DNA of 64,000 nt. It comes from Psychrobacter ciconiae. Lineage in GTDB: Bacteria; Pseudomonadota; Gammaproteobacteria; Pseudomonadales; Moraxellaceae. The stretch spans positions 1,922,001 to 1,986,000 of the forward strand of contig NZ_CAJGYV010000001.1 of NCBI RefSeq assembly GCF_904846055.1, in the 5' to 3' direction. Under the pieces are notes generated by a model that worked only from the letters and a program-made list of their open reading frames with translations, was not told the DNA's origin and did not search any database. This document shows positions 1-64,000 of the stretch, in pieces. Both the position numbers and the translations under genes were made by a program. How positions within the stretch are numbered: position 1 is the first letter of the stretch; each line of letters opens with the position of its first letter.

Positions 1-2
1 AA

Positions 3-1091
3 AACTACTCGCAGCATTTATCAGGGCGACCATCTGGGGAAGCGCCTCCGACCTTGTTTGATTACATTCCGCCCGATGCTTTGCTGTTTATTGACGAATC
101 GCACGTGACGGTATCGCAAATCGGCGCAATGTATAAAGGCGACAAATCGCGAAAAGAAAACCTCGTCAATTATGGCTTTCGCTTGCCAAGCGCCATGGAC
201 AACCGACCGATGAAGTTTGAAGAGTGGGAGCGCATCAAGCCTGCGACTATTTTTGTCACCGCGACCCCTGCTCAGTATGAGCTTGAGCGCAGTGAGCAAA
301 TCGTTGAGCAAGTCGTTCGCCCAACCGGACTTGTGGATCCTCAGATTGAAATCCGCCCCGTTTTAACCCAAGTTGATGATGTGCTGTCCGAAATCATCAA
401 ACGCCGCGAAGTTGATGAGCGGGTGTTAATCACCACGTTAACCAAACGCATGGCAGAGGACTTAACCAGCTATCTAAAAGAATATGATGTCAAAGTGGCG
501 TATTTGCACTCGGACATTGACACCGTTGAGCGGATGCAAATCATTCACGAACTGCGAACCGGCGTCCATGATGTGTTGGTGGGCATTAACCTGCTTCGTG
601 AAGGTTTAGATATGCCTGAGGTGTCGCTGGTGGCGATATTTGATGCCGACAAAGAGGGCTTTTTGCGCTCGGAGCGGGCATTGATTCAGACCATTGGTCG
701 CGCCGCGCGTCATTTAAACGGTAAAGCCATTTTGTACGCTGACCGCATCACCCCAAGTATGGAAAAAGCGATTGAAGAAACTGAGCGCCGCCGCGAAAAG
801 CAAATTGCCTTTAACATCGAGCACAACATCACCCCGCGCGGCGCTCGCCGAAGCATCACCGATAAGATTGACACCGGTGAAGATTTGGACGTTAACGACA
901 ACCAAAGCATTGCCATTAGCAGCAGCTTGCCGGACGTTGACGTCAGTATTTTGCGAAGTCCGGACTTGCTAGCTAAAGAAATCAAGCGCTTAGAAAAACA
1001 AATGCAGCAGCTGTCACGCGATTTAAAGTTTGAAGAAGCCGCTAAAACCCGTGATAAAGTGCTTGAGCTAAAGGCTTATATCGTCCAGTAA
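3..1091 (+). CDS. uvrB: UvrABC system protein B, 3' part (5' end outside window)
   Basis: This is the C-terminal part, about 360 residues, of the damage-verification helicase of nucleotide excision repair, which acts with UvrA and UvrC in the cytoplasm. The reading frame is open back to base 3, so the gene is cut by the window edge and the TTG at 54 is not a start. Visible landmarks are the DESHV Walker B box, the helicase motifs [19 protein letters not shown] and QTIGRAAR, and a C-terminal UVR domain ([20 protein letters not shown]) that contacts UvrC. Conservation to E. coli UvrB is close throughout. The gene is followed by an intrinsic terminator, so it ends its own transcription unit. Confidence 0.97.
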
Positions 1092-1116
1092 GTCTAACTT
1101 TCGAAGCGTTAACAAG

Positions 1117-1149
1117 AACGGTTTAACTGCATGTTAAGCCGTTTTTTTA
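1117..1149 (+). terminator. Intrinsic terminator of uvrB
   Basis: An 11-base stem AACGGTTTAAC / GTTAAGCCGTT (one G-U pair as RNA) with a 5-base loop is followed by a run of T. It lies 25 bases after the uvrB stop. Confidence 0.85.
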
Positions 1150-1264
1150 TGCTTTAAGTTAACAGTAAAAATAAACGAATCATAAGCTTAACAAACACGA
1201 ACCCAGTTAAATTTTATTAAAATAAACACAGAGCATAAGCACCAATGAACAACTGGAGTTCACC

Positions 1265-1849
1265 ATGAAAATGTTTTGGATGCTGTCAGCCGTTGTTGCA
1301 AGCTTTGGGGTTACTACCATCTCAAACCAAGCCTTAGCAGCAACTCAATCACCTACCATTCCCAAATCAATCGTTCCCGAATTGGTTAACGAGTTTTGTA
1401 GCTTTCCAAAACCCAATCCAAAAACGTCAAGCGCGTTAGAATTTGCCTGCTTTGAGCAACTGCCCACCACAAAAGATGCCTTACCAGATTATCGCATTAA
1501 GCTGTCGGCGCTATTTACCCGCGATTTTAACCAAGATGGCTACCGCGATTGGGTGGTTGATTTGACCTCCGAAGGTCCGCTTGGTGGTAGTGTGCATAGC
1601 CACAGTTCGATTCGATATTTACTTCTTGGTCGCAACCAGCAAATTAAAGACAGCTTTGAGGTGCTGCTTTATGCGCCTTTTAGCGAGGAAATCATTGAGT
1701 ATGAATTGTCCGCAAAAGGGCTTGAGTTCCGAGCCATTCCCAATTTTCGGGCGCATCCTGAAGCCTTTGAAGATGGTGAGTTGCTTGTTCCTGAAAGGCA
1801 GTTTCGTATTGAGTGGCAAAATAATGAGTTTGTAGAAGTGATGGATTAA
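1265..1849 (+). CDS. Secreted protein of unknown function with a calcium-loop-like motif
   Basis: I do not recognise a named family. The 194-residue product starts with a Sec signal peptide (basic MKM, hydrophobic core, likely cleavage near residue 26 after ALA), so it should be periplasmic. Near residues 90-99 the segment DFNQDGYRDW fits a D-x-N-x-D-G-x-x-D loop, as in FG-GAP or dockerin-type calcium sites. Two Cys pairs in the N-terminal half could form a disulphide. The ATG at 1265 follows a weak GGAG about eight bases upstream. It stands alone, after the uvrB terminator and before another unknown gene on the same strand. Confidence 0.75.
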   Translation: MKMFWMLSAVVASFGVTTISNQALAATQSPTIPKSIVPELVNEFCSFPKPNPKTSSALEFACFEQLPTTKDALPDYRIKLSALFTRDFNQDGYRDWVVDLTSEGPLGGSVHSHSSIRYLLLGRNQQIKDSFEVLLYAPFSEEIIEYELSAKGLEFRAIPNFRAHPEAFEDGELLVPERQFRIEWQNNEFVEVMD

Positions 1850-2138
1850 TTGATTGCGATTTTAGAGATAATTTAAACGTTCTTACACGTAGCCTTACAC
1901 TTTCTCACTTAAAATATGCGGCAAGCTTTTGTACTATGGATAGCAGAACAACAAGATTTTGGCAAAAATAATAACTTGGACGCCAATCTCAACTTAATAT
2001 AAGCTTTTGATTTTTATAGAATTGAAAATTTTAATTGTTTTAACTGAGATTTTAAAAAATAAGTAAATCAATAGCTTAGAAGAATAAGTTGAGAGTGGGG
2101 GAACTTGGATAAAATAATATCAATTTAAGGAAAAAATT

Positions 2139-2516
2139 ATGTTTGATTTAAAATCGCTGCTCCTGCGCGGCGTTGAAAAAGAGCTGGTTGATGTTGCGGA
2201 TTATGTATTTATGCCGGAGCGGGTCGAGCTGATGGTGGAGGGCGGATTGCTCAATTGCGTTCTCAACAGTGACGGTCGCGTTGATCTTTTTTATACCAAA
2301 AATGGCATTACCGATGTGCGCTCAGCAACCAGAAAGCACCCCTTTACCGCCTTTGAAACCGAGCTGAATCACGGCGTTTATGATGATTCTATTAAAGAAT
2401 TAATCAAAGATGTGGACAAAGTTATTGAAAGTAAATCCGAGTATTTTCGCAATAAAGTGTTGTCACTTTCCTCAACGGTTGAGCCGGAAGTATTGACAAC
2501 AACTGACGATCATTAA
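2139..2516 (+). CDS. Conserved-looking hypothetical protein, 125 aa
   Basis: No family is recognised. The product is a soluble, acidic 125-residue protein with no signal peptide or membrane segment. It has an alternating beta pattern in the first 80 residues, a helical stretch (SIKELIKDVDKVIESKSEYF) and a polar tail ending in TTTDDH. The start is supported by a good ribosome site (TAAGGA) 8-10 bases before the ATG. Base composition is like that of neighbouring genes, and a strong terminator follows 17 bases after the stop, so it is probably a real single-gene unit. Confidence 0.75.
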   Translation: MFDLKSLLLRGVEKELVDVADYVFMPERVELMVEGGLLNCVLNSDGRVDLFYTKNGITDVRSATRKHPFTAFETELNHGVYDDSIKELIKDVDKVIESKSEYFRNKVLSLSSTVEPEVLTTTDDH

Positions 2517-2532
2517 TAAGAATGAGTTGCCA

Positions 2533-2562
2533 AAAAAGCCAGCGTTGATTGCTGGCTTTTTT
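2533..2562. terminator. Bidirectional intrinsic terminator
   Basis: The perfect stem AAAAAGCCAGC / GCTGGCTTTTT has A-rich and T-rich flanks. It serves the plus-strand gene ending at 2516 and probably the minus-strand gene ending at 2627. Confidence 0.85.
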
Positions 2563-2626
2563 ATTACTATGTTTTTTAAAAGCTATTTTATAAAAGCTGT
2601 TGTTTTAAAAGCTTAGTTTAAGTCCA

Positions 2627-3145
2627 TTACGCCACGGTTTTGGCATGCTGTTCTTTTTGAATGTCTTTGGCTAAATTGTAGCACTGGTCGATGTGGTCAA
2701 AGGCAATTTTTCTAAAAATCATATAGCCCATTGTTGCTGCCACCATTTGACCGCCAAGCGGGATAAACTTGGTCACCTGTTTGGCGACAATACGACCACC
2801 AAACCCTTGAATGGTCTTTTTAACGATGCCGCGAGTTGCCATAAGCCCTGCAAAATCCACCGCGCGGTCTTTTAACGCTCTCCAATGAACCTCTCGCGAC
2901 TCTAAATCAATAGCAGATTCATTGCCTTCAATCAGCCCAAAGCGTTCGCTGATTTCAGGAAGTAGGGTGGTGAGCATCCCAGCATCGACCGCCACATCAA
3001 AAAAGGGCACGGGAACAATAGCGACACCGGCAGAGTATTTGGCGCGTTTTTTAACCAGCTCTTGGCATTCTTTTCTGACCTCATCCAAATTTAAATTTGG
3101 GTCAATGGTTTTAGGTAGCTTTTCAGCGGACGGAATCGTTTCCAT
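2627..3145 (-). CDS. Hypothetical membrane-associated protein, possibly DUF697/EcsC-like
   Basis: This 172-residue protein has two hydrophobic glycine-rich segments: GVAIVPVPFFDVAVDAG at about residues 40-56, and FIPLGGQMVAATMGYMIF at about 127-144. They sit in an otherwise charged, helical chain. The pattern of a KRA-x-x-SAGVA turn followed by a Pro-Gly-rich hydrophobic hairpin resembles DUF697/YcjF-like and EcsC-like proteins, which associate with membranes and often with small GTPases. That assignment is tentative. There is no signal peptide. The gene is monocistronic, convergent with the 125-aa hypothetical gene, and has a plausible AAGGATAAT ribosome site before the ATG. Confidence 0.65.
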   Translation of the reverse strand: METIPSAEKLPKTIDPNLNLDEVRKECQELVKKRAKYSAGVAIVPVPFFDVAVDAGMLTTLLPEISERFGLIEGNESAIDLESREVHWRALKDRAVDFAGLMATRGIVKKTIQGFGGRIVAKQVTKFIPLGGQMVAATMGYMIFRKIAFDHIDQCYNLAKDIQKEQHAKTVA

Positions 3146-3361
3146 ATTATTATCCTTATTTAATTTAAGTTTTACTTGTTATCACAATGACATTCATAAA
3201 AACTATTTTATAAAATTTGCGGTTATGTGTCAGCATCGCTTTGTATCAAACCATAAATCGGCAAAAGGCTAAAGTCAGGATTTGTAAAAATCGTAAGTAT
3301 GGTAAGTTTCGATAACTAATTTTTGCCAAAAAAATTAAATGAATCAAAGGCTAAAGAGTCG

Positions 3362-3397
3362 TTGAGCTGCCTAACAATTACAAGTAAAATAGCCCCA
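3362..3397 (+). promoter_or_regulatory. Predicted recJ promoter giving a leaderless transcript
   Basis: TTGAGC (3362-3367) is followed by a 17-base spacer and TAAAAT (3385-3390). A start site 6-7 bases after the -10 would fall on the A of the recJ ATG at 3397. There is no purine-rich ribosome site before that ATG. Confidence 0.5.
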
Positions 3398-5205
3398 TGC
3401 TAACTTTAACTCCCCGATTTAGCGCCGATTTGGCGCTTCCCGATGCTTTGCAGCCTATTGCTGAGCGCTCGCTGACCCTTGCGCGACTTTATGCCAGCCG
3501 CGATATTACCGCCCCTACCGATTTGGAAACCTCGCTTGCCGCGCTGCTTCCTGCTGAGGACTTGCTAGGTATAGATGACGCGGTAAGCCTTTTAGATACC
3601 GCCATTGATAATCAGCAAAAAATCCTTATCGTTGGTGATTTTGACTGTGATGGTGCGACTAGTACCGCGCTTATGATTCGCGTTTTGCGGGAAATGGGCG
3701 CATCAGTTGATTTTATCGTCCCTGACCGCTTTAAATATGGCTATGGCTTGACTCCTGAGATTGTTGATTTGGCGGTTGAGCTTCATCGACCTGAATTAAT
3801 CGTCACCGTGGATAATGGCATTTCAAGCACGGCAGGCGTTGCTCGCGCTCATGATGCGGGCGTCAAAGTCATCATCACTGACCATCATTTAACCACCAAA
3901 GCCACGCCTGATGCCGAAGCGGTCGTCAACCCCAATCAGCTTGGTTGCCCATTTCAAAGTAAAGCTTTGGTTGGCGTTGGGGTGGCGTTTTATGTGCTTG
4001 GGCGCTTGGCAAAGCTTCGCCGTGATGCCCAAAAATCAACGGCGCAAGTCAGCAAGTATTTAGATTTGGTTGCCCTTGGGACAGTTGCGGATGTGGGCGT
4101 TTTGGACAAAAACAACCGTATTTTGGTACAGCATGGTCTCAATGCCATCCGCCAAAAGCGCTGCTGCTTGGGGATTTTAGCCCTTCTTGAGCAGGCAGGT
4201 CGCGCCCCTGAAAAATTGCAAGCTCAGGATTTTGGCTTTATTTTAGGACCTAGAATCAACGCGGCAGGTCGCATTGAGCACATGCGAATCGGCATTGAAT
4301 GCTTACTGGCCGATGATTGGCAAACCGCGCAACAGCTTGCCTTTGAGCTTGACACCCTAAATCGAACGCGGCGGCAAATCGAAGGCAAGATGCGCGAGGA
4401 AGCTGCGCTGATAGTCGAGGCGCTTGATGGTCAAGATTCAAAATCTAAAAGTGATAACTCTGAAGGTAATGATTCTGAAAGTAAGAGTCACCCTAAAACG
4501 CAATCCAATAGCAATCGCAGCTTAATTTTATACCAACCCAACTGGCATCAAGGGGTGATTGGCATTGTCGCAGGGCGCTTAAAAGAGCGTTATTATTTGC
4601 CAAGTATCGTATTTGCGCCGGCGGACGTGAATAAAACAGCAGCAGATGATTTAATCAAAGGCTCGGCGCGATCCATTGACGGCATTCATATTCGCGATGT
4701 CATTGAAAACGTGGCTGAAAGCCATCCAGAGCTGATTAGCCATTTTGGCGGTCATGCGATGGCAGCAGGATTGACCATTCAGCGTAAAAACTTTGATGCG
4801 TTTGCCGACGTGTTTAATGAGGCAATGAATGCTATTGACGATAGCATTTTTACCCCGCAAACTTTGACTGATGGCAAGCTATTGCCGCAGGATTTTAGTT
4901 TGTCATTTGCTGACTTTATCAATAACGCCAGCATTTGGGGTCATGGTTTTGCCAAGCCAGTATTTGATGGCGTTTTCGAGGTGCTTAATTTTAAAGTCTT
5001 AAAAGACAAGCATTTAAAGCTTAATTTGCGCTACCCTGAGGTTCAATATCCCATTGAGGCAATTTATTTTAACTATGACAGTGAAGTTTGGGATTACCGC
5101 GCGCAACGAGTTCATTTATTGTTTGAATTGGATATTAATGAATGGCGTGGCAACCAAAGCTTGCAGTTAATTGTTCGTGATTTGGCAGTGGTAAGCTGTG
5201 GTTAA
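3397..5205 (+). CDS. recJ: Single-stranded-DNA-specific exonuclease RecJ
   Basis: This is the 5'-3' exonuclease on single-stranded DNA used in RecF-pathway recombination, mismatch repair and base excision repair. The DHH phosphoesterase motifs are clear: GDFDCDG (residues 80-86), the DNG of TVDNGIS, and ITDHHLT near residue 163. A DHHA1 region contains the SHFGGHAMAAG motif and is followed by an OB-like C-terminal part. At 602 residues it is slightly longer than E. coli RecJ. The extra length includes a low-complexity Ser/Asn/Lys/Asp insert at about residues 343-375, between the DHH and DHHA1 lobes. The ATG at 3397 has no ribosome site and overlaps the predicted transcription start. Confidence 0.96.
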   Translation: MLTLTPRFSADLALPDALQPIAERSLTLARLYASRDITAPTDLETSLAALLPAEDLLGIDDAVSLLDTAIDNQQKILIVGDFDCDGATSTALMIRVLREMGASVDFIVPDRFKYGYGLTPEIVDLAVELHRPELIVTVDNGISSTAGVARAHDAGVKVIITDHHLTTKATPDAEAVVNPNQLGCPFQSKALVGVGVAFYVLGRLAKLRRDAQKSTAQVSKYLDLVALGTVADVGVLDKNNRILVQHGLNAIRQKRCCLGILALLEQAGRAPEKLQAQDFGFILGPRINAAGRIEHMRIGIECLLADDWQTAQQLAFELDTLNRTRRQIEGKMREEAALIVEALDGQDSKSKSDNSEGNDSESKSHPKTQSNSNRSLILYQPNWHQGVIGIVAGRLKERYYLPSIVFAPADVNKTAADDLIKGSARSIDGIHIRDVIENVAESHPELISHFGGHAMAAGLTIQRKNFDAFADVFNEAMNAIDDSIFTPQTLTDGKLLPQDFSLSFADFINNASIWGHGFAKPVFDGVFEVLNFKVLKDKHLKLNLRYPEVQYPIEAIYFNYDSEVWDYRAQRVHLLFELDINEWRGNQSLQLIVRDLAVVSCG

Positions 5206-5230
5206 TTCTGTAGCTTGACCGAACAAGACC

Positions 5231-5262
5231 AAAAAAAGAGGAGTTTTGCGCTCCTCTTTGTT
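5231..5262. terminator. Bidirectional terminator between recJ and the TRIC-type gene
   Basis: The stem AAAGAGGAG / CTCCTCTTT has a 7-base loop (TTTTGCG), with A-rich sequence on the left and T on the right. It lies between two convergent genes. Confidence 0.8.
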
Positions 5263-5293
5263 ATAGTTATTTTAAAAAAGCTTTAAAAAAACT

Positions 5294-5992
5294 CTAAACT
5301 TGTGGTCGTTTCACCAAGCTAATATCCGGAAAACGCCAGTCATAATGAACCGCAAGCATGCGAATGACAAAGATAATCAGCATGGTGGTGGCTTCGGTAA
5401 CCCAGTTAGTGATTCCCAAACCTTGCATGGCAAAATAAACCACACCGCCAACAATTGCTGCGGTGATATAAATTTCGCGCTGCAATACCAGCGGAATTTC
5501 ATTACAAAGCATATCGCGGATGACGCCACCGAACAGAATGTTCAGTACACCCATCAAAATACAAATCGGAATGTTTGCGCCCATTTCTTGCGCCACTTGA
5601 ATACCAATTAAGGTAAAAATCGCCAGCGCTAGACCATCAAACAGCTTGAGCAGCGGCTCAACGTGACGCGCTTTTGGGTTACAAAACATCTGAAAGCCGA
5701 TGGAGGTGACCGTAATAATGACCAGGTAATTCATATTGACCATCCAAAACAGCGGATAGCGGTCAAGGATAATATCACGCGCCGTAGGACCACTGATGGC
5801 AGTAATCATGGCTACCAAAATACAGCCAAACATATCAAACTTGTGATGTTTGGCAAGTACCGTTCCTGAAACGCTACAGGCAAAAATCCCGAACATCTCA
5901 AGCCAAAACATAAACGAGGTTGGCTCAAAGCGCATCATAAAATCAGGAGTGAGCGCAGCTGGCAGTTGCGAGGCAAAATGAATGGGAATCAT
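5294..5992 (-). CDS. TRIC cation-channel family (UPF0126) membrane protein
   Basis: This is a 232-residue inner-membrane protein of the UPF0126/YadS-YicG family, bacterial relatives of trimeric intracellular cation channels. Two copies of a three-helix unit are visible. The first holds the signature ISGPTARDIIL (about residues 66-76) and the second holds FGGVIRDMLCNEIPLVL (about 153-169). The pair of Gly-x-x-RD motifs is diagnostic. About seven transmembrane segments are predicted by eye. A role in monovalent cation or proline/glycine flux is suggested for the family but not established here. It is monocistronic, with the candidate RNA region upstream and the recJ gene convergent downstream. 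Confidence 0.88.
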   Translation of the reverse strand: MIPIHFASQLPAALTPDFMMRFEPTSFMFWLEMFGIFACSVSGTVLAKHHKFDMFGCILVAMITAISGPTARDIILDRYPLFWMVNMNYLVIITVTSIGFQMFCNPKARHVEPLLKLFDGLALAIFTLIGIQVAQEMGANIPICILMGVLNILFGGVIRDMLCNEIPLVLQREIYITAAIVGGVVYFAMQGLGITNWVTEATTMLIIFVIRMLAVHYDWRFPDISLVKRPQV

Positions 5993-6059
5993 GGCAAAAT
6001 AAGCTCATCAAAATAAACCAAAAAGCGCGCCCCAAAACTTTAAAGCCAAAAAACCCTAA

Positions 6060-6255
6060 AGCCCAAGCGGCAAAAAGCGCCAAGCAAAAGCGGTGACAAG
6101 GTTTGGCTTGTCAAATCGGCTCACGTGAAAAACCTTTGAACAAAACGCCCAAAGGAGTAGAAATAAAAGAGATTGGGGGCAATCATAACCGTGACCCTGA
6201 ATGGGGACGAACGGCGTTTTTACGACCAGCAGGCGGAGGGCACCTGTTGGCATGT
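6060..6255 (+). ncRNA. Candidate structured RNA in a 340-base gene-free stretch (5993-6332)
   Basis: No convincing gene lies between 5993 and 6332. Three hairpins are visible: GACAAG/CTTGTC (6095-6112), CCTTTG/CAAAGG (6133-6155) and CCAGCAGG/CCTGTTGG (6226-6250). The third pairs fully only as plus-strand RNA, with one G-U pair, and exposes CGGAGGGCA in its loop. A fourth weak hairpin, CCC-TGAAT-GGG, lies near 6195. The sequence is more GC-rich than ordinary spacers here. Overlapping open frames on both strands lack family features. I could not match it to 6S, SRP, RNase P or tmRNA, and the strand is inferred only from the wobble pair. Confidence 0.3.
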
Positions 6256-6332
6256 TGCAAGCTTAATCAATATTTTGCCATTTGCAAAGCTTTTTTTACT
6301 AAAAATAAGAATAAAGGTAAATTTGGTAAAAG

Positions 6333-7406
6333 CTAACCGTTTTTAGCAAACAAAATAAGACCAATGATGATCAGTCCAATCCCCAAAATGCCCATGGCTG
6401 ACGGTAGGGCGTTATTTAATAAAATAATGCCGCCGATCAGCGCAAATACCACCTCGCTGGCTTGGGTGGAATCGACGCCAGCAACCTCGCTTGAGGTTAC
6501 CGCGCGCTCACGGGCAAAGAAAAAAATACTGGTCGCGCCAACGCCTGCTAGCAGCGCCACCAGCAAGGTATTAAACATCTGCGAGGGGCTTGGCGCGTCG
6601 GGACGAACGATAAGCCCTAAAATTATCCAAAACGGCAAGCTGCCAAGCGTCATCAGCCAAACCTTGTTAAAGGCGTTTTGCAAAAGGTCGGTGTCGATGC
6701 TCGGGACTTTGGCAATAAGGCGGGCAAGCGGCGACGTTGGTAAGGGTTTTTTGGCGGGAGTATTGATTTGAGCCGCCGCGTTAGTATTCGTTGCCGCGCC
6801 GCAAGCTTCTTGCAACTCTCGGCTATGTTTTCGCGAATTATAAGACACCTGCCAAACCAACTGATTGCCAATCGGGTAGCAAAATGCAGCAATCAGCGCT
6901 GGCAGTGCGCCTAGCAGCAGCATCTCACTCATGGGCGCGGCAGCCTCAAGCGCCTCTGAGGCGCGAAGTCCTTCACTGATATTGACCATGGCAACGCCGA
7001 TAAACACAAGAACGGCGTAAGCAATAAATTTTTTGGCAAATCTTTGACCAAACGCGACCAATACCAAAAGGCTTGTCACCACGGTAAACATAAACGTCGC
7101 GGCAACCACCCAACCGGCAACATGGTCGCCAGCGTAGCAAATGCCCGTGTAAAACAGCCCGAAGCCTATCGTTCCTGCAATGCACCAAAATTGCCAATGC
7201 TCAAAAAAAATAGCAGTTAAGGCTTTAATACGACCAAAACCATGCTGAATGCTGATAATGACGGTGAGCATCAACCACATAAACACGTAGCGTAGGCTTG
7301 CCGACCAAAACCAATGACCACCTGCACCGCTCATCAGCTCATTTAAAATAAAAGTCGAGCTAAACAGCGCTCCGGCTAACAGTCCTAATAAAATCAGTTT
7401 GACCAT
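6333..7406 (-). CDS. DMT-superfamily exporter (EamA / multidrug resistance efflux type)
   Basis: A 357-residue inner-membrane protein with about ten hydrophobic helices, of the drug/metabolite transporter superfamily, closest in feel to the PF13536 multidrug resistance efflux group. The N-terminus (GLLAGALFSSTFILNELMS) and the C-terminal pair of helices with GVDSTQASEVVFALIGG are typical of the two EamA-like repeats. A polar loop of about 45 residues, rich in Ala, Asn, Thr and Lys, separates the two halves near residues 190-235 and should be cytoplasmic. The substrate cannot be read from sequence. The gene is preceded by an AT-rich spacer from queE and does not overlap its neighbours. Confidence 0.85.
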   Translation of the reverse strand: MVKLILLGLLAGALFSSTFILNELMSGAGGHWFWSASLRYVFMWLMLTVIISIQHGFGRIKALTAIFFEHWQFWCIAGTIGFGLFYTGICYAGDHVAGWVVAATFMFTVVTSLLVLVAFGQRFAKKFIAYAVLVFIGVAMVNISEGLRASEALEAAAPMSEMLLLGALPALIAAFCYPIGNQLVWQVSYNSRKHSRELQEACGAATNTNAAAQINTPAKKPLPTSPLARLIAKVPSIDTDLLQNAFNKVWLMTLGSLPFWIILGLIVRPDAPSPSQMFNTLLVALLAGVGATSIFFFARERAVTSSEVAGVDSTQASEVVFALIGGIILLNNALPSAMGILGIGLIIIGLILFAKNG

Positions 7407-7500
7407 GGGCTACCTTTTTGCGGTTTTGCGCGATTTATGTTTTTTTAAGCTTTGATTCTAAGTTTTGATTTTAGGCTTTAAATTAAGCTTTGACTTTAAG
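7407..7500. other. AT-rich spacer with repeated AAGCTTTGA-like units
   Basis: The sequence between queE and the exporter gene repeats the theme aagctttgatt / aagttttgatt / aagctttgact several times. It looks like a short degenerate tandem repeat. No hairpin terminator is visible. Confidence 0.4.
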
Positions 7501-8247
7501 CTATTTGCCTTTGGCATCTGCCCAAATGATTTTATGCAGCTGCAACTGAAAGCGAACCGGAAGGGCGTCGTCCAAAATCCATTCGGCAAGCTGACGCGCC
7601 AAAACTGGAACTTCAGGAGCAGCCAACTCACCTAAATTGCTCGCGTCAATTTCCTCTGCCACATTAAACATCGGTGAAAACCAAACTGTGCCAACGCGTT
7701 TATCCAAATTGTACTCACGTAATTTGGCACGCGACCATTCATAATCGGCGCGGTTCATGATGACAAATTTAAGCTGATCATTTTGAGTTAAATAATCCAA
7801 ATTTGACCACAGGTTTTTATCCGCTTCCATGGAGCTTGGCGTTTTAAGGTCCATGACTTTGCTGACCGCCGGCGGCACATCGGCAACCGACAGCGCCCCT
7901 GCCGTCTCAAGCGAAATCTCAAACCCTGCCATCAGCAAGCGATTCATAAGCGCAATCGCGTTTGGTTGGGCAAGCGGCTCACCACCGGTTAAACAAATAC
8001 GCTTGCAAGGGAAGCTTTCAATCGTTGCCAAAATCGCATCAAGCGACTGCCGAGTGCCACCACTAAAGGCGTACTCGGTATCGCAATAAACACAGCGAAG
8101 CGGGCAGCCCGTCAAGCGCACAAAAATCGTTGGCAGCCCCGAGGTCAGCGCCTCACCTTGAAGGGAATAAAAAATCTCGGTAACTTTTAGCCCCGCCTCA
8201 GGGTCGGTGGTTGGAATACTTGGCGTTCGTAATAATGGCTCAGTCAT
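7501..8247 (-). CDS. queE: 7-carboxy-7-deazaguanine synthase
   Basis: This radical SAM enzyme converts 6-carboxy-tetrahydropterin to 7-carboxy-7-deazaguanine in the queuosine tRNA modification pathway. The family signature is present: the N-terminal EIFYSLQGEA box, the CPLRCVYCD cluster motif (C-x3-C-x2-C) near residues 50-58, and LTGGEPL at about 90. The frame also allows a TTG start at 8253, but the ATG at 8247 (MTEPLLRT) is preferred. The partner gene queC lies 30 kb away in this window. It is followed by the DMT exporter on the same strand with a 94-base gap. Confidence 0.94.
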   Translation of the reverse strand: MTEPLLRTPSIPTTDPEAGLKVTEIFYSLQGEALTSGLPTIFVRLTGCPLRCVYCDTEYAFSGGTRQSLDAILATIESFPCKRICLTGGEPLAQPNAIALMNRLLMAGFEISLETAGALSVADVPPAVSKVMDLKTPSSMEADKNLWSNLDYLTQNDQLKFVIMNRADYEWSRAKLREYNLDKRVGTVWFSPMFNVAEEIDASNLGELAAPEVPVLARQLAEWILDDALPVRFQLQLHKIIWADAKGK

Positions 8248-8325
8248 AATCAATCAAACTATTTACTAAACAATAAATTATAAAGAAATAAAATAAAACT
8301 GCGAGAGGCGATCACAAAATAAAGG

Positions 8326-8360
8326 AAAAAAAGATGCCAAATTGCTCAGCATCTTTTTTT
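8326..8360. terminator. Intrinsic terminator downstream of dapD
   Basis: The perfect stem AAAAAAAGATGC / GCATCTTTTTTT has an 11-base loop. It lies 64 bases after the dapD stop in the minus direction and is symmetrical enough to work both ways. Confidence 0.85.
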
Positions 8361-8423
8361 ATAAGTAATCAGCTTTAGAAATTTTAAAAACAGTAAAAAC
8401 GATGAATCATGGAAACTTTAAAA

Positions 8424-9251
8424 TCAATCCAATCGCAACAGCTCATTAACGGCAGTTTTGGCTCGGGTTTTGGCGTCAACCTTTTTAACAATAATCGCGG
8501 CATACAAGCTGTGGCTACCATCTTTTGCAGGAAGGCTTCCAGAAACGACGACTGAGCCTGCCGGCACACGGCCGTAATGAATCTCGCCCGTTTCGCGGTC
8601 ATAAATGCGCGTGGATTGACCGATATAAACGCCCATCGAAATCACTGAGCCTTCCTCAACGATAACGCCTTCAACGATCTCGGAGCGCGCGCCGATAAAG
8701 CAGTTGTCCTCAATGATGGTCGGGTTAGCTTGCAAAGGCTCTAAAACACCGCCGATGCCAACGCCACCAGACAGGTGAACATTTTTGCCGATTTGGGCGC
8801 ATGAGCCGACGGTCGCCCACGTATCCACCATCGCCCCTTGGTCAATAAACGCGCCGATATTGACGTAAGAGGGCATAAGTACCGCCCCTGCTGAAATGTA
8901 AGCGCCTTTGCGGACAACGGCAGGCGGAACCACGCGAACGCCGGCGCTTTTAAATTGCTCTGCTGACCAGTCGGCAAATTTGGTCGGCACACGGTCGTAA
9001 TATTGAAGGTGGTCGCCTGCGGGCATGACGTAGTTGTCATGCAAGCGAAACGAAAGCAGTACCGCTTTTTTTGCCCATTCGTTAACCCCCCAAGCGCCGT
9101 CTTTTTTTTCGGCAACGCGAAGGCTGCCATTATCCAGCATTTCGAGCACTTGCTCAATGGCGTCTCGGATATCTTGCGGCATCGTGCTTGGGCTAAACTC
9201 GGCACGATTTTCAAATGCCGTATCGATAATTTGTTGTAATTGTAATGACAT
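8424..9251 (-). CDS. dapD: 2,3,4,5-tetrahydropyridine-2,6-dicarboxylate N-succinyltransferase
   Basis: Catalyses succinylation of tetrahydrodipicolinate in the succinylase branch of diaminopimelate and lysine synthesis, in the cytoplasm as a trimer. The 275-residue length equals the E. coli enzyme. The N-terminal helical domain is followed by a left-handed beta helix with hexapeptide repeats ([19 protein letters not shown] and the [15 protein letters not shown] region, about residues 118-175). It ends with the [14 protein letters not shown] turn. A good AAGGATAAACG ribosome site precedes the ATG. It is a single-gene unit with its own terminator. Confidence 0.97.
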
Positions 9252-9376
9252 CGTTTATCCTTTGATTTTTTAATTATTATGAGTTAATTATTATTACCCA
9301 TAAAACCATGGGATTATATTGGCATTGTCGCCAATTTATAGAAAATTAGCAAATTTGTGCTTGCGTTAAAAAGGGC

Positions 9377-10354
9377 TTATTTTTCGTTAATAATCATCAT
9401 AAGCCACTTTAAGATATCATGATAAACGACCTCAAAATGCTGCTCATGAAGCGGCTCGTGGCGCATATTTGGGAATAAGCGCTTATCAATATGGCTAAAG
9501 CCTTGTTTTTGCAGTCGTTTCACCACGCGATTGATATCGCGACCCATGTTGCCGACAGGGTCGTTTTCACCGCTGACAAACAGCATGGGGAAGTCTTTAC
9601 GAATCGTTGCCGCCCAGTTTTTATTCAGTCCTGCTTGCATTAAGGCAAATAAGGTTAAAAAGCCATTGTTGGTAAAGGCAAATCCGGTTAGCGGGTCGGC
9701 TTCGTAGTTTTTGATATTTTTGGGGTTTTCGCTCAGCCACGCAAATTTGGACGTCGTAATTTTGCGACCAAGCTTGCGGTTGAGCAGCTCATTCATCACA
9801 TCAGCAAAAAGCAAGTTTGGTTTCTTCGGTGCCGCTTTCGCAAGAACGCTGTTGAGTGGCAACATCACTTTAGATATCAAGCTGCTGTCGGCGCTGCCCA
9901 TCAAAATCGCCCCTGCAAAATCCTGAGCGTGGTGCTTCATCACCGTACGAACGATAAATGACCCCATCGAGTGCCCAAAAACAAAATGCGGCACATTGGG
10001 ATGACGCGATTTTAATCTGTCTGCCATGATGATGACGTCTTTTAGGAGTGACTGCACAGGATGCTGCAAGGCAAAAAAGCCAAGCTCCTCACGTGATTTA
10101 ATCGTTCTGCCGTGACCTAATTGGTCGTAAGTGGCAACCGCAATGCCATTGTCTGCCAAAAACTGTGCAAATCGTTGATAGCGACCGCTGTGGTCTGCCA
10201 TGCCGTGGACAATGAGCAAGGTGGCTTTGACCGTTGATTCTGGGTCATAAAAGGTATGATAAAGCTGATGGGCTTGGTCTGATGAAGTAATGGGGGCGTT
10301 GGTCGTCACGGTATTGTTCCTATTATTGTGAACCACGGTAAAATAGTTATCCAA
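9377..10354 (-). CDS. Alpha/beta hydrolase, monoacylglycerol lipase / lysophospholipase-like
   Basis: A 325-residue serine hydrolase of the Hydrolase_4 (serine aminopeptidase S33) type. The nucleophile elbow FGHSMGS lies near residue 125, the acid is the Asp of SGENDPVG, and the catalytic His is in MRHEPLHE near the C-terminus. The oxyanion region LIVHGMADHSGRY matches monoacylglycerol lipases. No signal peptide is evident, so it is probably cytoplasmic or peripheral. The start is uncertain. The longest frame begins with TTG at 10354, and GTG codons at about residues 8 and 17 are alternatives. The physiological substrate is unknown. Confidence 0.85.
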   Translation of the reverse strand: MDNYFTVVHNNRNNTVTTNAPITSSDQAHQLYHTFYDPESTVKATLLIVHGMADHSGRYQRFAQFLADNGIAVATYDQLGHGRTIKSREELGFFALQHPVQSLLKDVIIMADRLKSRHPNVPHFVFGHSMGSFIVRTVMKHHAQDFAGAILMGSADSSLISKVMLPLNSVLAKAAPKKPNLLFADVMNELLNRKLGRKITTSKFAWLSENPKNIKNYEADPLTGFAFTNNGFLTLFALMQAGLNKNWAATIRKDFPMLFVSGENDPVGNMGRDINRVVKRLQKQGFSHIDKRLFPNMRHEPLHEQHFEVVYHDILKWLMMIINEK

Positions 10355-10465
10355 GGTCTAAAGTGTTCAAAAAAATACCCACCATTATAAAGGCTTCCCA
10401 AAAGCGCTGTCTGTAATAATTTACTTAACCTAAAAAAAGAACATAAAGCAAAAAGCGCCCAAAGC

Positions 10466-10494
10466 AAAAAAGAGGTCAACGCGACCTCTTTTTT
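10466..10494. terminator. Intrinsic terminator of lipA
   Basis: The perfect 12-base stem AAAAAAGAGGTC / GACCTCTTTTTT has a 5-base loop. It lies 37 bases beyond the lipA stop on the minus strand. Confidence 0.88.
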
Positions 10495-10530
10495 ATCAGC
10501 AATACAAGCTAAATGAGCATAAAAGACAAC

Positions 10531-11577
10531 TTAGCAGCCTAATTTGCTTTCAGCTTCGAGCGCTTTTTTACTGCGAATGGGTGCTGGGCACTCCTCGCCA
10601 TAATATTGACGGTCAGCAAAGTAGCTTGAGCGCACCATAGGACCTGCCCAAATGCTAAAAAAGCCAATCTTTTTGCCGTAGTCCATATAGCGCTGAAACT
10701 CGTCCGGATGAACGTAACGCTCAACGGGGGCGTGGTTTTTGCTTGGCTGCAAATATTGACCAATGGTAATCATATCAACGTCATGCGCTTTTAGGTCGTC
10801 AAGCAGGGCATAAACTTCTTCTTCAGTCTCACCCAAACCCACCATAAAGCCGCATTTGGTGGCGATATCAGGGCGGCGCGCTTTGTAGATTTTTAATAAA
10901 TCAAGCGAGTGTTGATAATCCGAGCCGGGGCGGAAGGCCTTATAAAGGCGCGGCACCGTTTCGATGTTGTGGTTAAACACGTCCGGCGGCGTCTCGGTCA
11001 ATAAATCAAGGGCAATGTCCATGCGACCGCGAAAATCCGGAACCAAGATTTCAATTAAGCAGTTAGGGCTTAAGGCTTTTGACTCGTTAATCACCTCAAC
11101 AAAGTGCGCCGCGCCGCCGTCTTTTAAGTCGTCACGGTCAACGGAGGTAATCACCGCATATTTTAGTCCAAGCCCTAAAATGGTCTCAGCAGTGTGGCGT
11201 GGCTCGTCAGGGTCAAGGTTGTTTGGGCGACCGTGAGCGACATCACAAAACGGGCAGCGGCGGGTACAAATGTCACCCATAATCATAAAGGTCGCCGTAC
11301 CATCACCAAAGCACTGCGGCAAGTTTGGGCAAGCGGCTTCTTCGCAAACGGTATAAAGGCGCTGCTCGCGAAGCGTTTCTTTGATGCGCGTGACCTCAGC
11401 GGGCGATGACATTTTTACCCGAATCCAATCTGGCTTTTTTTTCGCCTCAACGGTTGGGATAATCTTAATAGGAATCTTGGCAACTTTGTCATAGCCGCGC
11501 AGCTTTTCGCCTTGGATGGCTTTTTTGGGTTTTGGCTTTGGGGCAGGGACATGCGTTTGAACAGCTAATGAAGTCAT
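10531..11577 (-). CDS. lipA: Lipoyl synthase
   Basis: This radical SAM enzyme inserts two sulphurs into protein-bound octanoyl groups to make lipoamide for pyruvate and 2-oxoglutarate dehydrogenases and glycine cleavage. Both iron-sulphur sites are visible. The auxiliary cluster motif C-x4-C-x5-C lies in [12 protein letters not shown], and the radical SAM motif CTRRCPFC follows. The C-terminal part carries the [12 protein letters not shown] motif that supplies the essential serine. At 348 residues it is longer than E. coli LipA (321), owing to an N-terminal Lys/Pro-rich extension of about 50 residues. It is monocistronic. Confidence 0.96.
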
Positions 11578-12000
11578 AGACTTATCCTAAGTCCTTATTA
11601 ATAAGAAGGTTTTAATCGGGGAGAATTGGGCTGATAAGAAAAGATAGTGGCTTGAAGTATAACAATATTTAGATGGTTTTTCATCCCTGTTGTGACGGCA
11701 TCATCAAATAAAATTTTGTTAAAGCTTATTTTCAATTTTTAATTTTAATGAGACAGGAAGTTTCTTTTTATCTAATTTTGTTTTAGTGATGCTGTTGTTT
11801 TTCGTTAGTTATTTGGTTAAAAATACCTCCCATTTTTTTAATAAATGTTGGCTATGAGGGTGAATTGGTGGGCAGGTCATTAACTTTTTAGCCCAATTAC
11901 GGTATATTAATAGCCATAATTCATCACTCTTGCGCATCAGAAGGTTGCTTATGCTAAGTCCCCACGTGATGCGCGATGACCAACCGAGAGGACGACTATC
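11578..12000 (+). promoter_or_regulatory. acnB upstream region with leader inverted repeat
   Basis: This 423-base gap between the divergent genes lipA and acnB contains no credible gene. Near 11902-11910, TATATTAAT could serve as the acnB -10 region. About 25 bases further on is the inverted repeat GCGCATCA (11932-11939) / TGATGCGC (11967-11974), which would form a hairpin in the acnB mRNA leader just before the ribosome site GAGAGGA. The rest is AT-rich and featureless to me. Confidence 0.4.
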
Positions 12001-14604
12001 GTGTTAGAAGCTTATCGTAAACATGTCGCAGAACGTGCCGAGCTAGGGACTGTTCCTCTGCCACTAAACGAGCATCAAGTAGCTGATTTGGTTGAGCTGC
12101 TAAAAAACCCTCCTGCTGGTGAAGATGCCTTTTTGATGGATTTACTTGAAAATCGAATCCCACCGGGTGTTGACCAAGCCGCTTATGTCAAAGCCGCATT
12201 TTTAGCCGCCATTGTCAAAGGTGAGGCAACCTCGCCACTTATCAGCAAGCAAAAAGCCGTTCAAATTTTAGGAACGATGCAAGGCGGTTATAACGTTCAG
12301 CCATTGATCGCCGCGCTTGATGACAAAGAAGTGGCGCAAGATGCTGCCGACGCCCTGAAAAAAACCTTACTGATTTTTGATGCGTTTCATGATGTGACCG
12401 AAAAAGCGGAAGCCGGCAACGCTTGTGCTCGCGAAGTCTTGCAGTCTTGGGCGGATGCTGAGTGGTTCACCACGCGAAAAGAAGTTCCCAAAAAATCGAC
12501 CTATACTACCTTTAAGGTCACCGGCGAAACCAACACCGATGACCTATCGCCCGCGCAAGATGCTTGGAGTCGTCCTGATATTCCACTTCACGCCTTGGCA
12601 ATGCACAAAAACTCACGCGATGGTATCACCGCCGAGGTTGAAGGCGTGCGTGGTCCGATGGCGTTTATTGAAAAATTAAAAGAAAAAGGCTTTCCACTGG
12701 CTTATGTTGGCGATGTGGTCGGAACGGGCTCAAGCCGAAAGTCAGCAACCAACTCGGTACTTTGGTTGATGGGTGATGACATTCCAAACGTTCCTAACAA
12801 ACGTGGCGGCGGCTTGGTGCTTGGCGGCAAAATTGCGCCGATTTTCTTTAACACCATGGAAGATTCAGGCTCATTGCCGATTGAAAATGTCGATGTTGAA
12901 AAGCTAGAAATGGGCGATGTGTTCGATATTTATCCCTATGAAGGCAAAATCACCAAGCATGACTCTGATGAAGTGCTGTCAACGTTTGAGCTCAACTCAC
13001 CAACGCTGCTGGACGAAGTCCGCGCCGGTGGTCGGATTCCGCTTATCGTTGGTCGCGGTCTGACCAATCGCGCCCGTGAGTACATGGGACTTGGTCACTC
13101 TGAAGTTTTTGCCAAGCCTGAAGAGCCAGTCGACACCGGTCGCGGCTACACTTTGGCACAAAAGATGGTTGGCAAAGCTTGCGGGCTTGACGGCGTTCGC
13201 CCTGGAATGTACTGCGAACCAAAAATGACCACGGTTGGCTCTCAAGATACCACCGGTCCTATGACCCGTGATGAGCTTAAAGACTTGGCGTGTTTGGGTT
13301 TCCAAGCGGATTTGGTATTGCAGTCATTTTGTCATACGGCAGCATATCCAAAGCCTGTTGACGTTGAAACTCAGCATACCTTACCTGATTTCATCATGAA
13401 CCGTGGCGGCATCAGCTTGCGCCCAGGCGATGGTATCATCCACTCTTGGCTCAACCGAATGCTACTTCCTGATACGGTTGGCACAGGCGGTGACTCGCAT
13501 ACCCGTTTCCCAATGGGAATCTCGTTCCCTGCAGGGTCAGGTCTGGTTGCGTTTGCGGCTGCAACAGGCGTTATGCCGCTTGATATGCCAGAGTCGGTTC
13601 GCGTTCGCTTCGTTGGTGAGATGCAGCCTGGCATCACGTTACGTGATTTGGTTCATGCCATCCCGTATCAAGCGATTAAAGAGGGCTATTTGACCGTTGA
13701 TAAAAAAGGCAAAATCAACGAGTTTAACGGTCGTATCCTTGAGATTGAAGGTCTTGAAGAGTTGACCGTTGAGCAAGCGTTCGAATTGTCAGATGCGTCC
13801 GCTGAGCGTAGTGCCGCCGGTTGTACGATCACCCTTTCTGAAGACTCAGTAAAAGAGTATTTAACCTCAAACATCACGCTTCTTAAGTGGATGATTTCTG
13901 AAGGCTATGGCGACGCGCGAACCATCAGCCGCCGTGTTGAGGCGATGCAGGAGTGGCTTGCCAACCCAAGCCTGATGCGCGCAGATGACGATGCCGAATA
14001 CACCATCGATATGGTCATCGACATGAGCGAGATTAAAGAGCCGATTCTTTGCTGCCCGAATGACCCAGATGACGCGCGAACCTTGTCTGATGTGGCAGGC
14101 GATCACATTGATGAGGTGTTCATCGGCTCATGTATGACCAACATCGGTCACTTCCGCGCGGCAGGAAAGCTTTTGCAAGAAGTTCCAGCAGGAAGCTTAA
14201 AAACGCGCCTTTGGATTGCGCCGCCAACCAAAATGGACGCGCGCCAATTGATGGATGAAGGCTACTACAACATTTACGCCCAAGCCGGCGCGCGAACTGA
14301 AATGCCGGGCTGCTCACTTTGTATGGGTAACCAAGCTCGAATTGCGCCAAAATCGACTGCCGTTTCGACCTCAACGCGGAACTTCCCGAACCGATTAGGT
14401 CAAGGCGCAAACGTCTATTTGGCATCTGCTGAGCTTGCTGCAGTTGCTGCTGTTCTTGGTAAATTACCAACGAATGATGAGTATCAGCAATATGCTGGAA
14501 TGCTCAACAGCATGAGCGGTGAAGTTTATAAATATATGAACTTTGATAAAATGCCAACGTATACGGCGGAAGCAGATAAAATCGAAGTGGCGCAATTGGC
14601 TTAA
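12001..14604 (+). CDS. acnB: Bifunctional aconitate hydratase 2 / 2-methylisocitrate dehydratase
   Basis: Isomerises citrate and isocitrate in the TCA cycle using a 4Fe-4S cluster. The family can also act on 2-methylisocitrate and bind RNA. The 867-residue length matches E. coli AcnB. The domain order is the AcnB type: an N-terminal HEAT-like helical domain (about 1-155), the swivel domain (about 165-380, with [14 protein letters not shown]), then the catalytic domains. Cluster cysteines are the C of GSCMTN (about 711) and the two of GCSLCMG (about 770 and 773). The start is a GTG preceded by GAGAGGA at good distance. A terminator closes the unit. Confidence 0.97.
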
Positions 14605-14650
14605 TTCTGCCGTTAGAATTTATTGTAACTTAGAATTTACTGTAATTATG

Positions 14651-14681
14651 AAGCCCTGAATTATTATTCAGGGCTTTTTTA
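14651..14681 (+). terminator. Intrinsic terminator of acnB
   Basis: The stem AAGCCCTGAA / TTCAGGGCTT has a short AT loop and is followed by TTTT, 47 bases after the acnB stop. Confidence 0.88.
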
Positions 14682-14795
14682 TGTCCTAAGAATTTATTAA
14701 TTAAACATTTATTGAGTTTCTGTTAATAAGTATATAAAATAAACATCCGTTAAGAAAATTAGAAAACAGTATTTTCCATTCTTTTAGAGATTGTT

Positions 14796-15242
14796 ATGAT
14801 TGACCCAAGAGAAAGCCGCTTAAATTTAAATAAAAATCATCAAAGTTTGCCACCAAATAATCTTGCTGCTGAAGAAAACTACAGCATTTTAGAATGGTTT
14901 CAAAAAGGACTGCGCAATTATGCAAATTTTTCGGGGCGGGCCCGTAGAAAAGAGTATTGGTATTTTTATCTTGTTCAAATTGTTATATATATCATTGCCT
15001 CGATATTAGATGCTATTATTTTTGATTCGGAAATAGGCTTATTTTATATCTTGGCAATATTAGGACTATTTTTACCAGGTCTTGCGGTGACGGTTCGAAG
15101 ATTGCACGATACCAGCCGCTCAGGATGGTGGATTCTCATTGGGCTTGTGCCTTTGATTGGCGCTATCTTATTATTGATTTGGGTTGCAAGCGATACCAAG
15201 CCTGAGATGAACCGTTGGGGCGCTCCGGCAAGGCAAGTTTAA
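14796..15242 (+). CDS. DUF805 inner-membrane protein
   Basis: A 148-residue protein of the DUF805 (YhaH/YhaI) family. Signature elements are NFSGRARRKEYWYFYL at about residues 43-58, LAVTVRRLHDTSRSGWW near 95-111, and a final GDTKP-like turn, here SDTKPEMNRWG. Three to four hydrophobic helices follow a polar N-terminal tail of about 30 residues. The family is membrane-embedded and of unknown function. The gene is monocistronic, bracketed by the acnB terminator upstream and its own terminator downstream. Confidence 0.9.
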   Translation: MIDPRESRLNLNKNHQSLPPNNLAAEENYSILEWFQKGLRNYANFSGRARRKEYWYFYLVQIVIYIIASILDAIIFDSEIGLFYILAILGLFLPGLAVTVRRLHDTSRSGWWILIGLVPLIGAILLLIWVASDTKPEMNRWGAPARQV

Positions 15243-15262
15243 ATATTGAGCGACGTTAAAAG

Positions 15263-15291
15263 AACCCCAAGCAAAACTGTTTGGGGTTTTT
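15263..15291 (+). terminator. Intrinsic terminator after the DUF805 gene
   Basis: The stem AACCCCAA / TTGGGGTT has a 10-base loop and is followed by TTT. Confidence 0.8.
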
Positions 15292-15405
15292 GTTTGCAAA
15301 GATTTCATGAGCCTGTCATAAATCCTGCGTAAGCTTTGGCATATCATCAAAATGTTAATTGTTATTTACCATTTGTTATCCAGCTTAATTGCAAGGTGCT
15401 TCACT

Positions 15406-17616
15406 ATGACTCAAACCAGCCAACCAAAAAATTTTGCTCATGAAATGATTGAAGACTCAAATCCTACCAATAATCTTGACTTTCAAACGGTTATCAGCCG
15501 TCGCCTACAGCGCCGAAGTCTGTTAAAAGGTGGCGCGGGACTGACCGCTGCTGCATTTTTTGGGGCGCTGCCTTTAGTAGGCTGTCAGAGTGATGAAGGT
15601 GATAACCTGATTCCAGCAGGTGGAGATAACCAAGCGGCTGTTCCGGCATCGGGCAGTCTGAGTCGACCTGAGGCGCTAAAATTTAACGCGGTGGCGCACT
15701 CAACGGCAGCTCAAATGAGCGTTGCCAAGGGTTATAGCGCTGAGATAATTTTGCCCCTTGGAACGCCGCTGATGCCGGGGCTTGAGGACTGGCGTGATGA
15801 CCGTTTGCAGTCTGCTGAGTCGTTTGAGTGGCGGGTGGGGGACAATCATGATGGCATGTGGTTTTTTGGCAAGCAGGGCAGCTCGTATCATCCAAAAGCG
15901 TCTGATAATGGGCTGCTTGTGATGAATCATGAGTATGTGAATAGCGAAGAGCTCAGCCCTTTTGGTTATAAGGTTTTAGACAATAACAACGCTGCGCCTA
16001 TTTTTCAAAAGCGCCGGTTGGCAAGTGATGTTCGCCGTGAGGTCAACTGCCATGGGGTTTGTGTTGCGGAACTTCAAAAGCGCAGTCATGGCAGGGGCTA
16101 TGAGTTGGTGCCGGTATCAAAATACAATCGTAGGATTACTAGCAGTACGGTGACGCAATTGTCAGGACCTGTCGCAGGCTCTGATTGGGTAAAGACAAAG
16201 TTTGATCCAACAGGTCACCAAACGCGCGGCATTAATAACAATTGCGGGGCGGGGCTGTCACCTTGGGGTACGTATTTGACCACGGAGGAGAATTTTGTAG
16301 GTGTTTTTGCGCGTGGTCAAGATGACAGTAAGCTTACGGCGGCTCAAAATTATGGTAGAGCGCGCTATGGTGCTAATCCCAATTTTGCGGGCAATGGCTA
16401 CTTTTGGCATACGCCTGCTGCTGGCGAGGCAATTTTTGAAGATGAATTTTCGCGTTGGGATATGACCGCTGTTGCCGCAAACGCGACTGAGGATTATCGC
16501 AACAATTTTAACACTTTTGGTTATATCACCGAAATTGATCCGTTTGACCCACGTTCTGTTTCTAAAAAACGTACCGCTTTGGGTCGTTTTGCTCATGAAA
16601 ACTGCGCTTATGCGCCTGTAGTTGAGGGCAAGCCGGTGGTGTTTTATATGGGTGATGATGCGCGAGGTGAATATATTTATAAATTCGTCTCAAGCGCGCT
16701 TTGGTCAAATAAAGATATCGGTGGCGGTCTAAAAGCAGGCGACAAATATATGGATAAGGGCACATTATATGTCGCTGTGTTTCATGAAGATGGTCGCGGT
16801 GAGTGGCGCGCGTTGGTCTATGGTCAAAATAGTTTGGATTCGACCAATAGCGAGCTGCCTTTTTATGGTCAAGATGAGGTGCTAATTTTTGCCCGAGCAG
16901 CAGCGGACGCCCTTGGTGCTACCAAAATGGATCGCCCTGAGTGGGTTTCTGTTAGTCCGATTACCGGTGAAGTTTATGTGACTTTGACCAATAATAAGTA
17001 CCGCGGCGAGAAAAGCGATCAGCCATTAAGCGCGTCCAATCCGCGCAGTTACCACGTCGGTGGCAAAGCCCGTGGTAATAATAATGGTCATATTATTCGC
17101 TGGGCAGAAACTGGCGGTGACCATGCCGCGACAAGCTTTGAGTGGGATATTTATCTGTTTGCCGCGCCCTATGATTTGGCGGCAGAGAACTTATCAGCAT
17201 TAACTGCGAAGAATGACTTTTCATCTCCTGATGGCTTGTATTTTGATCCGCGCGGCGTGCTTTGGATTCAGACCGATGACGGCGCTTATACCGACACCAG
17301 CAGCTGCATGTTGCTTGCTGCGTTGCCTGGGAAGGTTAACGATGGTGCGCCAATCACCACTTCAGCAAACCAAGCTAGTTTTATGGGTAAAACTGCCTCT
17401 GAAGACACCATCAAGCGCTTTTTTGTCGGACCAAAAGGCTGCGAGGTTACAGGGATTACACTTACGCCCGATTTTAAAACCTTATTTGTCAATATTCAGC
17501 ATCCAGAGGAGTCGTGGGGCGCGGTTGCCGGTGGTAGCACGCCGCGATCAGCAACTGTAATGATTACCAAAGATGACGGCGATGTGATCCTTGCCGAGTC
17601 GGTCAACCAAGCATAA
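15406..17616 (+). CDS. PhoX-family alkaline phosphatase (DUF839), Tat-exported lipoprotein-like
   Basis: A 736-residue phosphatase of the PhoX family, expected to release phosphate from organic esters outside the cytoplasm using Ca and Fe cofactors. The twin-arginine signal RRSLLKGGAGL lies near residue 40 and is followed by a hydrophobic stretch ending in LVGC, a possible lipobox. Family segments include LLVMNHEYVN, NCGAGLSPWGTYLTTEEN, FAHENCAYAP, VYVTLTNN and FSSPDGLYFDPRG. The frame continues up to an ATG at 15352, but the ATG at 15406 has an AAGGTG site and keeps the Tat signal near the N-terminus, so I chose it. No Pho box was identified with confidence. Confidence 0.92.
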   Translation: MTQTSQPKNFAHEMIEDSNPTNNLDFQTVISRRLQRRSLLKGGAGLTAAAFFGALPLVGCQSDEGDNLIPAGGDNQAAVPASGSLSRPEALKFNAVAHSTAAQMSVAKGYSAEIILPLGTPLMPGLEDWRDDRLQSAESFEWRVGDNHDGMWFFGKQGSSYHPKASDNGLLVMNHEYVNSEELSPFGYKVLDNNNAAPIFQKRRLASDVRREVNCHGVCVAELQKRSHGRGYELVPVSKYNRRITSSTVTQLSGPVAGSDWVKTKFDPTGHQTRGINNNCGAGLSPWGTYLTTEENFVGVFARGQDDSKLTAAQNYGRARYGANPNFAGNGYFWHTPAAGEAIFEDEFSRWDMTAVAANATEDYRNNFNTFGYITEIDPFDPRSVSKKRTALGRFAHENCAYAPVVEGKPVVFYMGDDARGEYIYKFVSSALWSNKDIGGGLKAGDKYMDKGTLYVAVFHEDGRGEWRALVYGQNSLDSTNSELPFYGQDEVLIFARAAADALGATKMDRPEWVSVSPITGEVYVTLTNNKYRGEKSDQPLSASNPRSYHVGGKARGNNNGHIIRWAETGGDHAATSFEWDIYLFAAPYDLAAENLSALTAKNDFSSPDGLYFDPRGVLWIQTDDGAYTDTSSCMLLAALPGKVNDGAPITTSANQASFMGKTASEDTIKRFFVGPKGCEVTGITLTPDFKTLFVNIQHPEESWGAVAGGSTPRSATVMITKDDGDVILAESVNQA

Positions 17617-17640
17617 TTTGTTCTTTTAGATAAAGCAATG

Positions 17641-17672
17641 GGGCGGTTATTTGACTGAGCCGCCCTTTTTTT
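17641..17672 (+). terminator. Intrinsic terminator of the phoX-like gene
   Basis: The stem GGGCGG / CCGCCC has a 13-base loop and is followed by eight T. Confidence 0.82.
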
Positions 17673-17740
17673 GATGATATTTGAAGCGTGTAAGTCATTT
17701 TTTGAACAGTTGCCTTATTCAATTGGCAAGCTTTTTTTGA

Positions 17741-18151
17741 TTATTCTGAGCTGATATACGTAAAAACAAGCGTATCCGTTCGCATTTTACCGTTTGGTGT
17801 ACAGCCTTTGTTGTAGCCGGTATCATAGCTAGGTCGTGTTCCCGTCAATACGACTTTAGGACCTTTATAAACATTGCCGCTGACTTTATAGGGCAGACTG
17901 TGATTGCAATATTTTGAAAAAACACGCGCCGTTCCAAAGTATTTATCGCCTCGCCGAACCCCGCTGAACAATACATCGCCAGTTCTAACGCCGGCACTTT
18001 GCATTTTGACCGACGGGTGCTCATAGGAAAATACGCGCTCATTGCCGTAGTCGGATAGGCGCATGATTGAGCCGTTATGATTCCAAAATGAGTCTGCAAT
18101 TGCCGTTGAGGCAAACAAAGCGAAACCAAAACCAATGACGTATTTTTGCAT
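17741..18151 (-). CDS. Secreted protein of unknown function, 136 aa
   Basis: Sec signal peptide at residues 1-19 (MQKYVIGFGFALFASTAIA), then a small beta-rich periplasmic domain beginning SFWNHNGSIMRLSDYGNER. Similar small exported proteins with the pattern SxWxHNGSxMxL...AGVxxGxxLFxGxRxGxxYxGTAxVFS..C are known to me from other proteobacteria, but without assigned function. Two Cys residues (in SKYCNHS and KGCTPNG) could form a disulphide. It is convergent with the phoX-like gene. The enoyl-CoA hydratase-like gene lies 41 bases upstream on the same strand, so the two may be co-transcribed. Confidence 0.8.
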   Translation of the reverse strand: MQKYVIGFGFALFASTAIADSFWNHNGSIMRLSDYGNERVFSYEHPSVKMQSAGVRTGDVLFSGVRRGDKYFGTARVFSKYCNHSLPYKVSGNVYKGPKVVLTGTRPSYDTGYNKGCTPNGKMRTDTLVFTYISSE

Positions 18152-18192
18152 AGTCAGCCTTAAATTTTAAGATTAAAATTTTAAAAACCCGC

Positions 18193-18990
18193 TTAATTAC
18201 TTTGATAATTAGGCGCGCGCTTTTCCATAAAGGCGCTGATACCTTCTTTAAAATCTGCCGTTTGCGCCATCATGGTTTGCTGATGAACTTCCATATCTAG
18301 CGCTTCATTGAGTCCCATAAAAGCTTGGGTATTAATCATGTCTTTGATGGTGGCAAGCGCTTTTTTGGGTTTTTGACTGAGCCGAATTGCCAAGCTTTGA
18401 ACGCGCTCATCAAGGGTATCAGGGTTGGTTACTTCATTGACCAAATCAAGGTTGAGCATATCAGCTGCACTCAACTTATCACCAAGCATCACAAGCTCAG
18501 TCGTTTTTGCTGCGCCAATCAGTTTGGTTAATAAATAAATACCGCCCGCGTCCGGAATCAAGCCAATATTGACAAAGGCTTGCACAAATTTGGCGTTGTT
18601 AGCGGCAATTCGAAAATCACAAGTCAGCGCCAAATTCATCGCCGCTCCTGCCACCGCACCTTCTAGTTTGGCAATGATTGGCTTGTCAATGGCACGCAAT
18701 TTTAGACTGAGTTCGGCAACGTCGCTGACCATCGCTTCAATTTTTTCTGCCAAAGCTTCAGATTCTAAGCCGTTTTCGAGCATTTCCTTAATATCGCCGC
18801 CGCTTGAAAAGTTCTGATTGCCACCTTGAAGCACAATCACTCGAACGTCATCATTGCTATCGGCGTCAAGAAGCGCGGTCATTAGCGCTTTTTTCATGTC
18901 AGTACTGATAGCATTGAGCGATTGCGGGTCGTTCATGGTGATGGTGGCAATGCGCTCGGCAACGTGATAGCAGACTAGATCGTTTGGCAT
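18193..18990 (-). CDS. Enoyl-CoA hydratase/isomerase family protein (PaaG-like)
   Basis: A 265-residue crotonase-fold enzyme acting on acyl-CoA thioesters. The oxyanion-hole segments are NFSSGGDIKEM (about residues 60-70) and EGAVAGAAMNLAL (about 109-121). The catalytic region reads NIGLIPDAGGIYLLTKLIG. The PD in place of the usual PG/PE, with the preceding GL, is typical of the PaaG group (1,2-epoxyphenylacetyl-CoA isomerase or related enoyl-CoA isomerases) rather than classical hydratases. There are no paa genes around it, so the actual pathway is open. An AAGGATTTTTT sequence precedes the ATG. Confidence 0.88.
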   Translation of the reverse strand: MPNDLVCYHVAERIATITMNDPQSLNAISTDMKKALMTALLDADSNDDVRVIVLQGGNQNFSSGGDIKEMLENGLESEALAEKIEAMVSDVAELSLKLRAIDKPIIAKLEGAVAGAAMNLALTCDFRIAANNAKFVQAFVNIGLIPDAGGIYLLTKLIGAAKTTELVMLGDKLSAADMLNLDLVNEVTNPDTLDERVQSLAIRLSQKPKKALATIKDMINTQAFMGLNEALDMEVHQQTMMAQTADFKEGISAFMEKRAPNYQSN

Positions 18991-19213
18991 AAAAAATCCT
19001 TATTACTGTCAAAAAGTTGCCCATCAATCCTTAGACCTCGGGCTTCAGGTAGTTAGCCTATGCCGACTATATCAGGTTGCTCGGTTGAGACAAATCTGCA
19101 ATTGTAAGCGCATTGTTCACAAGTGGGCTAAATTTACTATTTTTCTATCTTTAAAGCCCTCTATCACAGATAGCCATCATTTAAACGCTTATCATCAAGC
19201 AGTCGCCATGGTC

Positions 19214-20263
19214 TCAGTTTAATAAAGGCAGGCAATCAAAGTCGCTTGGACCGTCACTAATCGTCCCAAAAACAGCAGCGCGATTGATAATTTCAGCCGC
19301 CCAAGAGCGGTGCGTGGCAGGCTCAAGCATGGTGTTGTTAAATTTAAATACGGCTTTTGCCTCAGCGTGCAGCACCTGCTGAGCTTCCTCTAGGATACTG
19401 CTTGGGACGCAAAATGCTTGCTGAACCAGAGCAATTTGGCTTGGGTGAATCACCGTTTTGCCAACCAAACCAAGACTGACATCACGATTAAGCTCTTGCA
19501 TAAACAGCATGGGCTGGTCGAGATATTCAAATACCGGCGCGGTCAAATAAAAGCCATGCGGCACAAATGCGCCAAGCAGCTGATAGGCAAGCATACCGAC
19601 GGGCGTATCATAAACGATGCTGTCTTTTGGTCGGCGAAGTCTAAGCGCCGCAAACAAATCATTGCCGCCGATTCTCAGGGCGAACACCGTTTGATTAAAT
19701 GCCTCTTTAAATGCAGCGGCAAGCTCATCGTTATGCTGCGGATTAAAAACCGCCGCCGTTTCAAGCGTTGGCATCAACAGCTGATGCTCATCATGAACCG
19801 CGCAAGCCTCAACCCATTTTGGTAGGGTGAATAAATCAACCTTTGGCAATACAAAACCATCTATCAGCTCAATATGGTCAAAGTCTGCCAGCCCGCGTAG
19901 CATTTCAGGGTTTCTTGGGCGCACAAATACCAATGGTCGATTAGGATGGTTATTATTTTTATCGTGAGATTGGCTTGGGTTACGGATGCTGTCGGCGTTG
20001 AGTTGCCACGTATTGAGCAGCGATTGCAGCTGTATCAGCGCCAACTCAACATCGCTATGGCTTACCGCGTCCTCAAGACAAATGATGATGCTGTTAATCG
20101 TTGGCAGTTTATCGCGCTTGATCACTTGCCAAATGTCTTGGCGCGTTGCAGGCATATACAAGCTTGCACCAAGCTGATAAGGATGATGGGCGTAAGCTTG
20201 AGCTTGGTGGTGTGAAGCGGTAGCTTGGGCAGGCAAATTTAGGCTGGCAAGGTTCTCTGGCAT
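19214..20263 (-). CDS. HpcH/HpaI aldolase / citrate lyase beta-like protein of the Ter-linked module
   Basis: A 349-residue TIM-barrel protein related to CitE. Visible CoA/acid-lyase features are SIIICLEDAVSHSDVE (metal-ligand Glu-Asp, about residues 58-73), PLVFVRPRNPEML, a Glu in LMPTLETAAVF, LRIGGNDLFAALRL and the late GKTVIHPSQIALVQQAF. It is the last gene of the six-gene minus-strand operon, 86 bases after the StiP-like gene. CitE-like proteins recur with TRSP phosphoribosyltransferases, HAD and ATP-grasp enzymes next to terD genes. There they are proposed to make a nucleoside-like metabolite. The true substrate is unknown. Confidence 0.88.
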   Translation of the reverse strand: MPENLASLNLPAQATASHHQAQAYAHHPYQLGASLYMPATRQDIWQVIKRDKLPTINSIIICLEDAVSHSDVELALIQLQSLLNTWQLNADSIRNPSQSHDKNNNHPNRPLVFVRPRNPEMLRGLADFDHIELIDGFVLPKVDLFTLPKWVEACAVHDEHQLLMPTLETAAVFNPQHNDELAAAFKEAFNQTVFALRIGGNDLFAALRLRRPKDSIVYDTPVGMLAYQLLGAFVPHGFYLTAPVFEYLDQPMLFMQELNRDVSLGLVGKTVIHPSQIALVQQAFCVPSSILEEAQQVLHAEAKAVFKFNNTMLEPATHRSWAAEIINRAAVFGTISDGPSDFDCLPLLN

Positions 20264-20349
20264 AACGTCATCATCAAAGTTAAGGTTAAAATATAATGTT
20301 TGAATCTTATCTTAAAACGTCTGGGTTAAAAAGCTTATTTTTTTAAACG

Positions 20350-21504
20350 CTAAGGCGCTCGCTGTTTGATTAAGGTTACCGCTTGATAAGGTAAAATAAT
20401 ATCGCCGATAACCTCTATTTTAATATCGCGCGCCGAACATAGATGCCGAAGCAGCTCGGTATCTGGATGATGGCTCGCGGCAAGTAACACGCGCTCAGGG
20501 TCACGGCGCAAAATGGCTCGCGTGGCCTCCGCTATTGTCGGCTTAATCCGGTTGCGATTGCTGATATGAAACCGACTTGCCAACTCGTCGATAATGGCGC
20601 ACGTCGTATATCGCGGCTGAGTGTAGGTCGGCAGGATGGTTGGCGATTGAGTTAAGTTTTGTCTTGCATTATCAATTTGATTGATAAAATCAAGGCTGAC
20701 ATCCGCATTTTTTAAATCATCATAAATGACGCAGCGATGCAGTCTTGACGGTTCAACCGCTTGTAAACTGCGTGAAATCAGCCCCGAAACTGTACTGTTA
20801 AGTAGCCCAGAAGGAATGAGCCAATCGTCCGAGCTTGCCGAAAGCCACGCTACGCCCGCAGGGTCAGCAAGGGTTAATAGCGGAATAACCCCTTTGCCTT
20901 GATGAAAAATCTGGCTAAAATTGGCATGCGCTGGGTCATTAAACGGCGCAAGGCTTGCCGCAAGTTCCTCATAGATCGCGCCTTTTCCCGTCCAACCATC
21001 AACAAAGACAATCGGGCTTGCTGGAAATTGCTCTAAAATAAGCTTGAGCGCCACCAAATCCAAACCGCGACCGCGCAAAATGCTGATGCCAAAATGCCGG
21101 CTTGGCACTGCATTTTCGTGAAGCGCGCGCTGCAATAATACGCCGATGGGCAATCCTGCCCGAACAAGGCTAACTAAAATAAGTGGTTGGTTATTATTAA
21201 GTAGTTGATTGCTATCAGTTTTTTTTACAAAAATTTTGGTAAGCGTTGCAGTTAAATTGGCAATCTCGGCTGCCATTCTATTTTTGCCATCATCAAGGGC
21301 GGTTTGATAAAGCGCAAGATGCTCAGGGGTCGGCGCGGTCTCAAGGGTGAGCATTTCAGAATAATGCCGCTGACCACTTTGAATCAGTACCTCTTTTTGC
21401 GCGGTCGGCACGTTTGCAATTGCGTCTTGTTCTACCACGTCAAGCAGCACCGTGACATCACTTGGCAAATAGCTTCCTGACCCAAAATCATTGATTTGTA
21501 TCAT
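20350..21504 (-). CDS. StiP-family (PRTase-like) protein with C-terminal PELOTA-like domain
   Basis: A 384-residue protein of the family annotated as cysteine protease StiP N-terminal domain, which comparative genomics treats as a phosphoribosyltransferase relative of Ter operons. Signature stretches are SGQRHYSEML (about 43-52), LVSLVRAGLPIGVLLQRAL (about 110-128), HFGISILRGRGLD, VFVDGWTGKGAIYEEL (the PRPP-loop position, about 167-182) and a Gly-rich WLIPSGLLNST. The last 50 residues (HPDTELLRHLCSARDIKIEV to LIKQ) resemble a PELOTA/L7Ae-like RNA-binding end. It lies 20 bases after the HAD gene. A proteolytic function seems unlikely from context. Confidence 0.87.
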   Translation of the reverse strand: MIQINDFGSGSYLPSDVTVLLDVVEQDAIANVPTAQKEVLIQSGQRHYSEMLTLETAPTPEHLALYQTALDDGKNRMAAEIANLTATLTKIFVKKTDSNQLLNNNQPLILVSLVRAGLPIGVLLQRALHENAVPSRHFGISILRGRGLDLVALKLILEQFPASPIVFVDGWTGKGAIYEELAASLAPFNDPAHANFSQIFHQGKGVIPLLTLADPAGVAWLSASSDDWLIPSGLLNSTVSGLISRSLQAVEPSRLHRCVIYDDLKNADVSLDFINQIDNARQNLTQSPTILPTYTQPRYTTCAIIDELASRFHISNRNRIKPTIAEATRAILRRDPERVLLAASHHPDTELLRHLCSARDIKIEVIGDIILPYQAVTLIKQRAP

Positions 21505-21524
21505 TGAACGTTATTCCATTTGTG

Positions 21525-22322
21525 TTAAATAGATTGGGTTAAATGGTCATGAAGCTGACCGCGAGCAGGCATGCCATACCAATCAAGACCTTGCAAAAAT
21601 GGCAAATCCGCCAAACTGTCACCAAAGCCAAAGCTTGGTCGGTCTGAGTCTAAATGGTTGTTAAGCAAAAAATTGACCGCGTTTTTTTTGTGAACCGCTT
21701 GCGGCAAAATCGCTAAATTATTGGCATTGACATGAATATAAAAAGTATCGGCAAAATCGGGAATAAGTGACGGCAGCTTTTTTGCCAAAGTTGCAAGCGC
21801 CTCATGGTCTTTTTGCGGATGCTTAATTGCCAAATAAGCCATTAAGTCATTACCACAAAAGCTATCGTTATGCGGTGTAAATCGTAAATCTGCAAATTGC
21901 ATCTTAATCATATCCGTCATTGCATTTAATTTATCTTGTAATGGCAACAGGGCGGAATGCATTTGCTCTTGCCAAGACTCAAGCGGCGTGCCTGCTGGCG
22001 TGACAATGCGCGCCCCATGGGTCAGCACTTGCCAACTGGCAAAGGGCAGTTTTACCCGCCGGATTTCGTCTTTATCGCGAGCGGTCACGACGATTAATTC
22101 GGTACTGGCAAACAGCCAATTGACAAAGGCATTTTGCCGAGCGCTCATAAAGCTTAGCGGCTCATCTTGCTTATTGACCGCCGCGCAAATCAGCGTTTTG
22201 TCGTTTGTTGCCAGTTGCCAAGCGCTCATTTTGCGTTTGGTTTGAAATAGCGTGTCGTCCAAATCCATAAAGGCGTAGGGCAAAATAACGTTTGAATAAG
22301 GGCTAAAAAATGTCGCGCTCAT
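21525..22322 (-). CDS. HAD-superfamily phosphatase of the Ter-linked module
   Basis: A 265-residue hydrolase with the haloacid dehalogenase motifs: MDLDDTLFQ (residues 19-27, nucleophile and acid Asp), VVTARD (motif II Thr near 79), and FGFGDSLADLPFL (motif IV, about 233-245). A C2-type cap probably fills the middle. It is soluble and cytoplasmic, and expected to remove phosphate from a pathway intermediate. The gene is 31 bases downstream of the TRSP phosphoribosyltransferase and 20 bases upstream of the StiP-like gene, on the same strand. HAD proteins of this length are a standard part of the Ter-associated biosynthetic set. Confidence 0.88.
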   Translation of the reverse strand: MSATFFSPYSNVILPYAFMDLDDTLFQTKRKMSAWQLATNDKTLICAAVNKQDEPLSFMSARQNAFVNWLFASTELIVVTARDKDEIRRVKLPFASWQVLTHGARIVTPAGTPLESWQEQMHSALLPLQDKLNAMTDMIKMQFADLRFTPHNDSFCGNDLMAYLAIKHPQKDHEALATLAKKLPSLIPDFADTFYIHVNANNLAILPQAVHKKNAVNFLLNNHLDSDRPSFGFGDSLADLPFLQGLDWYGMPARGQLHDHLTQSI

Positions 22323-22353
22323 GAAGACAGCTCAACTTATCAAGGTTAATAAA

Positions 22354-23577
22354 TTAAAACGACGGCTCAGGACTGACAATCAGCACGTTGTCCAAGTTTT
22401 GCCAAAGCGCATCCACGCTGTCGTTTGGCGTCTCTATACAAAGGACAATCAAATCCCAAGCGCTTGGCGCGACATTATAAACAAAATTGGTCATACCAAG
22501 ACCATAGTTATCCCGAAAGCTGAGCCTCTCGCTGATGGCACAGCCCATCGCAATCGGTGAGCGGGTGAGGGCACTAAAACAAACGCGGTGCTCTGAGTCT
22601 TGCAATGAGGTTTGTTGTTCCAAATGCTCTGCCAATAAAAACGGCAACCAAACAAACTCATTGCTCCCCAGTACCAAAATGCGCTTAGGAAGCTCAGAGC
22701 TTTCGCCAAACTTGCGCGAAAAGCGGTCCCAAAAATCGGCTAAATAGTTGCCAAGCCCTGAGGCGCTATCAAATGTCGGCTGCCGTCCCCAATTTCCTGT
22801 CGGCAAAATGGGCTCAGAGCCTGCTGCCGTGGTATCAAGGCTTGGCATTGAGATAGCTTTAGGGTTTGGCGCGTCCGACCACTGCCAGCTTCCTGCCAAT
22901 AAATGCTGCCGAAAAAATTGGATGCCTTTTGCGTCTTGGATTTCTGCCCCCGAATCAAGCGACCAATCAACGAGCGTTGCCAAATGCACCTGCTCAAGCT
23001 GATTCAGCCCTGCTGCTTGCAAAGCATGAACCACATTTTTGCAAGTGTTTCCCGTTGAGGCTTCATCATCAACCATAATTAGCGTTCTGGTATTTAAAAT
23101 GGCTTGTTGAATGTGCTCATCATCACTTTGATAAATCAGGTGATGGCTGGCGTGGCTGTGGTCTTCGCTAAAGGTGGTGAGCAGTTTGGCATCGGCGTGG
23201 TTAATCGCGTGGCGGGTTGAATTTAATAAAAGCGCGTTTGGGTAGCGCGATTGCAGCACTTGATGAACGCCGGCGGACAGTCCAACGGCAGTTTCTGCCA
23301 TGCCAATGACCAAAATCGGCTCGGGCAAACCGTCTGGAATCAATCCTGCTAACTCGCTAAAGGCGCGGCGCATCACGCTTGGGGCGACAGGAATATGGCG
23401 ACCAAGGACTTTTGACACAAATAAAAACGCCCGCTTTGGGTTAATGCGCTGAGCAAAGTCCAATAAATCGGTAATGTCATAGCGATTATCAAGGTTTGGG
23501 TTGCTTTGATAAGTTAAATCAAGCGTTCCTCGGGGTAGGGTGACGGTAAGTTGGGATGGGCTGTTATTTTGGTTCAT
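22354..23577 (-). CDS. Phosphoribosyltransferase with C-terminal TRSP domain
   Basis: A 407-residue protein combining a type-I phosphoribosyltransferase domain (PRTase_2) with a TRSP domain. The PRTase part shows LVIGMAETAVGLSAGVHQ (about residues 95-112) and the PRPP-binding loop LIMVDDEASTGNT (about 163-175). The C-terminal domain carries the name-giving ALTRSPIAMG near residue 338, followed by ISERLSFRDNYG. The pair is specific to Ter-linked operons predicted to build a nucleoside-like compound. It lies three bases after the NYN gene stop, so the two are surely co-transcribed and probably translationally coupled. Confidence 0.92.
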   Translation of the reverse strand: MNQNNSPSQLTVTLPRGTLDLTYQSNPNLDNRYDITDLLDFAQRINPKRAFLFVSKVLGRHIPVAPSVMRRAFSELAGLIPDGLPEPILVIGMAETAVGLSAGVHQVLQSRYPNALLLNSTRHAINHADAKLLTTFSEDHSHASHHLIYQSDDEHIQQAILNTRTLIMVDDEASTGNTCKNVVHALQAAGLNQLEQVHLATLVDWSLDSGAEIQDAKGIQFFRQHLLAGSWQWSDAPNPKAISMPSLDTTAAGSEPILPTGNWGRQPTFDSASGLGNYLADFWDRFSRKFGESSELPKRILVLGSNEFVWLPFLLAEHLEQQTSLQDSEHRVCFSALTRSPIAMGCAISERLSFRDNYGLGMTNFVYNVAPSAWDLIVLCIETPNDSVDALWQNLDNVLIVSPEPSF

Positions 23578-23580
23578 GTT

Positions 23581-25332
23581 TTAAAGCGCTTCCGTAACTG
23601 GTTTTGTAGTTTTCTTTGTTGGTAAATTATCGCTGATATAGGTATTTCTCGGCAGTAGCTTCCAGAACAGATCATCACGCTTCAAACTAAACAGCATAAA
23701 ATTTTTACCTTCTTTTTTGCTGACATCAAAACATCTTTTAATTGGTGTAAGATTTCCTCTGCTATAGATATAAACCTCAACTATAGGACAGCCGTGACTT
23801 AATTCGTAACCTATTTTACCTTTCAAAATAAAAGATAAGTTATAAACAGCTGTAGATATTTTATTGAAGTTACAAGAAAATCTAGATTTGGTAATGCCAC
23901 TTGAAGTCTTCGGTGTTAATAAAATGGCACTGTCAATGCTAAAGCGCTGATTTGGGCAAATAATATCCTCAGCGATTTCAAAATCATTATCATTATGACA
24001 AATCAAAGCCACTTCTGTTTTGCTGCTGGCATAAATATCAATAGTCAAATAACTGTCGTGATTAAAGCCAGTAAAAGTTGGTTGAGGCTGTTTTGACACA
24101 CTCGGCTGATTCTGTGCTTGTATGATTTTTTGTGGTTGAGACGCGGCAGGCAGGTTTTTTTGTTTGGTCTGAATAAAAATGCCATTGTCTTTTCGGCGAA
24201 TATTGTAAATATCTAGTGCTAAAAGCAACTCTGAGAATTTTGCAAAGCCATATTTTTTCCAATTGATATTGGGATGGTGTTGCCTGATTTGACTGACAAC
24301 ATAAGACAAGTTTGTCCAGCCATTATCAGGACTTGGATTTTCTTTGATGAGCTTGTCAATCACGCTGATAAAATGCGTCTGTTTTTGTAGCTTTTCAGTT
24401 GACCACTGCGACGAAGTCGGAGGGCTGCTTGTTGCTGATAAGACAGGATTGACTTTCATCACCTTTGGTTTTAGCCGTATATAAAGTGTTGAATTGTTGG
24501 CTTTGGTTTCAAATAAATCAATGGTTCTGACAATATCGGTAAATTTGCTATAGCCATAATATTTTGCATCAAATTTTGGGAGTACTTCTTGTAATTTTTT
24601 GCCAACCAATCCTGCATTTACCCAGCCGTCCTTAGCGGTTTTTGGGTGATTGCTGACAGCGTCGCGTAAGCCGTTTAATAGTTTAGTGTCGCATTTAAGC
24701 TGATTTTCCGTCCAAGCCTGAACAACGGGGCTGATAGCAACAGCTTGACTTGGTAACGTATTTTTCGATATTTTTGGCGTTGGCGTTGGCGTTGGCGTTG
24801 GCGTTGGCGTTGGCGTTGGCGTTGGCGTTGGCGTTGGCGTTGGCGTTGGCGTTGGCGTTGGCGTTTCGGCAGGCTGGCTTAAATATTCAATAAAATAAAA
24901 GTTATCGCAAGATTGAATAAAAGCATCGTTGGTATTTCTTTTGCCAAAACCAATGGCTTTTGTTTTGTTCTTACGAATGCGAATGGCAAGCGGGGTAAAG
25001 TCGCTGTCACTCGATATCAAGCAAAAGCCATCAAACTCTTGGCTATAAAGCAAATCCATGGCTTCGATAACCATCGCAATGTCGGTGGCATTTTTACCTT
25101 TAATAAAAGCAAACTGCTGAACTGGTTCAATAGCGTGGCTCAACAGCTCAGATTGCCAGCTTTGCAAATGTGCGCAGCCCCAATCGCCAAACGCTTTTTT
25201 GCAGCCGATAGTACCAAGTGTGGCGATTTTTTTGAGAACCTCGCCGATACTTTTGGCAGAGGTGTTATCAGCGTCAATAAGAACGGCGATATTATTTAAT
25301 TTGATAGCAGTTTGCGCTAGGTTATTGGTCAT
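23581..25332 (-). CDS. NYN-domain RNase-like protein with two LOTUS/OST-HTH domains and a TerD-like C-terminus
   Basis: A 583-residue multidomain protein. Residues 10-150 form an NYN (PIN-like) nuclease domain of the LabA type, with acidic sites in VLIDADNTS (Asp20, Asp22), [12 protein letters not shown] and [13 protein letters not shown] (Thr-Pro)15 linker follows at about 156-186. Two OST-HTH/LOTUS domains lie at about 207-287 and 309-390, each ending in YGYSKF/YGFAKF and a beta hairpin. Such domains bind RNA. Residues 425-583 have no name I know, but their order ([48 protein letters not shown]) parallels the second half of TerD domains. The gene overlaps the ATP-grasp gene by four bases (ATGA). 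Confidence 0.87.
24776..24865. repeat. Perfect hexanucleotide tandem repeat, 15 copies of GGCGTT
   Basis: Fifteen uninterrupted copies of GGCGTT on the plus strand (AACGCC on the coding strand) encode the Thr-Pro linker of the NYN protein. Because the unit is six bases, gain or loss of copies keeps the frame and changes only linker length. Confidence 0.97.
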
Positions 25333-26411
25333 TCAATTTTTACCCCAACCGTAATCGCCCGAACTTGACAGGGTTTGATTTGCTGACGAACCGCTGCAAG
25401 CGTTGGTTTTGGGGTAAGTCCAAGCCAGTAGCCCAAGCCAATTTGGGTCAAGTCAATGCCGCTGTGACGGGTGTAATCAATCCCGCCGGATGGTCGGCTA
25501 TTGATTTCAAGGATGCGGTGGTTGCCATCAACGTCCGCTTTGGTTTGAACGCTGACGATACCATCACAGCCAAACGCGCGAATCAAAGGCGTGACCACAA
25601 TCATTACCGAATCATCAAGACCAATATGTTGGATTTTATCCATTTTATGGCGCGTGATGGCAGCTAAAATCTCGCCGTTCTCACAAACCACATCGATAGA
25701 AAACTCTTGACCAGACAAGTAGGGCATCAGCAGCATCGGAATGGGCTTATTTTTAATCATGCCGCTGTGCTGATAAGCGCTAATAAACTGCTCAAGATGA
25801 ATTTTCTTATCTTCGGTAAAGTACAGGTGCTCAAAGCTGTCATAAGCGTTGACGGCTCCGGTATCCAGCTGCCAAAATCCTTGGGCAAAAATACCGCTGA
25901 CTGGTTTTACGCAAAGCGGCTCGTTGCCATGCTTAGCTAATAAATCTTGCAACTCAGCAAGCGTTTCAAAGCGCCAAGCGGTCGCCACCGGAACGTTATG
26001 GGCTTGGCAGTGCTGCATAAAGGCAAATTTGTCATCGATGGCGGCAAGGCTTTGGGTCGACGTTGCCCCCGTTAATAAGCGAATTCCCGCTTTAGTAAAC
26101 TCATCGCGGTGCGCTTCATAATCAATGCTGTTACGACCGGTCAGCAGCACTTTGACATTGTTGTCGCGGGCGTGATTGAGCACAAATTGCCATCGCGGTA
26201 AGGCGTTTTTGTCATTGTCTTTTGGTTCAACAAATACCTTATCGGCAAATTCAAAAATCTCAGGGCGATTGTGGCGGTGCGAGGCAATGATGGTAAATGG
26301 TAACGTTGATTTGGCTTTAAGCGCTTGTAAGCTTTGTAGCATATCGCGCTGGCTTGATTGACCCTCGGCAAGCCAAACGGCAGGAATATTTTTAGCTGAA
26401 TCATTGCTCAT
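25329..26411 (-). CDS. ATP-grasp ligase of the Ter-linked module
   Basis: A roughly 360-residue ATP-grasp enzyme of the carbamoyl-phosphate-synthetase-like group, expected to activate a carboxylate with ATP and join it to an amine or thiol. The B subdomain shows EPLCVKPVSGIFAQGFW (about residues 164-180), the ATP-hinge region is PYLSGQEFSIDVV, and the metal-binding end is ILEINSRPSGGIDYTRHSG. The frame extends to a TTG at 26438, and ATGs lie at 26417 and 26411. The last has AGAG at proper distance and is chosen. It is the first gene of the operon, divergent from the TerA-type gene. Its substrate is unknown. Confidence 0.88.
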   Translation of the reverse strand: MSNDSAKNIPAVWLAEGQSSQRDMLQSLQALKAKSTLPFTIIASHRHNRPEIFEFADKVFVEPKDNDKNALPRWQFVLNHARDNNVKVLLTGRNSIDYEAHRDEFTKAGIRLLTGATSTQSLAAIDDKFAFMQHCQAHNVPVATAWRFETLAELQDLLAKHGNEPLCVKPVSGIFAQGFWQLDTGAVNAYDSFEHLYFTEDKKIHLEQFISAYQHSGMIKNKPIPMLLMPYLSGQEFSIDVVCENGEILAAITRHKMDKIQHIGLDDSVMIVVTPLIRAFGCDGIVSVQTKADVDGNHRILEINSRPSGGIDYTRHSGIDLTQIGLGYWLGLTPKPTLAAVRQQIKPCQVRAITVGVKIE

Positions 26412-26459
26412 AAACATCGCTCTAAATTGTTGCGCCAAAAGTCACTGTTGAAAATACCA

Positions 26460-26478
26460 ATAGTAAATTATAGTCGAT
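26460..26478 (-). promoter_or_regulatory. Candidate promoter of the ATP-grasp/NYN operon
   Basis: A consensus TATAAT on the minus strand (plus-strand ATTATA at 26467-26472) lies about 56 bases before the chosen ATP-grasp start, in the divergent intergenic region. No good -35 was found, so the call rests on the -10 alone. Confidence 0.35.
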
Positions 26479-26619
26479 TGCACCAAATTGTTATAGATAA
26501 AGCCAAACTTTCTTTTGAATAAACCAAATTGTCAATCGCTCATGCTACTATAGGAAAAATTCAATTTTGCCTAACCGATTTTTTTTAAAGATTAAAAGAA
26601 CCGTTTAAAAGGATAATTT

Positions 26620-27873
26620 ATGAGCCAAACTTTAGTTGCTGGCGCTAATGCCGCGCTACCAAACGACACCATCAGCGTTCGTATTGTAAGCCAATTGCCG
26701 ATTGATTGCGCCGCCTATCGCTTAAGCCATAGCGGCAAAGTTCGCGGTGACGGTGATATGATTTTTTATAATCAAACCCGATCTGACGATGGCGCAGTCA
26801 GCTTTCGCGGTCATGATGCGGACGGTTTTTTTGATATCAATTTAACCAATCAGCCTGCCGACATCGAAAAAATCGCCATTGCCTTTTCAAGTGACCAGCC
26901 ATTATCTCAGTTGGGCGATATTGATATTCAAGTGTTTCAAGGTCAAACGCTCCTCTTAAACTGCCCGCTGAGCGCCGCCAATCGCAGCGAAAAAGCAATG
27001 ATTTTGGCAGAGTGCTACAAACGTCAAGGCGCTTGGAAGTTTCGCTTTATTGCTCAAGGGTTTGATGGCGGGTTAAAGCCGTTGTCCGAGCATTTTGGCG
27101 TTGAAATCGCGGACAATCCTAGCCCTGTACCAACCCCGCCGCCAAGCCCGTTTCAAAACCAGTCCTCAGGGATTAACCCAAAGCCTGCCAATTCAAATCT
27201 TAACGCCCAAAATAGCACGCCGCCACCAGCGCCAACGGTCAATTTAAGCAAAATCACTTTGACCAAAAACCAATCGACGATCAATCTACAAAAGCGCGAT
27301 AACTTTGGCAAAATCTCCATCAATCTCAACTGGAATCAAGGCGGAAATCCTAATCCGCAAGCCCCCAAAAAAGGTCGCTTAAGCGATTTATTTAAACAAA
27401 ATAGCGGTGCAGCTCGCGTTGATTTGGATTTGGGCGCGATGATTTCGTTAAAAAATGGCGATAAGACTTTAATTCAAGCACTTGGCGGCAATTTTGGCGA
27501 TTTGCAGCGCGCGCCGTTTGTTTGTCTTCGCGGCGATGACCGAACCGGTCAGGTTTCCGGCGGCGAGTGGCTCGATATCAATGGCGCTCAGTGGTCGCAG
27601 ATCGATGAAGTGCTGGTTTTTGCCTTTATTTATGAGGGCGTTCCAAATTGGTCGCAAACCGACGGCGTGGTAACCATTTATGTCCCCGGGCAGCCACCGA
27701 TTGAAACGCGGTTGACCGAAGGCGCGGGTAACCTGCCAATGTGCGCTATCGCTCGCCTTGTGAATCAAAACGGCAGCATCAACGTTGAGCGCCTTGACCA
27801 ATATTTTCAAGGTCATCAATATATGGATAAGGCCTTTAATTGGGGCTTTAACTGGAAGCGCGGTCGCAAATAA
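26620..27873 (+). CDS. terA: TerA-type tellurium resistance protein with N-terminal TerD-like domain
   Basis: A 417-residue cytoplasmic protein. Residues 1-170 are a TerD-fold domain, recognisable from SGKVRGDGDMIFYNQTRSDDGAV and the closing CYKRQGAWKFRFIAQGFDGGL, but without the GDNRTG calcium-binding loop of TerD/E/Z. A Pro/Asn-rich linker (about 170-230) leads to a TerA domain with LNWNQGG, ARVDLDLGAMI, LRGDDRTGQVSGGEW and VFAFIYEGVPNW. That domain keeps a GDDRTG version of the acidic loop. It is the only plus-strand ter gene here, divergent from the ATP-grasp operon and convergent with terZ. An AAGGATAATTT ribosome site precedes the ATG. Confidence 0.92.
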   Translation: MSQTLVAGANAALPNDTISVRIVSQLPIDCAAYRLSHSGKVRGDGDMIFYNQTRSDDGAVSFRGHDADGFFDINLTNQPADIEKIAIAFSSDQPLSQLGDIDIQVFQGQTLLLNCPLSAANRSEKAMILAECYKRQGAWKFRFIAQGFDGGLKPLSEHFGVEIADNPSPVPTPPPSPFQNQSSGINPKPANSNLNAQNSTPPPAPTVNLSKITLTKNQSTINLQKRDNFGKISINLNWNQGGNPNPQAPKKGRLSDLFKQNSGAARVDLDLGAMISLKNGDKTLIQALGGNFGDLQRAPFVCLRGDDRTGQVSGGEWLDINGAQWSQIDEVLVFAFIYEGVPNWSQTDGVVTIYVPGQPPIETRLTEGAGNLPMCAIARLVNQNGSINVERLDQYFQGHQYMDKAFNWGFNWKRGRK

Positions 27874-27883
27874 TAGGCAAAAA

Positions 27884-27910
27884 ATCAGCCCACGCTTCTG
27901 GTGGGCTGAT
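27884..27910. terminator. Hairpin terminator between terA and terZ
   Basis: The perfect stem ATCAGCCCAC / GTGGGCTGAT has a 7-base loop. The T-run lies on the minus-strand exit side, so it fits best as the terZ terminator, while also following the terA stop by 11 bases. Confidence 0.75.
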
Positions 27911-27958
27911 ATTAAAACTGAATGGTACTAGAATCTAAAAGCTGATTTTAAAACCGAT

Positions 27959-28567
27959 TTAAACAAACGGTACAATCGCCGGCATCAAGTCATGAAAAGT
28001 GCGACCGGTGGCAATCTCGCCAATGGCGTGCATTTTCCACTCGTTATTATGGCGATAGACCTTTGCCATAATCAGCGCGGTGTGGTTGCCTTGCGCGGAT
28101 AAGTCATAGCGGGCAACTTCGTTATTGTTATTGGCATCAATCAGGCGGCAATAGGCGTTGGCTACGCTATCAAAGCTTTGACCGGTGAAGCTGTTAACAG
28201 TAAAAACAAGGGCAGTGACGTTGCTTGGAACGCGCGATAAATCAACGTTGATGACCTCATCGTCACCATCGCCTGCGCCGGTTCGGTTGTCGCCTGAATG
28301 GGTAATGCTGCCGTCTTTGGATTGCAATTGGCTAAACCAAATCGCATCGACCTGCTGTTTATTAGCATCAAACATAATGCAAGACGCGTCAAGGTCGATG
28401 GAATCTCCGCCAACGCCGCCACCAAACAGCTTTCCTAACAGTCCTGATTTTTGCGGGACGTTTTGGGTTGCTACATCCCAGCCAAGACCAAGCTTGACGC
28501 GGTTTAATTCGCCGCCGGCTTCTTTAGCCAGCGATATTTTTTGACCTTTTTGTAAACTGACTGCCAT
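27959..28567 (-). CDS. terZ: TerZ-type TerD-family calcium-binding protein
   Basis: A 202-residue cytoplasmic stress protein of the TerD family. It has the N-terminal KLGLGWD, the TerZ-specific insertion GLLGKLFGGG (about residues 42-51), the DLDASC strand, the calcium loop HSGDNRTGAGDGDDE and the closing VYRHNNEWKMHAIGE. The insertion and the C-terminal GRTFHDL distinguish TerZ from TerD and TerE. The family binds Ca and is linked to tellurite, colicin and phage tolerance. The molecular role is still unsettled. It lies 53 bases after the TIGR00266 gene on the same strand, likely one transcript. Confidence 0.92.
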   Translation of the reverse strand: MAVSLQKGQKISLAKEAGGELNRVKLGLGWDVATQNVPQKSGLLGKLFGGGVGGDSIDLDASCIMFDANKQQVDAIWFSQLQSKDGSITHSGDNRTGAGDGDDEVINVDLSRVPSNVTALVFTVNSFTGQSFDSVANAYCRLIDANNNNEVARYDLSAQGNHTALIMAKVYRHNNEWKMHAIGEIATGRTFHDLMPAIVPFV

Positions 28568-28620
28568 TTTCTTTTCCTTATTTTTGCTGTTATTTTTGAA
28601 GTTTATGAAATGTTGCTATT

Positions 28621-29373
28621 TTATAAAATATTATTTAAAAAGCCATTGCTACCACCGCGACCGCCTGAATTTGTTCCAAAAATACTTTGTAGCCAGCTTT
28701 GGTAGCTGTCGCGGTTGCGTGAGCAGATGACCACTTTACCGCTGCCAGAGAAGTTCAAAACCATCCCTTCGCCACTGGTCACCGAGTTGATGATATTACC
28801 CATAAAGCCTTTATTTTTACTGGTGGATACTGACAATTTATAATCAAGCCTTGAGTCCCAACAAACGACGTGACCGTTATCAATGATGACATCTTTATCG
28901 GGGGTGACATCAATTTCAAACAAAGAGCCAAACCCTGACACCACCACTTGACCATGACCGTGAGTTTGCATCACCATAAAGCCGCCGGTATCACCGAATA
29001 TCGCGCCACCGAGGTTACGCTGAATTTGTGCGCGGATATCCACGCCCGACTGCGCCGCGACAAACGCGCCGTCACTTAGGGTATATTGGCAATTGCCCAC
29101 GTCCAAAATCTGCATATCGCCATCAAGCGTTGGCGCAAGCAGACAGTCGCCCTCGCCATGAACCGCCTCGATTTGCTGCTGAAACAGCGACTCATCATTA
29201 GCAAATCGGCGCATCAAGGATTGCATGATTCCGCCTTGAAGTTTACCTTTTAGCTCAAGGTTCGACTCCATCATCACCATTGCGTTGGCTTCACAAAATA
29301 TCGAATCGCCTTTTTTTAGATTGCAATGTAAAAACGGTTCAATCGTGCCAATCAGGCTAAAGGTCGCCGCCAT
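28621..29373 (-). CDS. TIGR00266 family protein (AIM24-like)
   Basis: A 250-residue all-beta protein of the TIGR00266/DUF124 family, related to mitochondrial AIM24 and the tryptophan RNA-binding attenuator-like fold. Typical stretches are FCEANAMVMMESNLELKGKLQGG (as two adjoining blocks near residues 26-48), DCLLAPTLDGDMQIL, and GGFMVMQTHGHGQVVVSGFGSL (about 131-152). It ends in a Gly/Ser/Asn-rich tail. The family often neighbours terD genes and is thought to act in stress responses, possibly at membranes. It sits between terZ and terE on the same strand. Confidence 0.9.
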   Translation of the reverse strand: MAATFSLIGTIEPFLHCNLKKGDSIFCEANAMVMMESNLELKGKLQGGIMQSLMRRFANDESLFQQQIEAVHGEGDCLLAPTLDGDMQILDVGNCQYTLSDGAFVAAQSGVDIRAQIQRNLGGAIFGDTGGFMVMQTHGHGQVVVSGFGSLFEIDVTPDKDVIIDNGHVVCWDSRLDYKLSVSTSKNKGFMGNIINSVTSGEGMVLNFSGSGKVVICSRNRDSYQSWLQSIFGTNSGGRGGSNGFLNNIL

Positions 29374-29497
29374 AATGCCGTCCTATCGTACTTTTTAATA
29401 AAACATTAATACTAGTTTTTAGTAACAAGCCATCTTAATAAAATAAAGCCACCAAATACCGACTTAGCATTTGATGGCAAAAAATGCGGGCAAGAAG

Positions 29498-30073
29498 TTA
29501 AACGTTAACGCCAAAAGAGGCAGCTAACGGTCCAAGACCACCATTAAAGCCCTGACCTACGGCGCGGAATTTCCAATCGCCATTATGGCGGTACAACTCG
29601 CCAAAAATCATCGCCGTTTCGGTGCTGCCGTCTTCTGATAAGTCAAATCGCGCAATTTCAGTGCCACCGTTGTCATTGACGATACGGATATACGCGTCGC
29701 TGACTTGACCGAAGTTTTGATTGCGGGTTTGACCGTCATAAATGATGGCACAAACAGCAACTTTGCTCACATCGCTTGGGATGCTGGCTAGATTTACTTT
29801 GATGGTTTCGTCATCGCCTGCGCCTTCACCAGTTCGGTTGTCGCCGGTATGCTCAACCGCGCCGTTGTCTGATTTTAAATTGTTAAAAAAGATAAAGTCG
29901 CTATCATTACGAACTTTGCCGGCGTCGTTAAGCAAAAAGCCAATCGCGTCCAAGTCAAAATCTTGACCGTCGGTGGCGCGTGGGTCCCAACCAAGCCCTA
30001 CAGTGATATTGGTAAGCCCTGGTGCTTCTTTTGATAAGTTAACGTTACCGCCTTTGGTTAAGCTGATTGCCAT
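29498..30073 (-). CDS. terE: TerE/TerD-family calcium-binding protein
   Basis: A 191-residue protein with a complete TerD domain: [20 protein letters not shown] (metal Asp residues), [11 protein letters not shown], the [13 protein letters not shown] loop, [11 protein letters not shown] and the final [19 protein letters not shown]. The length, EAPGL start and FFNN strand match TerE more than TerD. It is cytoplasmic and probably oligomeric. A 124-base gap separates it from the TIGR00266 gene downstream. Upstream is a 271-base spacer before the end of the DUF475 gene, so it may have its own promoter. Confidence 0.92.
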
Positions 30074-30290
30074 GAGATGTCCTTTAAATAAAATGAGAGT
30101 GTTATTGGTTTCGAGTCTGTTTACTTAAAATAGCGCTAAAGTTACGCCGTTTGTTGCAATCAACTATACTTGAGCGGGCAGGGGATGTGCAAGTCAAATT
30201 TTGTGCTAAAGTATTTGCAATCTTAAGCGATTTTTACCGCCAAATTTTAAAATTGTTATCCTAAAAACTAAGCATAAAAGACTAAGCATA

Positions 30291-30326
30291 AAAAACAGAC
30301 CCTATTTTAAAATACAGTCTGTTTTT
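30291..30326. terminator. Terminator downstream of the DUF475 gene
   Basis: AAAAACAGAC pairs with GTCTGTTTTT across a 16-base AT-rich loop, 19 bases after the DUF475 stop. The flanks are A-rich and T-rich. Confidence 0.72.
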
Positions 30327-30344
30327 ATGAGAATATGTCAAAAG

Positions 30345-31418
30345 CTATTCAGCTGAAGTTGTTTTTGCTTCAAGCTTTCGATGTTTGATAGAAGCAAAAA
30401 GAGCCCAAACAATAAAGGCAACCCCGATAAGCCCTGTGACCAGCTCCGGAACTTCAAAGCGCATTGACAGGAGCATGATGATGGCAAGCGCGCCGATGGC
30501 ATAATGTGCGCCATGCTCAAGGTAGATGAACTCATCAAGCGTGCCTTTTTCTACCAAAAAGATGGTCATCGATCGCACAAACATTGCCCCAATAGCCAGT
30601 CCTAACATGATGATAATCACGTCATTGGTAATGGCAAACGCGCCAATCACCCCATCAAAGCTAAAGGACGCATCAAGCACTTCTAAATATAAAAACCCGG
30701 CAATCCCGCCTTTCATAATGGCGCTTCCTGCAGCCGCCGCGTTACCTTGTTCGGCAGCTTCTTCAGTTTCTTCCAAGTCGCCTTCGAGCATATTAGATAC
30801 CACTTGAACGCCAAGGTAAATCAAGATACCCCAAATTCCTGCCATCAAGACGACTGAGTCTTTGGCATCATCAACCCAAGACAGCGACAATACCAAAATC
30901 GCCAGCGCCACAAACACGCTCATGGCATCCACCTGACCAAATCTTGCCAAGCGTCCCTCAAGCCAGTCGAACCAATGTACGTCTTTGTCATCAAATAAGA
31001 AGTTTAAGAACACAAGAAGTAAGAACATGCCGCCAAATGCTGAAATCTCTGCGTGGTGTGCAAGCAATTTTTCTGAGTATTCAGTAGGATTGTAAAGCGC
31101 CAGATTGACCACTTCCATCATCCCAAGGTCTGCCGTCACCGCAACGATGACAATTGGGAACACCAGTCGCATCCCAAAAACGGCAATCAAAATACCGACG
31201 GTTAAAAATATCATTTTCCAAAATTTGTCCCAGTGCTTGAGAACCGAGGCGTTCACCACCGCGTTATCAAACGACAAGGAAATCTCCATCACCGCCAAAA
31301 TTGCGGTAATCGATAGCGCGGTGATCAGCCCGCCCAAGCCGCCGTGGGAGTAGCCCCACCACGAAGCAACCACAAGCGCAATCGCGGTAAAAATAAAGTC
31401 TAAATAAAAATGTCTCAT
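30345..31418 (-). CDS. DUF475 integral membrane protein (TerC/LysE superfamily)
   Basis: A 357-residue inner-membrane protein with eight to nine hydrophobic helices. The motif EISLSFDNAVVNASVL (about residues 46-61) and its echo LDASFSFDGVIGAFAIT (about 227-243) are the two acidic intramembrane signatures of the TerC/LysE exporter superfamily. The loop FDDKDVHWFDWLEGRL is typical of DUF475. In ter clusters this protein takes the place of TerC and is proposed to form a membrane complex with TerD-type proteins, possibly handling metal ions. It lies between terE and terD, with terminators on both sides, so it appears monocistronic. Confidence 0.9.
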   Translation of the reverse strand: MRHFYLDFIFTAIALVVASWWGYSHGGLGGLITALSITAILAVMEISLSFDNAVVNASVLKHWDKFWKMIFLTVGILIAVFGMRLVFPIVIVAVTADLGMMEVVNLALYNPTEYSEKLLAHHAEISAFGGMFLLLVFLNFLFDDKDVHWFDWLEGRLARFGQVDAMSVFVALAILVLSLSWVDDAKDSVVLMAGIWGILIYLGVQVVSNMLEGDLEETEEAAEQGNAAAAGSAIMKGGIAGFLYLEVLDASFSFDGVIGAFAITNDVIIIMLGLAIGAMFVRSMTIFLVEKGTLDEFIYLEHGAHYAIGALAIIMLLSMRFEVPELVTGLIGVAFIVWALFASIKHRKLEAKTTSAE

Positions 31419-31474
31419 GACAAATCCTGTCCGGTTGCAAATCGTATCATCAAATTATTCCCGCCCAAAATTAC

Positions 31475-31506
31475 AAAAAAGTGGCTCAATGAGAGCCACT
31501 TTTTTT
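31475..31506. terminator. Terminator between the DUF475 gene and terD
   Basis: The perfect 13-base stem AAAAAAGTGGCTC / GAGCCACTTTTTT has a 5-base loop. It lies downstream of terD in the minus direction and is symmetrical. Confidence 0.88.
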
Positions 31507-31646
31507 AATAATCCTTTGTTGCAACATAAAGCATTTGGTAAAAATTTGCTAGCGTAAATTGTGGCTATTTTGCAAATCGGCGCTGCCTGTCGTCGCAACA
31601 AAATAACGGGCTTTAAGCTTTGGGCAAACGCTTACGGCTAGCAAGG

Positions 31647-32222
31647 CTAAATATTGACGCCGTATTGATGACACATGGCTTGCAGACCGCCAGAGTAGCC
31701 TTGACCGACCGCGCGAAATTTCCACTCGCCGTTATGACGGTAAACTTCGCCAAACACCATCGCTGTTTCCACCGAATAGTCCTCTGCCAAGTCAAAGCGA
31801 ACGACTTCAGCGCCCGTATCTTCGTTAACCACGCGGATAAAGGCGTTAGCAACTTGACCGAAGTTTTGATTACGGCTGGCTGCGTCATGAATGGTAACCG
31901 TCACCACGATTTTGTCGATGTCCATAGGCACTTGGGCGAGGTTGACTTTAATCACCTCATCGTCGCCATCGCCTTCGCCAGTTCGGTTGTCGCCGGTGTG
32001 CTCAATCGCGCCGTTGTCTGATTTTAATTGGTTATAAAAAATAAAATCATGGTCGCCGCGGACTTTACCGGCATTGCTGAGCAAAAACACGCTGGCGTCC
32101 AAGTCAAACTCCGCCCCTGACGTTGCGCGCTCGTCCCAACCAAGACCGATTAATAGTTTATTCAAAGTGGGGTCAGTTTTGGTCAGCGATAAGTTGCCGC
32201 CTTTACTAAGAGATAACGCCAT
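31647..32222 (-). CDS. terD: TerD-type calcium-binding stress protein
   Basis: A 191-residue TerD protein. Nearly every stretch matches plasmid Ter[53 protein letters not shown], the [13 protein letters not shown] calcium loop and [19 protein letters not shown]. It is predicted to be cytoplasmic, binding Ca through the conserved Asp residues. The gene lies upstream of DUF475 with a strong terminator between, so it is probably its own unit. A ribosome site AAGGACAA precedes the ATG, and a TATAAT lies about 30 bases upstream. Confidence 0.95.
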
Positions 32223-32239
32223 AAGTTGTCCTTATTATC

Positions 32240-32260
32240 ATTAAAAATTATAAAAAATCG
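32240..32260 (-). promoter_or_regulatory. Candidate terD promoter
   Basis: A minus-strand TATAAT (plus-strand ATTATA at 32247-32252) lies 25-30 bases before the terD ATG. A TTGCTA 19 bases further upstream is a poor -35. Confidence 0.35.
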
Positions 32261-32280
32261 TTTGACTATCATAGCAACAA

Positions 32281-32314
32281 AAAATGGCGCAATCAAAGCC
32301 GATTGCGCCATTTT
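32281..32314. terminator. Terminator of rlmKL
   Basis: The perfect 14-base stem AAAATGGCGCAATC / GATTGCGCCATTTT has a 6-base loop. It lies about 50 bases after the rlmKL stop in the minus direction. Confidence 0.82.
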
Positions 32315-32362
32315 CAACGATTTAACCGACGAAATTTTAGCAATAAATCAATCAGCTTAGAA

Positions 32363-34636
32363 TCAGCGGTGGCGAATCTCAAAGCTTTGATGAATCGGCT
32401 TTTTAGGATTAAAGTCAAAGCCGATGGTTTGAGGTGTAATATCAACGACCTCGTAGCGCTCGCGCAAACTGTCGTCAAGTTCAAATCGGGTAAAGTTGTT
32501 GGAAAAATACAACACGCCGCCTGCGCTCAAGCGGTTCATCGCGCGGTTGATGAGCGCCGCATGGTCGCGCTGAACATCAAAGGTCCCTTGAAACTTTTTA
32601 GAGTTGGAAAAGGTCGGTGGGTCAATAAAAATGACGTCAAATTGCTCGGTATTGCCCTTAATCCATTCAAAAATGTCGGCTGCAACAAAGTTAAACTTGC
32701 TTCCCATCACATCAAGACCATTTAAGGCAAAGTTTTGCTTGCCCCAGTCTAAATAATTTTGTGATAAATCAACACTGGTAACTTTTTTTGCGCCGCCCAT
32801 TGCCGCATGAACGCTTGCGGTACAAGTATAAGCAAATAAGTTGAGCACCGATTTATTAGCACTTGCTGATTTTACGCGCGCCCGCATATTGCGGTGGTCA
32901 AGGAACAGTCCGGTATCTAAATAGTCGGTAAAGTTGACGTAAAAATAAGCGCCGTCTTCTTTGACGATATAAAACTTGCCGCGCTTGTCCGTGGTATTTT
33001 GCTTGCGATATTGCTCAGTTCCTGACTGCCGCGCTCGCGTTTTGATAAAGACCTGCTCGCGGTTGACTTCAAGCACTTCGCGGATACCTAATAGCGCCAA
33101 GTTAAAGCGTTTTTTGGCGGTCTCTACAGGGATACTTTTTGGCGGCGCGTACTCTTGAACGTGAACGAAGTCGCCATAAACGTCAATCGCCACTTTAAAA
33201 TCGGGCAAATCGGCATCGTAAACTCGAAGAGAGGTCACGCCGTCTTTTTGCGCTTGTTTTTTTAATTTGCCAAGGTTTTTTTGCAAGCGATTGATAAAGT
33301 CTTGCGCTTCCTCACTTTGAATATCACGTTTTTCAAAGCGGGTAATTAAGTTATCAGGCTTGGATTTATTCAGCTTGCCAAAGCGAAAATAAACGGTAAT
33401 CGCGCCATTATGACAGCGCAGCGTTTGCGGCTCGATAATCGGCAACACGTCCGCCTGTTCAACCTTCGCTGCCAAAACCCCAAGCATCGGCGTGATCGGC
33501 GTACCAATAAAGCTGTCTTGAAGCATCAGCCCGAAGCCTTGATACAGCGGTCGAATAGTGTCTTCTGTTCCCAAACGCTCACCGTAAGGCGGGTTGGTGA
33601 TAATCAGTGGTCGGGTGAATTTATTGTCTTGAATAAACGCCTGCAATTTACCTTGAAGCTGGCTTAAGGCTCGCTGTTCAATAGTTAAATGTGGCAATAA
33701 GTCTTGAAGTCCTGCGGCAATCAGGTTTTTTTGAGTGGCAATGATTGCGCCGATATCGGCATCAAAAGCGGCGATAAACGGTAGCGTTTGCGGGTCATTA
33801 ACGGCTTGAGCAAGCGCGGTTTCAAATCGTGATTGCGCCTCATCAATCATCGATTGCCAAAGCGTGCTATCGTGGTGCTGCCACCGGTAAAAGCCAAATT
33901 GCCGCGCCGCTTTATCAATACCGACTGGATAATCGCAATGCATCAACAGCGCTTCAATAATAAACGTTCCTGAGCCACACATTGGGTCAATGAGCGCATC
34001 AAGCTTAGCTTGGCTGTGGTTTGTTGTTTGGTCTTTTTCATGCCAGCCGGCGCTATAAAGTAGGGCGGCGGCAAGGTTTTCTTTTAATGGCGCGTCCGTC
34101 ATTGCCACGCGGTAACCACGGCGGTGCAAACTTGTTCCGGATAAATCAAGATAAAGCTCTGCTTGCTTGTCATTGACCGTCGCAAAAATTGCAAAATCCG
34201 GCTGACGGCTGTCAACGTTTGGGCGCGCGCCCAGCTTTTCGTTAAAGGTATCAGCGATGGCATCTTTAATCCGCAGCATGGCAAATTGTTGGTTGACCGC
34301 CACGCGTTTATCGACCGACAAGCGAATGGCAAAGGTGTTCTCAACACCAAACTGCGCGCACCAATCGACCGATTTTGCCAAACCGTAAAGCTGCTCAGCC
34401 ACATCATAATCGGAATTGATGTTTTTGCGCTTAATTGGCAATAAAACGCGCGATGCTACCCGCGACCACAGGCAAATGGTGTACAAATCCTGAATCGTAC
34501 CATCAACCGATAGCCTGCCGGTGCTTTTAATCTCACTACGGATACCAAAGCTTGCAAGCTCCGTTTGTAGCGGCAGCTCAAGACCATCGGCGCAAGTGAT
34601 AATAAACGATTGCAAAGGGCGAGCGGGACTTGTCAT
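32363..34636 (-). CDS. rlmKL: Bifunctional 23S rRNA methyltransferase RlmK/RlmL
   Basis: Methylates 23S rRNA at two guanines: N2-G2445 by the N-terminal RlmL half and N7-G2069 by the C-terminal RlmK half. The order visible is an N-terminal THUMP domain (to about residue 160), an RlmL Rossmann domain with DPMCGSGTFIIEAL and the catalytic NPPYGERLG, then RlmK with VLNLFAYTCTASVHAAMGGA and DVIFIDPPTFSNSKK. At about 757 residues it is longer than E. coli RlmL (702). An ATG at 34642 is in frame, but AGGA stands six bases before the ATG at 34636. It is a single gene with its own terminator. Confidence 0.94.
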   Translation of the reverse strand: MTSPARPLQSFIITCADGLELPLQTELASFGIRSEIKSTGRLSVDGTIQDLYTICLWSRVASRVLLPIKRKNINSDYDVAEQLYGLAKSVDWCAQFGVENTFAIRLSVDKRVAVNQQFAMLRIKDAIADTFNEKLGARPNVDSRQPDFAIFATVNDKQAELYLDLSGTSLHRRGYRVAMTDAPLKENLAAALLYSAGWHEKDQTTNHSQAKLDALIDPMCGSGTFIIEALLMHCDYPVGIDKAARQFGFYRWQHHDSTLWQSMIDEAQSRFETALAQAVNDPQTLPFIAAFDADIGAIIATQKNLIAAGLQDLLPHLTIEQRALSQLQGKLQAFIQDNKFTRPLIITNPPYGERLGTEDTIRPLYQGFGLMLQDSFIGTPITPMLGVLAAKVEQADVLPIIEPQTLRCHNGAITVYFRFGKLNKSKPDNLITRFEKRDIQSEEAQDFINRLQKNLGKLKKQAQKDGVTSLRVYDADLPDFKVAIDVYGDFVHVQEYAPPKSIPVETAKKRFNLALLGIREVLEVNREQVFIKTRARQSGTEQYRKQNTTDKRGKFYIVKEDGAYFYVNFTDYLDTGLFLDHRNMRARVKSASANKSVLNLFAYTCTASVHAAMGGAKKVTSVDLSQNYLDWGKQNFALNGLDVMGSKFNFVAADIFEWIKGNTEQFDVIFIDPPTFSNSKKFQGTFDVQRDHAALINRAMNRLSAGGVLYFSNNFTRFELDDSLRERYEVVDITPQTIGFDFNPKKPIHQSFEIRHR

Positions 34637-34769
34637 ACACATTCCTGACCAATAGGGTGAAAATCATAAACCTGCCATTTTAGCACAAATTGTCACTGAT
34701 AACTTGGTAGGTTTTGGCTTTGGTGCGTGGCAGTAAGAGCTGAATTTAGGATTGTTTAAGCTTAATCGG

Positions 34770-35945
34770 TTAAGGTTTGCCGTCGGTAGGTTTGGCAGCT
34801 TCGATGGTGGTGGCAAAAGGCTTGGTTGCGATGGGGTAGTCGACAGCTTTTGGCATCAAAAGACGCATATGCGGGTAAGGCGTTGAAATGCTTGCGGCAT
34901 CAAAGGCAATTTTAATATGCTCATGCAAGTCTTCTTTAATCTTAGGAATTCGCGCCACCGATGCCGGTTTTACCCAAAATCTGACGATAAAAATTACCCC
35001 AAAATCACCAATTTCGGATACCGTTGCCGACGACTCAGGGCGCGTGAGCACCACATCGGTATCGCTTAGGACTTGCAAAATGACTTTTCGCGCCTCGCTA
35101 ATGTCGTCCTCAAGCGCAATTCGGACGTTAATGTCAAAACGGACGAAGTTTTTGGAGGTTAAGTTAATCACCTCAGAGGAGGCGACAGTTGCGTTTGGGA
35201 TAATCACGGTGACGTTATCGCGGGTCAAAATATGCGTGGTTCGCAGGGAAATCAGCACCACGCGACCCTCATTATTGTTTAAGCTGATCCAATCGCCCAC
35301 CTGAAATGACTGCTCAAGTAAAATGGTAATTCCGGCAATAAAGTTGGCAAGCGTCGATTGCGCGGCAAAGCCAACTGCCAAGCCCACAATCCCAAGACCT
35401 GCCACTAACGACACAATATCAAAGCCAAACTGCGCCAAAACACTTGCCGCGCCCAATATCAAAATCAGCACGGATAAAATGTTATTTAACAGCTGCTCAA
35501 TGGAGGCGCTGATACCATAATGCTGCAAGATTTTATGGATAATATGCCCAGATGACGTCCAAAGCACGTAATAAATCCCCGCCCAAATGCTTGCCTTTGC
35601 CGTAGCTTTGACCGTACTTGGCTCAATATTAATCTGACTCATCACCGCAATTAAGCTTGCCACAATCCAAATATAGCGCAGCGATGAGCGAATGATGGCA
35701 AGCCTGCGCTCATTTAAACGAATTCGGGATTTGTTTTTTTTCAAAATATAAATAGCAAGCCAATAAATCGCCCCAAGTACCGCAAGCAATATCAAAATTT
35801 TAATCGCCGTACTGGCAAGCTCAACCGCTCGCGACGTCCAATCGCGCGAGTCTTCCTCAATTGAGCCGCCAATAGCAATGTATAAACTGGTGTACAAATC
35901 GCGACCAATTTCATGAAAAAACTCAGCGATACCAGCAATTGCCAT
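34770..35945 (-). CDS. MscS-family mechanosensitive channel
   Basis: A 391-residue inner-membrane protein of the small-conductance mechanosensitive channel family, which releases solutes on hypo-osmotic shock. There are about five hydrophobic helices. The pore helix and hinge region reads VAGLGIVGLAVGFAAQSTLANFIAGI (two adjoining blocks, about residues 181-206), followed by the beta domain (LEQSFQVGDWI, GRVVLISLRTTHI, VIIPNATVASSEVIN). The C-terminus is a short Lys/Pro tail. It is longer than MscS itself (286), owing to extra N-terminal helices. It lies downstream of the lpd-like gene with a nested inverted repeat between. Confidence 0.93.
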   Translation of the reverse strand: MAIAGIAEFFHEIGRDLYTSLYIAIGGSIEEDSRDWTSRAVELASTAIKILILLAVLGAIYWLAIYILKKNKSRIRLNERRLAIIRSSLRYIWIVASLIAVMSQINIEPSTVKATAKASIWAGIYYVLWTSSGHIIHKILQHYGISASIEQLLNNILSVLILILGAASVLAQFGFDIVSLVAGLGIVGLAVGFAAQSTLANFIAGITILLEQSFQVGDWISLNNNEGRVVLISLRTTHILTRDNVTVIIPNATVASSEVINLTSKNFVRFDINVRIALEDDISEARKVILQVLSDTDVVLTRPESSATVSEIGDFGVIFIVRFWVKPASVARIPKIKEDLHEHIKIAFDAASISTPYPHMRLLMPKAVDYPIATKPFATTIEAAKPTDGKP

Positions 35946-35988
35946 GACAGTTTGATGACCTTTTATTTATAAAAACAAAAAAGTGGGA

Positions 35989-36034
35989 GGTTAAGGGTTT
36001 GGTTTAATATTAACCTAAGTTTGCACCCTTAACC
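35989..36034. repeat. Nested inverted repeat between the lpd-like gene and the mscS-like gene
   Basis: GGTTAAGGG (35989-35997) pairs with CCCTTAACC (36026-36034). Inside lies a second palindrome, GGTTTAATATTAACC (36001-36015). On the minus strand the outer stem is followed by a T-run a few bases later, so it may be the terminator of the lpd-like gene. Confidence 0.6.
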
Positions 36035-36050
36035 ATCATAAAAGTTTGGG

Positions 36051-37547
36051 TTAAAACCCCGTATCCTCACTGCCTTCAACTTGATGCGGAATTTGCATTT
36101 GTGATTGGATATCGCGAAGGGCAGTTCGCAAACCTTCCAAAATGGTCGGATGATAAAATGGCGCATCAAGAAGCTGTTTAACGCTCAGCTGATTGGTAAT
36201 GGCAATCGCCAAAATATGCGCCAAATATTCCGCGTCAGGGGCTACCATACTTGCGCCCAAAATCCGATCTGTCTCTTTACAAGCGTAAATATGCAAAAGA
36301 CCGCAATTGACGTCCATAATCCGGCTGCGACCTTGCTTGGCAAAATCAACGCGACCGATGACAAAGTTGGTGTTGTTGTCTTTAATGTCTTGTAAGGACT
36401 GACCGACGTTGGCAATTTGCGGCGTGGTAAAGATAATGGACATCGGAATGGCAGGCGGGCGGATATAAGCGCCCAAGTTATTTGGGCAAACCTCGCTGCC
36501 GGCGCTAAAGCCCTCGTCGCTTGCCACATGCAGCAGCGGTAAATGAGCGTTAGCATCGCCAATCACATAAACGTCTAAATCATCAATTTGACCGGTGTTG
36601 ATATTTAAGTTTTTTGGGCGTTCTTTGTCGTCAAGCTCCACGCCCAAATTTTCAATGCCAAGCGCTTTGATATTATTGCGCCGACCAGTCGCCACCAAAA
36701 CAAGCTCGCCCTGCCAGTCTTGCGCCTTGCCGTCACTGTCGTTATAGCGGATAAAGGCAGCATCGTCATGGATGCCAACGTCCTTAATGTCGCAGCCAAG
36801 CTTCATCACTACGTCTTTTGACAAGCAGTCAATGGCGTGGTCATTGATTTTGTCATCACCAAGACCGCCAACGGTTTGCGTTCGGTTAAATAAAGTGACG
36901 GCAACGCCAAGCTGTGAAAACGCTTGCGCCAGCTCAAGCCCAATCGCTCCTGCGCCAATTGCTGCTAAGGATTTGGGCAAATCGCTCAACTCAAACACCG
37001 AGTCTGAAGTTAACAGTTTGTCTTTGAGATTTTCTGCCCACGCTTTAGGAACAAATGGCAAGCTTCCTGTCGCAATGATAATTTTATCGGCTTTAATCAG
37101 CTCGCCGTTGACCTCAATTAGCCCATCTTGGTTAATTTTTGCGCGACCGTCGATTTTTTTATCGTCATCCCAGCTCGATACTTGCCGTTGAACTCCGCTT
37201 GTGAAGTCATCGCGAAGTTTTTGTACCCGCTTCATGACCTGTTTGCCGTCAATATTAATATCGCCACTCACCCCAAACTCGGCAGAGTTTTTGGCATCAT
37301 GAGCGCGCTCAGCGGCAGCAATCAGCAGCTTACTTGGCATGCAGCCAACGGTTGCGCAAGTGGTTGTCCAAAAACCATCATTAATAATTACGATGTTTTC
37401 GGTGGTTTTTTGAGCTTGGCGAAAGGCGTTTTGACCGGCAGTTCCTGCACCGATAATGGCGACGGAAACATGGCGTGAGATTTGATTGTTTTTTATGGCG
37501 TTTTCTTTTTTAGCATCATTACAGGAAAAATTATTATTTTTAGTCAT
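36051..37547 (-). CDS. Dihydrolipoyl dehydrogenase-like pyridine nucleotide-disulphide oxidoreductase
   Basis: A 498-residue flavoprotein of the class-I disulphide oxidoreductase family. It shows the FAD site AIIGAGTAGQNAFRQA, the redox pair CATVGC (in TTCATVGCMPSKLL, about residues 69-82), the NAD site AIGAGAIGLELAQ, the VIGDANAHLPLLH motif and the C-terminal HPTILEGL that supplies the active-site His-Glu. The frame begins at 37592, but the ATG at 37547 (MTKNNNF) has GAGA upstream. It is not next to pyruvate dehydrogenase genes, so it may serve another thiol or quinone substrate. The Asn/Lys-rich 30-residue N-terminal tail is unusual. Confidence 0.88.
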   Translation of the reverse strand: MTKNNNFSCNDAKKENAIKNNQISRHVSVAIIGAGTAGQNAFRQAQKTTENIVIINDGFWTTTCATVGCMPSKLLIAAAERAHDAKNSAEFGVSGDINIDGKQVMKRVQKLRDDFTSGVQRQVSSWDDDKKIDGRAKINQDGLIEVNGELIKADKIIIATGSLPFVPKAWAENLKDKLLTSDSVFELSDLPKSLAAIGAGAIGLELAQAFSQLGVAVTLFNRTQTVGGLGDDKINDHAIDCLSKDVVMKLGCDIKDVGIHDDAAFIRYNDSDGKAQDWQGELVLVATGRRNNIKALGIENLGVELDDKERPKNLNINTGQIDDLDVYVIGDANAHLPLLHVASDEGFSAGSEVCPNNLGAYIRPPAIPMSIIFTTPQIANVGQSLQDIKDNNTNFVIGRVDFAKQGRSRIMDVNCGLLHIYACKETDRILGASMVAPDAEYLAHILAIAITNQLSVKQLLDAPFYHPTILEGLRTALRDIQSQMQIPHQVEGSEDTGF

Positions 37548-37704
37548 AGCAATCTCAAAAAGTTTTAAATTAAATAAACCAAAATCAGTCAAGTCTAATC
37601 ATCTGCTATAAGTTATCTTACAAGCAATCGCCGCAAAAATCAGCTTAAGCTTGGCAGTAAGCTGTTGCAAATCTGTGAGCAGGCAGGCTTTTTAAAGCAA
37701 CAAA

Positions 37705-37728
37705 AAAGGCTGAACTAAGCCAGCCTTT
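37705..37728. terminator. Terminator after the 109-aa secreted protein gene
   Basis: AAAGGCTG pairs with CAGCCTTT across an 8-base loop. The A-run on the left gives a minus-strand U-tract. Confidence 0.75.
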
Positions 37729-37757
37729 AATGAGAAATCAGTTTGTTCAATAGTGAA

Positions 37758-38087
37758 TTAAGCCGGCTTTTGAGGCGGCTTCAAATCAAGACCTTTGGTG
37801 CACTGCTGCAAGTCGCTTTGCATCTTTTTGACATAAGGCAAGGTTGATGGGTCTTTTTTGCTTTGCGCGTAGCTTTCAATTTCCCACATTTGACCGATGG
37901 TCATTTTACTGCGGACATTGATGGTGCAGTTACAAAGTTTTTGTGCGGTAGCTTTATTGGCAACTTTGTATTTTACGGCGCCTTCAACACATTGGTTGAT
38001 GTTGTTCTGTTTGATGTCAAGCGCGTTGGCTTGGGGGATAGCCATAAAGCCAAGGGCGGCTAAAGGTAGGACGTGCAACAGCTTCAT
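37758..38087 (-). CDS. Small secreted protein of unknown function, 109 aa
   Basis: Sec signal peptide at residues 1-22 (MKLLHVLPLAALGFMAIPQANA), leaving an 87-residue periplasmic helical domain with four Cys residues (NQCVEG, QKLCNCTIN, LQQCTKG), likely two disulphides. The CNC centre and spacing recall small Cys-containing periplasmic proteins of Acinetobacter/Psychrobacter, but I know no function. The C-terminus is Pro/Lys-rich (LKPPQKPA). The ATG has an AGAGGAAC ribosome site (plus-strand gttcctct). It is monocistronic with its own terminator. Confidence 0.78.
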   Translation of the reverse strand: MKLLHVLPLAALGFMAIPQANALDIKQNNINQCVEGAVKYKVANKATAQKLCNCTINVRSKMTIGQMWEIESYAQSKKDPSTLPYVKKMQSDLQQCTKGLDLKPPQKPA

Positions 38088-38260
38088 AGAGTTCCTCTCG
38101 TAAGCGGTATTGGTTTAAGTAAAAAAAAGTTAAGTTTCAATACCGCAATTAATCATAAAAACGCTCTCACCATAGCAAGGATTTAAGGCGATGAAAACTG
38201 TTGCCCTGCTGTAATGATGCAAGTGAATGTTACGCAATTGTGAAAATTATTCCAAACCTG

Positions 38261-39028
38261 CTAGCTTTGATAACGGGTCGGGTCATCGACATTTGCGTCC
38301 AAAAAACCTTGCCGGCGAAGGGCGCAGCTGTCACAAACGCCGCAAGCACGACCTTGATTGTCAGCCTGATAGCAGGAAATGGTCTTGCCATAATCGACGC
38401 CAAGGCTTAACCCAAGCTCAATAGTTTGCGCTTTGGACAAGTGTTGTAGCGGAGTTTGCACAAATAAGTGCTGACCGGTAACGCCTGCTTTGGTCGCAAG
38501 GTTGGCTAAGCGCTCAAAAGCTTCAATAAATTCAGGTCGGCAGTCAGGATAGCCTGAATAGTCAATCGAGCTGACCCCAATAACGATATGGTTGGCTTGG
38601 GTAACTTCAGCAACGGCTAACGCATACGATAAAAAAATGGTATTTCGCGCCGGAACATAGGTGTTTGGAATGGCGTCATTGTCGTCAGTAGCTTGGTGGG
38701 AAAACTTGTTGGTATCGCCATCAGGAATGCTCATGCTGTGGTCAGTAAGCGATGAGCCGCCAAGCTGAGCGATATCGATATCAATCACCCGATGCGACAC
38801 GCCAGCATCAAGAGCGATCGCTTTTGCCGCCTCAAGCTCGCTGTTGTGGCGCTGACCGTAATCAAAGCTGATGGCGGTCACCTGATTAAACTGTTGCCGC
38901 GCCCAATACAGACAAGTCACCGAGTCCAGACCACCGGACAGCAGCACAACGGCATTTTGATGGGCAGTATCACCTGTTGAGGTCGATGGGGTTACAGTTT
39001 GGGCGGAATCGGTCATTGTCATCATCAC
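38261..39028 (-). CDS. queC: 7-cyano-7-deazaguanine synthase
   Basis: Converts 7-carboxy-7-deazaguanine to preQ0 using ATP and ammonia in queuosine biosynthesis, the step after QueE, which is also encoded in this window. The PP-loop [16 protein letters not shown] lies near residues 28-43, [13 protein letters not shown] follows, and [17 protein letters not shown] is the family signature. The zinc site at the C-terminus is C-x7-C-x2-C-x2-C in [18 protein letters not shown]. Several Met codons cluster at the N-terminus (MMMTMTDS), so the exact start is uncertain by a few codons. It is divergent from ttcA. Confidence 0.94.
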
Positions 39029-39133
39029 TTGTTAAGGGTTTATTTAAAATGAAATAAAAAGACGTATCTTAGCAAAATTGCCCTCAAGACAAAACCGTAG
39101 GGCGTAAATTGACCTAAATAATATCAGCATGTT

Positions 39134-39169
39134 TTCAACCCCTTAGCAAAATTTGTTATAATTAGCGCC
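39134..39169 (+). promoter_or_regulatory. Predicted extended -10 promoter of ttcA
   Basis: TGTTATAAT (39154-39162) is a perfect extended -10 element. TTCAAC 17 bases upstream of the TATAAT is a weak -35. The predicted start is near 39168, only a few bases before the first in-frame ATG. Confidence 0.5.
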
Positions 39170-39197
39170 TTTTATGACTGCTATTGTTGAGACTGCT

Positions 39198-40292
39198 ATG
39201 AGCGCCGCGACGTTATTTATCCCAAGCCCAAATCCTCATTTAGATGCTGATGATAAGCCAATTATTGAAAGCTCAAAAAGCTTTGAGAGCCTAGCGCAAA
39301 GCGAAGCCGATTTTGCAAGTGATGACGACGCTCAAGAGTTGGCAGCCATGGCAGCTACTGACCCTGACTCTGTGCGCTTTAAAAAGCTGCAAAAAAAACT
39401 GCGAAAGCAAGTCTCTTGGGCGATTCGCGACTTTAATATGATTGAAGATGGCGATGTGGTCATGGTTTGCATTTCAGGCGGCAAAGACAGCTTTACCTTG
39501 CTGGATATTTTGCTGTTGCTCAAACGCATCGCGCCCATTAACTTTGACATTGTCGCGGTTAATCTTGACCAAAAGCAGCCAAATTTCCCTGAAGAGGTGC
39601 TGCCAAATTATCTTAACGAACAAGGCATTGCCCATTATATTTTGGAAAAAGACACTTATAGCATTGTTAAAAGCGTCGTTCCTGAAGGCAAAACGTACTG
39701 CTCGGCGTGCTCGCGACTGCGCCGTGGTTCGCTTTATGGCTTTGCCAAGCAAATTGGTGCAACCAAAGTGGCGCTTGGGCACCACCGCGATGATATTTTG
39801 GCGACGTTTTTCTTAAATCTCTTTCATGGCGGGGCGCTCAAAGCCATGCCGCCAAAGCTGCTTAGCGATGATGAACAAAATATCTTAATTCGACCGCTGG
39901 CGTATGTGGAAGAAAAAGACATCATCAAATATGCCCGCTATAAAAACTTCCCGATTATTCCATGTAACCTTTGTGGCAGCCAAAAAAACCTGCAGCGCGC
40001 GGTTATTAATGAGATGCTAAGAGACTGGGATAATACCCACCCGCAGCGGCTGGCGTCTATTTTTAAAGCGCTGCAAAATGTTGCGCCATCACAGCTGGCT
40101 GACCGTGAGTTTTTTGACTTTGAAAACTTAAGCCTAAACCGCGATGACGACGAGCGGCTGTTTGAGGGCGAAAATATTCAAGCCGGACAGCTTGAAAGTC
40201 TTGCTGACATCGGTCTGCCCACCGCGCCAAAATCGCAAACCTTTAATCCAAAATTTGCCGAAAAAATCCCAACGGTCAATCCCGTGCTTTAA
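39198..40292 (+). CDS. ttcA: tRNA 2-thiocytidine(32) biosynthesis protein TtcA
   Basis: Thiolates cytidine 32 of certain tRNAs with a 4Fe-4S cluster and ATP. The PP-loop is [15 protein letters not shown]. The cluster cysteines are in [11 protein letters not shown] and PCNLCGSQ, and the [19 protein letters not shown] motif is fully conserved. The product is about 364 residues, longer than the 311 of E. coli because of an acidic N-terminal tail of about 65 residues. An ATG at 39174 also fits the frame, but it would sit at the transcript end without a ribosome site. The ATG at 39198 has GAG upstream and is preferred. It shares a terminator with ccoH. Confidence 0.94.
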
Positions 40293-40316
40293 TCGTACAG
40301 TGCAATTTTGCCATTA

Positions 40317-40344
40317 AAAAAGCCAGCTGAATCACTGGCTTTTT
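40317..40344. terminator. Bidirectional terminator between ttcA and the FixH gene
   Basis: AAAAAGCCAG pairs with CTGGCTTTTT across an 8-base loop, between two convergent genes. Confidence 0.85.
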
Positions 40345-40362
40345 CTTTGATTCAAATAAGCG

Positions 40363-40953
40363 TTAAGACGTTTTGGCAAAAACGGGAAGCGGGCTAAAAG
40401 TCACTTCTGAGCGCGGCAATTTTGCCACGTCCTGCATCCGCCAATCATCCTTGCCATCATAGCTGACTTGCAAATAGTACTTGCCTTTTACCGAATCTAA
40501 ATCCACATGAGCGCGATATTCATTGCCACTTTGGTGTTTTAAAATGGCATCACGGTCTTTTTTGATGTCAGTGGCGTGTGAGATAGACAGCTCAAGCTCA
40601 TCAGGGTAGGTGAGTGGGTCACCATTTAACAGCTTTCCTGATTGCAGGCTTTGTTCAGGGTAGTTCAAATAAAACACCACATCACCATTAGCGGCAAATT
40701 GTAAATCGCCGCGAAGGTCTAAATCGTACATGAGTTTATCGCGCGACACGTCATGATACAGCGTTTTGCCATCCATGTACCAATCATCGCGAACCACGCT
40801 ATCGCGAATTTGATAGGAGTAATAAACAAACCAAAGACAGGCGACCACCACAAACAGCGGCATACCAATCACAAAAATTAGCACCATGTAATTTTTGTAC
40901 CAAGGCTGAGTGTCTTTGTGCTTAAAATTCGAGGATTGAAGTTGCGATGCCAT
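40363..40953 (-). CDS. ccoH: FixH family protein of cbb3 oxidase assembly
   Basis: A 196-residue membrane-anchored protein. One transmembrane helix (MVLIFVIGMPLFVVVACLWF, about residues 23-42) is followed by a periplasmic beta domain with the RDDWYMDGKTL motif typical of FixH/CcoH, and LELSISHATDIKKDRDAIL. CcoH helps copper delivery and assembly of the cbb3 terminal oxidase. It lies 77 bases downstream of ccoG on the same strand, in the usual ccoG-ccoH order, and so probably belongs to one transcript with it. Confidence 0.9.
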   Translation of the reverse strand: MASQLQSSNFKHKDTQPWYKNYMVLIFVIGMPLFVVVACLWFVYYSYQIRDSVVRDDWYMDGKTLYHDVSRDKLMYDLDLRGDLQFAANGDVVFYLNYPEQSLQSGKLLNGDPLTYPDELELSISHATDIKKDRDAILKHQSGNEYRAHVDLDSVKGKYYLQVSYDGKDDWRMQDVAKLPRSEVTFSPLPVFAKTS

Positions 40954-41030
40954 AATTTACCTATCGTGTTGACCAATGCCAGATGAAAAGCGCTTAGGAC
41001 AGCAGGCATCCTAAACGCTGACTTGCAAAA

Positions 41031-42443
41031 TTATTGACCTTGGGTAGTAAAGATATTTTGTTTGCTGACCTTATATTTGCCATCTTCACTAGCGACCGTC
41101 AAGATGACCGGCGTTTGACCCGACTCAATGACGTCAGGATCACCATAAATACTTACCGGCATATCGTAGCTTTCGCCCGCATCAAGCGGCACATCATTAA
41201 AGCGCAATTGCAAGCTTAAGCCCTCTTGCGGCTCAAGAGTCAGCTTATAGGTGTGCGGCTCTTGGGTTTTATTGGTAAGTTTGACAATATAACTGTTTTC
41301 AATCATACCTTGAGCGTTGGTCGATGACAACTGGTTACGGTCACGACGAATGTCAATCTCAAGTGGTACGCGACCGGTTAACGCATAAATCATCCCGCCA
41401 ATTAAGATAGATAATAAAGCCAAATACGCAAACAATCTTGGTCGTAGCAGCTTGCTCGGCTCTTTTTCAACCAATTGCCGCTCAGTGGTATAGCGGATCA
41501 AACCGCGTGGATAACCAACTTTATCCATAATGTCGTTACAAGCATCGACGCAAGCGGCGCACTGAATACAAGCAACCTGCAAGCCATCGCGAATATCAAT
41601 CCCCGTTGGGCACACCTGAACACACATGGTACATTCAACGCAGTCACCTAAATTGTCCGGATGCGTGCCTTTTTTGCGAGCGCCTCGTGGCTCACCGCGC
41701 TCATAGTCGTAGGACACAATCAGTGTATCTTTATCAAACATCACACTTTGGAAGCGACCATAAGGACAGATTTGAATACACATCTGCTCGCGCATGTAAC
41801 CAGCATTGGCATAAGTGGCAAAGGTAAAAATGAACATCGATACCCAAACCCAAACCGGCCAATCAGGGAAGGGAATTACCCCGCCCACCATCTGCCAACT
41901 GTGATATAAAAAATCTGTTCCAGCGACATAGCTGACAAAGGTTGCCGCCGTGATGACTGACAATACAAACCAAATAAAATAAACCAAAAGCCGCTTGGAG
42001 ATTTTTTTGGCACTCATCGGTTCTTTGTCAAACTTAATGCGCTTATTGCGATCACCGATGACTATTTTTTCAACATACTGGTACATATGCGTCCAAATGG
42101 TCTGCGGACAAGCATAACCGCACCAAACGCGACCAGCATAAACAGTAACCACAAACAATAAAAACGCCGCGATAATCGCAAACACAGCAATAAAATAAAA
42201 ATCTTGGGTTAAAAAGGTAATCCCAAAAATATAATAATGCTGCGAGGGCACATCAAACCAAATGGCTTGACGACCATTGAAACGCAGCCATGGCAATATC
42301 AAAAACAGCGCAAGTAGCGCATACATGGTAATGACGCGGATGTTTTGATAAAAACCTTTGATAAATCGAGGATGAACGCGCTGCTTATTGGCGTTTAAAT
42401 CGACCTCGCGAACAGGAATCCTATTGGGTTGTGGTGCTGACAT
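41031..42443 (-). CDS. ccoG: Cytochrome c oxidase accessory protein CcoG (FixG)
   Basis: A 470-residue inner-membrane ferredoxin-like protein needed for cbb3 oxidase assembly, acting as a copper reductase. About five transmembrane helices are visible. The membrane motif VWCGYACPQTIWTHM is followed by the two 4Fe-4S motifs, CVECTMCVQVCPTGIDI and CIQCAACVDACNDIMD (about residues 262-300). A periplasmic Ig-like C-terminal domain follows (MIENSYIVKLTNKT to the end). It is separated from ccoP by the TnpB element. Confidence 0.95.
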   Translation of the reverse strand: MSAPQPNRIPVREVDLNANKQRVHPRFIKGFYQNIRVITMYALLALFLILPWLRFNGRQAIWFDVPSQHYYIFGITFLTQDFYFIAVFAIIAAFLLFVVTVYAGRVWCGYACPQTIWTHMYQYVEKIVIGDRNKRIKFDKEPMSAKKISKRLLVYFIWFVLSVITAATFVSYVAGTDFLYHSWQMVGGVIPFPDWPVWVWVSMFIFTFATYANAGYMREQMCIQICPYGRFQSVMFDKDTLIVSYDYERGEPRGARKKGTHPDNLGDCVECTMCVQVCPTGIDIRDGLQVACIQCAACVDACNDIMDKVGYPRGLIRYTTERQLVEKEPSKLLRPRLFAYLALLSILIGGMIYALTGRVPLEIDIRRDRNQLSSTNAQGMIENSYIVKLTNKTQEPHTYKLTLEPQEGLSLQLRFNDVPLDAGESYDMPVSIYGDPDVIESGQTPVILTVASEDGKYKVSKQNIFTTQGQ

Positions 42444-42762
42444 AAACTTGCCTCTTTAAAAAAAGAATCAGTTTGCTGGCATGGGTAACAAAGAGCGGTA
42501 AAAAACTTGTGGCGTTACGATGTTATCAATGTCAGTTGAGAGGGGTAATAAAACTCTCAATGAACGGTTATCTTAGATGATACTTATTGGTTATATAGTT
42601 TAGCATCACTTAAGATGTAAATGGGGTGAATCTTCAAAAAAACAATAAGCTTAGGCGGATATATCATAGTAATTACGCTTTATATTATATCAAAATCTAC
42701 GGGATTCTTTTGAAAAGAATTCAGACAATAGGGCATTAACTGTTTAGTTAAGATAAAGAACC
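42444..42762 (-). promoter_or_regulatory. ccoG upstream region with inverted repeat
   Basis: No gene is seen in this 319-base stretch between ccoG and the TnpB element. A perfect inverted repeat, TTGAGAG (42536-42542) / CTCTCAA (42554-42560), with an 11-base spacer, lies about 100 bases before ccoG. It could be an operator. It does not match the FNR/ANR consensus TTGAT-N4-ATCAA. Confidence 0.35.
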
Positions 42763-42900
42763 TTGACTTCCTCCCCTCCCTAAAGAAAGGGGATTCCTAC
42801 CGCTAGACGGTCAAGCCCGACCGCAAGAATGTTCTTTGCCGCGTTGATATCGCGGTCATGAGTGACACCGCACTCACAAGTCCATTCTCTTATTCCAAGG
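42762..42900 (-). ncRNA. Predicted omega-RNA (right-end RNA) scaffold of TnpB
   Basis: In TnpB systems the guide RNA overlaps the 3' end of tnpB and ends at the right end. Here the GGGGAGGAAGTCAA end motif marks the likely scaffold end. The guide would be the roughly 16-20 bases to its left (about 42742-42761 on the minus strand). The 5' limit is a guess. Confidence 0.4.
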
Positions 42901-43895
42901 TCCTGACGCCCTTTAGGACTACTGTCACTGATTTGGCGACAACTTGAACAGGTTTGGGTGGTGTAGCTTTCATTCACAATCTCAAAACGACAACCTGCAT
43001 GCTTGCATTTGTAGTCCAATTGCCGTTTGAGTTCAAACCAACCTGCATCGTAAGTCGATTTGGCAAGGTTAGTTTTTTTGGAAGTGAATGATTTTGATTT
43101 TACGTCACCAACCACAATCAGTGAATTGTTCTTAACCAATTGCGTGGTGAATTTATGAATTAAATCTTGGCGAGTATTTTTAATCTTGGCGTGAATGGCT
43201 TGGGCGCGCTGTTTGTTCTTGGCACGCCCCGCTATTGCCAGTTTTTTAGCCCATTTTTGAGTTTGTTTGACGGTGAGGGTGTCGCCATCTGAGGTGGTTG
43301 CAGCTTCTTTGAGTCCTAAATCAATGCCAATCTGACCCGTTCCGCCTTGGGCTTTGGCGTCATTTTGGGCTTTGGCTTTAACGGTGATGCAAGCGTACCA
43401 TCTACCTCTTGCGTCTTGAACCAATTCAAGGGTATTGATTTGGCATAGGCTTAAATTGTAGCTGTCAAACAACTCAATGATCAGCTTTTGACCTTTGGCT
43501 AAGCTCAATTGAATGGTGGATTTCAGCGCCTTTTTACCGCTTTGGCGTGTGGCAAGGTGTTTGATGGCTGACTTTTTAAACGGTATCCAACCTAAGCTTT
43601 TCGTTTTGGCTTTGGGCTTATTGGTTCGCCATCTTAATTTGGCTTTTTTAAACTGCTTTCGGTTTTTGGCATGGGTTTCACTAATCGCTTGAATGGTTTG
43701 CGAATGTAAGCCAAGCAGAGCGCCTGAACCTTTGGTGTATTCGGCTAAGTCGTAAGCGCTAAAAAACTTTCCAGTTCGCTGTAAATGTTTAAAACTCAAC
43801 TCATTGACGTAGTTCCAAACAAAGTTAACCGAACCACTTATCGCGGTCAGTTGTTTGGCGTGTTTGTCTTTAAGCCTGAGTTTAAGAGTTTTCAT
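42780..43895 (-). CDS. tnpB: RNA-guided endonuclease TnpB family protein (IS1341-type OrfB)
   Basis: About 371 residues with the TnpB layout: an N-terminal OrfB helix-turn-helix, a wedge domain, RuvC-I (QIGIDLGLKEA), RuvC-II, a zinc ribbon (CSSC ... CECG) and RuvC-III (THDRDINAAKNI). RuvC-II reads LIVVGDVKSKSF, lacking the usual catalytic Glu. A Glu occurs instead in IVNESYTTQTCSSC, which fits the rearranged-site TnpB subgroup rather than a dead enzyme. The frame also runs up to a GTG at 43937. The ATG at 43895 (MKTLKLRLKD) agrees with the family start. There is no tnpA nearby, so movement would need one in trans. Confidence 0.93.
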   Translation of the reverse strand: MKTLKLRLKDKHAKQLTAISGSVNFVWNYVNELSFKHLQRTGKFFSAYDLAEYTKGSGALLGLHSQTIQAISETHAKNRKQFKKAKLRWRTNKPKAKTKSLGWIPFKKSAIKHLATRQSGKKALKSTIQLSLAKGQKLIIELFDSYNLSLCQINTLELVQDARGRWYACITVKAKAQNDAKAQGGTGQIGIDLGLKEAATTSDGDTLTVKQTQKWAKKLAIAGRAKNKQRAQAIHAKIKNTRQDLIHKFTTQLVKNNSLIVVGDVKSKSFTSKKTNLAKSTYDAGWFELKRQLDYKCKHAGCRFEIVNESYTTQTCSSCRQISDSSPKGRQDLGIREWTCECGVTHDRDINAAKNILAVGLDRLAVGIPFL

Positions 43896-44010
43896 GGTTT
43901 GATTTTGCTGGGTTGAGTGAATTTTAGCAAGCTTCACACAATTCTAAGCGTCAACACCTGTCGCCTGATATCCATGCCTAGGGCGGCATGGTTTTACGGC
44001 GATTTGAGAT

Positions 44011-44043
44011 AAAAAAAGGAGCTTAATGCAAGCTCCTTTTTTT
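44011..44043. terminator. Terminator of ccoNOQP
   Basis: The perfect 14-base stem AAAAAAAGGAGCTT / AAGCTCCTTTTTTT has a 5-base loop. It lies 15 bases after the ccoP stop, immediately before the TnpB element. Confidence 0.9.
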
Positions 44044-44058
44044 ATTTATTAAATAATA

Positions 44059-45213
44059 TTAACTTTCATTAGCAGCAGCAGGTTTTGCAGCTTTTGGTGC
44101 AGTAGTACTGGCAGGGACTTTTGCTTTGTCTGTTGCAGCACCACGGTCTGACAATGAGTAAACATAGGCTGATAAGAGCATAATGCGCTCATTACCAAGC
44201 TTGCTTTCCCATTCAGGCATAACACCTGCTCGACCATAACGTAGGGTATCGCGAACGACTTCACGGTCGCCGCCATATAACCAAATGTCATCGGCTAAGT
44301 TTGGCGCGCCAGTTGCCGTCATACCTTTACCATCTGCACCATGGCAAAGGGCGCACTGTTGACCAAAGATGGCTTCACCTTGAGCGACAAGTGTTTTGTC
44401 AAGCGGAAGGTTGTTTTTGCCACCGTGGTTTGGTGATAACGACAGGACGTATTCTGAGGTTGCTCGGACACCATCTTCACCAAGCTGATCACGCCAAGCT
44501 GGCATTCCGCCAACACGACCTTTATGAAGTGTGGTCAAGATGTTCTCAGCCTCACCGCCATATAGCCAATCGTTGTCAGTGAGGTTAGGGTAGCCTACCG
44601 CGCCTTTAGCGTTTGAACCATGACAAACCGCACAGTTTTGCAAAAACAAACGGCTACCAACTTTTAGCGCATTCGGATCCGCGGCAAGTTTTTCTACATA
44701 AGGTCCAAGCTCATTGATTTTAGCATCAATGTTAGATTGCAAATCTGCAGGCGGCGTCTCACTTTTGCGCAACGTTTCTTGCATCTCGGCTAACGATTTT
44801 AGCGTAGCGGTCGCGCCACTAGCACCCGCCTTTGCCAAAATGTTTTGTTCAAAGTTATCAGTAAAGACCTTATTGTTGCTCTCAAGATCACTGAATAACT
44901 CGTTTCGTGATGTCCAAGGTACAGTTTCGCCGTCAACTTCAACGGTTGAAATGCCTTTCCAATGAGATGGGAAAATCGCAGGGAAGAACACCCAATACAA
45001 GGCGCCCCAAATAATTGACCCAAAAAATATTACTAACCACCATTTAGGCAATGGCTTGTCGTATTCTTGAATGCCGTCATAGCTGTGACCGGTCGTTCCG
45101 TCTTCTTCTACTGTGGGTTTATATTTTAGTACAAATAGTAAGACCCCGAGAATGAACAACCAGCACCCAATACTTAATACGGTAATCCAAGAACTCCAAA
45201 AAAATGTCATCAT
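44059..45213 (-). CDS. ccoP: Cytochrome c oxidase cbb3-type subunit III
   Basis: A 384-residue membrane-anchored dihaem cytochrome c that passes electrons to CcoN. Two N-terminal hydrophobic helices (WSSWITVLSIGCWLFILGVL and WWLVIFFGSIIWGALYWVFF) precede two cytochrome c domains, with CAVCH near residue 195 and CALCH near 286. The DNDWLYGG and DDIWLYGG repeats are typical of CcoP. It ends in an Ala/Lys/Pro tail. Its ATG overlaps the ccoQ stop (ATGA), indicating coupled translation in the ccoNOQP operon. Confidence 0.96.
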   Translation of the reverse strand: MMTFFWSSWITVLSIGCWLFILGVLLFVLKYKPTVEEDGTTGHSYDGIQEYDKPLPKWWLVIFFGSIIWGALYWVFFPAIFPSHWKGISTVEVDGETVPWTSRNELFSDLESNNKVFTDNFEQNILAKAGASGATATLKSLAEMQETLRKSETPPADLQSNIDAKINELGPYVEKLAADPNALKVGSRLFLQNCAVCHGSNAKGAVGYPNLTDNDWLYGGEAENILTTLHKGRVGGMPAWRDQLGEDGVRATSEYVLSLSPNHGGKNNLPLDKTLVAQGEAIFGQQCALCHGADGKGMTATGAPNLADDIWLYGGDREVVRDTLRYGRAGVMPEWESKLGNERIMLLSAYVYSLSDRGAATDKAKVPASTTAPKAAKPAAANES

Positions 45214-45389
45214 TTGTCCTTATTGCGCGTCTCATCTGATGAGGTAGGCTCTACCTCATCGTCAAGCGCAAGTTGTGCATCTTCTTCGAAGCGTTTTTTG
45301 TTTTTTGGCGAATACGCCCACCATGCGACTGCCACGAAGGCAATAAACGCTGAAACGGTCGCAATCGTTTGTAATTCACCAATACTCAT
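45210..45389 (-). CDS. ccoQ: Cytochrome c oxidase cbb3-type subunit CcoQ (59 aa)
   Basis: A 59-residue membrane peptide, [10 protein letters not shown] then a single hydrophobic helix (VSAFIAFVAVAWWAYSP) and the highly characteristic SPKNKKRFEEDA motif of CcoQ/FixQ, which stabilises the CcoP-CcoNO complex. The tail is acidic (LALDDEVEPTSSDETR). Its ATG overlaps the ccoO stop (TAATG) and its stop overlaps the ccoP start, so the three genes are translationally coupled. Confidence 0.93.
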   Translation of the reverse strand: MSIGELQTIATVSAFIAFVAVAWWAYSPKNKKRFEEDAQLALDDEVEPTSSDETRNKDK

Positions 45390-46027
45390 TAGCGCTGTCC
45401 TTCCATCGCGGTGCCAAGTTGTTGTAAATAAGCGACTAAAGCATCAAGCTCAGTTGCGCCCTGAACAGCATCTGGCGCACCTTCAATGTCATCTTCTGTG
45501 TAAGGTACACCAAAGCGGTCACGGAATAAGCGCATTTTTTTCTGAATATCATCACCCTTGACTTCGCTTGTGGCAAGCCATGGGAATCCTGGCATCACAG
45601 ATTCAGGAACCAATGAGCGCGGGTCAATTAAATGCTGCTTTTGCCAATCTTCAGAGTATCTGCCACCAACGCGAGCAAGGTCAGGTCCGGTACGCTTTGA
45701 GCCCCATAAAAATGGATGGTCCCAAGTAGATTCAGCCGCGCGCGAATAAGGTCCATAACGCTCAACCTCGGCACGAAGTGGTCGCACCATTTGGGTATGA
45801 CAAACGTGACAACCCTCGCGAATATAAATCTCGCGACCTTCAAACTCAAGCGCTGTCCAAGGCTTCATTGAAGGCATAGGGGTGTTTACCCCGCCTTCTT
45901 CAGGCGCTTTTTGATCATAAATAAGTGGTACGATTTCGACCAGTGTTGCAAAGCTAATTGCAATCACGATAAAGATGACCAACAAGCCTGTATTTTTTTC
46001 AATTATTTCATGCGGAATACCAGCCAT
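45389..46027 (-). CDS. ccoO: Cytochrome c oxidase cbb3-type subunit II
   Basis: A 212-residue monohaem cytochrome c subunit. The N-terminal anchor helix ([20 protein letters not shown]) is followed by a periplasmic domain with the haem motif [15 protein letters not shown] (about residues 71-85) and [16 protein letters not shown] sequence, here [13 protein letters not shown]. The axial Met is probably in [10 protein letters not shown]. It follows ccoN by 9 bases and overlaps ccoQ. Length and motifs are standard for CcoO. Confidence 0.96.
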
Positions 46028-46036
46028 GATAGCTCC

Positions 46037-47518
46037 TTACACTTTAGCAGTCTGTGACTCATCAACACTAGGTTCATGATCAGTAGGATCGGCGACATCG
46101 ACAGGTTTACCTTCAGGCATTTGCAAGGTTTTGTAGCAGTTGTAAGCCATGACCACCATTCCTGATACATATAACAGACCGCCAAACGCGCGACCAATAT
46201 ATGGGAAATGAGAGAACTCAACGGTATCAACAAAGCTATAAACCAAAGTACCATCAGGGTTGGTTGCAAGCCACATCATGCCTTGACCAATTCCTGAAAT
46301 CCACATAGAAACGATATAGAAGATAGTCCCAGCAGTTGCAAGCCAAAAGTGCGTAGTAATCAAGCTGATAGAGTACATTTTAGGCTTGTTATAAATGCGC
46401 GGTAATAGTACATAAAGCGAACCGATGGTAATCATTCCCACCCAGCCAAGTGCGCCTGAGTGAACGTGACCTACTGTCCAGTCGGTGTTGTGTGACAACG
46501 CGTTGACCGTTTTGATTGACATCATCGGACCTTCAAACGTTGACATGGCGTAGAATGACAATGCCACAATCATAAAGCGAATGATGGGGTCAGTGCGTAA
46601 TTTATCCCAGCTTCCAGATAGGGTTAACACACCGTTAATCATACCGCCCCAAGATGGCGCGAATAGAATCACTGAAAACACCATTGCCAAAGACTGAGTC
46701 CAGTCAGGAAGTGCTGAATAGTGCAAATGGTGACCGCCTGCCCACATATAAGAAGCAATCAGCGCCCAAAAGTGAACGATAGATAAGCGATAAGAATAAA
46801 TAGGACGACCAATCTGCACCGGAACGAAGTAATACATCATTCCAAGGAAAGCTGCGGTCAAATAAAAGCCTACTGCGTTGTGACCATACCACCACTGAAC
46901 CATCGCATCAGTTGCCCCGCCAAATAACGAGTACGACTTAAATGCGCTGACGGGAATTGCCATACTATTCACAACGTGAAGTAGAGCAATGGTGATGATA
47001 AACGCACCAAAAAACCAGTTGGCGACATAAATATGCGAAGTTTTACGCTTGATCAGCGTGCCAAAGAACACAATGGCATAAGATACCCAAACCAAAGTGA
47101 TCAAAATATCGATAGGCCACTCAAGCTCAGCATATTCTTTGGTTGAGGTGAAACCTAATGGCAGGGTAATGACTGCCGCAACAATAACCGCTTGCCAACC
47201 CCAAAAGGTGAACCAAGCTAAGTACGGTGCGAACAATCTTGTTTTACACGTACGCTGAACGACGTAGTAAGACGTTGCAAATAATGCACTACCGCCAAAC
47301 GCAAAAATCACCGCGTTGGTGTGCAATGGTCTTAAGCGGCTGAATGTCAGCCATGGGATATCAAAGTTAAGCGCTGGCCACGCCAATTGTGACGCAATGA
47401 ACACACCAATGCTCATGCCGACGATGCCCCAAACGACAGCCATAATCGTAAAAAATCTTACGACAGTAATCTCGTACTCACGGTCAATAGGGGCGACTGC
47501 TGTGTTTTGTAAACTCAT
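46037..47518 (-). CDS. ccoN: Cytochrome c oxidase cbb3-type subunit I
   Basis: The catalytic haem-copper subunit of the high-affinity oxygen reductase, 493 residues with about 12 transmembrane helices. The low-spin haem ligand is in [14 protein letters not shown]. Copper and high-spin ligands lie in [14 protein letters not shown] and the [14 protein letters not shown] helix, with [17 protein letters not shown] further on. The N-terminal [15 protein letters not shown] is polar. It is the first gene of ccoNOQP. The long gap upstream (47519-48485) must hold its promoter. Confidence 0.97.
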
Positions 47519-47984
47519 TGGATGATTCCTTTACAGCCCGAATTATCAATAGAATTAACTAATGCTCGATAGCAAAGCTAAACTGCCGCTTTTTTATCGG
47601 GTTCACGCCACATGCCAATGTCCAATTTTACTTAACCTTGCAAATTCAAGCTTTCCTGTCCGTTTACATCTTGGTCTTAGTTACAGCTTATGAGCGCTTA
47701 TACAAAAACGCATCGACCAATTGGGGGATTGAACAGTAAGGAGCAGTTTTGCTCGGTAAGAAAATGCGCCAACTTAACTTATTTAGAGCTCACAACGATA
47801 AGTAATCTACATGCCTCTTAATGATGATGGGCTCAGCAATCGAAGAAGTATGCTAGCGGCGGCTGACAGTTACACAATTACGTAATTTTTAGTTAAAACT
47901 CCCGACTCTGTTTAAGGTATTGTAACGCAATATTAACGAAATATCATCAAACGGATGCGCCAAAATACAAACTATTTATCAAAA

Positions 47985-48031
47985 AACTTCAGCTCAACTT
48001 ATGTATTGTTATCTGATAACCTACTGAAGTT
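47985..48031. repeat. Nested inverted repeat in the ccoN/SCP2 gap
   Basis: AACTTCAG (47985-47992) and CTGAAGTT (48024-48031) are perfect inverted copies. Between them is the near-perfect palindrome GTTATCTGATAAC (48008-48020). It could be a regulator binding site or an RNA hairpin. Confidence 0.6.
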
Positions 48032-48360
48032 ACAATGAAAAAAGCCAAAAAATGAGGTGGTTGTAAGCAGAAAGTTTAGAACGCTTTACCTTAGCTGATG
48101 CTAGAGGTTTTTAAAAAAGATAACGTAATATCAAAAACTTATCTTAACTGACTGCTTAATATTACTCATAATTGACTATCATACGCCTATCATTCCCTGA
48201 TGTTAAGGAGAATTTTTGATTAGCTTTTGAATTTCAAATTTCAGCGCTATCATATCAAATATAGGTAACATATCAATACAATTAGTAAGGGATTGTAAAA
48301 TTAGATATGTTGCTGTCTATTTATCAAGACTCATAGTTATAATTCATTAATCATTTAGTT

Positions 48361-48376
48361 TGTTATAATTTGGCAA
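48361..48376 (+). promoter_or_regulatory. Extended -10 promoter upstream of the SCP2 gene
   Basis: TGTTATAAT (48361-48369) is a perfect extended -10. It predicts a transcript starting near 48376 with a leader of about 110 bases. Confidence 0.5.
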
Positions 48377-48485
48377 GAAGTTGCATTTTTCAGTGTTTTT
48401 GCACGAAAAATCACGCCATAATAGCTCAGCATTAAAGCTACAAATCAGCTAAATTAAAAGAGTCACTTAATTTTATAAGGAAAGA

Positions 48486-48878
48486 ATGATGGCAGTATTT
48501 TTGACAGATGAGTGGTTTGCAAAAGCAGAACAACTGGCGCAAGAGGCAGGGGAGCTGAACCTATCACCCGCCCTTGCTGACATGAATGTAAACTTAAAGG
48601 TGCAGGACGATAGTGGCGATATTCATGCCAACTACAGCCAAGGCTACCTACATAAAGGTCTTAATGAGGCGGCAACCACGACCTTAATTCTTGATCGTGA
48701 TACGCTACAAAGCTTAATCAGTGGCTTTGATATTAATGAGGTGATGGGCGCATTTATGAGTGGCAAAATCCGTGTTGAAGGGGATATGTCACAATTGATG
48801 GCGCTTCAAACGGCAAAACCAAGCAGCGAGCAAAAGCAACTATTTAAGCAGGTTTATGCGATGACTGAAATGGCATAA
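48486..48878 (+). CDS. SCP2 sterol-binding domain protein
   Basis: A 130-residue single-domain SCP2-like protein. The alternating pattern LNVKVQDDSG-like (here NVNLKVQDDSGDIHANY), TTTLILDRDTLQSLISG and FMSGKIRVEGDMSQLMAL is characteristic: a beta sheet closed by the GKIRVEGD turn. The fold binds lipids or acyl-CoA in its tunnel. In Acinetobacter-type bacteria such proteins are small and soluble, with unknown ligand. AAGGAAAG precedes two adjacent ATG codons, either of which may start translation. A terminator follows 28 bases after the stop. Confidence 0.9.
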   Translation: MMAVFLTDEWFAKAEQLAQEAGELNLSPALADMNVNLKVQDDSGDIHANYSQGYLHKGLNEAATTTLILDRDTLQSLISGFDINEVMGAFMSGKIRVEGDMSQLMALQTAKPSSEQKQLFKQVYAMTEMA

Positions 48879-48906
48879 GTCGTTAGGTTAAAAGTAGCTC
48901 GTGATT

Positions 48907-48936
48907 AAAAAGCGTCTCGTAATTGGGACGCTTTTT
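48907..48936. terminator. Bidirectional terminator after the SCP2 gene
   Basis: AAAAAGCGTC pairs with GACGCTTTTT across a 10-base loop, between two convergent genes. Confidence 0.82.
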
Positions 48937-48957
48937 TAATGGTGAGCGTGGCAGTTA

Positions 48958-49926
48958 TCAGCTGGCTTGTGATTGAGCAATGCCTTGATTTTCTTTATAA
49001 ATCGCAGCTTGTAGCCAGATATTGGCTTGAATATAATCGTTGACCTGCAACTCATCGTTAACCGATGTTTTTGGTGCGCCCATTCGAACGACAAACGGCA
49101 TGGCGTTGGGCTCGCGCAGAATGACCACATCAAACAGTAAGATAGTTTGACCATTAAAGCTTGCTTCTTGTTTTCCTAAAATCTGACCTTGGCACCAAGC
49201 TTCGTCTTCTTGACCTAAGGTATCGCCAAATAAATAAGCGCACATGTGACCCAGATTGATTTCAACGGGCGCCATTTGGGCATCGGTTTCAGGCTGCCAA
49301 GCTTTGATTTTATCATGAATGTCTTCAGGAACGACGCCATCATTTGCAGCCACGATGTCGTTAAAGGCGCGGTGATAGCGGATGGCTTCTTGGTCTTCAA
49401 CCACGATAATTTCATCTTTGTTGCTTAAGGTAATCTCATGAACCCAAGCGCTAAAATTCACAAAATAGCTTTCTTGCTGCTGATAAAGATGCTGATTGAC
49501 CGTATAAAGCTGATCAAAGGCATAGATGATGCTGCCGTCAGATGACTTTAGGCGCAAAACGGCATCAAGACTGGCATCATTGACAATAACGCGCTCAATT
49601 TGGCAGCTCAAACCATAAGGACCGTTAATACAAGGATAAGCGTTGATAAAACGCTCAGGTTTACCCGCTTTCATGGCAAGGACTTGATTGATATGACACG
49701 GCGCGTTTTCAGACAGCAATAGTCGGTTGTCATAAGCGCTCACGTTTGAGTTTAAACCTTTAGGCATTACCGCTCTATCTATCATTTGCGACAGCCAATT
49801 GGGAACGTCTTCGCTCATATCGTCAGTTAAAATACGCCAGTGGTCAGCGTGCCCTACGGTTTGCTCTTCGCTGAGCGCAATCTTAGTGGGCGGTTGCACG
49901 TTTTTATATTGATAATTGATGGTCAT
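48958..49926 (-). CDS. Hypothetical protein, about 322 aa
   Basis: No family is recognised. The product is a soluble acidic protein with no signal peptide or membrane segment. It is mostly beta strands with amphipathic repeats (for example SCQIERVIVNDASLDAVLRL and GQILGKQEASFNGQTILLF) and two central Cys residues around CINGPYGLSC. It looks like a conserved cytoplasmic protein rather than random sequence, given even codon use and length. The frame reaches a GTG at 49938. The ATG at 49926 (MTINYQYKN) has GAG about nine bases upstream and is preferred. It stands alone, convergent with the SCP2 gene. Confidence 0.72.
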   Translation of the reverse strand: MTINYQYKNVQPPTKIALSEEQTVGHADHWRILTDDMSEDVPNWLSQMIDRAVMPKGLNSNVSAYDNRLLLSENAPCHINQVLAMKAGKPERFINAYPCINGPYGLSCQIERVIVNDASLDAVLRLKSSDGSIIYAFDQLYTVNQHLYQQQESYFVNFSAWVHEITLSNKDEIIVVEDQEAIRYHRAFNDIVAANDGVVPEDIHDKIKAWQPETDAQMAPVEINLGHMCAYLFGDTLGQEDEAWCQGQILGKQEASFNGQTILLFDVVILREPNAMPFVVRMGAPKTSVNDELQVNDYIQANIWLQAAIYKENQGIAQSQAS

Positions 49927-50291
49927 GAGGTCACTCAAAAATTAAGTCAGCGGTAAGCTTGCAAATACAGCGTTGTGTTTACGAAGCTCACTAGAAATGG
50001 TTAGTCAAAAATCGTTAGCATAGAATATATAGGTATGAGCAAGGTTAATAGCAAGTCTGCCACAAAAAATAATAGTTTAGCCTTCTAATTTGTTGGAAAA
50101 TACGCCAAGTTTTAGCGATTGATTGGCACATTCATGTCAAATTGTGTCAAACTATCTCAATTTTGGCAAAGCAGCAGCTTAATTCTTATTAATAAGCTGA
50201 CTGATACGCCAGCAAAAAGCCTATAAAAACAAGCGGCAACTGCTGATTGCAAAATTAGCAATTGACGGTTATGAGTAAAAAGAGTTTGACT
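49927..50291. other. Divergent gene-free region upstream of the lolC/F-type gene
   Basis: AT-rich spacer of about 365 bases. Direct repeats TGTCAAATTG and TGTCAAACTA occur side by side near 50135-50155. No hairpin or gene is recognised. It must carry the promoters of both flanking genes. Confidence 0.45.
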
Positions 50292-51527
50292 ATGTTTCGT
50301 CCTTTAGCGTTATTTATCGGATTGCGGTATACCCGAGCCGAGCGCAGTAACCGTTTTATATCTTTCATATCTTTGATTTCGATGATTGGGCTGACCCTTG
50401 GGGTGGCAGTGCTTATCACGGTGCTGTCTGTGATGAATGGCTTTGACCGTGAGCTGAAGACTCGGATTTTAGGCATGGTACCGCAAGCGACGGTAGTCTC
50501 AAGCGAGGTAATTAGCAACTGGCAAGAGCTGGCAGAGGATATTAAACAAGATCCTGAGGTCAGCGCGGTTGCGCCTTTTATTCAGTTGCAAGGAATGCTC
50601 ACCGCTAATAGTCAAGTCGCCGGAATCATGGTGACCGGAATTGACCCAAAGTATGAAAAAGACGTTTCCATCATTAACAATCACATGACAGAAGGCAATA
50701 TTGATACGCTCAAAGACGGCGATTTTAACATCGTCTTGGGTGAGGAGATGGTGCGCTCGTTAGGACTGCAGCTTGGTGACAAAGTTACCCTTGTGCTTCC
50801 TGAAGCCTCGCCGTCGCCTGCCGGCGTCATTCCACGATTTAAGCGCTTTACGTTATCGGGAATTTTTAGCATCAGCCCTGAGGTTGATAGCTTGATGGCG
50901 TTCATCCCGATGAATGATGCGGCAAAACTGTTACGGCTTCCTGAAGGCGCTCAAGGTATTCGCCTGAAGCTTGATAACATTTTTAACGCACCAATGGCTG
51001 CCCAAAAAGCAGCACAAATCGCCCCTGATCAGCTTTATCCAAGCGACTGGACGCAAACGCATGGCAACCTGTTTGGCGCGATTCAAATGGAAAAAGCCAT
51101 GGTCGGCTTGCTATTATTTTTAATTATTTTGGTAGCGGCGTTTAATATTGTCTCAAGCCTTGTGATGCTGGTGACCGATAAAAAAGCAGACATTGCCATT
51201 TTAAAAACCTTTGGCGCGTCCCCAAAGCTGATTACTCAGGTGTTTATGGTTCAAGGGGTGGTTATTGGGGTGATTGGTACGGTTGCCGGAACGATTTTAG
51301 GGGTGATTTTTGCCCTGACCATCAGTGATATTTTAGGCTTTATTAACCAAAGCTTTGGGCTGCATTTGTTTGATGCTTATTTCATTAATTATTTGCCGTC
51401 ACAACTGCGCGTGGTAGATGTGGTGTTGATTACCAGTGCGTCGTTTGTTTTGAGCTTTTTGGCGACCATTTATCCGGCGCGGCGCGCGGCAAAAATTCAG
51501 CCCGCGCAAACGCTTCGTTATGAATAA
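50292..51527 (+). CDS. Lipoprotein-releasing ABC transporter permease (LolC/E or LolF type)
   Basis: A 411-residue inner-membrane permease that extracts outer-membrane lipoproteins for transfer to LolA. The N-terminus FRPLALFIGLRYTRAERSNRF aligns with E. coli LolC and sets the start at the ATG at 50292, which has AAAGAG upstream. An in-frame TTG at 50262 and an ATG at 50271 are less likely. There are four transmembrane helices (one N-terminal, three C-terminal) around a large periplasmic domain. It ends YPARRAAKIQPAQTLRYE, the classic MacB/FtsX-family end. Only one permease gene is present beside lolD, which suggests a LolF-type homodimer. Confidence 0.92.
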   Translation: MFRPLALFIGLRYTRAERSNRFISFISLISMIGLTLGVAVLITVLSVMNGFDRELKTRILGMVPQATVVSSEVISNWQELAEDIKQDPEVSAVAPFIQLQGMLTANSQVAGIMVTGIDPKYEKDVSIINNHMTEGNIDTLKDGDFNIVLGEEMVRSLGLQLGDKVTLVLPEASPSPAGVIPRFKRFTLSGIFSISPEVDSLMAFIPMNDAAKLLRLPEGAQGIRLKLDNIFNAPMAAQKAAQIAPDQLYPSDWTQTHGNLFGAIQMEKAMVGLLLFLIILVAAFNIVSSLVMLVTDKKADIAILKTFGASPKLITQVFMVQGVVIGVIGTVAGTILGVIFALTISDILGFINQSFGLHLFDAYFINYLPSQLRVVDVVLITSASFVLSFLATIYPARRAAKIQPAQTLRYE

Positions 51528-51578
51528 TCTGGGCTTTGAAGCTTCAACGATAAAAATATTTGAAAAAAAGAGGTTGCT

Positions 51579-52259
51579 ATGAGCGCCATTTTAACGGCTA
51601 CCAATATCAGCAAAGTTTATGATGAGGGCAGGGTTCATACCCAAGTGCTAACCGGTCTTGATTTAACGGTCAACGCCGGCGAGCGCATTGCCATCGTCGG
51701 CACGAGTGGCTCAGGAAAAAGTACCTTATTGCATCTGCTTGGCGGTTTGGATACGCCCACCAGCGGTGAGGTTTGGCTGCATGGTCAATGCTTAAATAAA
51801 ATGAACGAAACTGAGCGCGGGGCGATGCGCAATCAGTATTTGGGTTTTATTTATCAGTTTCACCATTTATTGGCAGAGTTCACGGCGGTTGAAAACGTCG
51901 CTATGCCGCTGCTCATGCGACCAAAGGTAAGTGTAGATAGCGCAAGAAAGCAGGCAATCGACTTGCTTGAAAACGTCGGTCTTGGTCACAGGCTTGACCA
52001 CAGACCGGGTGAGTTGTCCGGTGGTGAGCGGCAGCGCGTTGCGATTGCTCGCGCTTTGGTCACCAAGCCGTCGCTTATTTTAGCCGATGAGCCGACCGGA
52101 AACTTGGACTATGACAACGCCCAAAGCGTATTTGGGCTATTGTCTGAGCTACAAAGCACCATGCAAACGGCATTATTAATGGTCACTCATGACCGCGGGC
52201 TTGCTGAGCTTGCCGACCGGCAATTGCTGCTACGAAATGGGCATTGGGAATCGTATTGA
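51579..52259 (+). CDS. lolD: Lipoprotein-releasing ABC transporter ATPase
   Basis: A 226-residue ATPase driving lipoprotein release. It has Walker [10 protein letters not shown] (about residues 42-50), the Q-loop in [16 protein letters not shown] (a LolD marker), the signature [15 protein letters not shown] and Walker [13 protein letters not shown], then a D-loop and H-loop (MVTHDRGLA). It lies 51 bases after the permease gene and is surely in the same operon. Length is standard for LolD. Confidence 0.95.
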
Positions 52260-52268
52260 TTCTTTGCT

Positions 52269-52874
52269 TTAGTCTTTAAAACTGCGCTTATCGTCCTGCA
52301 TCTTTTGCGATAGGCGCTGTTTTTCTTCAAGCTGACGTTTTTGCCAAGTGATGACGGTTCGATAGCGCCAAATGGCATTGAACGCCAGTCCGCAAATGAT
52401 GCTGGTCACAATTGCAAGTAGCACCAATCCCAAACAAAACGCTGCAATAGATACCGACCCTTGATAAGTCACAAACGGGTTGGCGCTATCTGCCAAAATC
52501 CATAAGCTAAAATCTGAAATCATCCGCCCGATTAAGCGCAGGCTGATCATCGGCTCGCCTAAAATGGTGGCGCCGACATAATATGCCGCATAAAAAACGG
52601 GTAAGGTCGTCACCGGATTGGTAATCCAAGTCAAACCAAGCGCCATAGGCACATTAGCACGAAAAATCAGCGCACCAATAAGCGCCAGTAGCATTTGCCC
52701 TGGCAGTGGAAAAAAAGCACTTAATACACCGATATAAACGGCTTTATTAAGACTTTTTCGGTTAAATTGCCAAAGTCTTGCATCGGCTAAATGCGGGGCA
52801 AAATACTTTAAGGAGCGGCTTTCCATCAACTTTTCAGGCGTTGGAAGCATGGCTTTGAGACGTTTTTTGGGCAT
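52269..52874 (-). CDS. DUF2062 membrane protein
   Basis: A 201-residue protein with the DUF2062 hallmark ADARLWQFNRKSLNKAV, then IGVLSAFFPLPGQML and LGLTWITNPVTTLPVFY, with four hydrophobic segments and a charged C-terminal coil (KRQLEEKQRLSQKMQDDKR). The family is membrane-embedded and of unknown function, often next to lol and comEC genes in Moraxellaceae. It is convergent with lolD, with only 9 bases between stops and no room for a separate terminator. Its promoter lies in the divergent gap before comEC. Confidence 0.9.
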   Translation of the reverse strand: MPKKRLKAMLPTPEKLMESRSLKYFAPHLADARLWQFNRKSLNKAVYIGVLSAFFPLPGQMLLALIGALIFRANVPMALGLTWITNPVTTLPVFYAAYYVGATILGEPMISLRLIGRMISDFSLWILADSANPFVTYQGSVSIAAFCLGLVLLAIVTSIICGLAFNAIWRYRTVITWQKRQLEEKQRLSQKMQDDKRSFKD

Positions 52875-53134
52875 GGATTGTCTTAACTTGGTGGTGTTTA
52901 AGGATAAAATTTGGCTAGAAAATCAATCAAATAGGCGCTGCTAACGATTAGACTAAGTATAGGATACTATGCTTTTGAAAGCTATGAGCGTGATAAAAAG
53001 CGCTCGACTTTTTGTTGATAATTGTCTATAAATGGCTTCTGTTCGCTGTCATACTGATAATGGCGGCAAATGATGAATAATCAAGGCAACCTTTGGTCTA
53101 TAAAACTTTGCTAATAAAAAATTGAGAGGCGCGA

Positions 53135-55879
53135 TTGTTTTGGTTGTTAGGGATAGCCCTATTGCTGGTGATGCTCGCCGCGCTCAGTGTTGCTACCGCC
53201 ATCGGTGTTCCTGATAGCAGTTTGCTCGATGCGATTTCGCCGTCTTTATTAGCGGTTTTTGGCATCGTTATTGCCTTGATGATGATATTTTTACATTATC
53301 GTCAGCTTGATTTTTTTGCTAACCGAAAAATTTCAATCGTCGGGCGGCAGAGTCTGCTGATGGGGCTTGCTTGTTTGCTTATAGCTATCAGCATTTTGCA
53401 AGTGATTACTGACCACAAGGTTGCACAAAATAGCCAAATTCGCCAAAGCCTTCGCGTTCAAGCTGTGGTTCGGATAGACGGTCTTAGCGATAGCGTCATG
53501 ACCGATGAGACAGGCTATCGGCAGGTGGCAGTTATCGAGGCGATGCAGCCTATGACCACAAAGCTGTCGCCTACGGAGCTGAACCAATTGGCAAAGCAAG
53601 CTTTGGAGGGTCAGTCATCATGGCAAGCCGATAAATTGACTGATCCGCCGCGAGTTTTATTGCAAGCTTATCCCAAGCCAAAGCCCCCACTAACACAGCC
53701 CACGTCAAAACCTTTGTCAACGTTTCAAAAAAAACGCCAAATCGAGGAGGGCAACCTTGCTGCTAACCTCAATGCATTAATGCCCAATGAGCGGCGATTG
53801 ATGACGTTAACGATCCAACCACTCGTGGAGTCAACTGAGCTAGCAGCGTCAGGATTTGACAGTTACCGCTGGCTACGCTCACGGCATATCGATGGTACGG
53901 CGCAAGTTCAGGCGGTCAGTAGTTTGGCAATGACAGACTGGCAGTCGGCAACTGATGATCGCACATTACAAAAATTTCGCCAAGCCATTGACCAAGGTCG
54001 CTTTAAACTGCGCGCGCATTTTTATCAAAACCACCAAACGTATACTGACGATGAGCAGCAGGCGCGGGCAGTGACGCTAAGCTTGCTGACGGGTGATCGC
54101 AGTTTAATCAATCGTGATACCAAAGAGTTATACCAAATTGCAGGGATTTCACACCTGCTTGCCATCTCAGGAACGCACGTTTTATTTTTGGCGTTGATTT
54201 TAGCGGGGATCGTGAGCAAAATCATTGATCGCTTCTGGACAGCAGGTTATCAGTATTTATCGCGCTGGCAATGGCGATTTTTGGTGATGGTTGCCGCGGC
54301 GTTTTTATACGCGCTCTTTACCGGCTTTGACGTTCCTGCTGCAAGAACGGCTTGGACACTTTTGGCGGTAGGGTTGGTTCGGCTGACGCTGCTGCCTATT
54401 TCAACGGGCAAAGTGCTGCTTGCGCTTGCGGTGGTTATGGCATGGCTTGACCCGATGGTACTTTGGCAAGCCGGCTATTGGCTGTCATTTGTTGCAGTGG
54501 CGCTGCTGTTGACTTATGAAGAAAAGCGCCCCAAAAAAAGCCCAGAGGCTCAAGCCTATATCAGTTGGCTTACTCGCGCTTGGCAAGCGTTTAAAGGCTT
54601 GTTTCGGCTACAGTGTTGGCTGTTCTTGGCGCTATTGCCTGTCACATTGCTACTGTTTGGCAAAGTCTCGCTTTGGGGATTGGTGGTTAATCTTTTTGCC
54701 ATCGGCTTGTTTGGTTGGGTACTTGTGCCGCTCAATTTATTAGCGGGGGTGATTTATTTATTATCGCCTGTGGCGGCAGACCAGCTTTGGCGATTGGTTG
54801 TTCAAATTGTGCAAAACCTTCATCACGTCATTGCTTGGATGACCGAGCTTGGCGCGGCAAAGCAAGTTTGGCTTAGCACCACCATGACGTTAAGTTTGCT
54901 GCTGATTGCTTGTGCCGCGATGCTGCCTTGGTTATTGCCGCGCGGGCTGCTCAGTCGTTACTTAGCGCTTCCAGCGCTGTTTTTGTTCGTCATGACGGTC
55001 AATGCGCAAAATCAAGCGCTGCTATCCGTGCCGACATTGTTTATTTTACCAACGGGCGACACGTTGACAAGCGCGGTATTATTGCAATATCCGATAGCCA
55101 AAAAGGACAGTTCGGCGCGGCAAATAAGTTGGCTGATATTGTCCGACCACCGCGCTATTGACAAAGCATCTTGGCAGCAACGACCAAGCCATTTAGATGC
55201 CCAAAAACTTACGGCAACTTTAAGTGATAGCTTGCAGCGGCTAAAGGTCGCCAAGCTTGATGGCATCATCGTGCAGTCCGCGGCGCAGTCTCGCGATGAG
55301 CCAACGTCGCAAGAGTCGCCGCCGTTATTGCCGACCGTTGCCACAAAATTAGCCGAGCAAATAACCACGCATAACTATTGGCAGGCAGGAAATCTTGATG
55401 ATTTACCAAAAGGGGTGCTCAGCGCTCAGCCGTGTCAAGCCGGAAAAACTTGGAAAATTCAAGAAACTAATAGTCCCATTCGTATTGAAGCGATGACTGG
55501 TTGGGGCGACATTGCTGATAGCCGTGTTTGGGACTGTAGTTTGCAGATCGACAGTCAGCTGCCCATTGAGATTGTGCATTTTAACGCCGTCAATCCCAAA
55601 CAATCCGCCAAAGCAGAACGACAACTCCTCAATACGGCTCGTGATAAAAGTCAAAATAAAACCGAGCGACTTATTTTGGACGGTAGCCGGCATCCCTACA
55701 GCTGGCAGCTTTGGGAGCTGCTTTGCGCCAACCAAGTCCGCCATGATGGTAAACTGACTTGGTTGACTCACAGCCGCTCGCCAACTTCTAGTGAAATATT
55801 GAGCAAATTAGCCATTGATTCAGCTATTACCTATGATAAAAAGCCACTTGAAGCGGCGCTAACGGCTTTGTCGCCTTAA
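53135..55879 (+). CDS. comEC: ComEC/Rec2-type DNA uptake channel
   Basis: A 914-residue inner-membrane protein forming the channel for single-stranded DNA during natural transformation. The N-terminal region (DUF4131) is followed by the Competence domain with the motif RGLVLALLTGD-like sequence, here AVTLSLLTGDRSLI, then GISHLLAISGTHVLF (about residues 345-359) and many transmembrane helices. The C-terminal 300 residues occupy the place of the usual metallo-beta-lactamase domain but show no HxHxDH motif. The start is a TTG with GAGAGGCG upstream and no competing ATG near. It is divergent from DUF2062. Confidence 0.9.
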   Translation: MFWLLGIALLLVMLAALSVATAIGVPDSSLLDAISPSLLAVFGIVIALMMIFLHYRQLDFFANRKISIVGRQSLLMGLACLLIAISILQVITDHKVAQNSQIRQSLRVQAVVRIDGLSDSVMTDETGYRQVAVIEAMQPMTTKLSPTELNQLAKQALEGQSSWQADKLTDPPRVLLQAYPKPKPPLTQPTSKPLSTFQKKRQIEEGNLAANLNALMPNERRLMTLTIQPLVESTELAASGFDSYRWLRSRHIDGTAQVQAVSSLAMTDWQSATDDRTLQKFRQAIDQGRFKLRAHFYQNHQTYTDDEQQARAVTLSLLTGDRSLINRDTKELYQIAGISHLLAISGTHVLFLALILAGIVSKIIDRFWTAGYQYLSRWQWRFLVMVAAAFLYALFTGFDVPAARTAWTLLAVGLVRLTLLPISTGKVLLALAVVMAWLDPMVLWQAGYWLSFVAVALLLTYEEKRPKKSPEAQAYISWLTRAWQAFKGLFRLQCWLFLALLPVTLLLFGKVSLWGLVVNLFAIGLFGWVLVPLNLLAGVIYLLSPVAADQLWRLVVQIVQNLHHVIAWMTELGAAKQVWLSTTMTLSLLLIACAAMLPWLLPRGLLSRYLALPALFLFVMTVNAQNQALLSVPTLFILPTGDTLTSAVLLQYPIAKKDSSARQISWLILSDHRAIDKASWQQRPSHLDAQKLTATLSDSLQRLKVAKLDGIIVQSAAQSRDEPTSQESPPLLPTVATKLAEQITTHNYWQAGNLDDLPKGVLSAQPCQAGKTWKIQETNSPIRIEAMTGWGDIADSRVWDCSLQIDSQLPIEIVHFNAVNPKQSAKAERQLLNTARDKSQNKTERLILDGSRHPYSWQLWELLCANQVRHDGKLTWLTHSRSPTSSEILSKLAIDSAITYDKKPLEAALTALSP

Positions 55880-55990
55880 CTGCTTTTTTGGATATTAAAA
55901 ATATTTCACCATTTCACTATTGAACCTGCCTTTAATTGTCACCATACTGATTGACAATTTTGTTTTTTATTGATTTTTTTAGGAAGATTT

Positions 55991-57058
55991 ATGCCGAACT
56001 GGCCACCTGATCCCAACAAAAGCCCTAATGAGGTGAATAATAATGTCAATACCAACCTACAGCCCGTAGCAACGCCGCCAAACGGTCAAGAATGGCGAGT
56101 GATTGAAAAAACCTTACTGGCAAGCGTTGAGGAACAACGCCGCGCTCGCCGTTGGGGTATATTTTTTAAACTACTGACCTTTGGCTATGTGCTATTGATA
56201 TTTTTGACCCTTGGTCGCGGTTGTAGTACCCCAAAAGCGGGTGGGTTTGAGAGCTCAAGCGGCGATAGCAGTCAGCCGCATTTGGCCGTGGTCGATTTGC
56301 AAGGCACGATTAGTAACGGCGACCCTGCCAATGCTTACGACGTCAATAAGGCGCTGACGCGAGCGTTTGAAAACCCCAATTCTAAAGCCGTGGCTTTGGA
56401 TATTAACTCCCCCGGCGGCTCACCGGTGCAGTCCGATGAAATCTGGCAAACCATGATGCAGCTGAAAAAAGAGTACCCGAAGAAAAAACTGTATGCCGTG
56501 ATTGGGGATATGGGCGCATCGGGTGCGTATTATATCGCCTCAGCGGCGGATGAAATCCTTGTCAATCCCTCAAGCTTGGTTGGCTCTATTGGCGTTATTA
56601 TGCCAAGTTATAACATTGAAGGCTTGATGGACAAAGTCGGTGTCGAAGACCGAACCATCACCGCCGGCGAATACAAAGACATTTTAAGCTTGTCGCGACC
56701 ACTGACTGACTATGAAGAAAAGCACGTCGAATCGGTGCTTGCCAATACTCATAAGCACTTTATTAATGCGGTAAAACAAGGTCGCGGTGATAGGCTTAAA
56801 AATCCTGAAGAAAATAAGCTGTTTTCAGGGCTGTTTTGGACAGGCGAGCAGTCGATTGCGTTGGGACTTGCAGATAAAACCGGCAGTATTTCAAGCCTTG
56901 AGCGCCAACTCAAGCTTGATAACGTGGTTAATTACACGCCGATGGACCCGTTTCAGTTGTTTATGGACCGTTTTGCTGTAAAAATGGGCGCAGGATTTGG
57001 CTCAAATTTAAGCCTTGATGTGTTGCCAAAAGAAGACAATAACGCGCAAATGCGTTAA
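55991..57058 (+). CDS. sppA: S49 family signal peptide peptidase (SppA-like)
   Basis: A 355-residue inner-membrane serine protease that degrades signal peptides after cleavage. A polar N-terminal region, one transmembrane helix (FFKLLTFGYVLLIFLTLG, about residues 53-70), then the ClpP-like fold with LDINSPGGSPVQSDEIW, the catalytic Ser in GDMGASGAYYIA (about residue 175) and the catalytic Lys in GEYKDILS (about 229). It belongs to the short (36 kDa) SppA form. The ATG at 55991 follows AGGAAG; the longer frame from a TTG at 55970 is rejected. A GC-rich hairpin without a T-run lies just after the stop. Confidence 0.93.
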   Translation: MPNWPPDPNKSPNEVNNNVNTNLQPVATPPNGQEWRVIEKTLLASVEEQRRARRWGIFFKLLTFGYVLLIFLTLGRGCSTPKAGGFESSSGDSSQPHLAVVDLQGTISNGDPANAYDVNKALTRAFENPNSKAVALDINSPGGSPVQSDEIWQTMMQLKKEYPKKKLYAVIGDMGASGAYYIASAADEILVNPSSLVGSIGVIMPSYNIEGLMDKVGVEDRTITAGEYKDILSLSRPLTDYEEKHVESVLANTHKHFINAVKQGRGDRLKNPEENKLFSGLFWTGEQSIALGLADKTGSISSLERQLKLDNVVNYTPMDPFQLFMDRFAVKMGAGFGSNLSLDVLPKEDNNAQMR

Positions 57059-57145
57059 CTGAAGCTGCCGTCAATACCCGTTTGGCGGCAGGCTTGTTCT
57101 TGATAAATTTTAATGAAAAATTCACGGATGAAAAAAAGAGTAGTC

Positions 57146-58069
57146 ATGACCATAGATGCCCAAAGCTTTGCCCATCTGCCCAAATCAAAATTGACCCAAA
57201 AACCTGTTTTGCATTTTGCCCACGCCAACGGTATGCCAAGCGCGGTCTATTTGGAAGCTGGCTTTTTTGAGGCGTTTGAGCCATTTTTTACCATTGAGCG
57301 CATCTCGATGCTTGGTGCAACGCCTGATTATCCGGTGGACAACCATTGGAAAAGCCTCACTCAACAAGTTACCGACAGCATCGAAAGCGCTTGCCAAAAG
57401 CATGGCGTGGAAACACTCGTTGTCGTTGGTCACTCCCTTGGCGCGATGTGCTCGCTGCAATCGCTGTACCGCGCCCCGAGTCGCGTAAGCCAAGCGGTAT
57501 TGCTTGACCCGCCTTGGATTTATGGTCATAAAAGCTTTATTTGGCATTTGGCAAAAACAGCAGACCGCTTGCCGATGATGAACCACCGCTGCATGGACAA
57601 ATTGTCACCATCGGGAATTTCAAAATACCGCCGCGACGTTTGGAACAGCCGCGAAGATGCTTATCAAAAGTTGCGCAACAAAGATTTTTTTAAAGACTTT
57701 ACAGAAGCCAGCTTTCAAGGTTATATCAATCATGGTCTTGAGGAGCGTGCGGACGGTAAGGTCACCCTTGCTATCCCAAAAGCGAGTGAAGTGGCGGTAT
57801 TTCGCAGCAACCCATCATGGTATTGGCTCACCCCAAACAAAGCGCCCGTGCCGCCTGTCAAGCTGATTGTTGGCGAAGACAGCATCTTTTATAAGCAAAA
57901 ATTTCCTCAAAAAATGAACGCACGCCTTGGCATCGCCTTTGAAATCCACGCCGGCGGTCATATGTTCCCGCTTGAGTATCCTGATTCGGTATCAAAGCGC
58001 GTCCTTGAGATTTTAGCATCACAAAGCCAAGCCGCCAGCAAAGATCGCGCTGAGTTGGAATCTGCTTGA
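57146..58069 (+). CDS. Alpha/beta hydrolase
   Basis: About 307 residues of the alpha/beta hydrolase_1 type. The oxyanion HAHANGMP-like segment is LHFAHANGMPSAV. The nucleophile elbow VVGHSLGAM lies near residue 105, the acid is in VGEDSIF, and the catalytic His is in HAGGHMFPLEYP. The PPW-x-YG after the lid and the GHMFPLE end suggest a small-ester or acyl hydrolase of unknown substrate. ATGs at 57113 and 57128 are in frame, but AAAGAG before the ATG at 57146 supports that start. The next gene begins at its stop codon (TGATG), so the two are coupled. Confidence 0.86.
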   Translation: MTIDAQSFAHLPKSKLTQKPVLHFAHANGMPSAVYLEAGFFEAFEPFFTIERISMLGATPDYPVDNHWKSLTQQVTDSIESACQKHGVETLVVVGHSLGAMCSLQSLYRAPSRVSQAVLLDPPWIYGHKSFIWHLAKTADRLPMMNHRCMDKLSPSGISKYRRDVWNSREDAYQKLRNKDFFKDFTEASFQGYINHGLEERADGKVTLAIPKASEVAVFRSNPSWYWLTPNKAPVPPVKLIVGEDSIFYKQKFPQKMNARLGIAFEIHAGGHMFPLEYPDSVSKRVLEILASQSQAASKDRAELESA

Positions 58070-58830
58070 TGAGTGATGCGCCATCAACGTCTAACATAGC
58101 GCCATCAAAGCCTTTATTTTCAAGATTTGGCGTTGTTGGGCTGATGGTTGTCACGGTCATTTTGTTTTTTGTCACCCAAACAGCAAGTGTCTTTTTGGCA
58201 GGAAAATGGTTGCTTGTAAATGCAGACTATCTAGCGTGGGATGACGTATTATTTTTGGGAAGCTCAAATGGCACGGTAGTTAGCGCGTCCATTATTATAA
58301 GCGCGCTGATATTATCGCTATTAATTTGGCTGATTTTAAAACTAAAAAAGCAGTCCGTTGGCGATTATTTGGTGCTAAAGCCATTTAATCTCAAAGTCGC
58401 TATAGCTATGATTGGCATTTTGCTGCTGTTTATGATTGGCAGTCAAGCATTGACTTATTTGCTTGATAAAGAGCCGCTTGATTTCGTCAACCCGTTATTT
58501 TCCTCAGTCAATTCGGTTTGGCTGTTGGTTTTTGTGATGGTGGTGGTCGCGCCCATTTATGAAGAGCTGGTGTTTCGCGGGCTGCTTTGGTCAGCGATTG
58601 CTGAACAATTTGAAGCCCCGCGCGGCTTGATTATCGCAAGTTTGGTGACCAGTATTATTTTTGCGCTGATTCATTTGCAATATGGCATTTATGAGATGAG
58701 CACCATTGTGATTTTGGCGCTGATTTTTTGTTGGGCACGGATTAAATCCGGCTCATTGCTGCTGCCTATGCTGCTGCATATCATCAATAACGGCGCGGCA
58801 ATGCTGCAATATTTGCAGCAAGCCTCTTAA
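58069..58830 (+). CDS. CPBP family intramembrane glutamic endopeptidase
   Basis: A 253-residue inner-membrane protein of the CAAX-protease/bacteriocin-processing (CPBP) family. About eight hydrophobic helices include the three catalytic motifs: YEELVFRGLLW (EExxxR, about residues 165-175), FALIHLQYG (His), and LLHIINNGAAML (HxxxN). Substrates in such bacteria are mostly unknown. Its ATG shares one base with the upstream hydrolase stop (TGATG), so translation is coupled. A TTG at 58066 is a less likely start. It is convergent with dusA with a 4-base gap. Confidence 0.9.
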   Translation: MSDAPSTSNIAPSKPLFSRFGVVGLMVVTVILFFVTQTASVFLAGKWLLVNADYLAWDDVLFLGSSNGTVVSASIIISALILSLLIWLILKLKKQSVGDYLVLKPFNLKVAIAMIGILLLFMIGSQALTYLLDKEPLDFVNPLFSSVNSVWLLVFVMVVVAPIYEELVFRGLLWSAIAEQFEAPRGLIIASLVTSIIFALIHLQYGIYEMSTIVILALIFCWARIKSGSLLLPMLLHIINNGAAMLQYLQQAS

Positions 58831-58834
58831 TAAA

Positions 58835-59803
58835 TTAAGCCTCTGGGTTGAGCGCCAATACCTCATCTGCCGCCTGTTTAATATCTTCAATGGTCAGTTT
58901 TGGTTTACCGCTTAAGGCTTGCCGCCATTTTCGCGCCCCTGTTAACCCTTGAAAAAGTCCCAAATAATGCCGCGCCATGGTCGCAAGCACTTCGCCATCC
59001 GCGACTTTTGCTTCTAAATACGGATAAAGCTTAGCTAAAATCTCGGAGCGCTTAGGGATACTCGTATCCCATAAACTGTTTGCTTCAGCCAGTAAATACG
59101 GATTGTGATAAAACGCGCGACCAATCATCACCCCATCAACGTGATTTAAATGGGACTTAATATCGTCAATGCTGTCAATGCCGCCGTTGATTTCAATATT
59201 AAGTTCCGGAAACTCTTGTTTTAACCGATAAACCTCATCATAGCGTAGTGGCGGGATTTCGCGGTTTTGTTTTGGGCTTAACCCTTGCAGCCAAGCGACC
59301 CTAGCATGAACGATAAAATGCTGACAGCCGGCACTTGCAACCGTTGCCACAAAATCGCGCATAAACTCATAACTGTCAAAATGGTCAATGCCGATTCGGT
59401 GCTTGACGGTCACCGGAATATCAACCGCCGATTGCATATTTTTAACCAGTTCGGCAACGGTTTTGGGTTCTGCCATGAGGCAGGCGCCAATTTTATTGTG
59501 CTGAACGCGGTCAGAGGGGCAGCCGACATTGATATTGACCTCATCAAAACCCTCATTTTGAGCAATGACGGCACATTTGGTCATCTCGCTACTATCTGCG
59601 CCGCCAAGCTGTAATACCAGCGGGTGCTCAAGATCATCAAAGCGCAAATGCCGCGACCGATTGCCCTTTAAAATAGCGCCGGTGCTGATCATTTCGGTAT
59701 AAAGCACCACATTTGGGTTAAATAGCCGCGCAAAATAGCGAAAATCAGCCGTTGTCCAATCGATCATTGGGGCAATTGATAGGCGTTTTTGGGACATAAG
59801 CAT
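58835..59803 (-). CDS. dusA: tRNA-dihydrouridine(20/20a) synthase
   Basis: This FMN enzyme reduces uridines 20 and 20a in tRNA D-loops. DusA-type features are SIAPMIDWTTADFRYFAR at the N-terminus, LYTEMISTGAIL, PLVLQLGGAD, the catalytic Cys in VNINVGCPSDRVQ, VTVKHRIGID, and FIVHARVAWLQGLSPKQNR. The 322-residue length fits. An ATG at 59803 and another two codons later (MSQKR) are both possible. It is convergent with the CPBP gene, with no terminator visible in the 4-base gap. Confidence 0.95.
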   Translation of the reverse strand: MLMSQKRLSIAPMIDWTTADFRYFARLFNPNVVLYTEMISTGAILKGNRSRHLRFDDLEHPLVLQLGGADSSEMTKCAVIAQNEGFDEVNINVGCPSDRVQHNKIGACLMAEPKTVAELVKNMQSAVDIPVTVKHRIGIDHFDSYEFMRDFVATVASAGCQHFIVHARVAWLQGLSPKQNREIPPLRYDEVYRLKQEFPELNIEINGGIDSIDDIKSHLNHVDGVMIGRAFYHNPYLLAEANSLWDTSIPKRSEILAKLYPYLEAKVADGEVLATMARHYLGLFQGLTGARKWRQALSGKPKLTIEDIKQAADEVLALNPEA

Positions 59804-59864
59804 GATTGCGACACCTTACAGTTTTGATTAAATTTTAAAATTAGGCGATTGACGAGGACGTTTT

Positions 59865-61169
59865 TTAATCGTTAATGACCTCGTTAATCCCTCTAAATTC
59901 TGGCAGGTGATAAAAATAAAGCCCCATAATAACGCCGATTGCACCAATAAATACCATATAAAGCGCTGGCGCGAATCCAAATATCGACACAGCATAGCCT
60001 AAAATAAAGGGAACAAAGCCGCCAACCGCCGCATACATAATATTATAAGACAATGCCAATCCTGTTAGCCGCACGTTGGTTGGAAACAATTGTACCAAAA
60101 TCGCCGGAACCATTCCTACGATTCCTGAAAAGAATCCAAGCAGGGCATACATGATAAGAACGTAATCACCGCCGGCTTGCAAATGGTAAAAAAAAGCGAT
60201 GGACTGCGCGATTAATAATGCTGAGCCGATGATTAGGATTTTCCCAAAATTTTGATATCCAGAAAGCAGACCATAAAATACACAACCAAATATCATAAAG
60301 CCGATGCCTAAGCTGTGGGAAAAGCCAAACAGATCGCTATCTAAGGTAAAGCTTAGCTCAATCAAATCAGGAAGTAGCAGCACCACGACCGTAGTAATGC
60401 TTGCAATCACTAAAGTCAGCATTAAGGCAATAAAAATAGATTGACCGCAATGCTTAAATAGCAGCTTCATGGGCTTTGGCGTCGATTTTTTTTGTTTATG
60501 AACCAGCTCTTCAAAAAATGGGGTCTCATTAATAAATCGCCAAGCAATAAGTGGCAAAAAGCTCAAAATGGCTGCCACCACAAACGGCAGCCGCCAGCCA
60601 TTAGCCACCAGTTGCTCAGGCGTCATGGTACTGGTCAGCCAACTAAAAAACAGGTTTGAAAACAGAACGCCCACAAAAAAGCTTGCAGTCACATAGCTAC
60701 AGCCTAAAGATAAATACTGCCGTGGCACATGCTCTGCCACAAAAACCCAAGCCAGCGGCACAAATATCCCAAATGCCATTCCTTGAATCAACCGCAAGAT
60801 AATAAACAAAAACGAAGCGGCAAATCCCCACTGAGCAAACGTCGGCAAGCACGCCATAGCAAGCAGGGTAAAAGCGGTCACAAGCATACTGATTAACAAA
60901 ATAGGCTTTCGACCATGAATGTCCCCAAGTCGCCCAAGAATCACCCCGCCAAGCGGTCTTGCCAAGTAACCGACCGCAAATAAAACCAAGCTTTGGAGTT
61001 TAGCAAATCGCACTTCGGTGATAATCGGAAACAAAGCTGCCGAAACGATATCTGCCATATACAAATAAATCAAAAAGTCAAAAAATGCCACGGCACTGCT
61101 AAAACAAACAAACATCACCATGTTTTTGTCTTTCGAGGACATCAATGCATATTGAGAACGAGAAGGCAT
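59865..61169 (-). CDS. MFS transporter of the metabolite:H+ symporter (MHS) group
   Basis: A 434-residue transporter with 12 transmembrane helices. Motif A between helices 2 and 3 reads GRLGDIHGRKP, preceded by the MHS-typical ARPLGGVI. LIQGMAFG and AEHVPRQYLSLG in helices 4-5 fit citrate/proline-betaine type symporters. The N-terminal helix pattern FFDFLIYLYMADIVS, with FF and the acidic Asp, is the MHS signature. The substrate is probably an organic acid or betaine, not fixed by sequence. It stands alone, 55 bases downstream of the phospholipase-D-like gene. Confidence 0.88.
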   Translation of the reverse strand: MPSRSQYALMSSKDKNMVMFVCFSSAVAFFDFLIYLYMADIVSAALFPIITEVRFAKLQSLVLFAVGYLARPLGGVILGRLGDIHGRKPILLISMLVTAFTLLAMACLPTFAQWGFAASFLFIILRLIQGMAFGIFVPLAWVFVAEHVPRQYLSLGCSYVTASFFVGVLFSNLFFSWLTSTMTPEQLVANGWRLPFVVAAILSFLPLIAWRFINETPFFEELVHKQKKSTPKPMKLLFKHCGQSIFIALMLTLVIASITTVVVLLLPDLIELSFTLDSDLFGFSHSLGIGFMIFGCVFYGLLSGYQNFGKILIIGSALLIAQSIAFFYHLQAGGDYVLIMYALLGFFSGIVGMVPAILVQLFPTNVRLTGLALSYNIMYAAVGGFVPFILGYAVSIFGFAPALYMVFIGAIGVIMGLYFYHLPEFRGINEVIND

Positions 61170-61224
61170 AATAAGTCACACATCCAAAAACGATTCAGGG
61201 CAACATCACCCCATGTTAAAAAAC

Positions 61225-62880
61225 TCAAAGTAGCCAATCAATGGGCAACCAAGACATGAGCATCAGCCAAAGATGGTCAATCAAATCCACTTCGGGTTCT
61301 GCGCTATAAACCACTTGACGACCATACTCCACGGTGTGCCATGTCAGCCGACCGTCCGGCGCAAGCTTCACTTCATAAGCCTGATTGAGCAAATCATCGC
61401 TTAGTGCCTCGTGCAACTGTCGCGCTAAGTCATCGTCATTGATGATGACGCCCATTTCGGTATTGATGTTCGCAGATCGTGGGTCGACGTTATAAGAGCC
61501 GATAAAGACTTGGTGGTCATCAACAGCAAAAGTTTTGGCATGAAGACTTGTTGAGGACTGACTGCGCGCTTTCCAAAGCTTATTTTCACGCTTTTCTTCG
61601 CTTGCCGTTGACTTAAGCTCATAAATTTTGATACCAGCTCGCAAAAGCTTTGGTCGCCATTGGCTGTAGCCTGAATGAACGGCAGTGACGTCCGTGGCAT
61701 CAAATGAGTTGGTTAAAATCTTGATTTTAATGCCTTTGTTGGCAAGCTCAATTAAGGTGTTCACGCCGTTGTTGGTTGGCACAAAATACGAAGAGATAAT
61801 CGTCAGCTCTTTGGAGGGGCGTCCTAACAGCGTTCTTAGCTGATGAACCAAATTGGTTTTGACCGGAGCGCTTTTGGTCAATTTGCCCACATCATCACTT
61901 AAAAACTGCATATCTGACCAACGAAATGGCACTTGGTTTTTGAGCAAGTCGCTATCAATTGAGGAGTCCTCAATCGCTGACTTATAAACATTTAAGCTGT
62001 CTGCTTCATGGCTTTTTTCATGCTGACCAAGCTTATCAAGTCCGGTCAAGAACTCTGTGGTGGTATTTGCTTTTAAGGTGGCTAACGTTTCAATATCAAA
62101 TGAAATCGGCGCTGACCAATAGCTGTTAAAGCTGTTATCGACGTCGGTCACCACCTTGCCTATCAGCATCACGTCCAAATCGGCAAATTGGCTATTTTGG
62201 TCATTACTTAAATACTCATTGCCAATGTTGCGACCGCCAATGATGGTAATTTGCCGATCAAAGGTCATGCTTTTATTATGCATTCGCCGATTGATTCGCG
62301 GCAGTCCGGTCAGATAATTGAGGGTTTGAAATTTGCGGTGCATGAGCGGGTTGATGATTCGAACCGCAATGTTCGGATGACGCGCAAAGCGTAGTAAATG
62401 CTGATCAAACGCCGCGTTGTTATTAAAGTCATCCAGCAGCAGCCGGACAATAACGCCGCGCTCTGCCGCCTCCCACAAGTCCTTTAAGAGCAGTTGACCG
62501 GATTGGTCATCGTGCCAAATGTAGTATTGAACGTCGATGTTCTTGGTTGCCATTCCGGTCAAAATACTGCGAGCGGCAAAGGCATTAGCACCGGTGACGA
62601 TCGGGTGATAACCGGACAAATCAGGGTGGATAGCGCGCTGCTTACTGATGGCAGCGACAAGGTCGGTATTTTTACTTGTTGCAGTATTTTTTGTAGAAGC
62701 TAAGGCGGCATTACCTTGATAAAGCGTCTCAACTCGCGCTGATAAAGCTTTACTTTTAGGCAGGTGCGGCTCTTTGGGCAACACTTGACAGCCGCTGACA
62801 GTTGCTCCAAGCAAGACAACCATGATAAGCGCCAAGCAGTGCCAAAGCCGATTTAAGACAGGGTAGAGCATCGACATCAA
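61225..62880 (-). CDS. Phospholipase D / cardiolipin synthase-like lipoprotein
   Basis: A 551-residue protein with two HKD motifs: HNKSMTFD (about residue 198) followed by IGGRN, and HAKTFAVD (about 447) followed by IGSYN. The N-terminus has a hydrophobic segment ending in VSGC, a lipobox, so it should be an exported lipoprotein. The family resembles ClsC/YmdC-type transphosphatidylases of Gram-negatives, which make cardiolipin from phosphatidylglycerol and another phospholipid. An intervening loop near 280-340 is Ser/Asp-rich. The ATG at 62880 is preferred; a second Met three codons later is possible. Confidence 0.9.
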   Translation of the reverse strand: MMSMLYPVLNRLWHCLALIMVVLLGATVSGCQVLPKEPHLPKSKALSARVETLYQGNAALASTKNTATSKNTDLVAAISKQRAIHPDLSGYHPIVTGANAFAARSILTGMATKNIDVQYYIWHDDQSGQLLLKDLWEAAERGVIVRLLLDDFNNNAAFDQHLLRFARHPNIAVRIINPLMHRKFQTLNYLTGLPRINRRMHNKSMTFDRQITIIGGRNIGNEYLSNDQNSQFADLDVMLIGKVVTDVDNSFNSYWSAPISFDIETLATLKANTTTEFLTGLDKLGQHEKSHEADSLNVYKSAIEDSSIDSDLLKNQVPFRWSDMQFLSDDVGKLTKSAPVKTNLVHQLRTLLGRPSKELTIISSYFVPTNNGVNTLIELANKGIKIKILTNSFDATDVTAVHSGYSQWRPKLLRAGIKIYELKSTASEEKRENKLWKARSQSSTSLHAKTFAVDDHQVFIGSYNVDPRSANINTEMGVIINDDDLARQLHEALSDDLLNQAYEVKLAPDGRLTWHTVEYGRQVVYSAEPEVDLIDHLWLMLMSWLPIDWLL

Positions 62881-63135
62881 AAACGTACCTTTTTTACTTG
62901 GTTGACTTGGAATCGTTGAATTGGCTTACTAGTTTAGCCTTGAATTAATCTAGCGCTAATTAGTAACAGGCTAAATTAACGAGCTAAACTTGGCTGCTAT
63001 ATACGGTTGATGACAAAATGCAATGAATACCACATTTTGCCATCCTTAGATTTATTTTTAGAATTTGTGAAAATCTAACGCTTAACAATGACGTTACGTG
63101 ACGCAGCATAGAATACTGATTACTAGGCGTCAAAA

Positions 63136-64000
63136 TTACTGGGCGTCAAAATCGTCGCTGATTTCTTGTTGATTCCACTGTTCCAAAAATTTGATAAATT
63201 CTGAAAAGTCCGCCGACCCTGCTTCAACTTGATTGCTCGCCGCGCGCATAAAGCTTGCCACCATCGCCATCACGGGCGCAGGAAGCTTGGCTTGTTGCTG
63301 CAAATCGCTGGCAATGCCGCAGTCTTTTGCCATCAAATCAAGAGTAAAGGTTTTTGGAAAGCTGCGATTGACAATGCGGTCAGGGAAAGTAACCGTTGAG
63401 GCGAAGCTTTGACCGCTTGAATGATTGATGCAGGCAAGCGCGGCTGACGGGCTGACACCGTGCGCTTTTAACACGGACAATCCTTCACCAAGTGCCCAAC
63501 TGTTTACGGCAAATAAGGTGTTGTTCACCGCTTTTACCGCAAAGCCGCCGCCGCTTTTACCCACGTGCTCGATGCGACCTGCAAAGCAATCAATAGCAGG
63601 GTAGGCGTAATCAAGCGCCGATTTTTCGCCACCTGCCATCACGGTCAGTGTGCCATTGATTGCGCCTATCGTTTGCCCTGAGACGGGTGCGTCAACAAAC
63701 TGACAGCCCAGTGTTTGCAAGTTTTGTGCCGCCATTTTTGCCGCTTCAGGGACGCCACTGGTGCAATCGACCCAAACGCTGCCTTTTTTTAAGTATGGCT
63801 TGGCGCGATCAATAAGCTCTGCCGTCTCCAAACTCGTTGGCACGCACGAAAAAATCACATCGGCGCTGACGGCTGTTTCAAAATCGGCGGCGCTTGAGCC
63901 AAACTCTTTTTCATGCAGCTTAGCTTTATCAAAATTACGATTCCAAACCAAAACGCGGTCAAAGTTTCCCACCAAATGCCCTGCCATCGGAAATCCCATC
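63136..64000 (-). CDS. NAD(P)-dependent 3-hydroxyisobutyrate dehydrogenase-like protein, 5' end outside window
   Basis: The visible 288 residues cover most of a beta-hydroxyacid dehydrogenase. The Rossmann GxGxxG part is cut off by the window edge, and the reading frame runs to base 64000 with the MGFPMAGHL that normally follows it. Family landmarks are VSADVIFSCVP, FVDAPVSGQTIGAINGTLTVMAGG (two adjoining blocks), the catalytic Lys in GGFAVKAVNNTL, and LDLMAKDCGIASDL. The substrate (3-hydroxyisobutyrate, tartronate semialdehyde or another) cannot be fixed. The C-terminus is acidic (QQEISDDFDAQ). Confidence 0.92.
   Translation of the reverse strand, partial: MGFPMAGHLVGNFDRVLVWNRNFDKAKLHEKEFGSSAADFETAVSADVIFSCVPTSLETAELIDRAKPYLKKGSVWVDCTSGVPEAAKMAAQNLQTLGCQFVDAPVSGQTIGAINGTLTVMAGGEKSALDYAYPAIDCFAGRIEHVGKSGGGFAVKAVNNTLFAVNSWALGEGLSVLKAHGVSPSAALACINHSSGQSFASTVTFPDRIVNRSFPKTFTLDLMAKDCGIASDLQQQAKLPAPVMAMVASFMRAASNQVEAGSADFSEFIKFLEQWNQQEISDDFDAQ

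Follow-up and report, generated by a model that had tools for sequence, protein, structure and literature searches.

The window, a stretch of 64,000 nucleotides from the 2.48 Mb genome of Psychrobacter ciconiae, carries a gene for a predicted RNA nuclease in the midst of a Ter cluster. This raises the question of what such a protein, ending in a tail without a named family, does in this place. Psychrobacter are cold-loving bacteria, and Ter is a poorly understood cluster related to tellurite and phage stress.

Gene, domains and operon setting

The open reading frame proved to be real and runs on the minus strand from 25332 to 23581. Its 5' end shares 4 nt (25329-25332) with the upstream ATP-grasp gene, and a gap of 3 nt separates its end from the PRTase-TRSP gene. 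Pfam searches found ATPgrasp_Ter, PRTase_2 with TRSP, StiP and the C-C lyase in a single run, the Ter biosynthetic operon, in which the gene is the second; the neighbours were those named in the earlier note, including the PELOTA-like RNA-binding end, found as PELOTA_1 in the StiP protein. The ATP-grasp/PRTase/HAD/StiP/lyase operon is thought to make a nucleotide-like metabolite. Beyond a divergent TerA-like gene, the cluster continues with three TerD paralogs and with genes for an AIM24 protein and a TerC-family protein. The features are:

19214..20263, minus strand, C-C_Bond_Lyase (CitE-like) gene (PF15617, E 2.9e-95)
20350..21504, minus strand, StiP and PELOTA_1 gene (PF11202, E 1.5e-79; PF15608, E 3.9e-23)
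21525..22322, minus strand, HAD-type hydrolase gene (PF08282, E 5.1e-6)
22354..23577, minus strand, PRTase_2 and TRSP gene, downstream edge of the variable slot (PF15609, E 1.5e-53; PF12500, E 1.8e-17)
23581..25332, minus strand, NYN-(TP)15-LOTUS-LOTUS-degenerate TerD protein (583 aa, ATG start)
23620..24069, minus strand, degenerate TerD-type beta sandwich without calcium loop, about residues 422-571 (predicted fold, tree, alignment)
24166..24399, minus strand, OST-HTH/LOTUS domain 2, about residues 312-389 (Pfam)
24472..24708, minus strand, OST-HTH/LOTUS domain 1, about residues 209-287 (Pfam)
24774..24865, minus strand, in-frame hexamer microsatellite encoding the (TP)15 linker (TTGGCG, 15.3 copies, 100%)
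24886..25293, minus strand, NYN nuclease domain, residues 14-149 (PF01936, E 3.7e-34)
25329..26438, minus strand, ATPgrasp_Ter gene, upstream edge of the slot (PF15632, E 2e-31)
26620..27873, plus strand, TerA-like long TerD protein, divergent (PF02342, E 1.1e-26, residues 25-159)
27959..28567, minus strand, TerD paralog (PF02342, E 6.9e-55)
28621..29373, minus strand, AIM24 protein (PF01987, E 2.1e-53)
29498..30073, minus strand, TerD paralog with canonical calcium loop (PF02342, E 1.3e-84)
30345..31418, minus strand, TerC-family membrane protein (DUF475/TerC; PF04332, E 1.7e-113; PF03741, E 1.6e-14)
31647..32222, minus strand, TerD paralog (PF02342, E 3.1e-87)

The order NYN, (TP)15 and two OST-HTH domains, as described before, was recovered in full. 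The NYN domain belongs to its Pfam family with 118.8 bits (cut-off 24.2), two stretches matched OST-HTH (PF12872, E 6.5e-22), and the hexamer array is perfect. NYN domains were reported as metal-dependent RNases, and in a B. fragilis NYN protein, whose D13, D118 and D143 correspond to D14, D92 and D115 of VPA0982, cleavage requires D13 (PMC11346440). In the window protein, D20, D84 and D109 are invariant in alignments A1 and A2. D84 and D109 pair with D92 and D115 of VPA0982 in a profile alignment, with an inferred numbering offset of 3, while D20 was put at the place of D14 by the first-strand motif only. RNase activity of the domain is predicted from these three conserved aspartates, compared with the four that MARF1 requires (PMC10226599). 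The LOTUS domains may bind RNA by analogy with the MARF1 LOTUS domain, which was reported as a binder of G-rich RNA (PMC10226599).

The same genome encodes another NYN protein, which matches LOTUS weakly (L002, G000:C1:1425730-1426149); it has a 49% identical NYN part and falls outside the Ter-linked clade described below. Among the PADLOC defence models, only HEC-09 matched the NYN protein (E 0.0054), with no stretch passing, and among the 366 plasmid records that match it, none covers 80% of the protein in one place.

Descent of the C-terminal tail

The C-terminal domain had been called unnamed, and indeed no meaningful Pfam family, TerD included, matched there at E ≤ 1. The window protein failed the Pfam TerD gathering score, which seven orthologs passed. 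Modelled alone with AlphaFold2, the tail was predicted to form a TerD-type fold, and a fold search with the full-length protein returned NYN first, with TerD entries placed 4-7 and 9. Since the AlphaFold2 alignment included TerD-bearing relatives, the predicted fold is not fully independent of these. In the TerD tree, the window tail, itself on a long branch, was placed inside the clade of NYN-linked TerD domains (100/100; long branches flagged), as expected for common descent. The closest TerD kin of the NYN-fused domain were TerA-like genes (93/81), including that at 26620-27873. The alignment agreed with the motif order of the second half of TerD domains that had been read from the tail. 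The motif scored here, which we take to be the TerD calcium loop, was absent from the window tail, from the other NYN-fused tails aligned and from the N domain of the TerA-like protein. The relation to TerD and the loss of the loop, both proposed earlier, were thus borne out. Intermediates, fold and tree support the view that the tail is a TerA-type TerD domain probably stripped of its calcium loop. Because it lies below every Pfam threshold and on a long branch, the window tail may no longer perform the original task of the domain.

Used as a query, the window tail yielded one relative (P0001) among 194 candidates, and the TerD part of ortholog L005 was therefore used instead. P0001 has a tail 97% identical to that of the window protein, a visibly shorter TP run and 22 residues fewer in the whole protein; hence, the linker varies in length. 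Other members of the family contain comparable TP runs as well. The search with L005 against 5.8 billion proteins returned 49 clusters, 45 of which combine NYN, OST-HTH and TerD according to precomputed Pfam annotation; five of the 49 carry an organism name, all Psychrobacter.

Selection was analyzed on the TerD part of six orthologs (15 pairs). In all 15 pairs, pN was lower than pS, and in the close pair (L006 and L007), dN was 0.015 and dS 0.114, i.e., a ratio of about 0.13, which resembles that of the corresponding NYN parts (dN 0.017, dS 0.136). Thus, the ortholog tails are under purifying selection. The tail changes faster than the NYN domain, since pN was higher in the TerD than in the NYN part in 14 of the 15 pairs. 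The dN/dS of the window tail against L003 was left out owing to saturated synonymous sites.

These results bear on an explanation that we regard as unlikely, namely that the protein is a lineage-specific general NYN-OST-HTH RNA-decay enzyme residing in a hypervariable slot, with a tail captured by chance from terA and now decaying. The kinship of the fused domain with neighbouring terA-like genes (93/81), the higher rate of change in the tail and its degeneration in the window protein and L003 would fit, and this explanation is least improbable for the window protein itself, where the tail has drifted most. The purifying selection on the ortholog TerD tails argues against it, as do two observations from other loci given below.

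Occupants of the slot and Ter linkage of the NYN clade

TRSP (PF12500) was found in 86 of 199 genomes of the family, 61 of them in the genus of the window, in 8 of 369 genomes of the class and in 12 of 398 of the phylum (own genome counted each time). In total, 103 TRSP neighbourhoods were fetched, the operon genes were mapped by tblastn, and the slot was scored in the stretch upstream of PRTase-TRSP; the window was not counted among the 60 genus loci. There, the slot contained NYN together with a TerD-protease in 8 loci, NYN alone in 4, the protease alone in 28 and a protease remnant in 1; it was empty, with the ATP-grasp gene adjacent, in 9 and had other content in 10. The 26 other family loci contained no NYN and two proteases, and the same counts were obtained for the 17 class or phylum loci, with several of these cut by contig ends. 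The co-occurrence of NYN with TRSP/StiP genes in other genomes, which the earlier note had proposed to survey, therefore held in 12 of the 60 genus loci and failed in the 43 loci outside the genus. Among the 12 slot NYN proteins, seven have a recognisable TerD tail, one is of the degenerate type (L185, the same gene as L003) and four are tail-less (L130, L135, L167, L176); hence, the tail is not needed for residence in the slot. The window slot itself has NYN and no protease, and its genome shows just partial matches to the protease half.

With NYN missing from 91 of the 103 loci and from all 43 outside the genus, the pathway evidently runs without it. This makes it very improbable that the RNase is a member of the biosynthesis and that its cuts in RNA provide the PRTase-TRSP and StiP-PELOTA enzymes with a substrate or process one for them. 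The tight spacing with the biosynthetic genes and the RNA-binding PELOTA_1 domain of StiP would suit such a role; besides the survey, a Moraxella copy in a genome without detectable pathway (G075, see below) speaks against it.

Across Psychrobacter (L112-L214), the slot is hypervariable and also holds unrelated, oppositely oriented genes. These comprise two recurrent families, one of about 246 aa and one of about 235 aa, as well as a transporter-like family (398 aa) and a family of 421 aa, their nature being judged by eye. For this reason, co-location alone is a weak argument, and the occurrence of unrelated genes in many genomes, like the missing tail in 4 of 12 slot loci, would also be expected if the NYN protein were a mere passenger. 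In L126 and L138 (Moraxellaceae), the slot carries a TerD gene and, by eye, look-alikes of vWA (TerY-like), PP2C phosphatase and protein kinase genes. In L143, the TerD-protease gene and PRTase-TRSP are separated by a gene for a DnaJ-domain protein (4939-6009; PF00226, E 2.2e-6).

The second occupant is a 410-aa protein (cluster of 43, three from named contigs) with an N-terminal TerD stretch followed by Trypsin_2. In seven slot proteases scanned, Trypsin_2 had E values of 6.4e-21 to 8.9e-25 and TerD of 1.6e-8 to 8.8e-4, three of the latter exceeding the cut-off (L035, L115, L125). A Pseudomonas kurunegalensis plasmid has the order ATP-grasp, TerD-trypsin, PRTase, phosphatase, StiP and CitE-like, with the TerD part above the cut-off (E 4.5e-8) and the same slot occupied. 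The TerD-Tryp architecture was published in 2008 for P. syringae YP_273108.1 (PMC2605481). The protease TerD domains form a clade of their own (100/100), and a branch with 96/86 support separates them from the NYN-linked tails; most simply, TerD was therefore joined to slot enzymes twice. The Moraxella proteases L215 and L217 have Trypsin_2 in Pfam and no TerD match at 0.01; with a home-made TerD profile, E was 5e-4 for the L215 and L216 proteases, both of which fall into the protease TerD clade. We regard the TerD-trypsin protease as another effector with the same kind of attachment as NYN, and the TerD fusion of a second, unrelated slot enzyme argues against a passenger. The protease half of L035:364-1593 matches PADLOC RT-Protease_XI, a defence-associated protease domain (E 7.6e-19, residues 205-369).

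The NYN domains were also compared beyond the slot. The Ter-linked NYN rows (n = 25) group in a single clade, apart from the 11 other NYN domains included (100/100). In the best 80 NYN-type loci of the genome collection, any Ter gene in the fetched flanks was confined to L032-L035 (Moraxella or Psychrobacter) and 76 loci had none, with just 46 of the 80 being at least 15 kb long. On the poorly resolved NYN tree, TerD presence requires three changes; one gain of the tail and two losses are allowed, not shown, by this tree.

In three loci assigned to Moraxella (L215, L217 and L216/L032), a trypsin-like gene adjoins the NYN-LOTUS-TerD gene, beside TerD and AIM24 genes and not next to the biosynthetic operon. 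In two of the three, LemA-type and large membrane-protein or M48 genes are interposed. Between the TerD and the trypsin-type gene, a LemA gene (Pfam) next to an M48 peptidase gene occupies L217:3377-6274, and a LemA-like gene, recognised by eye, with a gene for a large protein occupies L032:4915-7784. All three loci lie at contig ends, and L215 alone is intact; the NYN frame of L216/L032 is broken by a stop, and NYN of L217 is N-terminally short. That the fusion stays with Ter genes at a different site is the further observation that speaks against a passenger.

The genome of L215 (G075, a draft of 110 contigs, 99% complete) carries both slot-type proteins and showed no StiP, PRTase_2 or TRSP match. 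In G025 and G106, the biosynthetic operon lies elsewhere in the genome, with the ATP-grasp gene adjacent. These genomes weaken the idea, which we consider doubtful, that the TerD-type tail is a receptor for the nucleotide-like metabolite of the operon and turns the RNase on, much as SAVED or CARF domains control effectors. The position of the NYN gene between two biosynthetic enzymes, the slot shared with the TerD-protease and the published idea of specialised nucleotide derivatives as possible ligands of TerD domains (PMC7159879) favour it. The lack of a detectable pathway in G075 (with the reservation of a 110-contig draft), the separate operon in G025 and G106 and the TerD subtype of the tail, which lacks the canonical loop, disfavour it.

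A candidate RNase of the Ter system

The reading that we favour, with confidence just over one half, is a predicted metal-dependent endoribonuclease of the Ter system that is docked by its TerD tail on the membrane-associated TerC/TerD complex. The NYN domain would cut RNA and the two LOTUS domains would select or hold it, while the TerA-type tail would dock the enzyme, and stress sensed by the Ter complex may release or position the nuclease. Docking and stress-triggered release or positioning are conjectured, like RNA cleavage and RNA binding; the data above show which domains the protein contains, that its tail descends from TerD and is predicted to fold accordingly, that the Ter linkage is specific to this clade and that the ortholog tails are under purifying selection. 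Ter proteins were reported as an inner-membrane complex in which TerC interacts with TerD (PMC5822837). Together with the reports on NYN RNases and on RNA binding by the MARF1 LOTUS domain, this led us to the proposal that the TerA-type tail tethers a predicted RNase to the Ter complex. The earlier suggestion that Ter is tied to RNA cleavage gains support, with the RNase step predicted from the conserved aspartates.

More broadly, and only tentatively, Ter might be a modular stress or conflict system, with TerD-type domains as the shared adaptor and a slot that exchanges protease or NYN-LOTUS RNase effectors onto the TerC/TerD complex, much like the effector-associated domains of other bacterial conflict systems.

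The single parts of the protein are known already; their combination, its lineage and the slot common with a TerD-protease are new. The N-terminal nuclease and LOTUS arrangement resembles the bacterial LK-nuclease (DUF88) and OST-HTH proteins of 2010, from which the window clade is distinguished by its tie to Ter and its TerD-type tail. MARF1 and DNE1 are eukaryotic NYN and LOTUS endoribonucleases with mRNA decay partners, for which no TerD-type domain is mentioned. Potential RNases next to TerD genes have a precedent in HEPN genes, which were described as linked, in a few cases, to a TerD-dependent anti-phage system; as far as described there, that system differs in its HEPN rather than NYN fold, its McrBC-like part and operon linkage instead of TerD fusion (PMC3710099). 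The TerD-trypsin protein of the same slot is likewise a fusion of TerD with a candidate effector enzyme, but its TerD domain is N-terminal rather than C-terminal, belongs to a separate clade and accompanies a protease rather than a nuclease. The TerA-like protein (26620-27873), to which the NYN-fused domain is most closely related and which likewise lacks the calcium loop, is not fused to an enzyme. A literature search found no published record of an NYN-TerD fusion; the 2012 comparative genomics of Ter by Anantharaman, Iyer and Aravind, outside its scope, may mention one.

At least one ter gene was counted in 2,623 of 5,398 genomes, and the mechanism behind resistance to tellurite, phages and colicins was described as still to be elucidated (PMC5822837). 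The findings suggest that Ter, a stress system still poorly understood, is able to recruit an RNA-destroying enzyme. With an RNase and a protease each TerD-fused in one slot, the action of Ter may be carried out by attached effectors, which offers a testable handle. Bacterial NYN-OST-HTH proteins, whose gene neighbourhoods were reported to show no conserved link with other known RNA-processing systems and which were suggested to act as standalone enzymes (PMC2848206), gain a defined partner system in one lineage.
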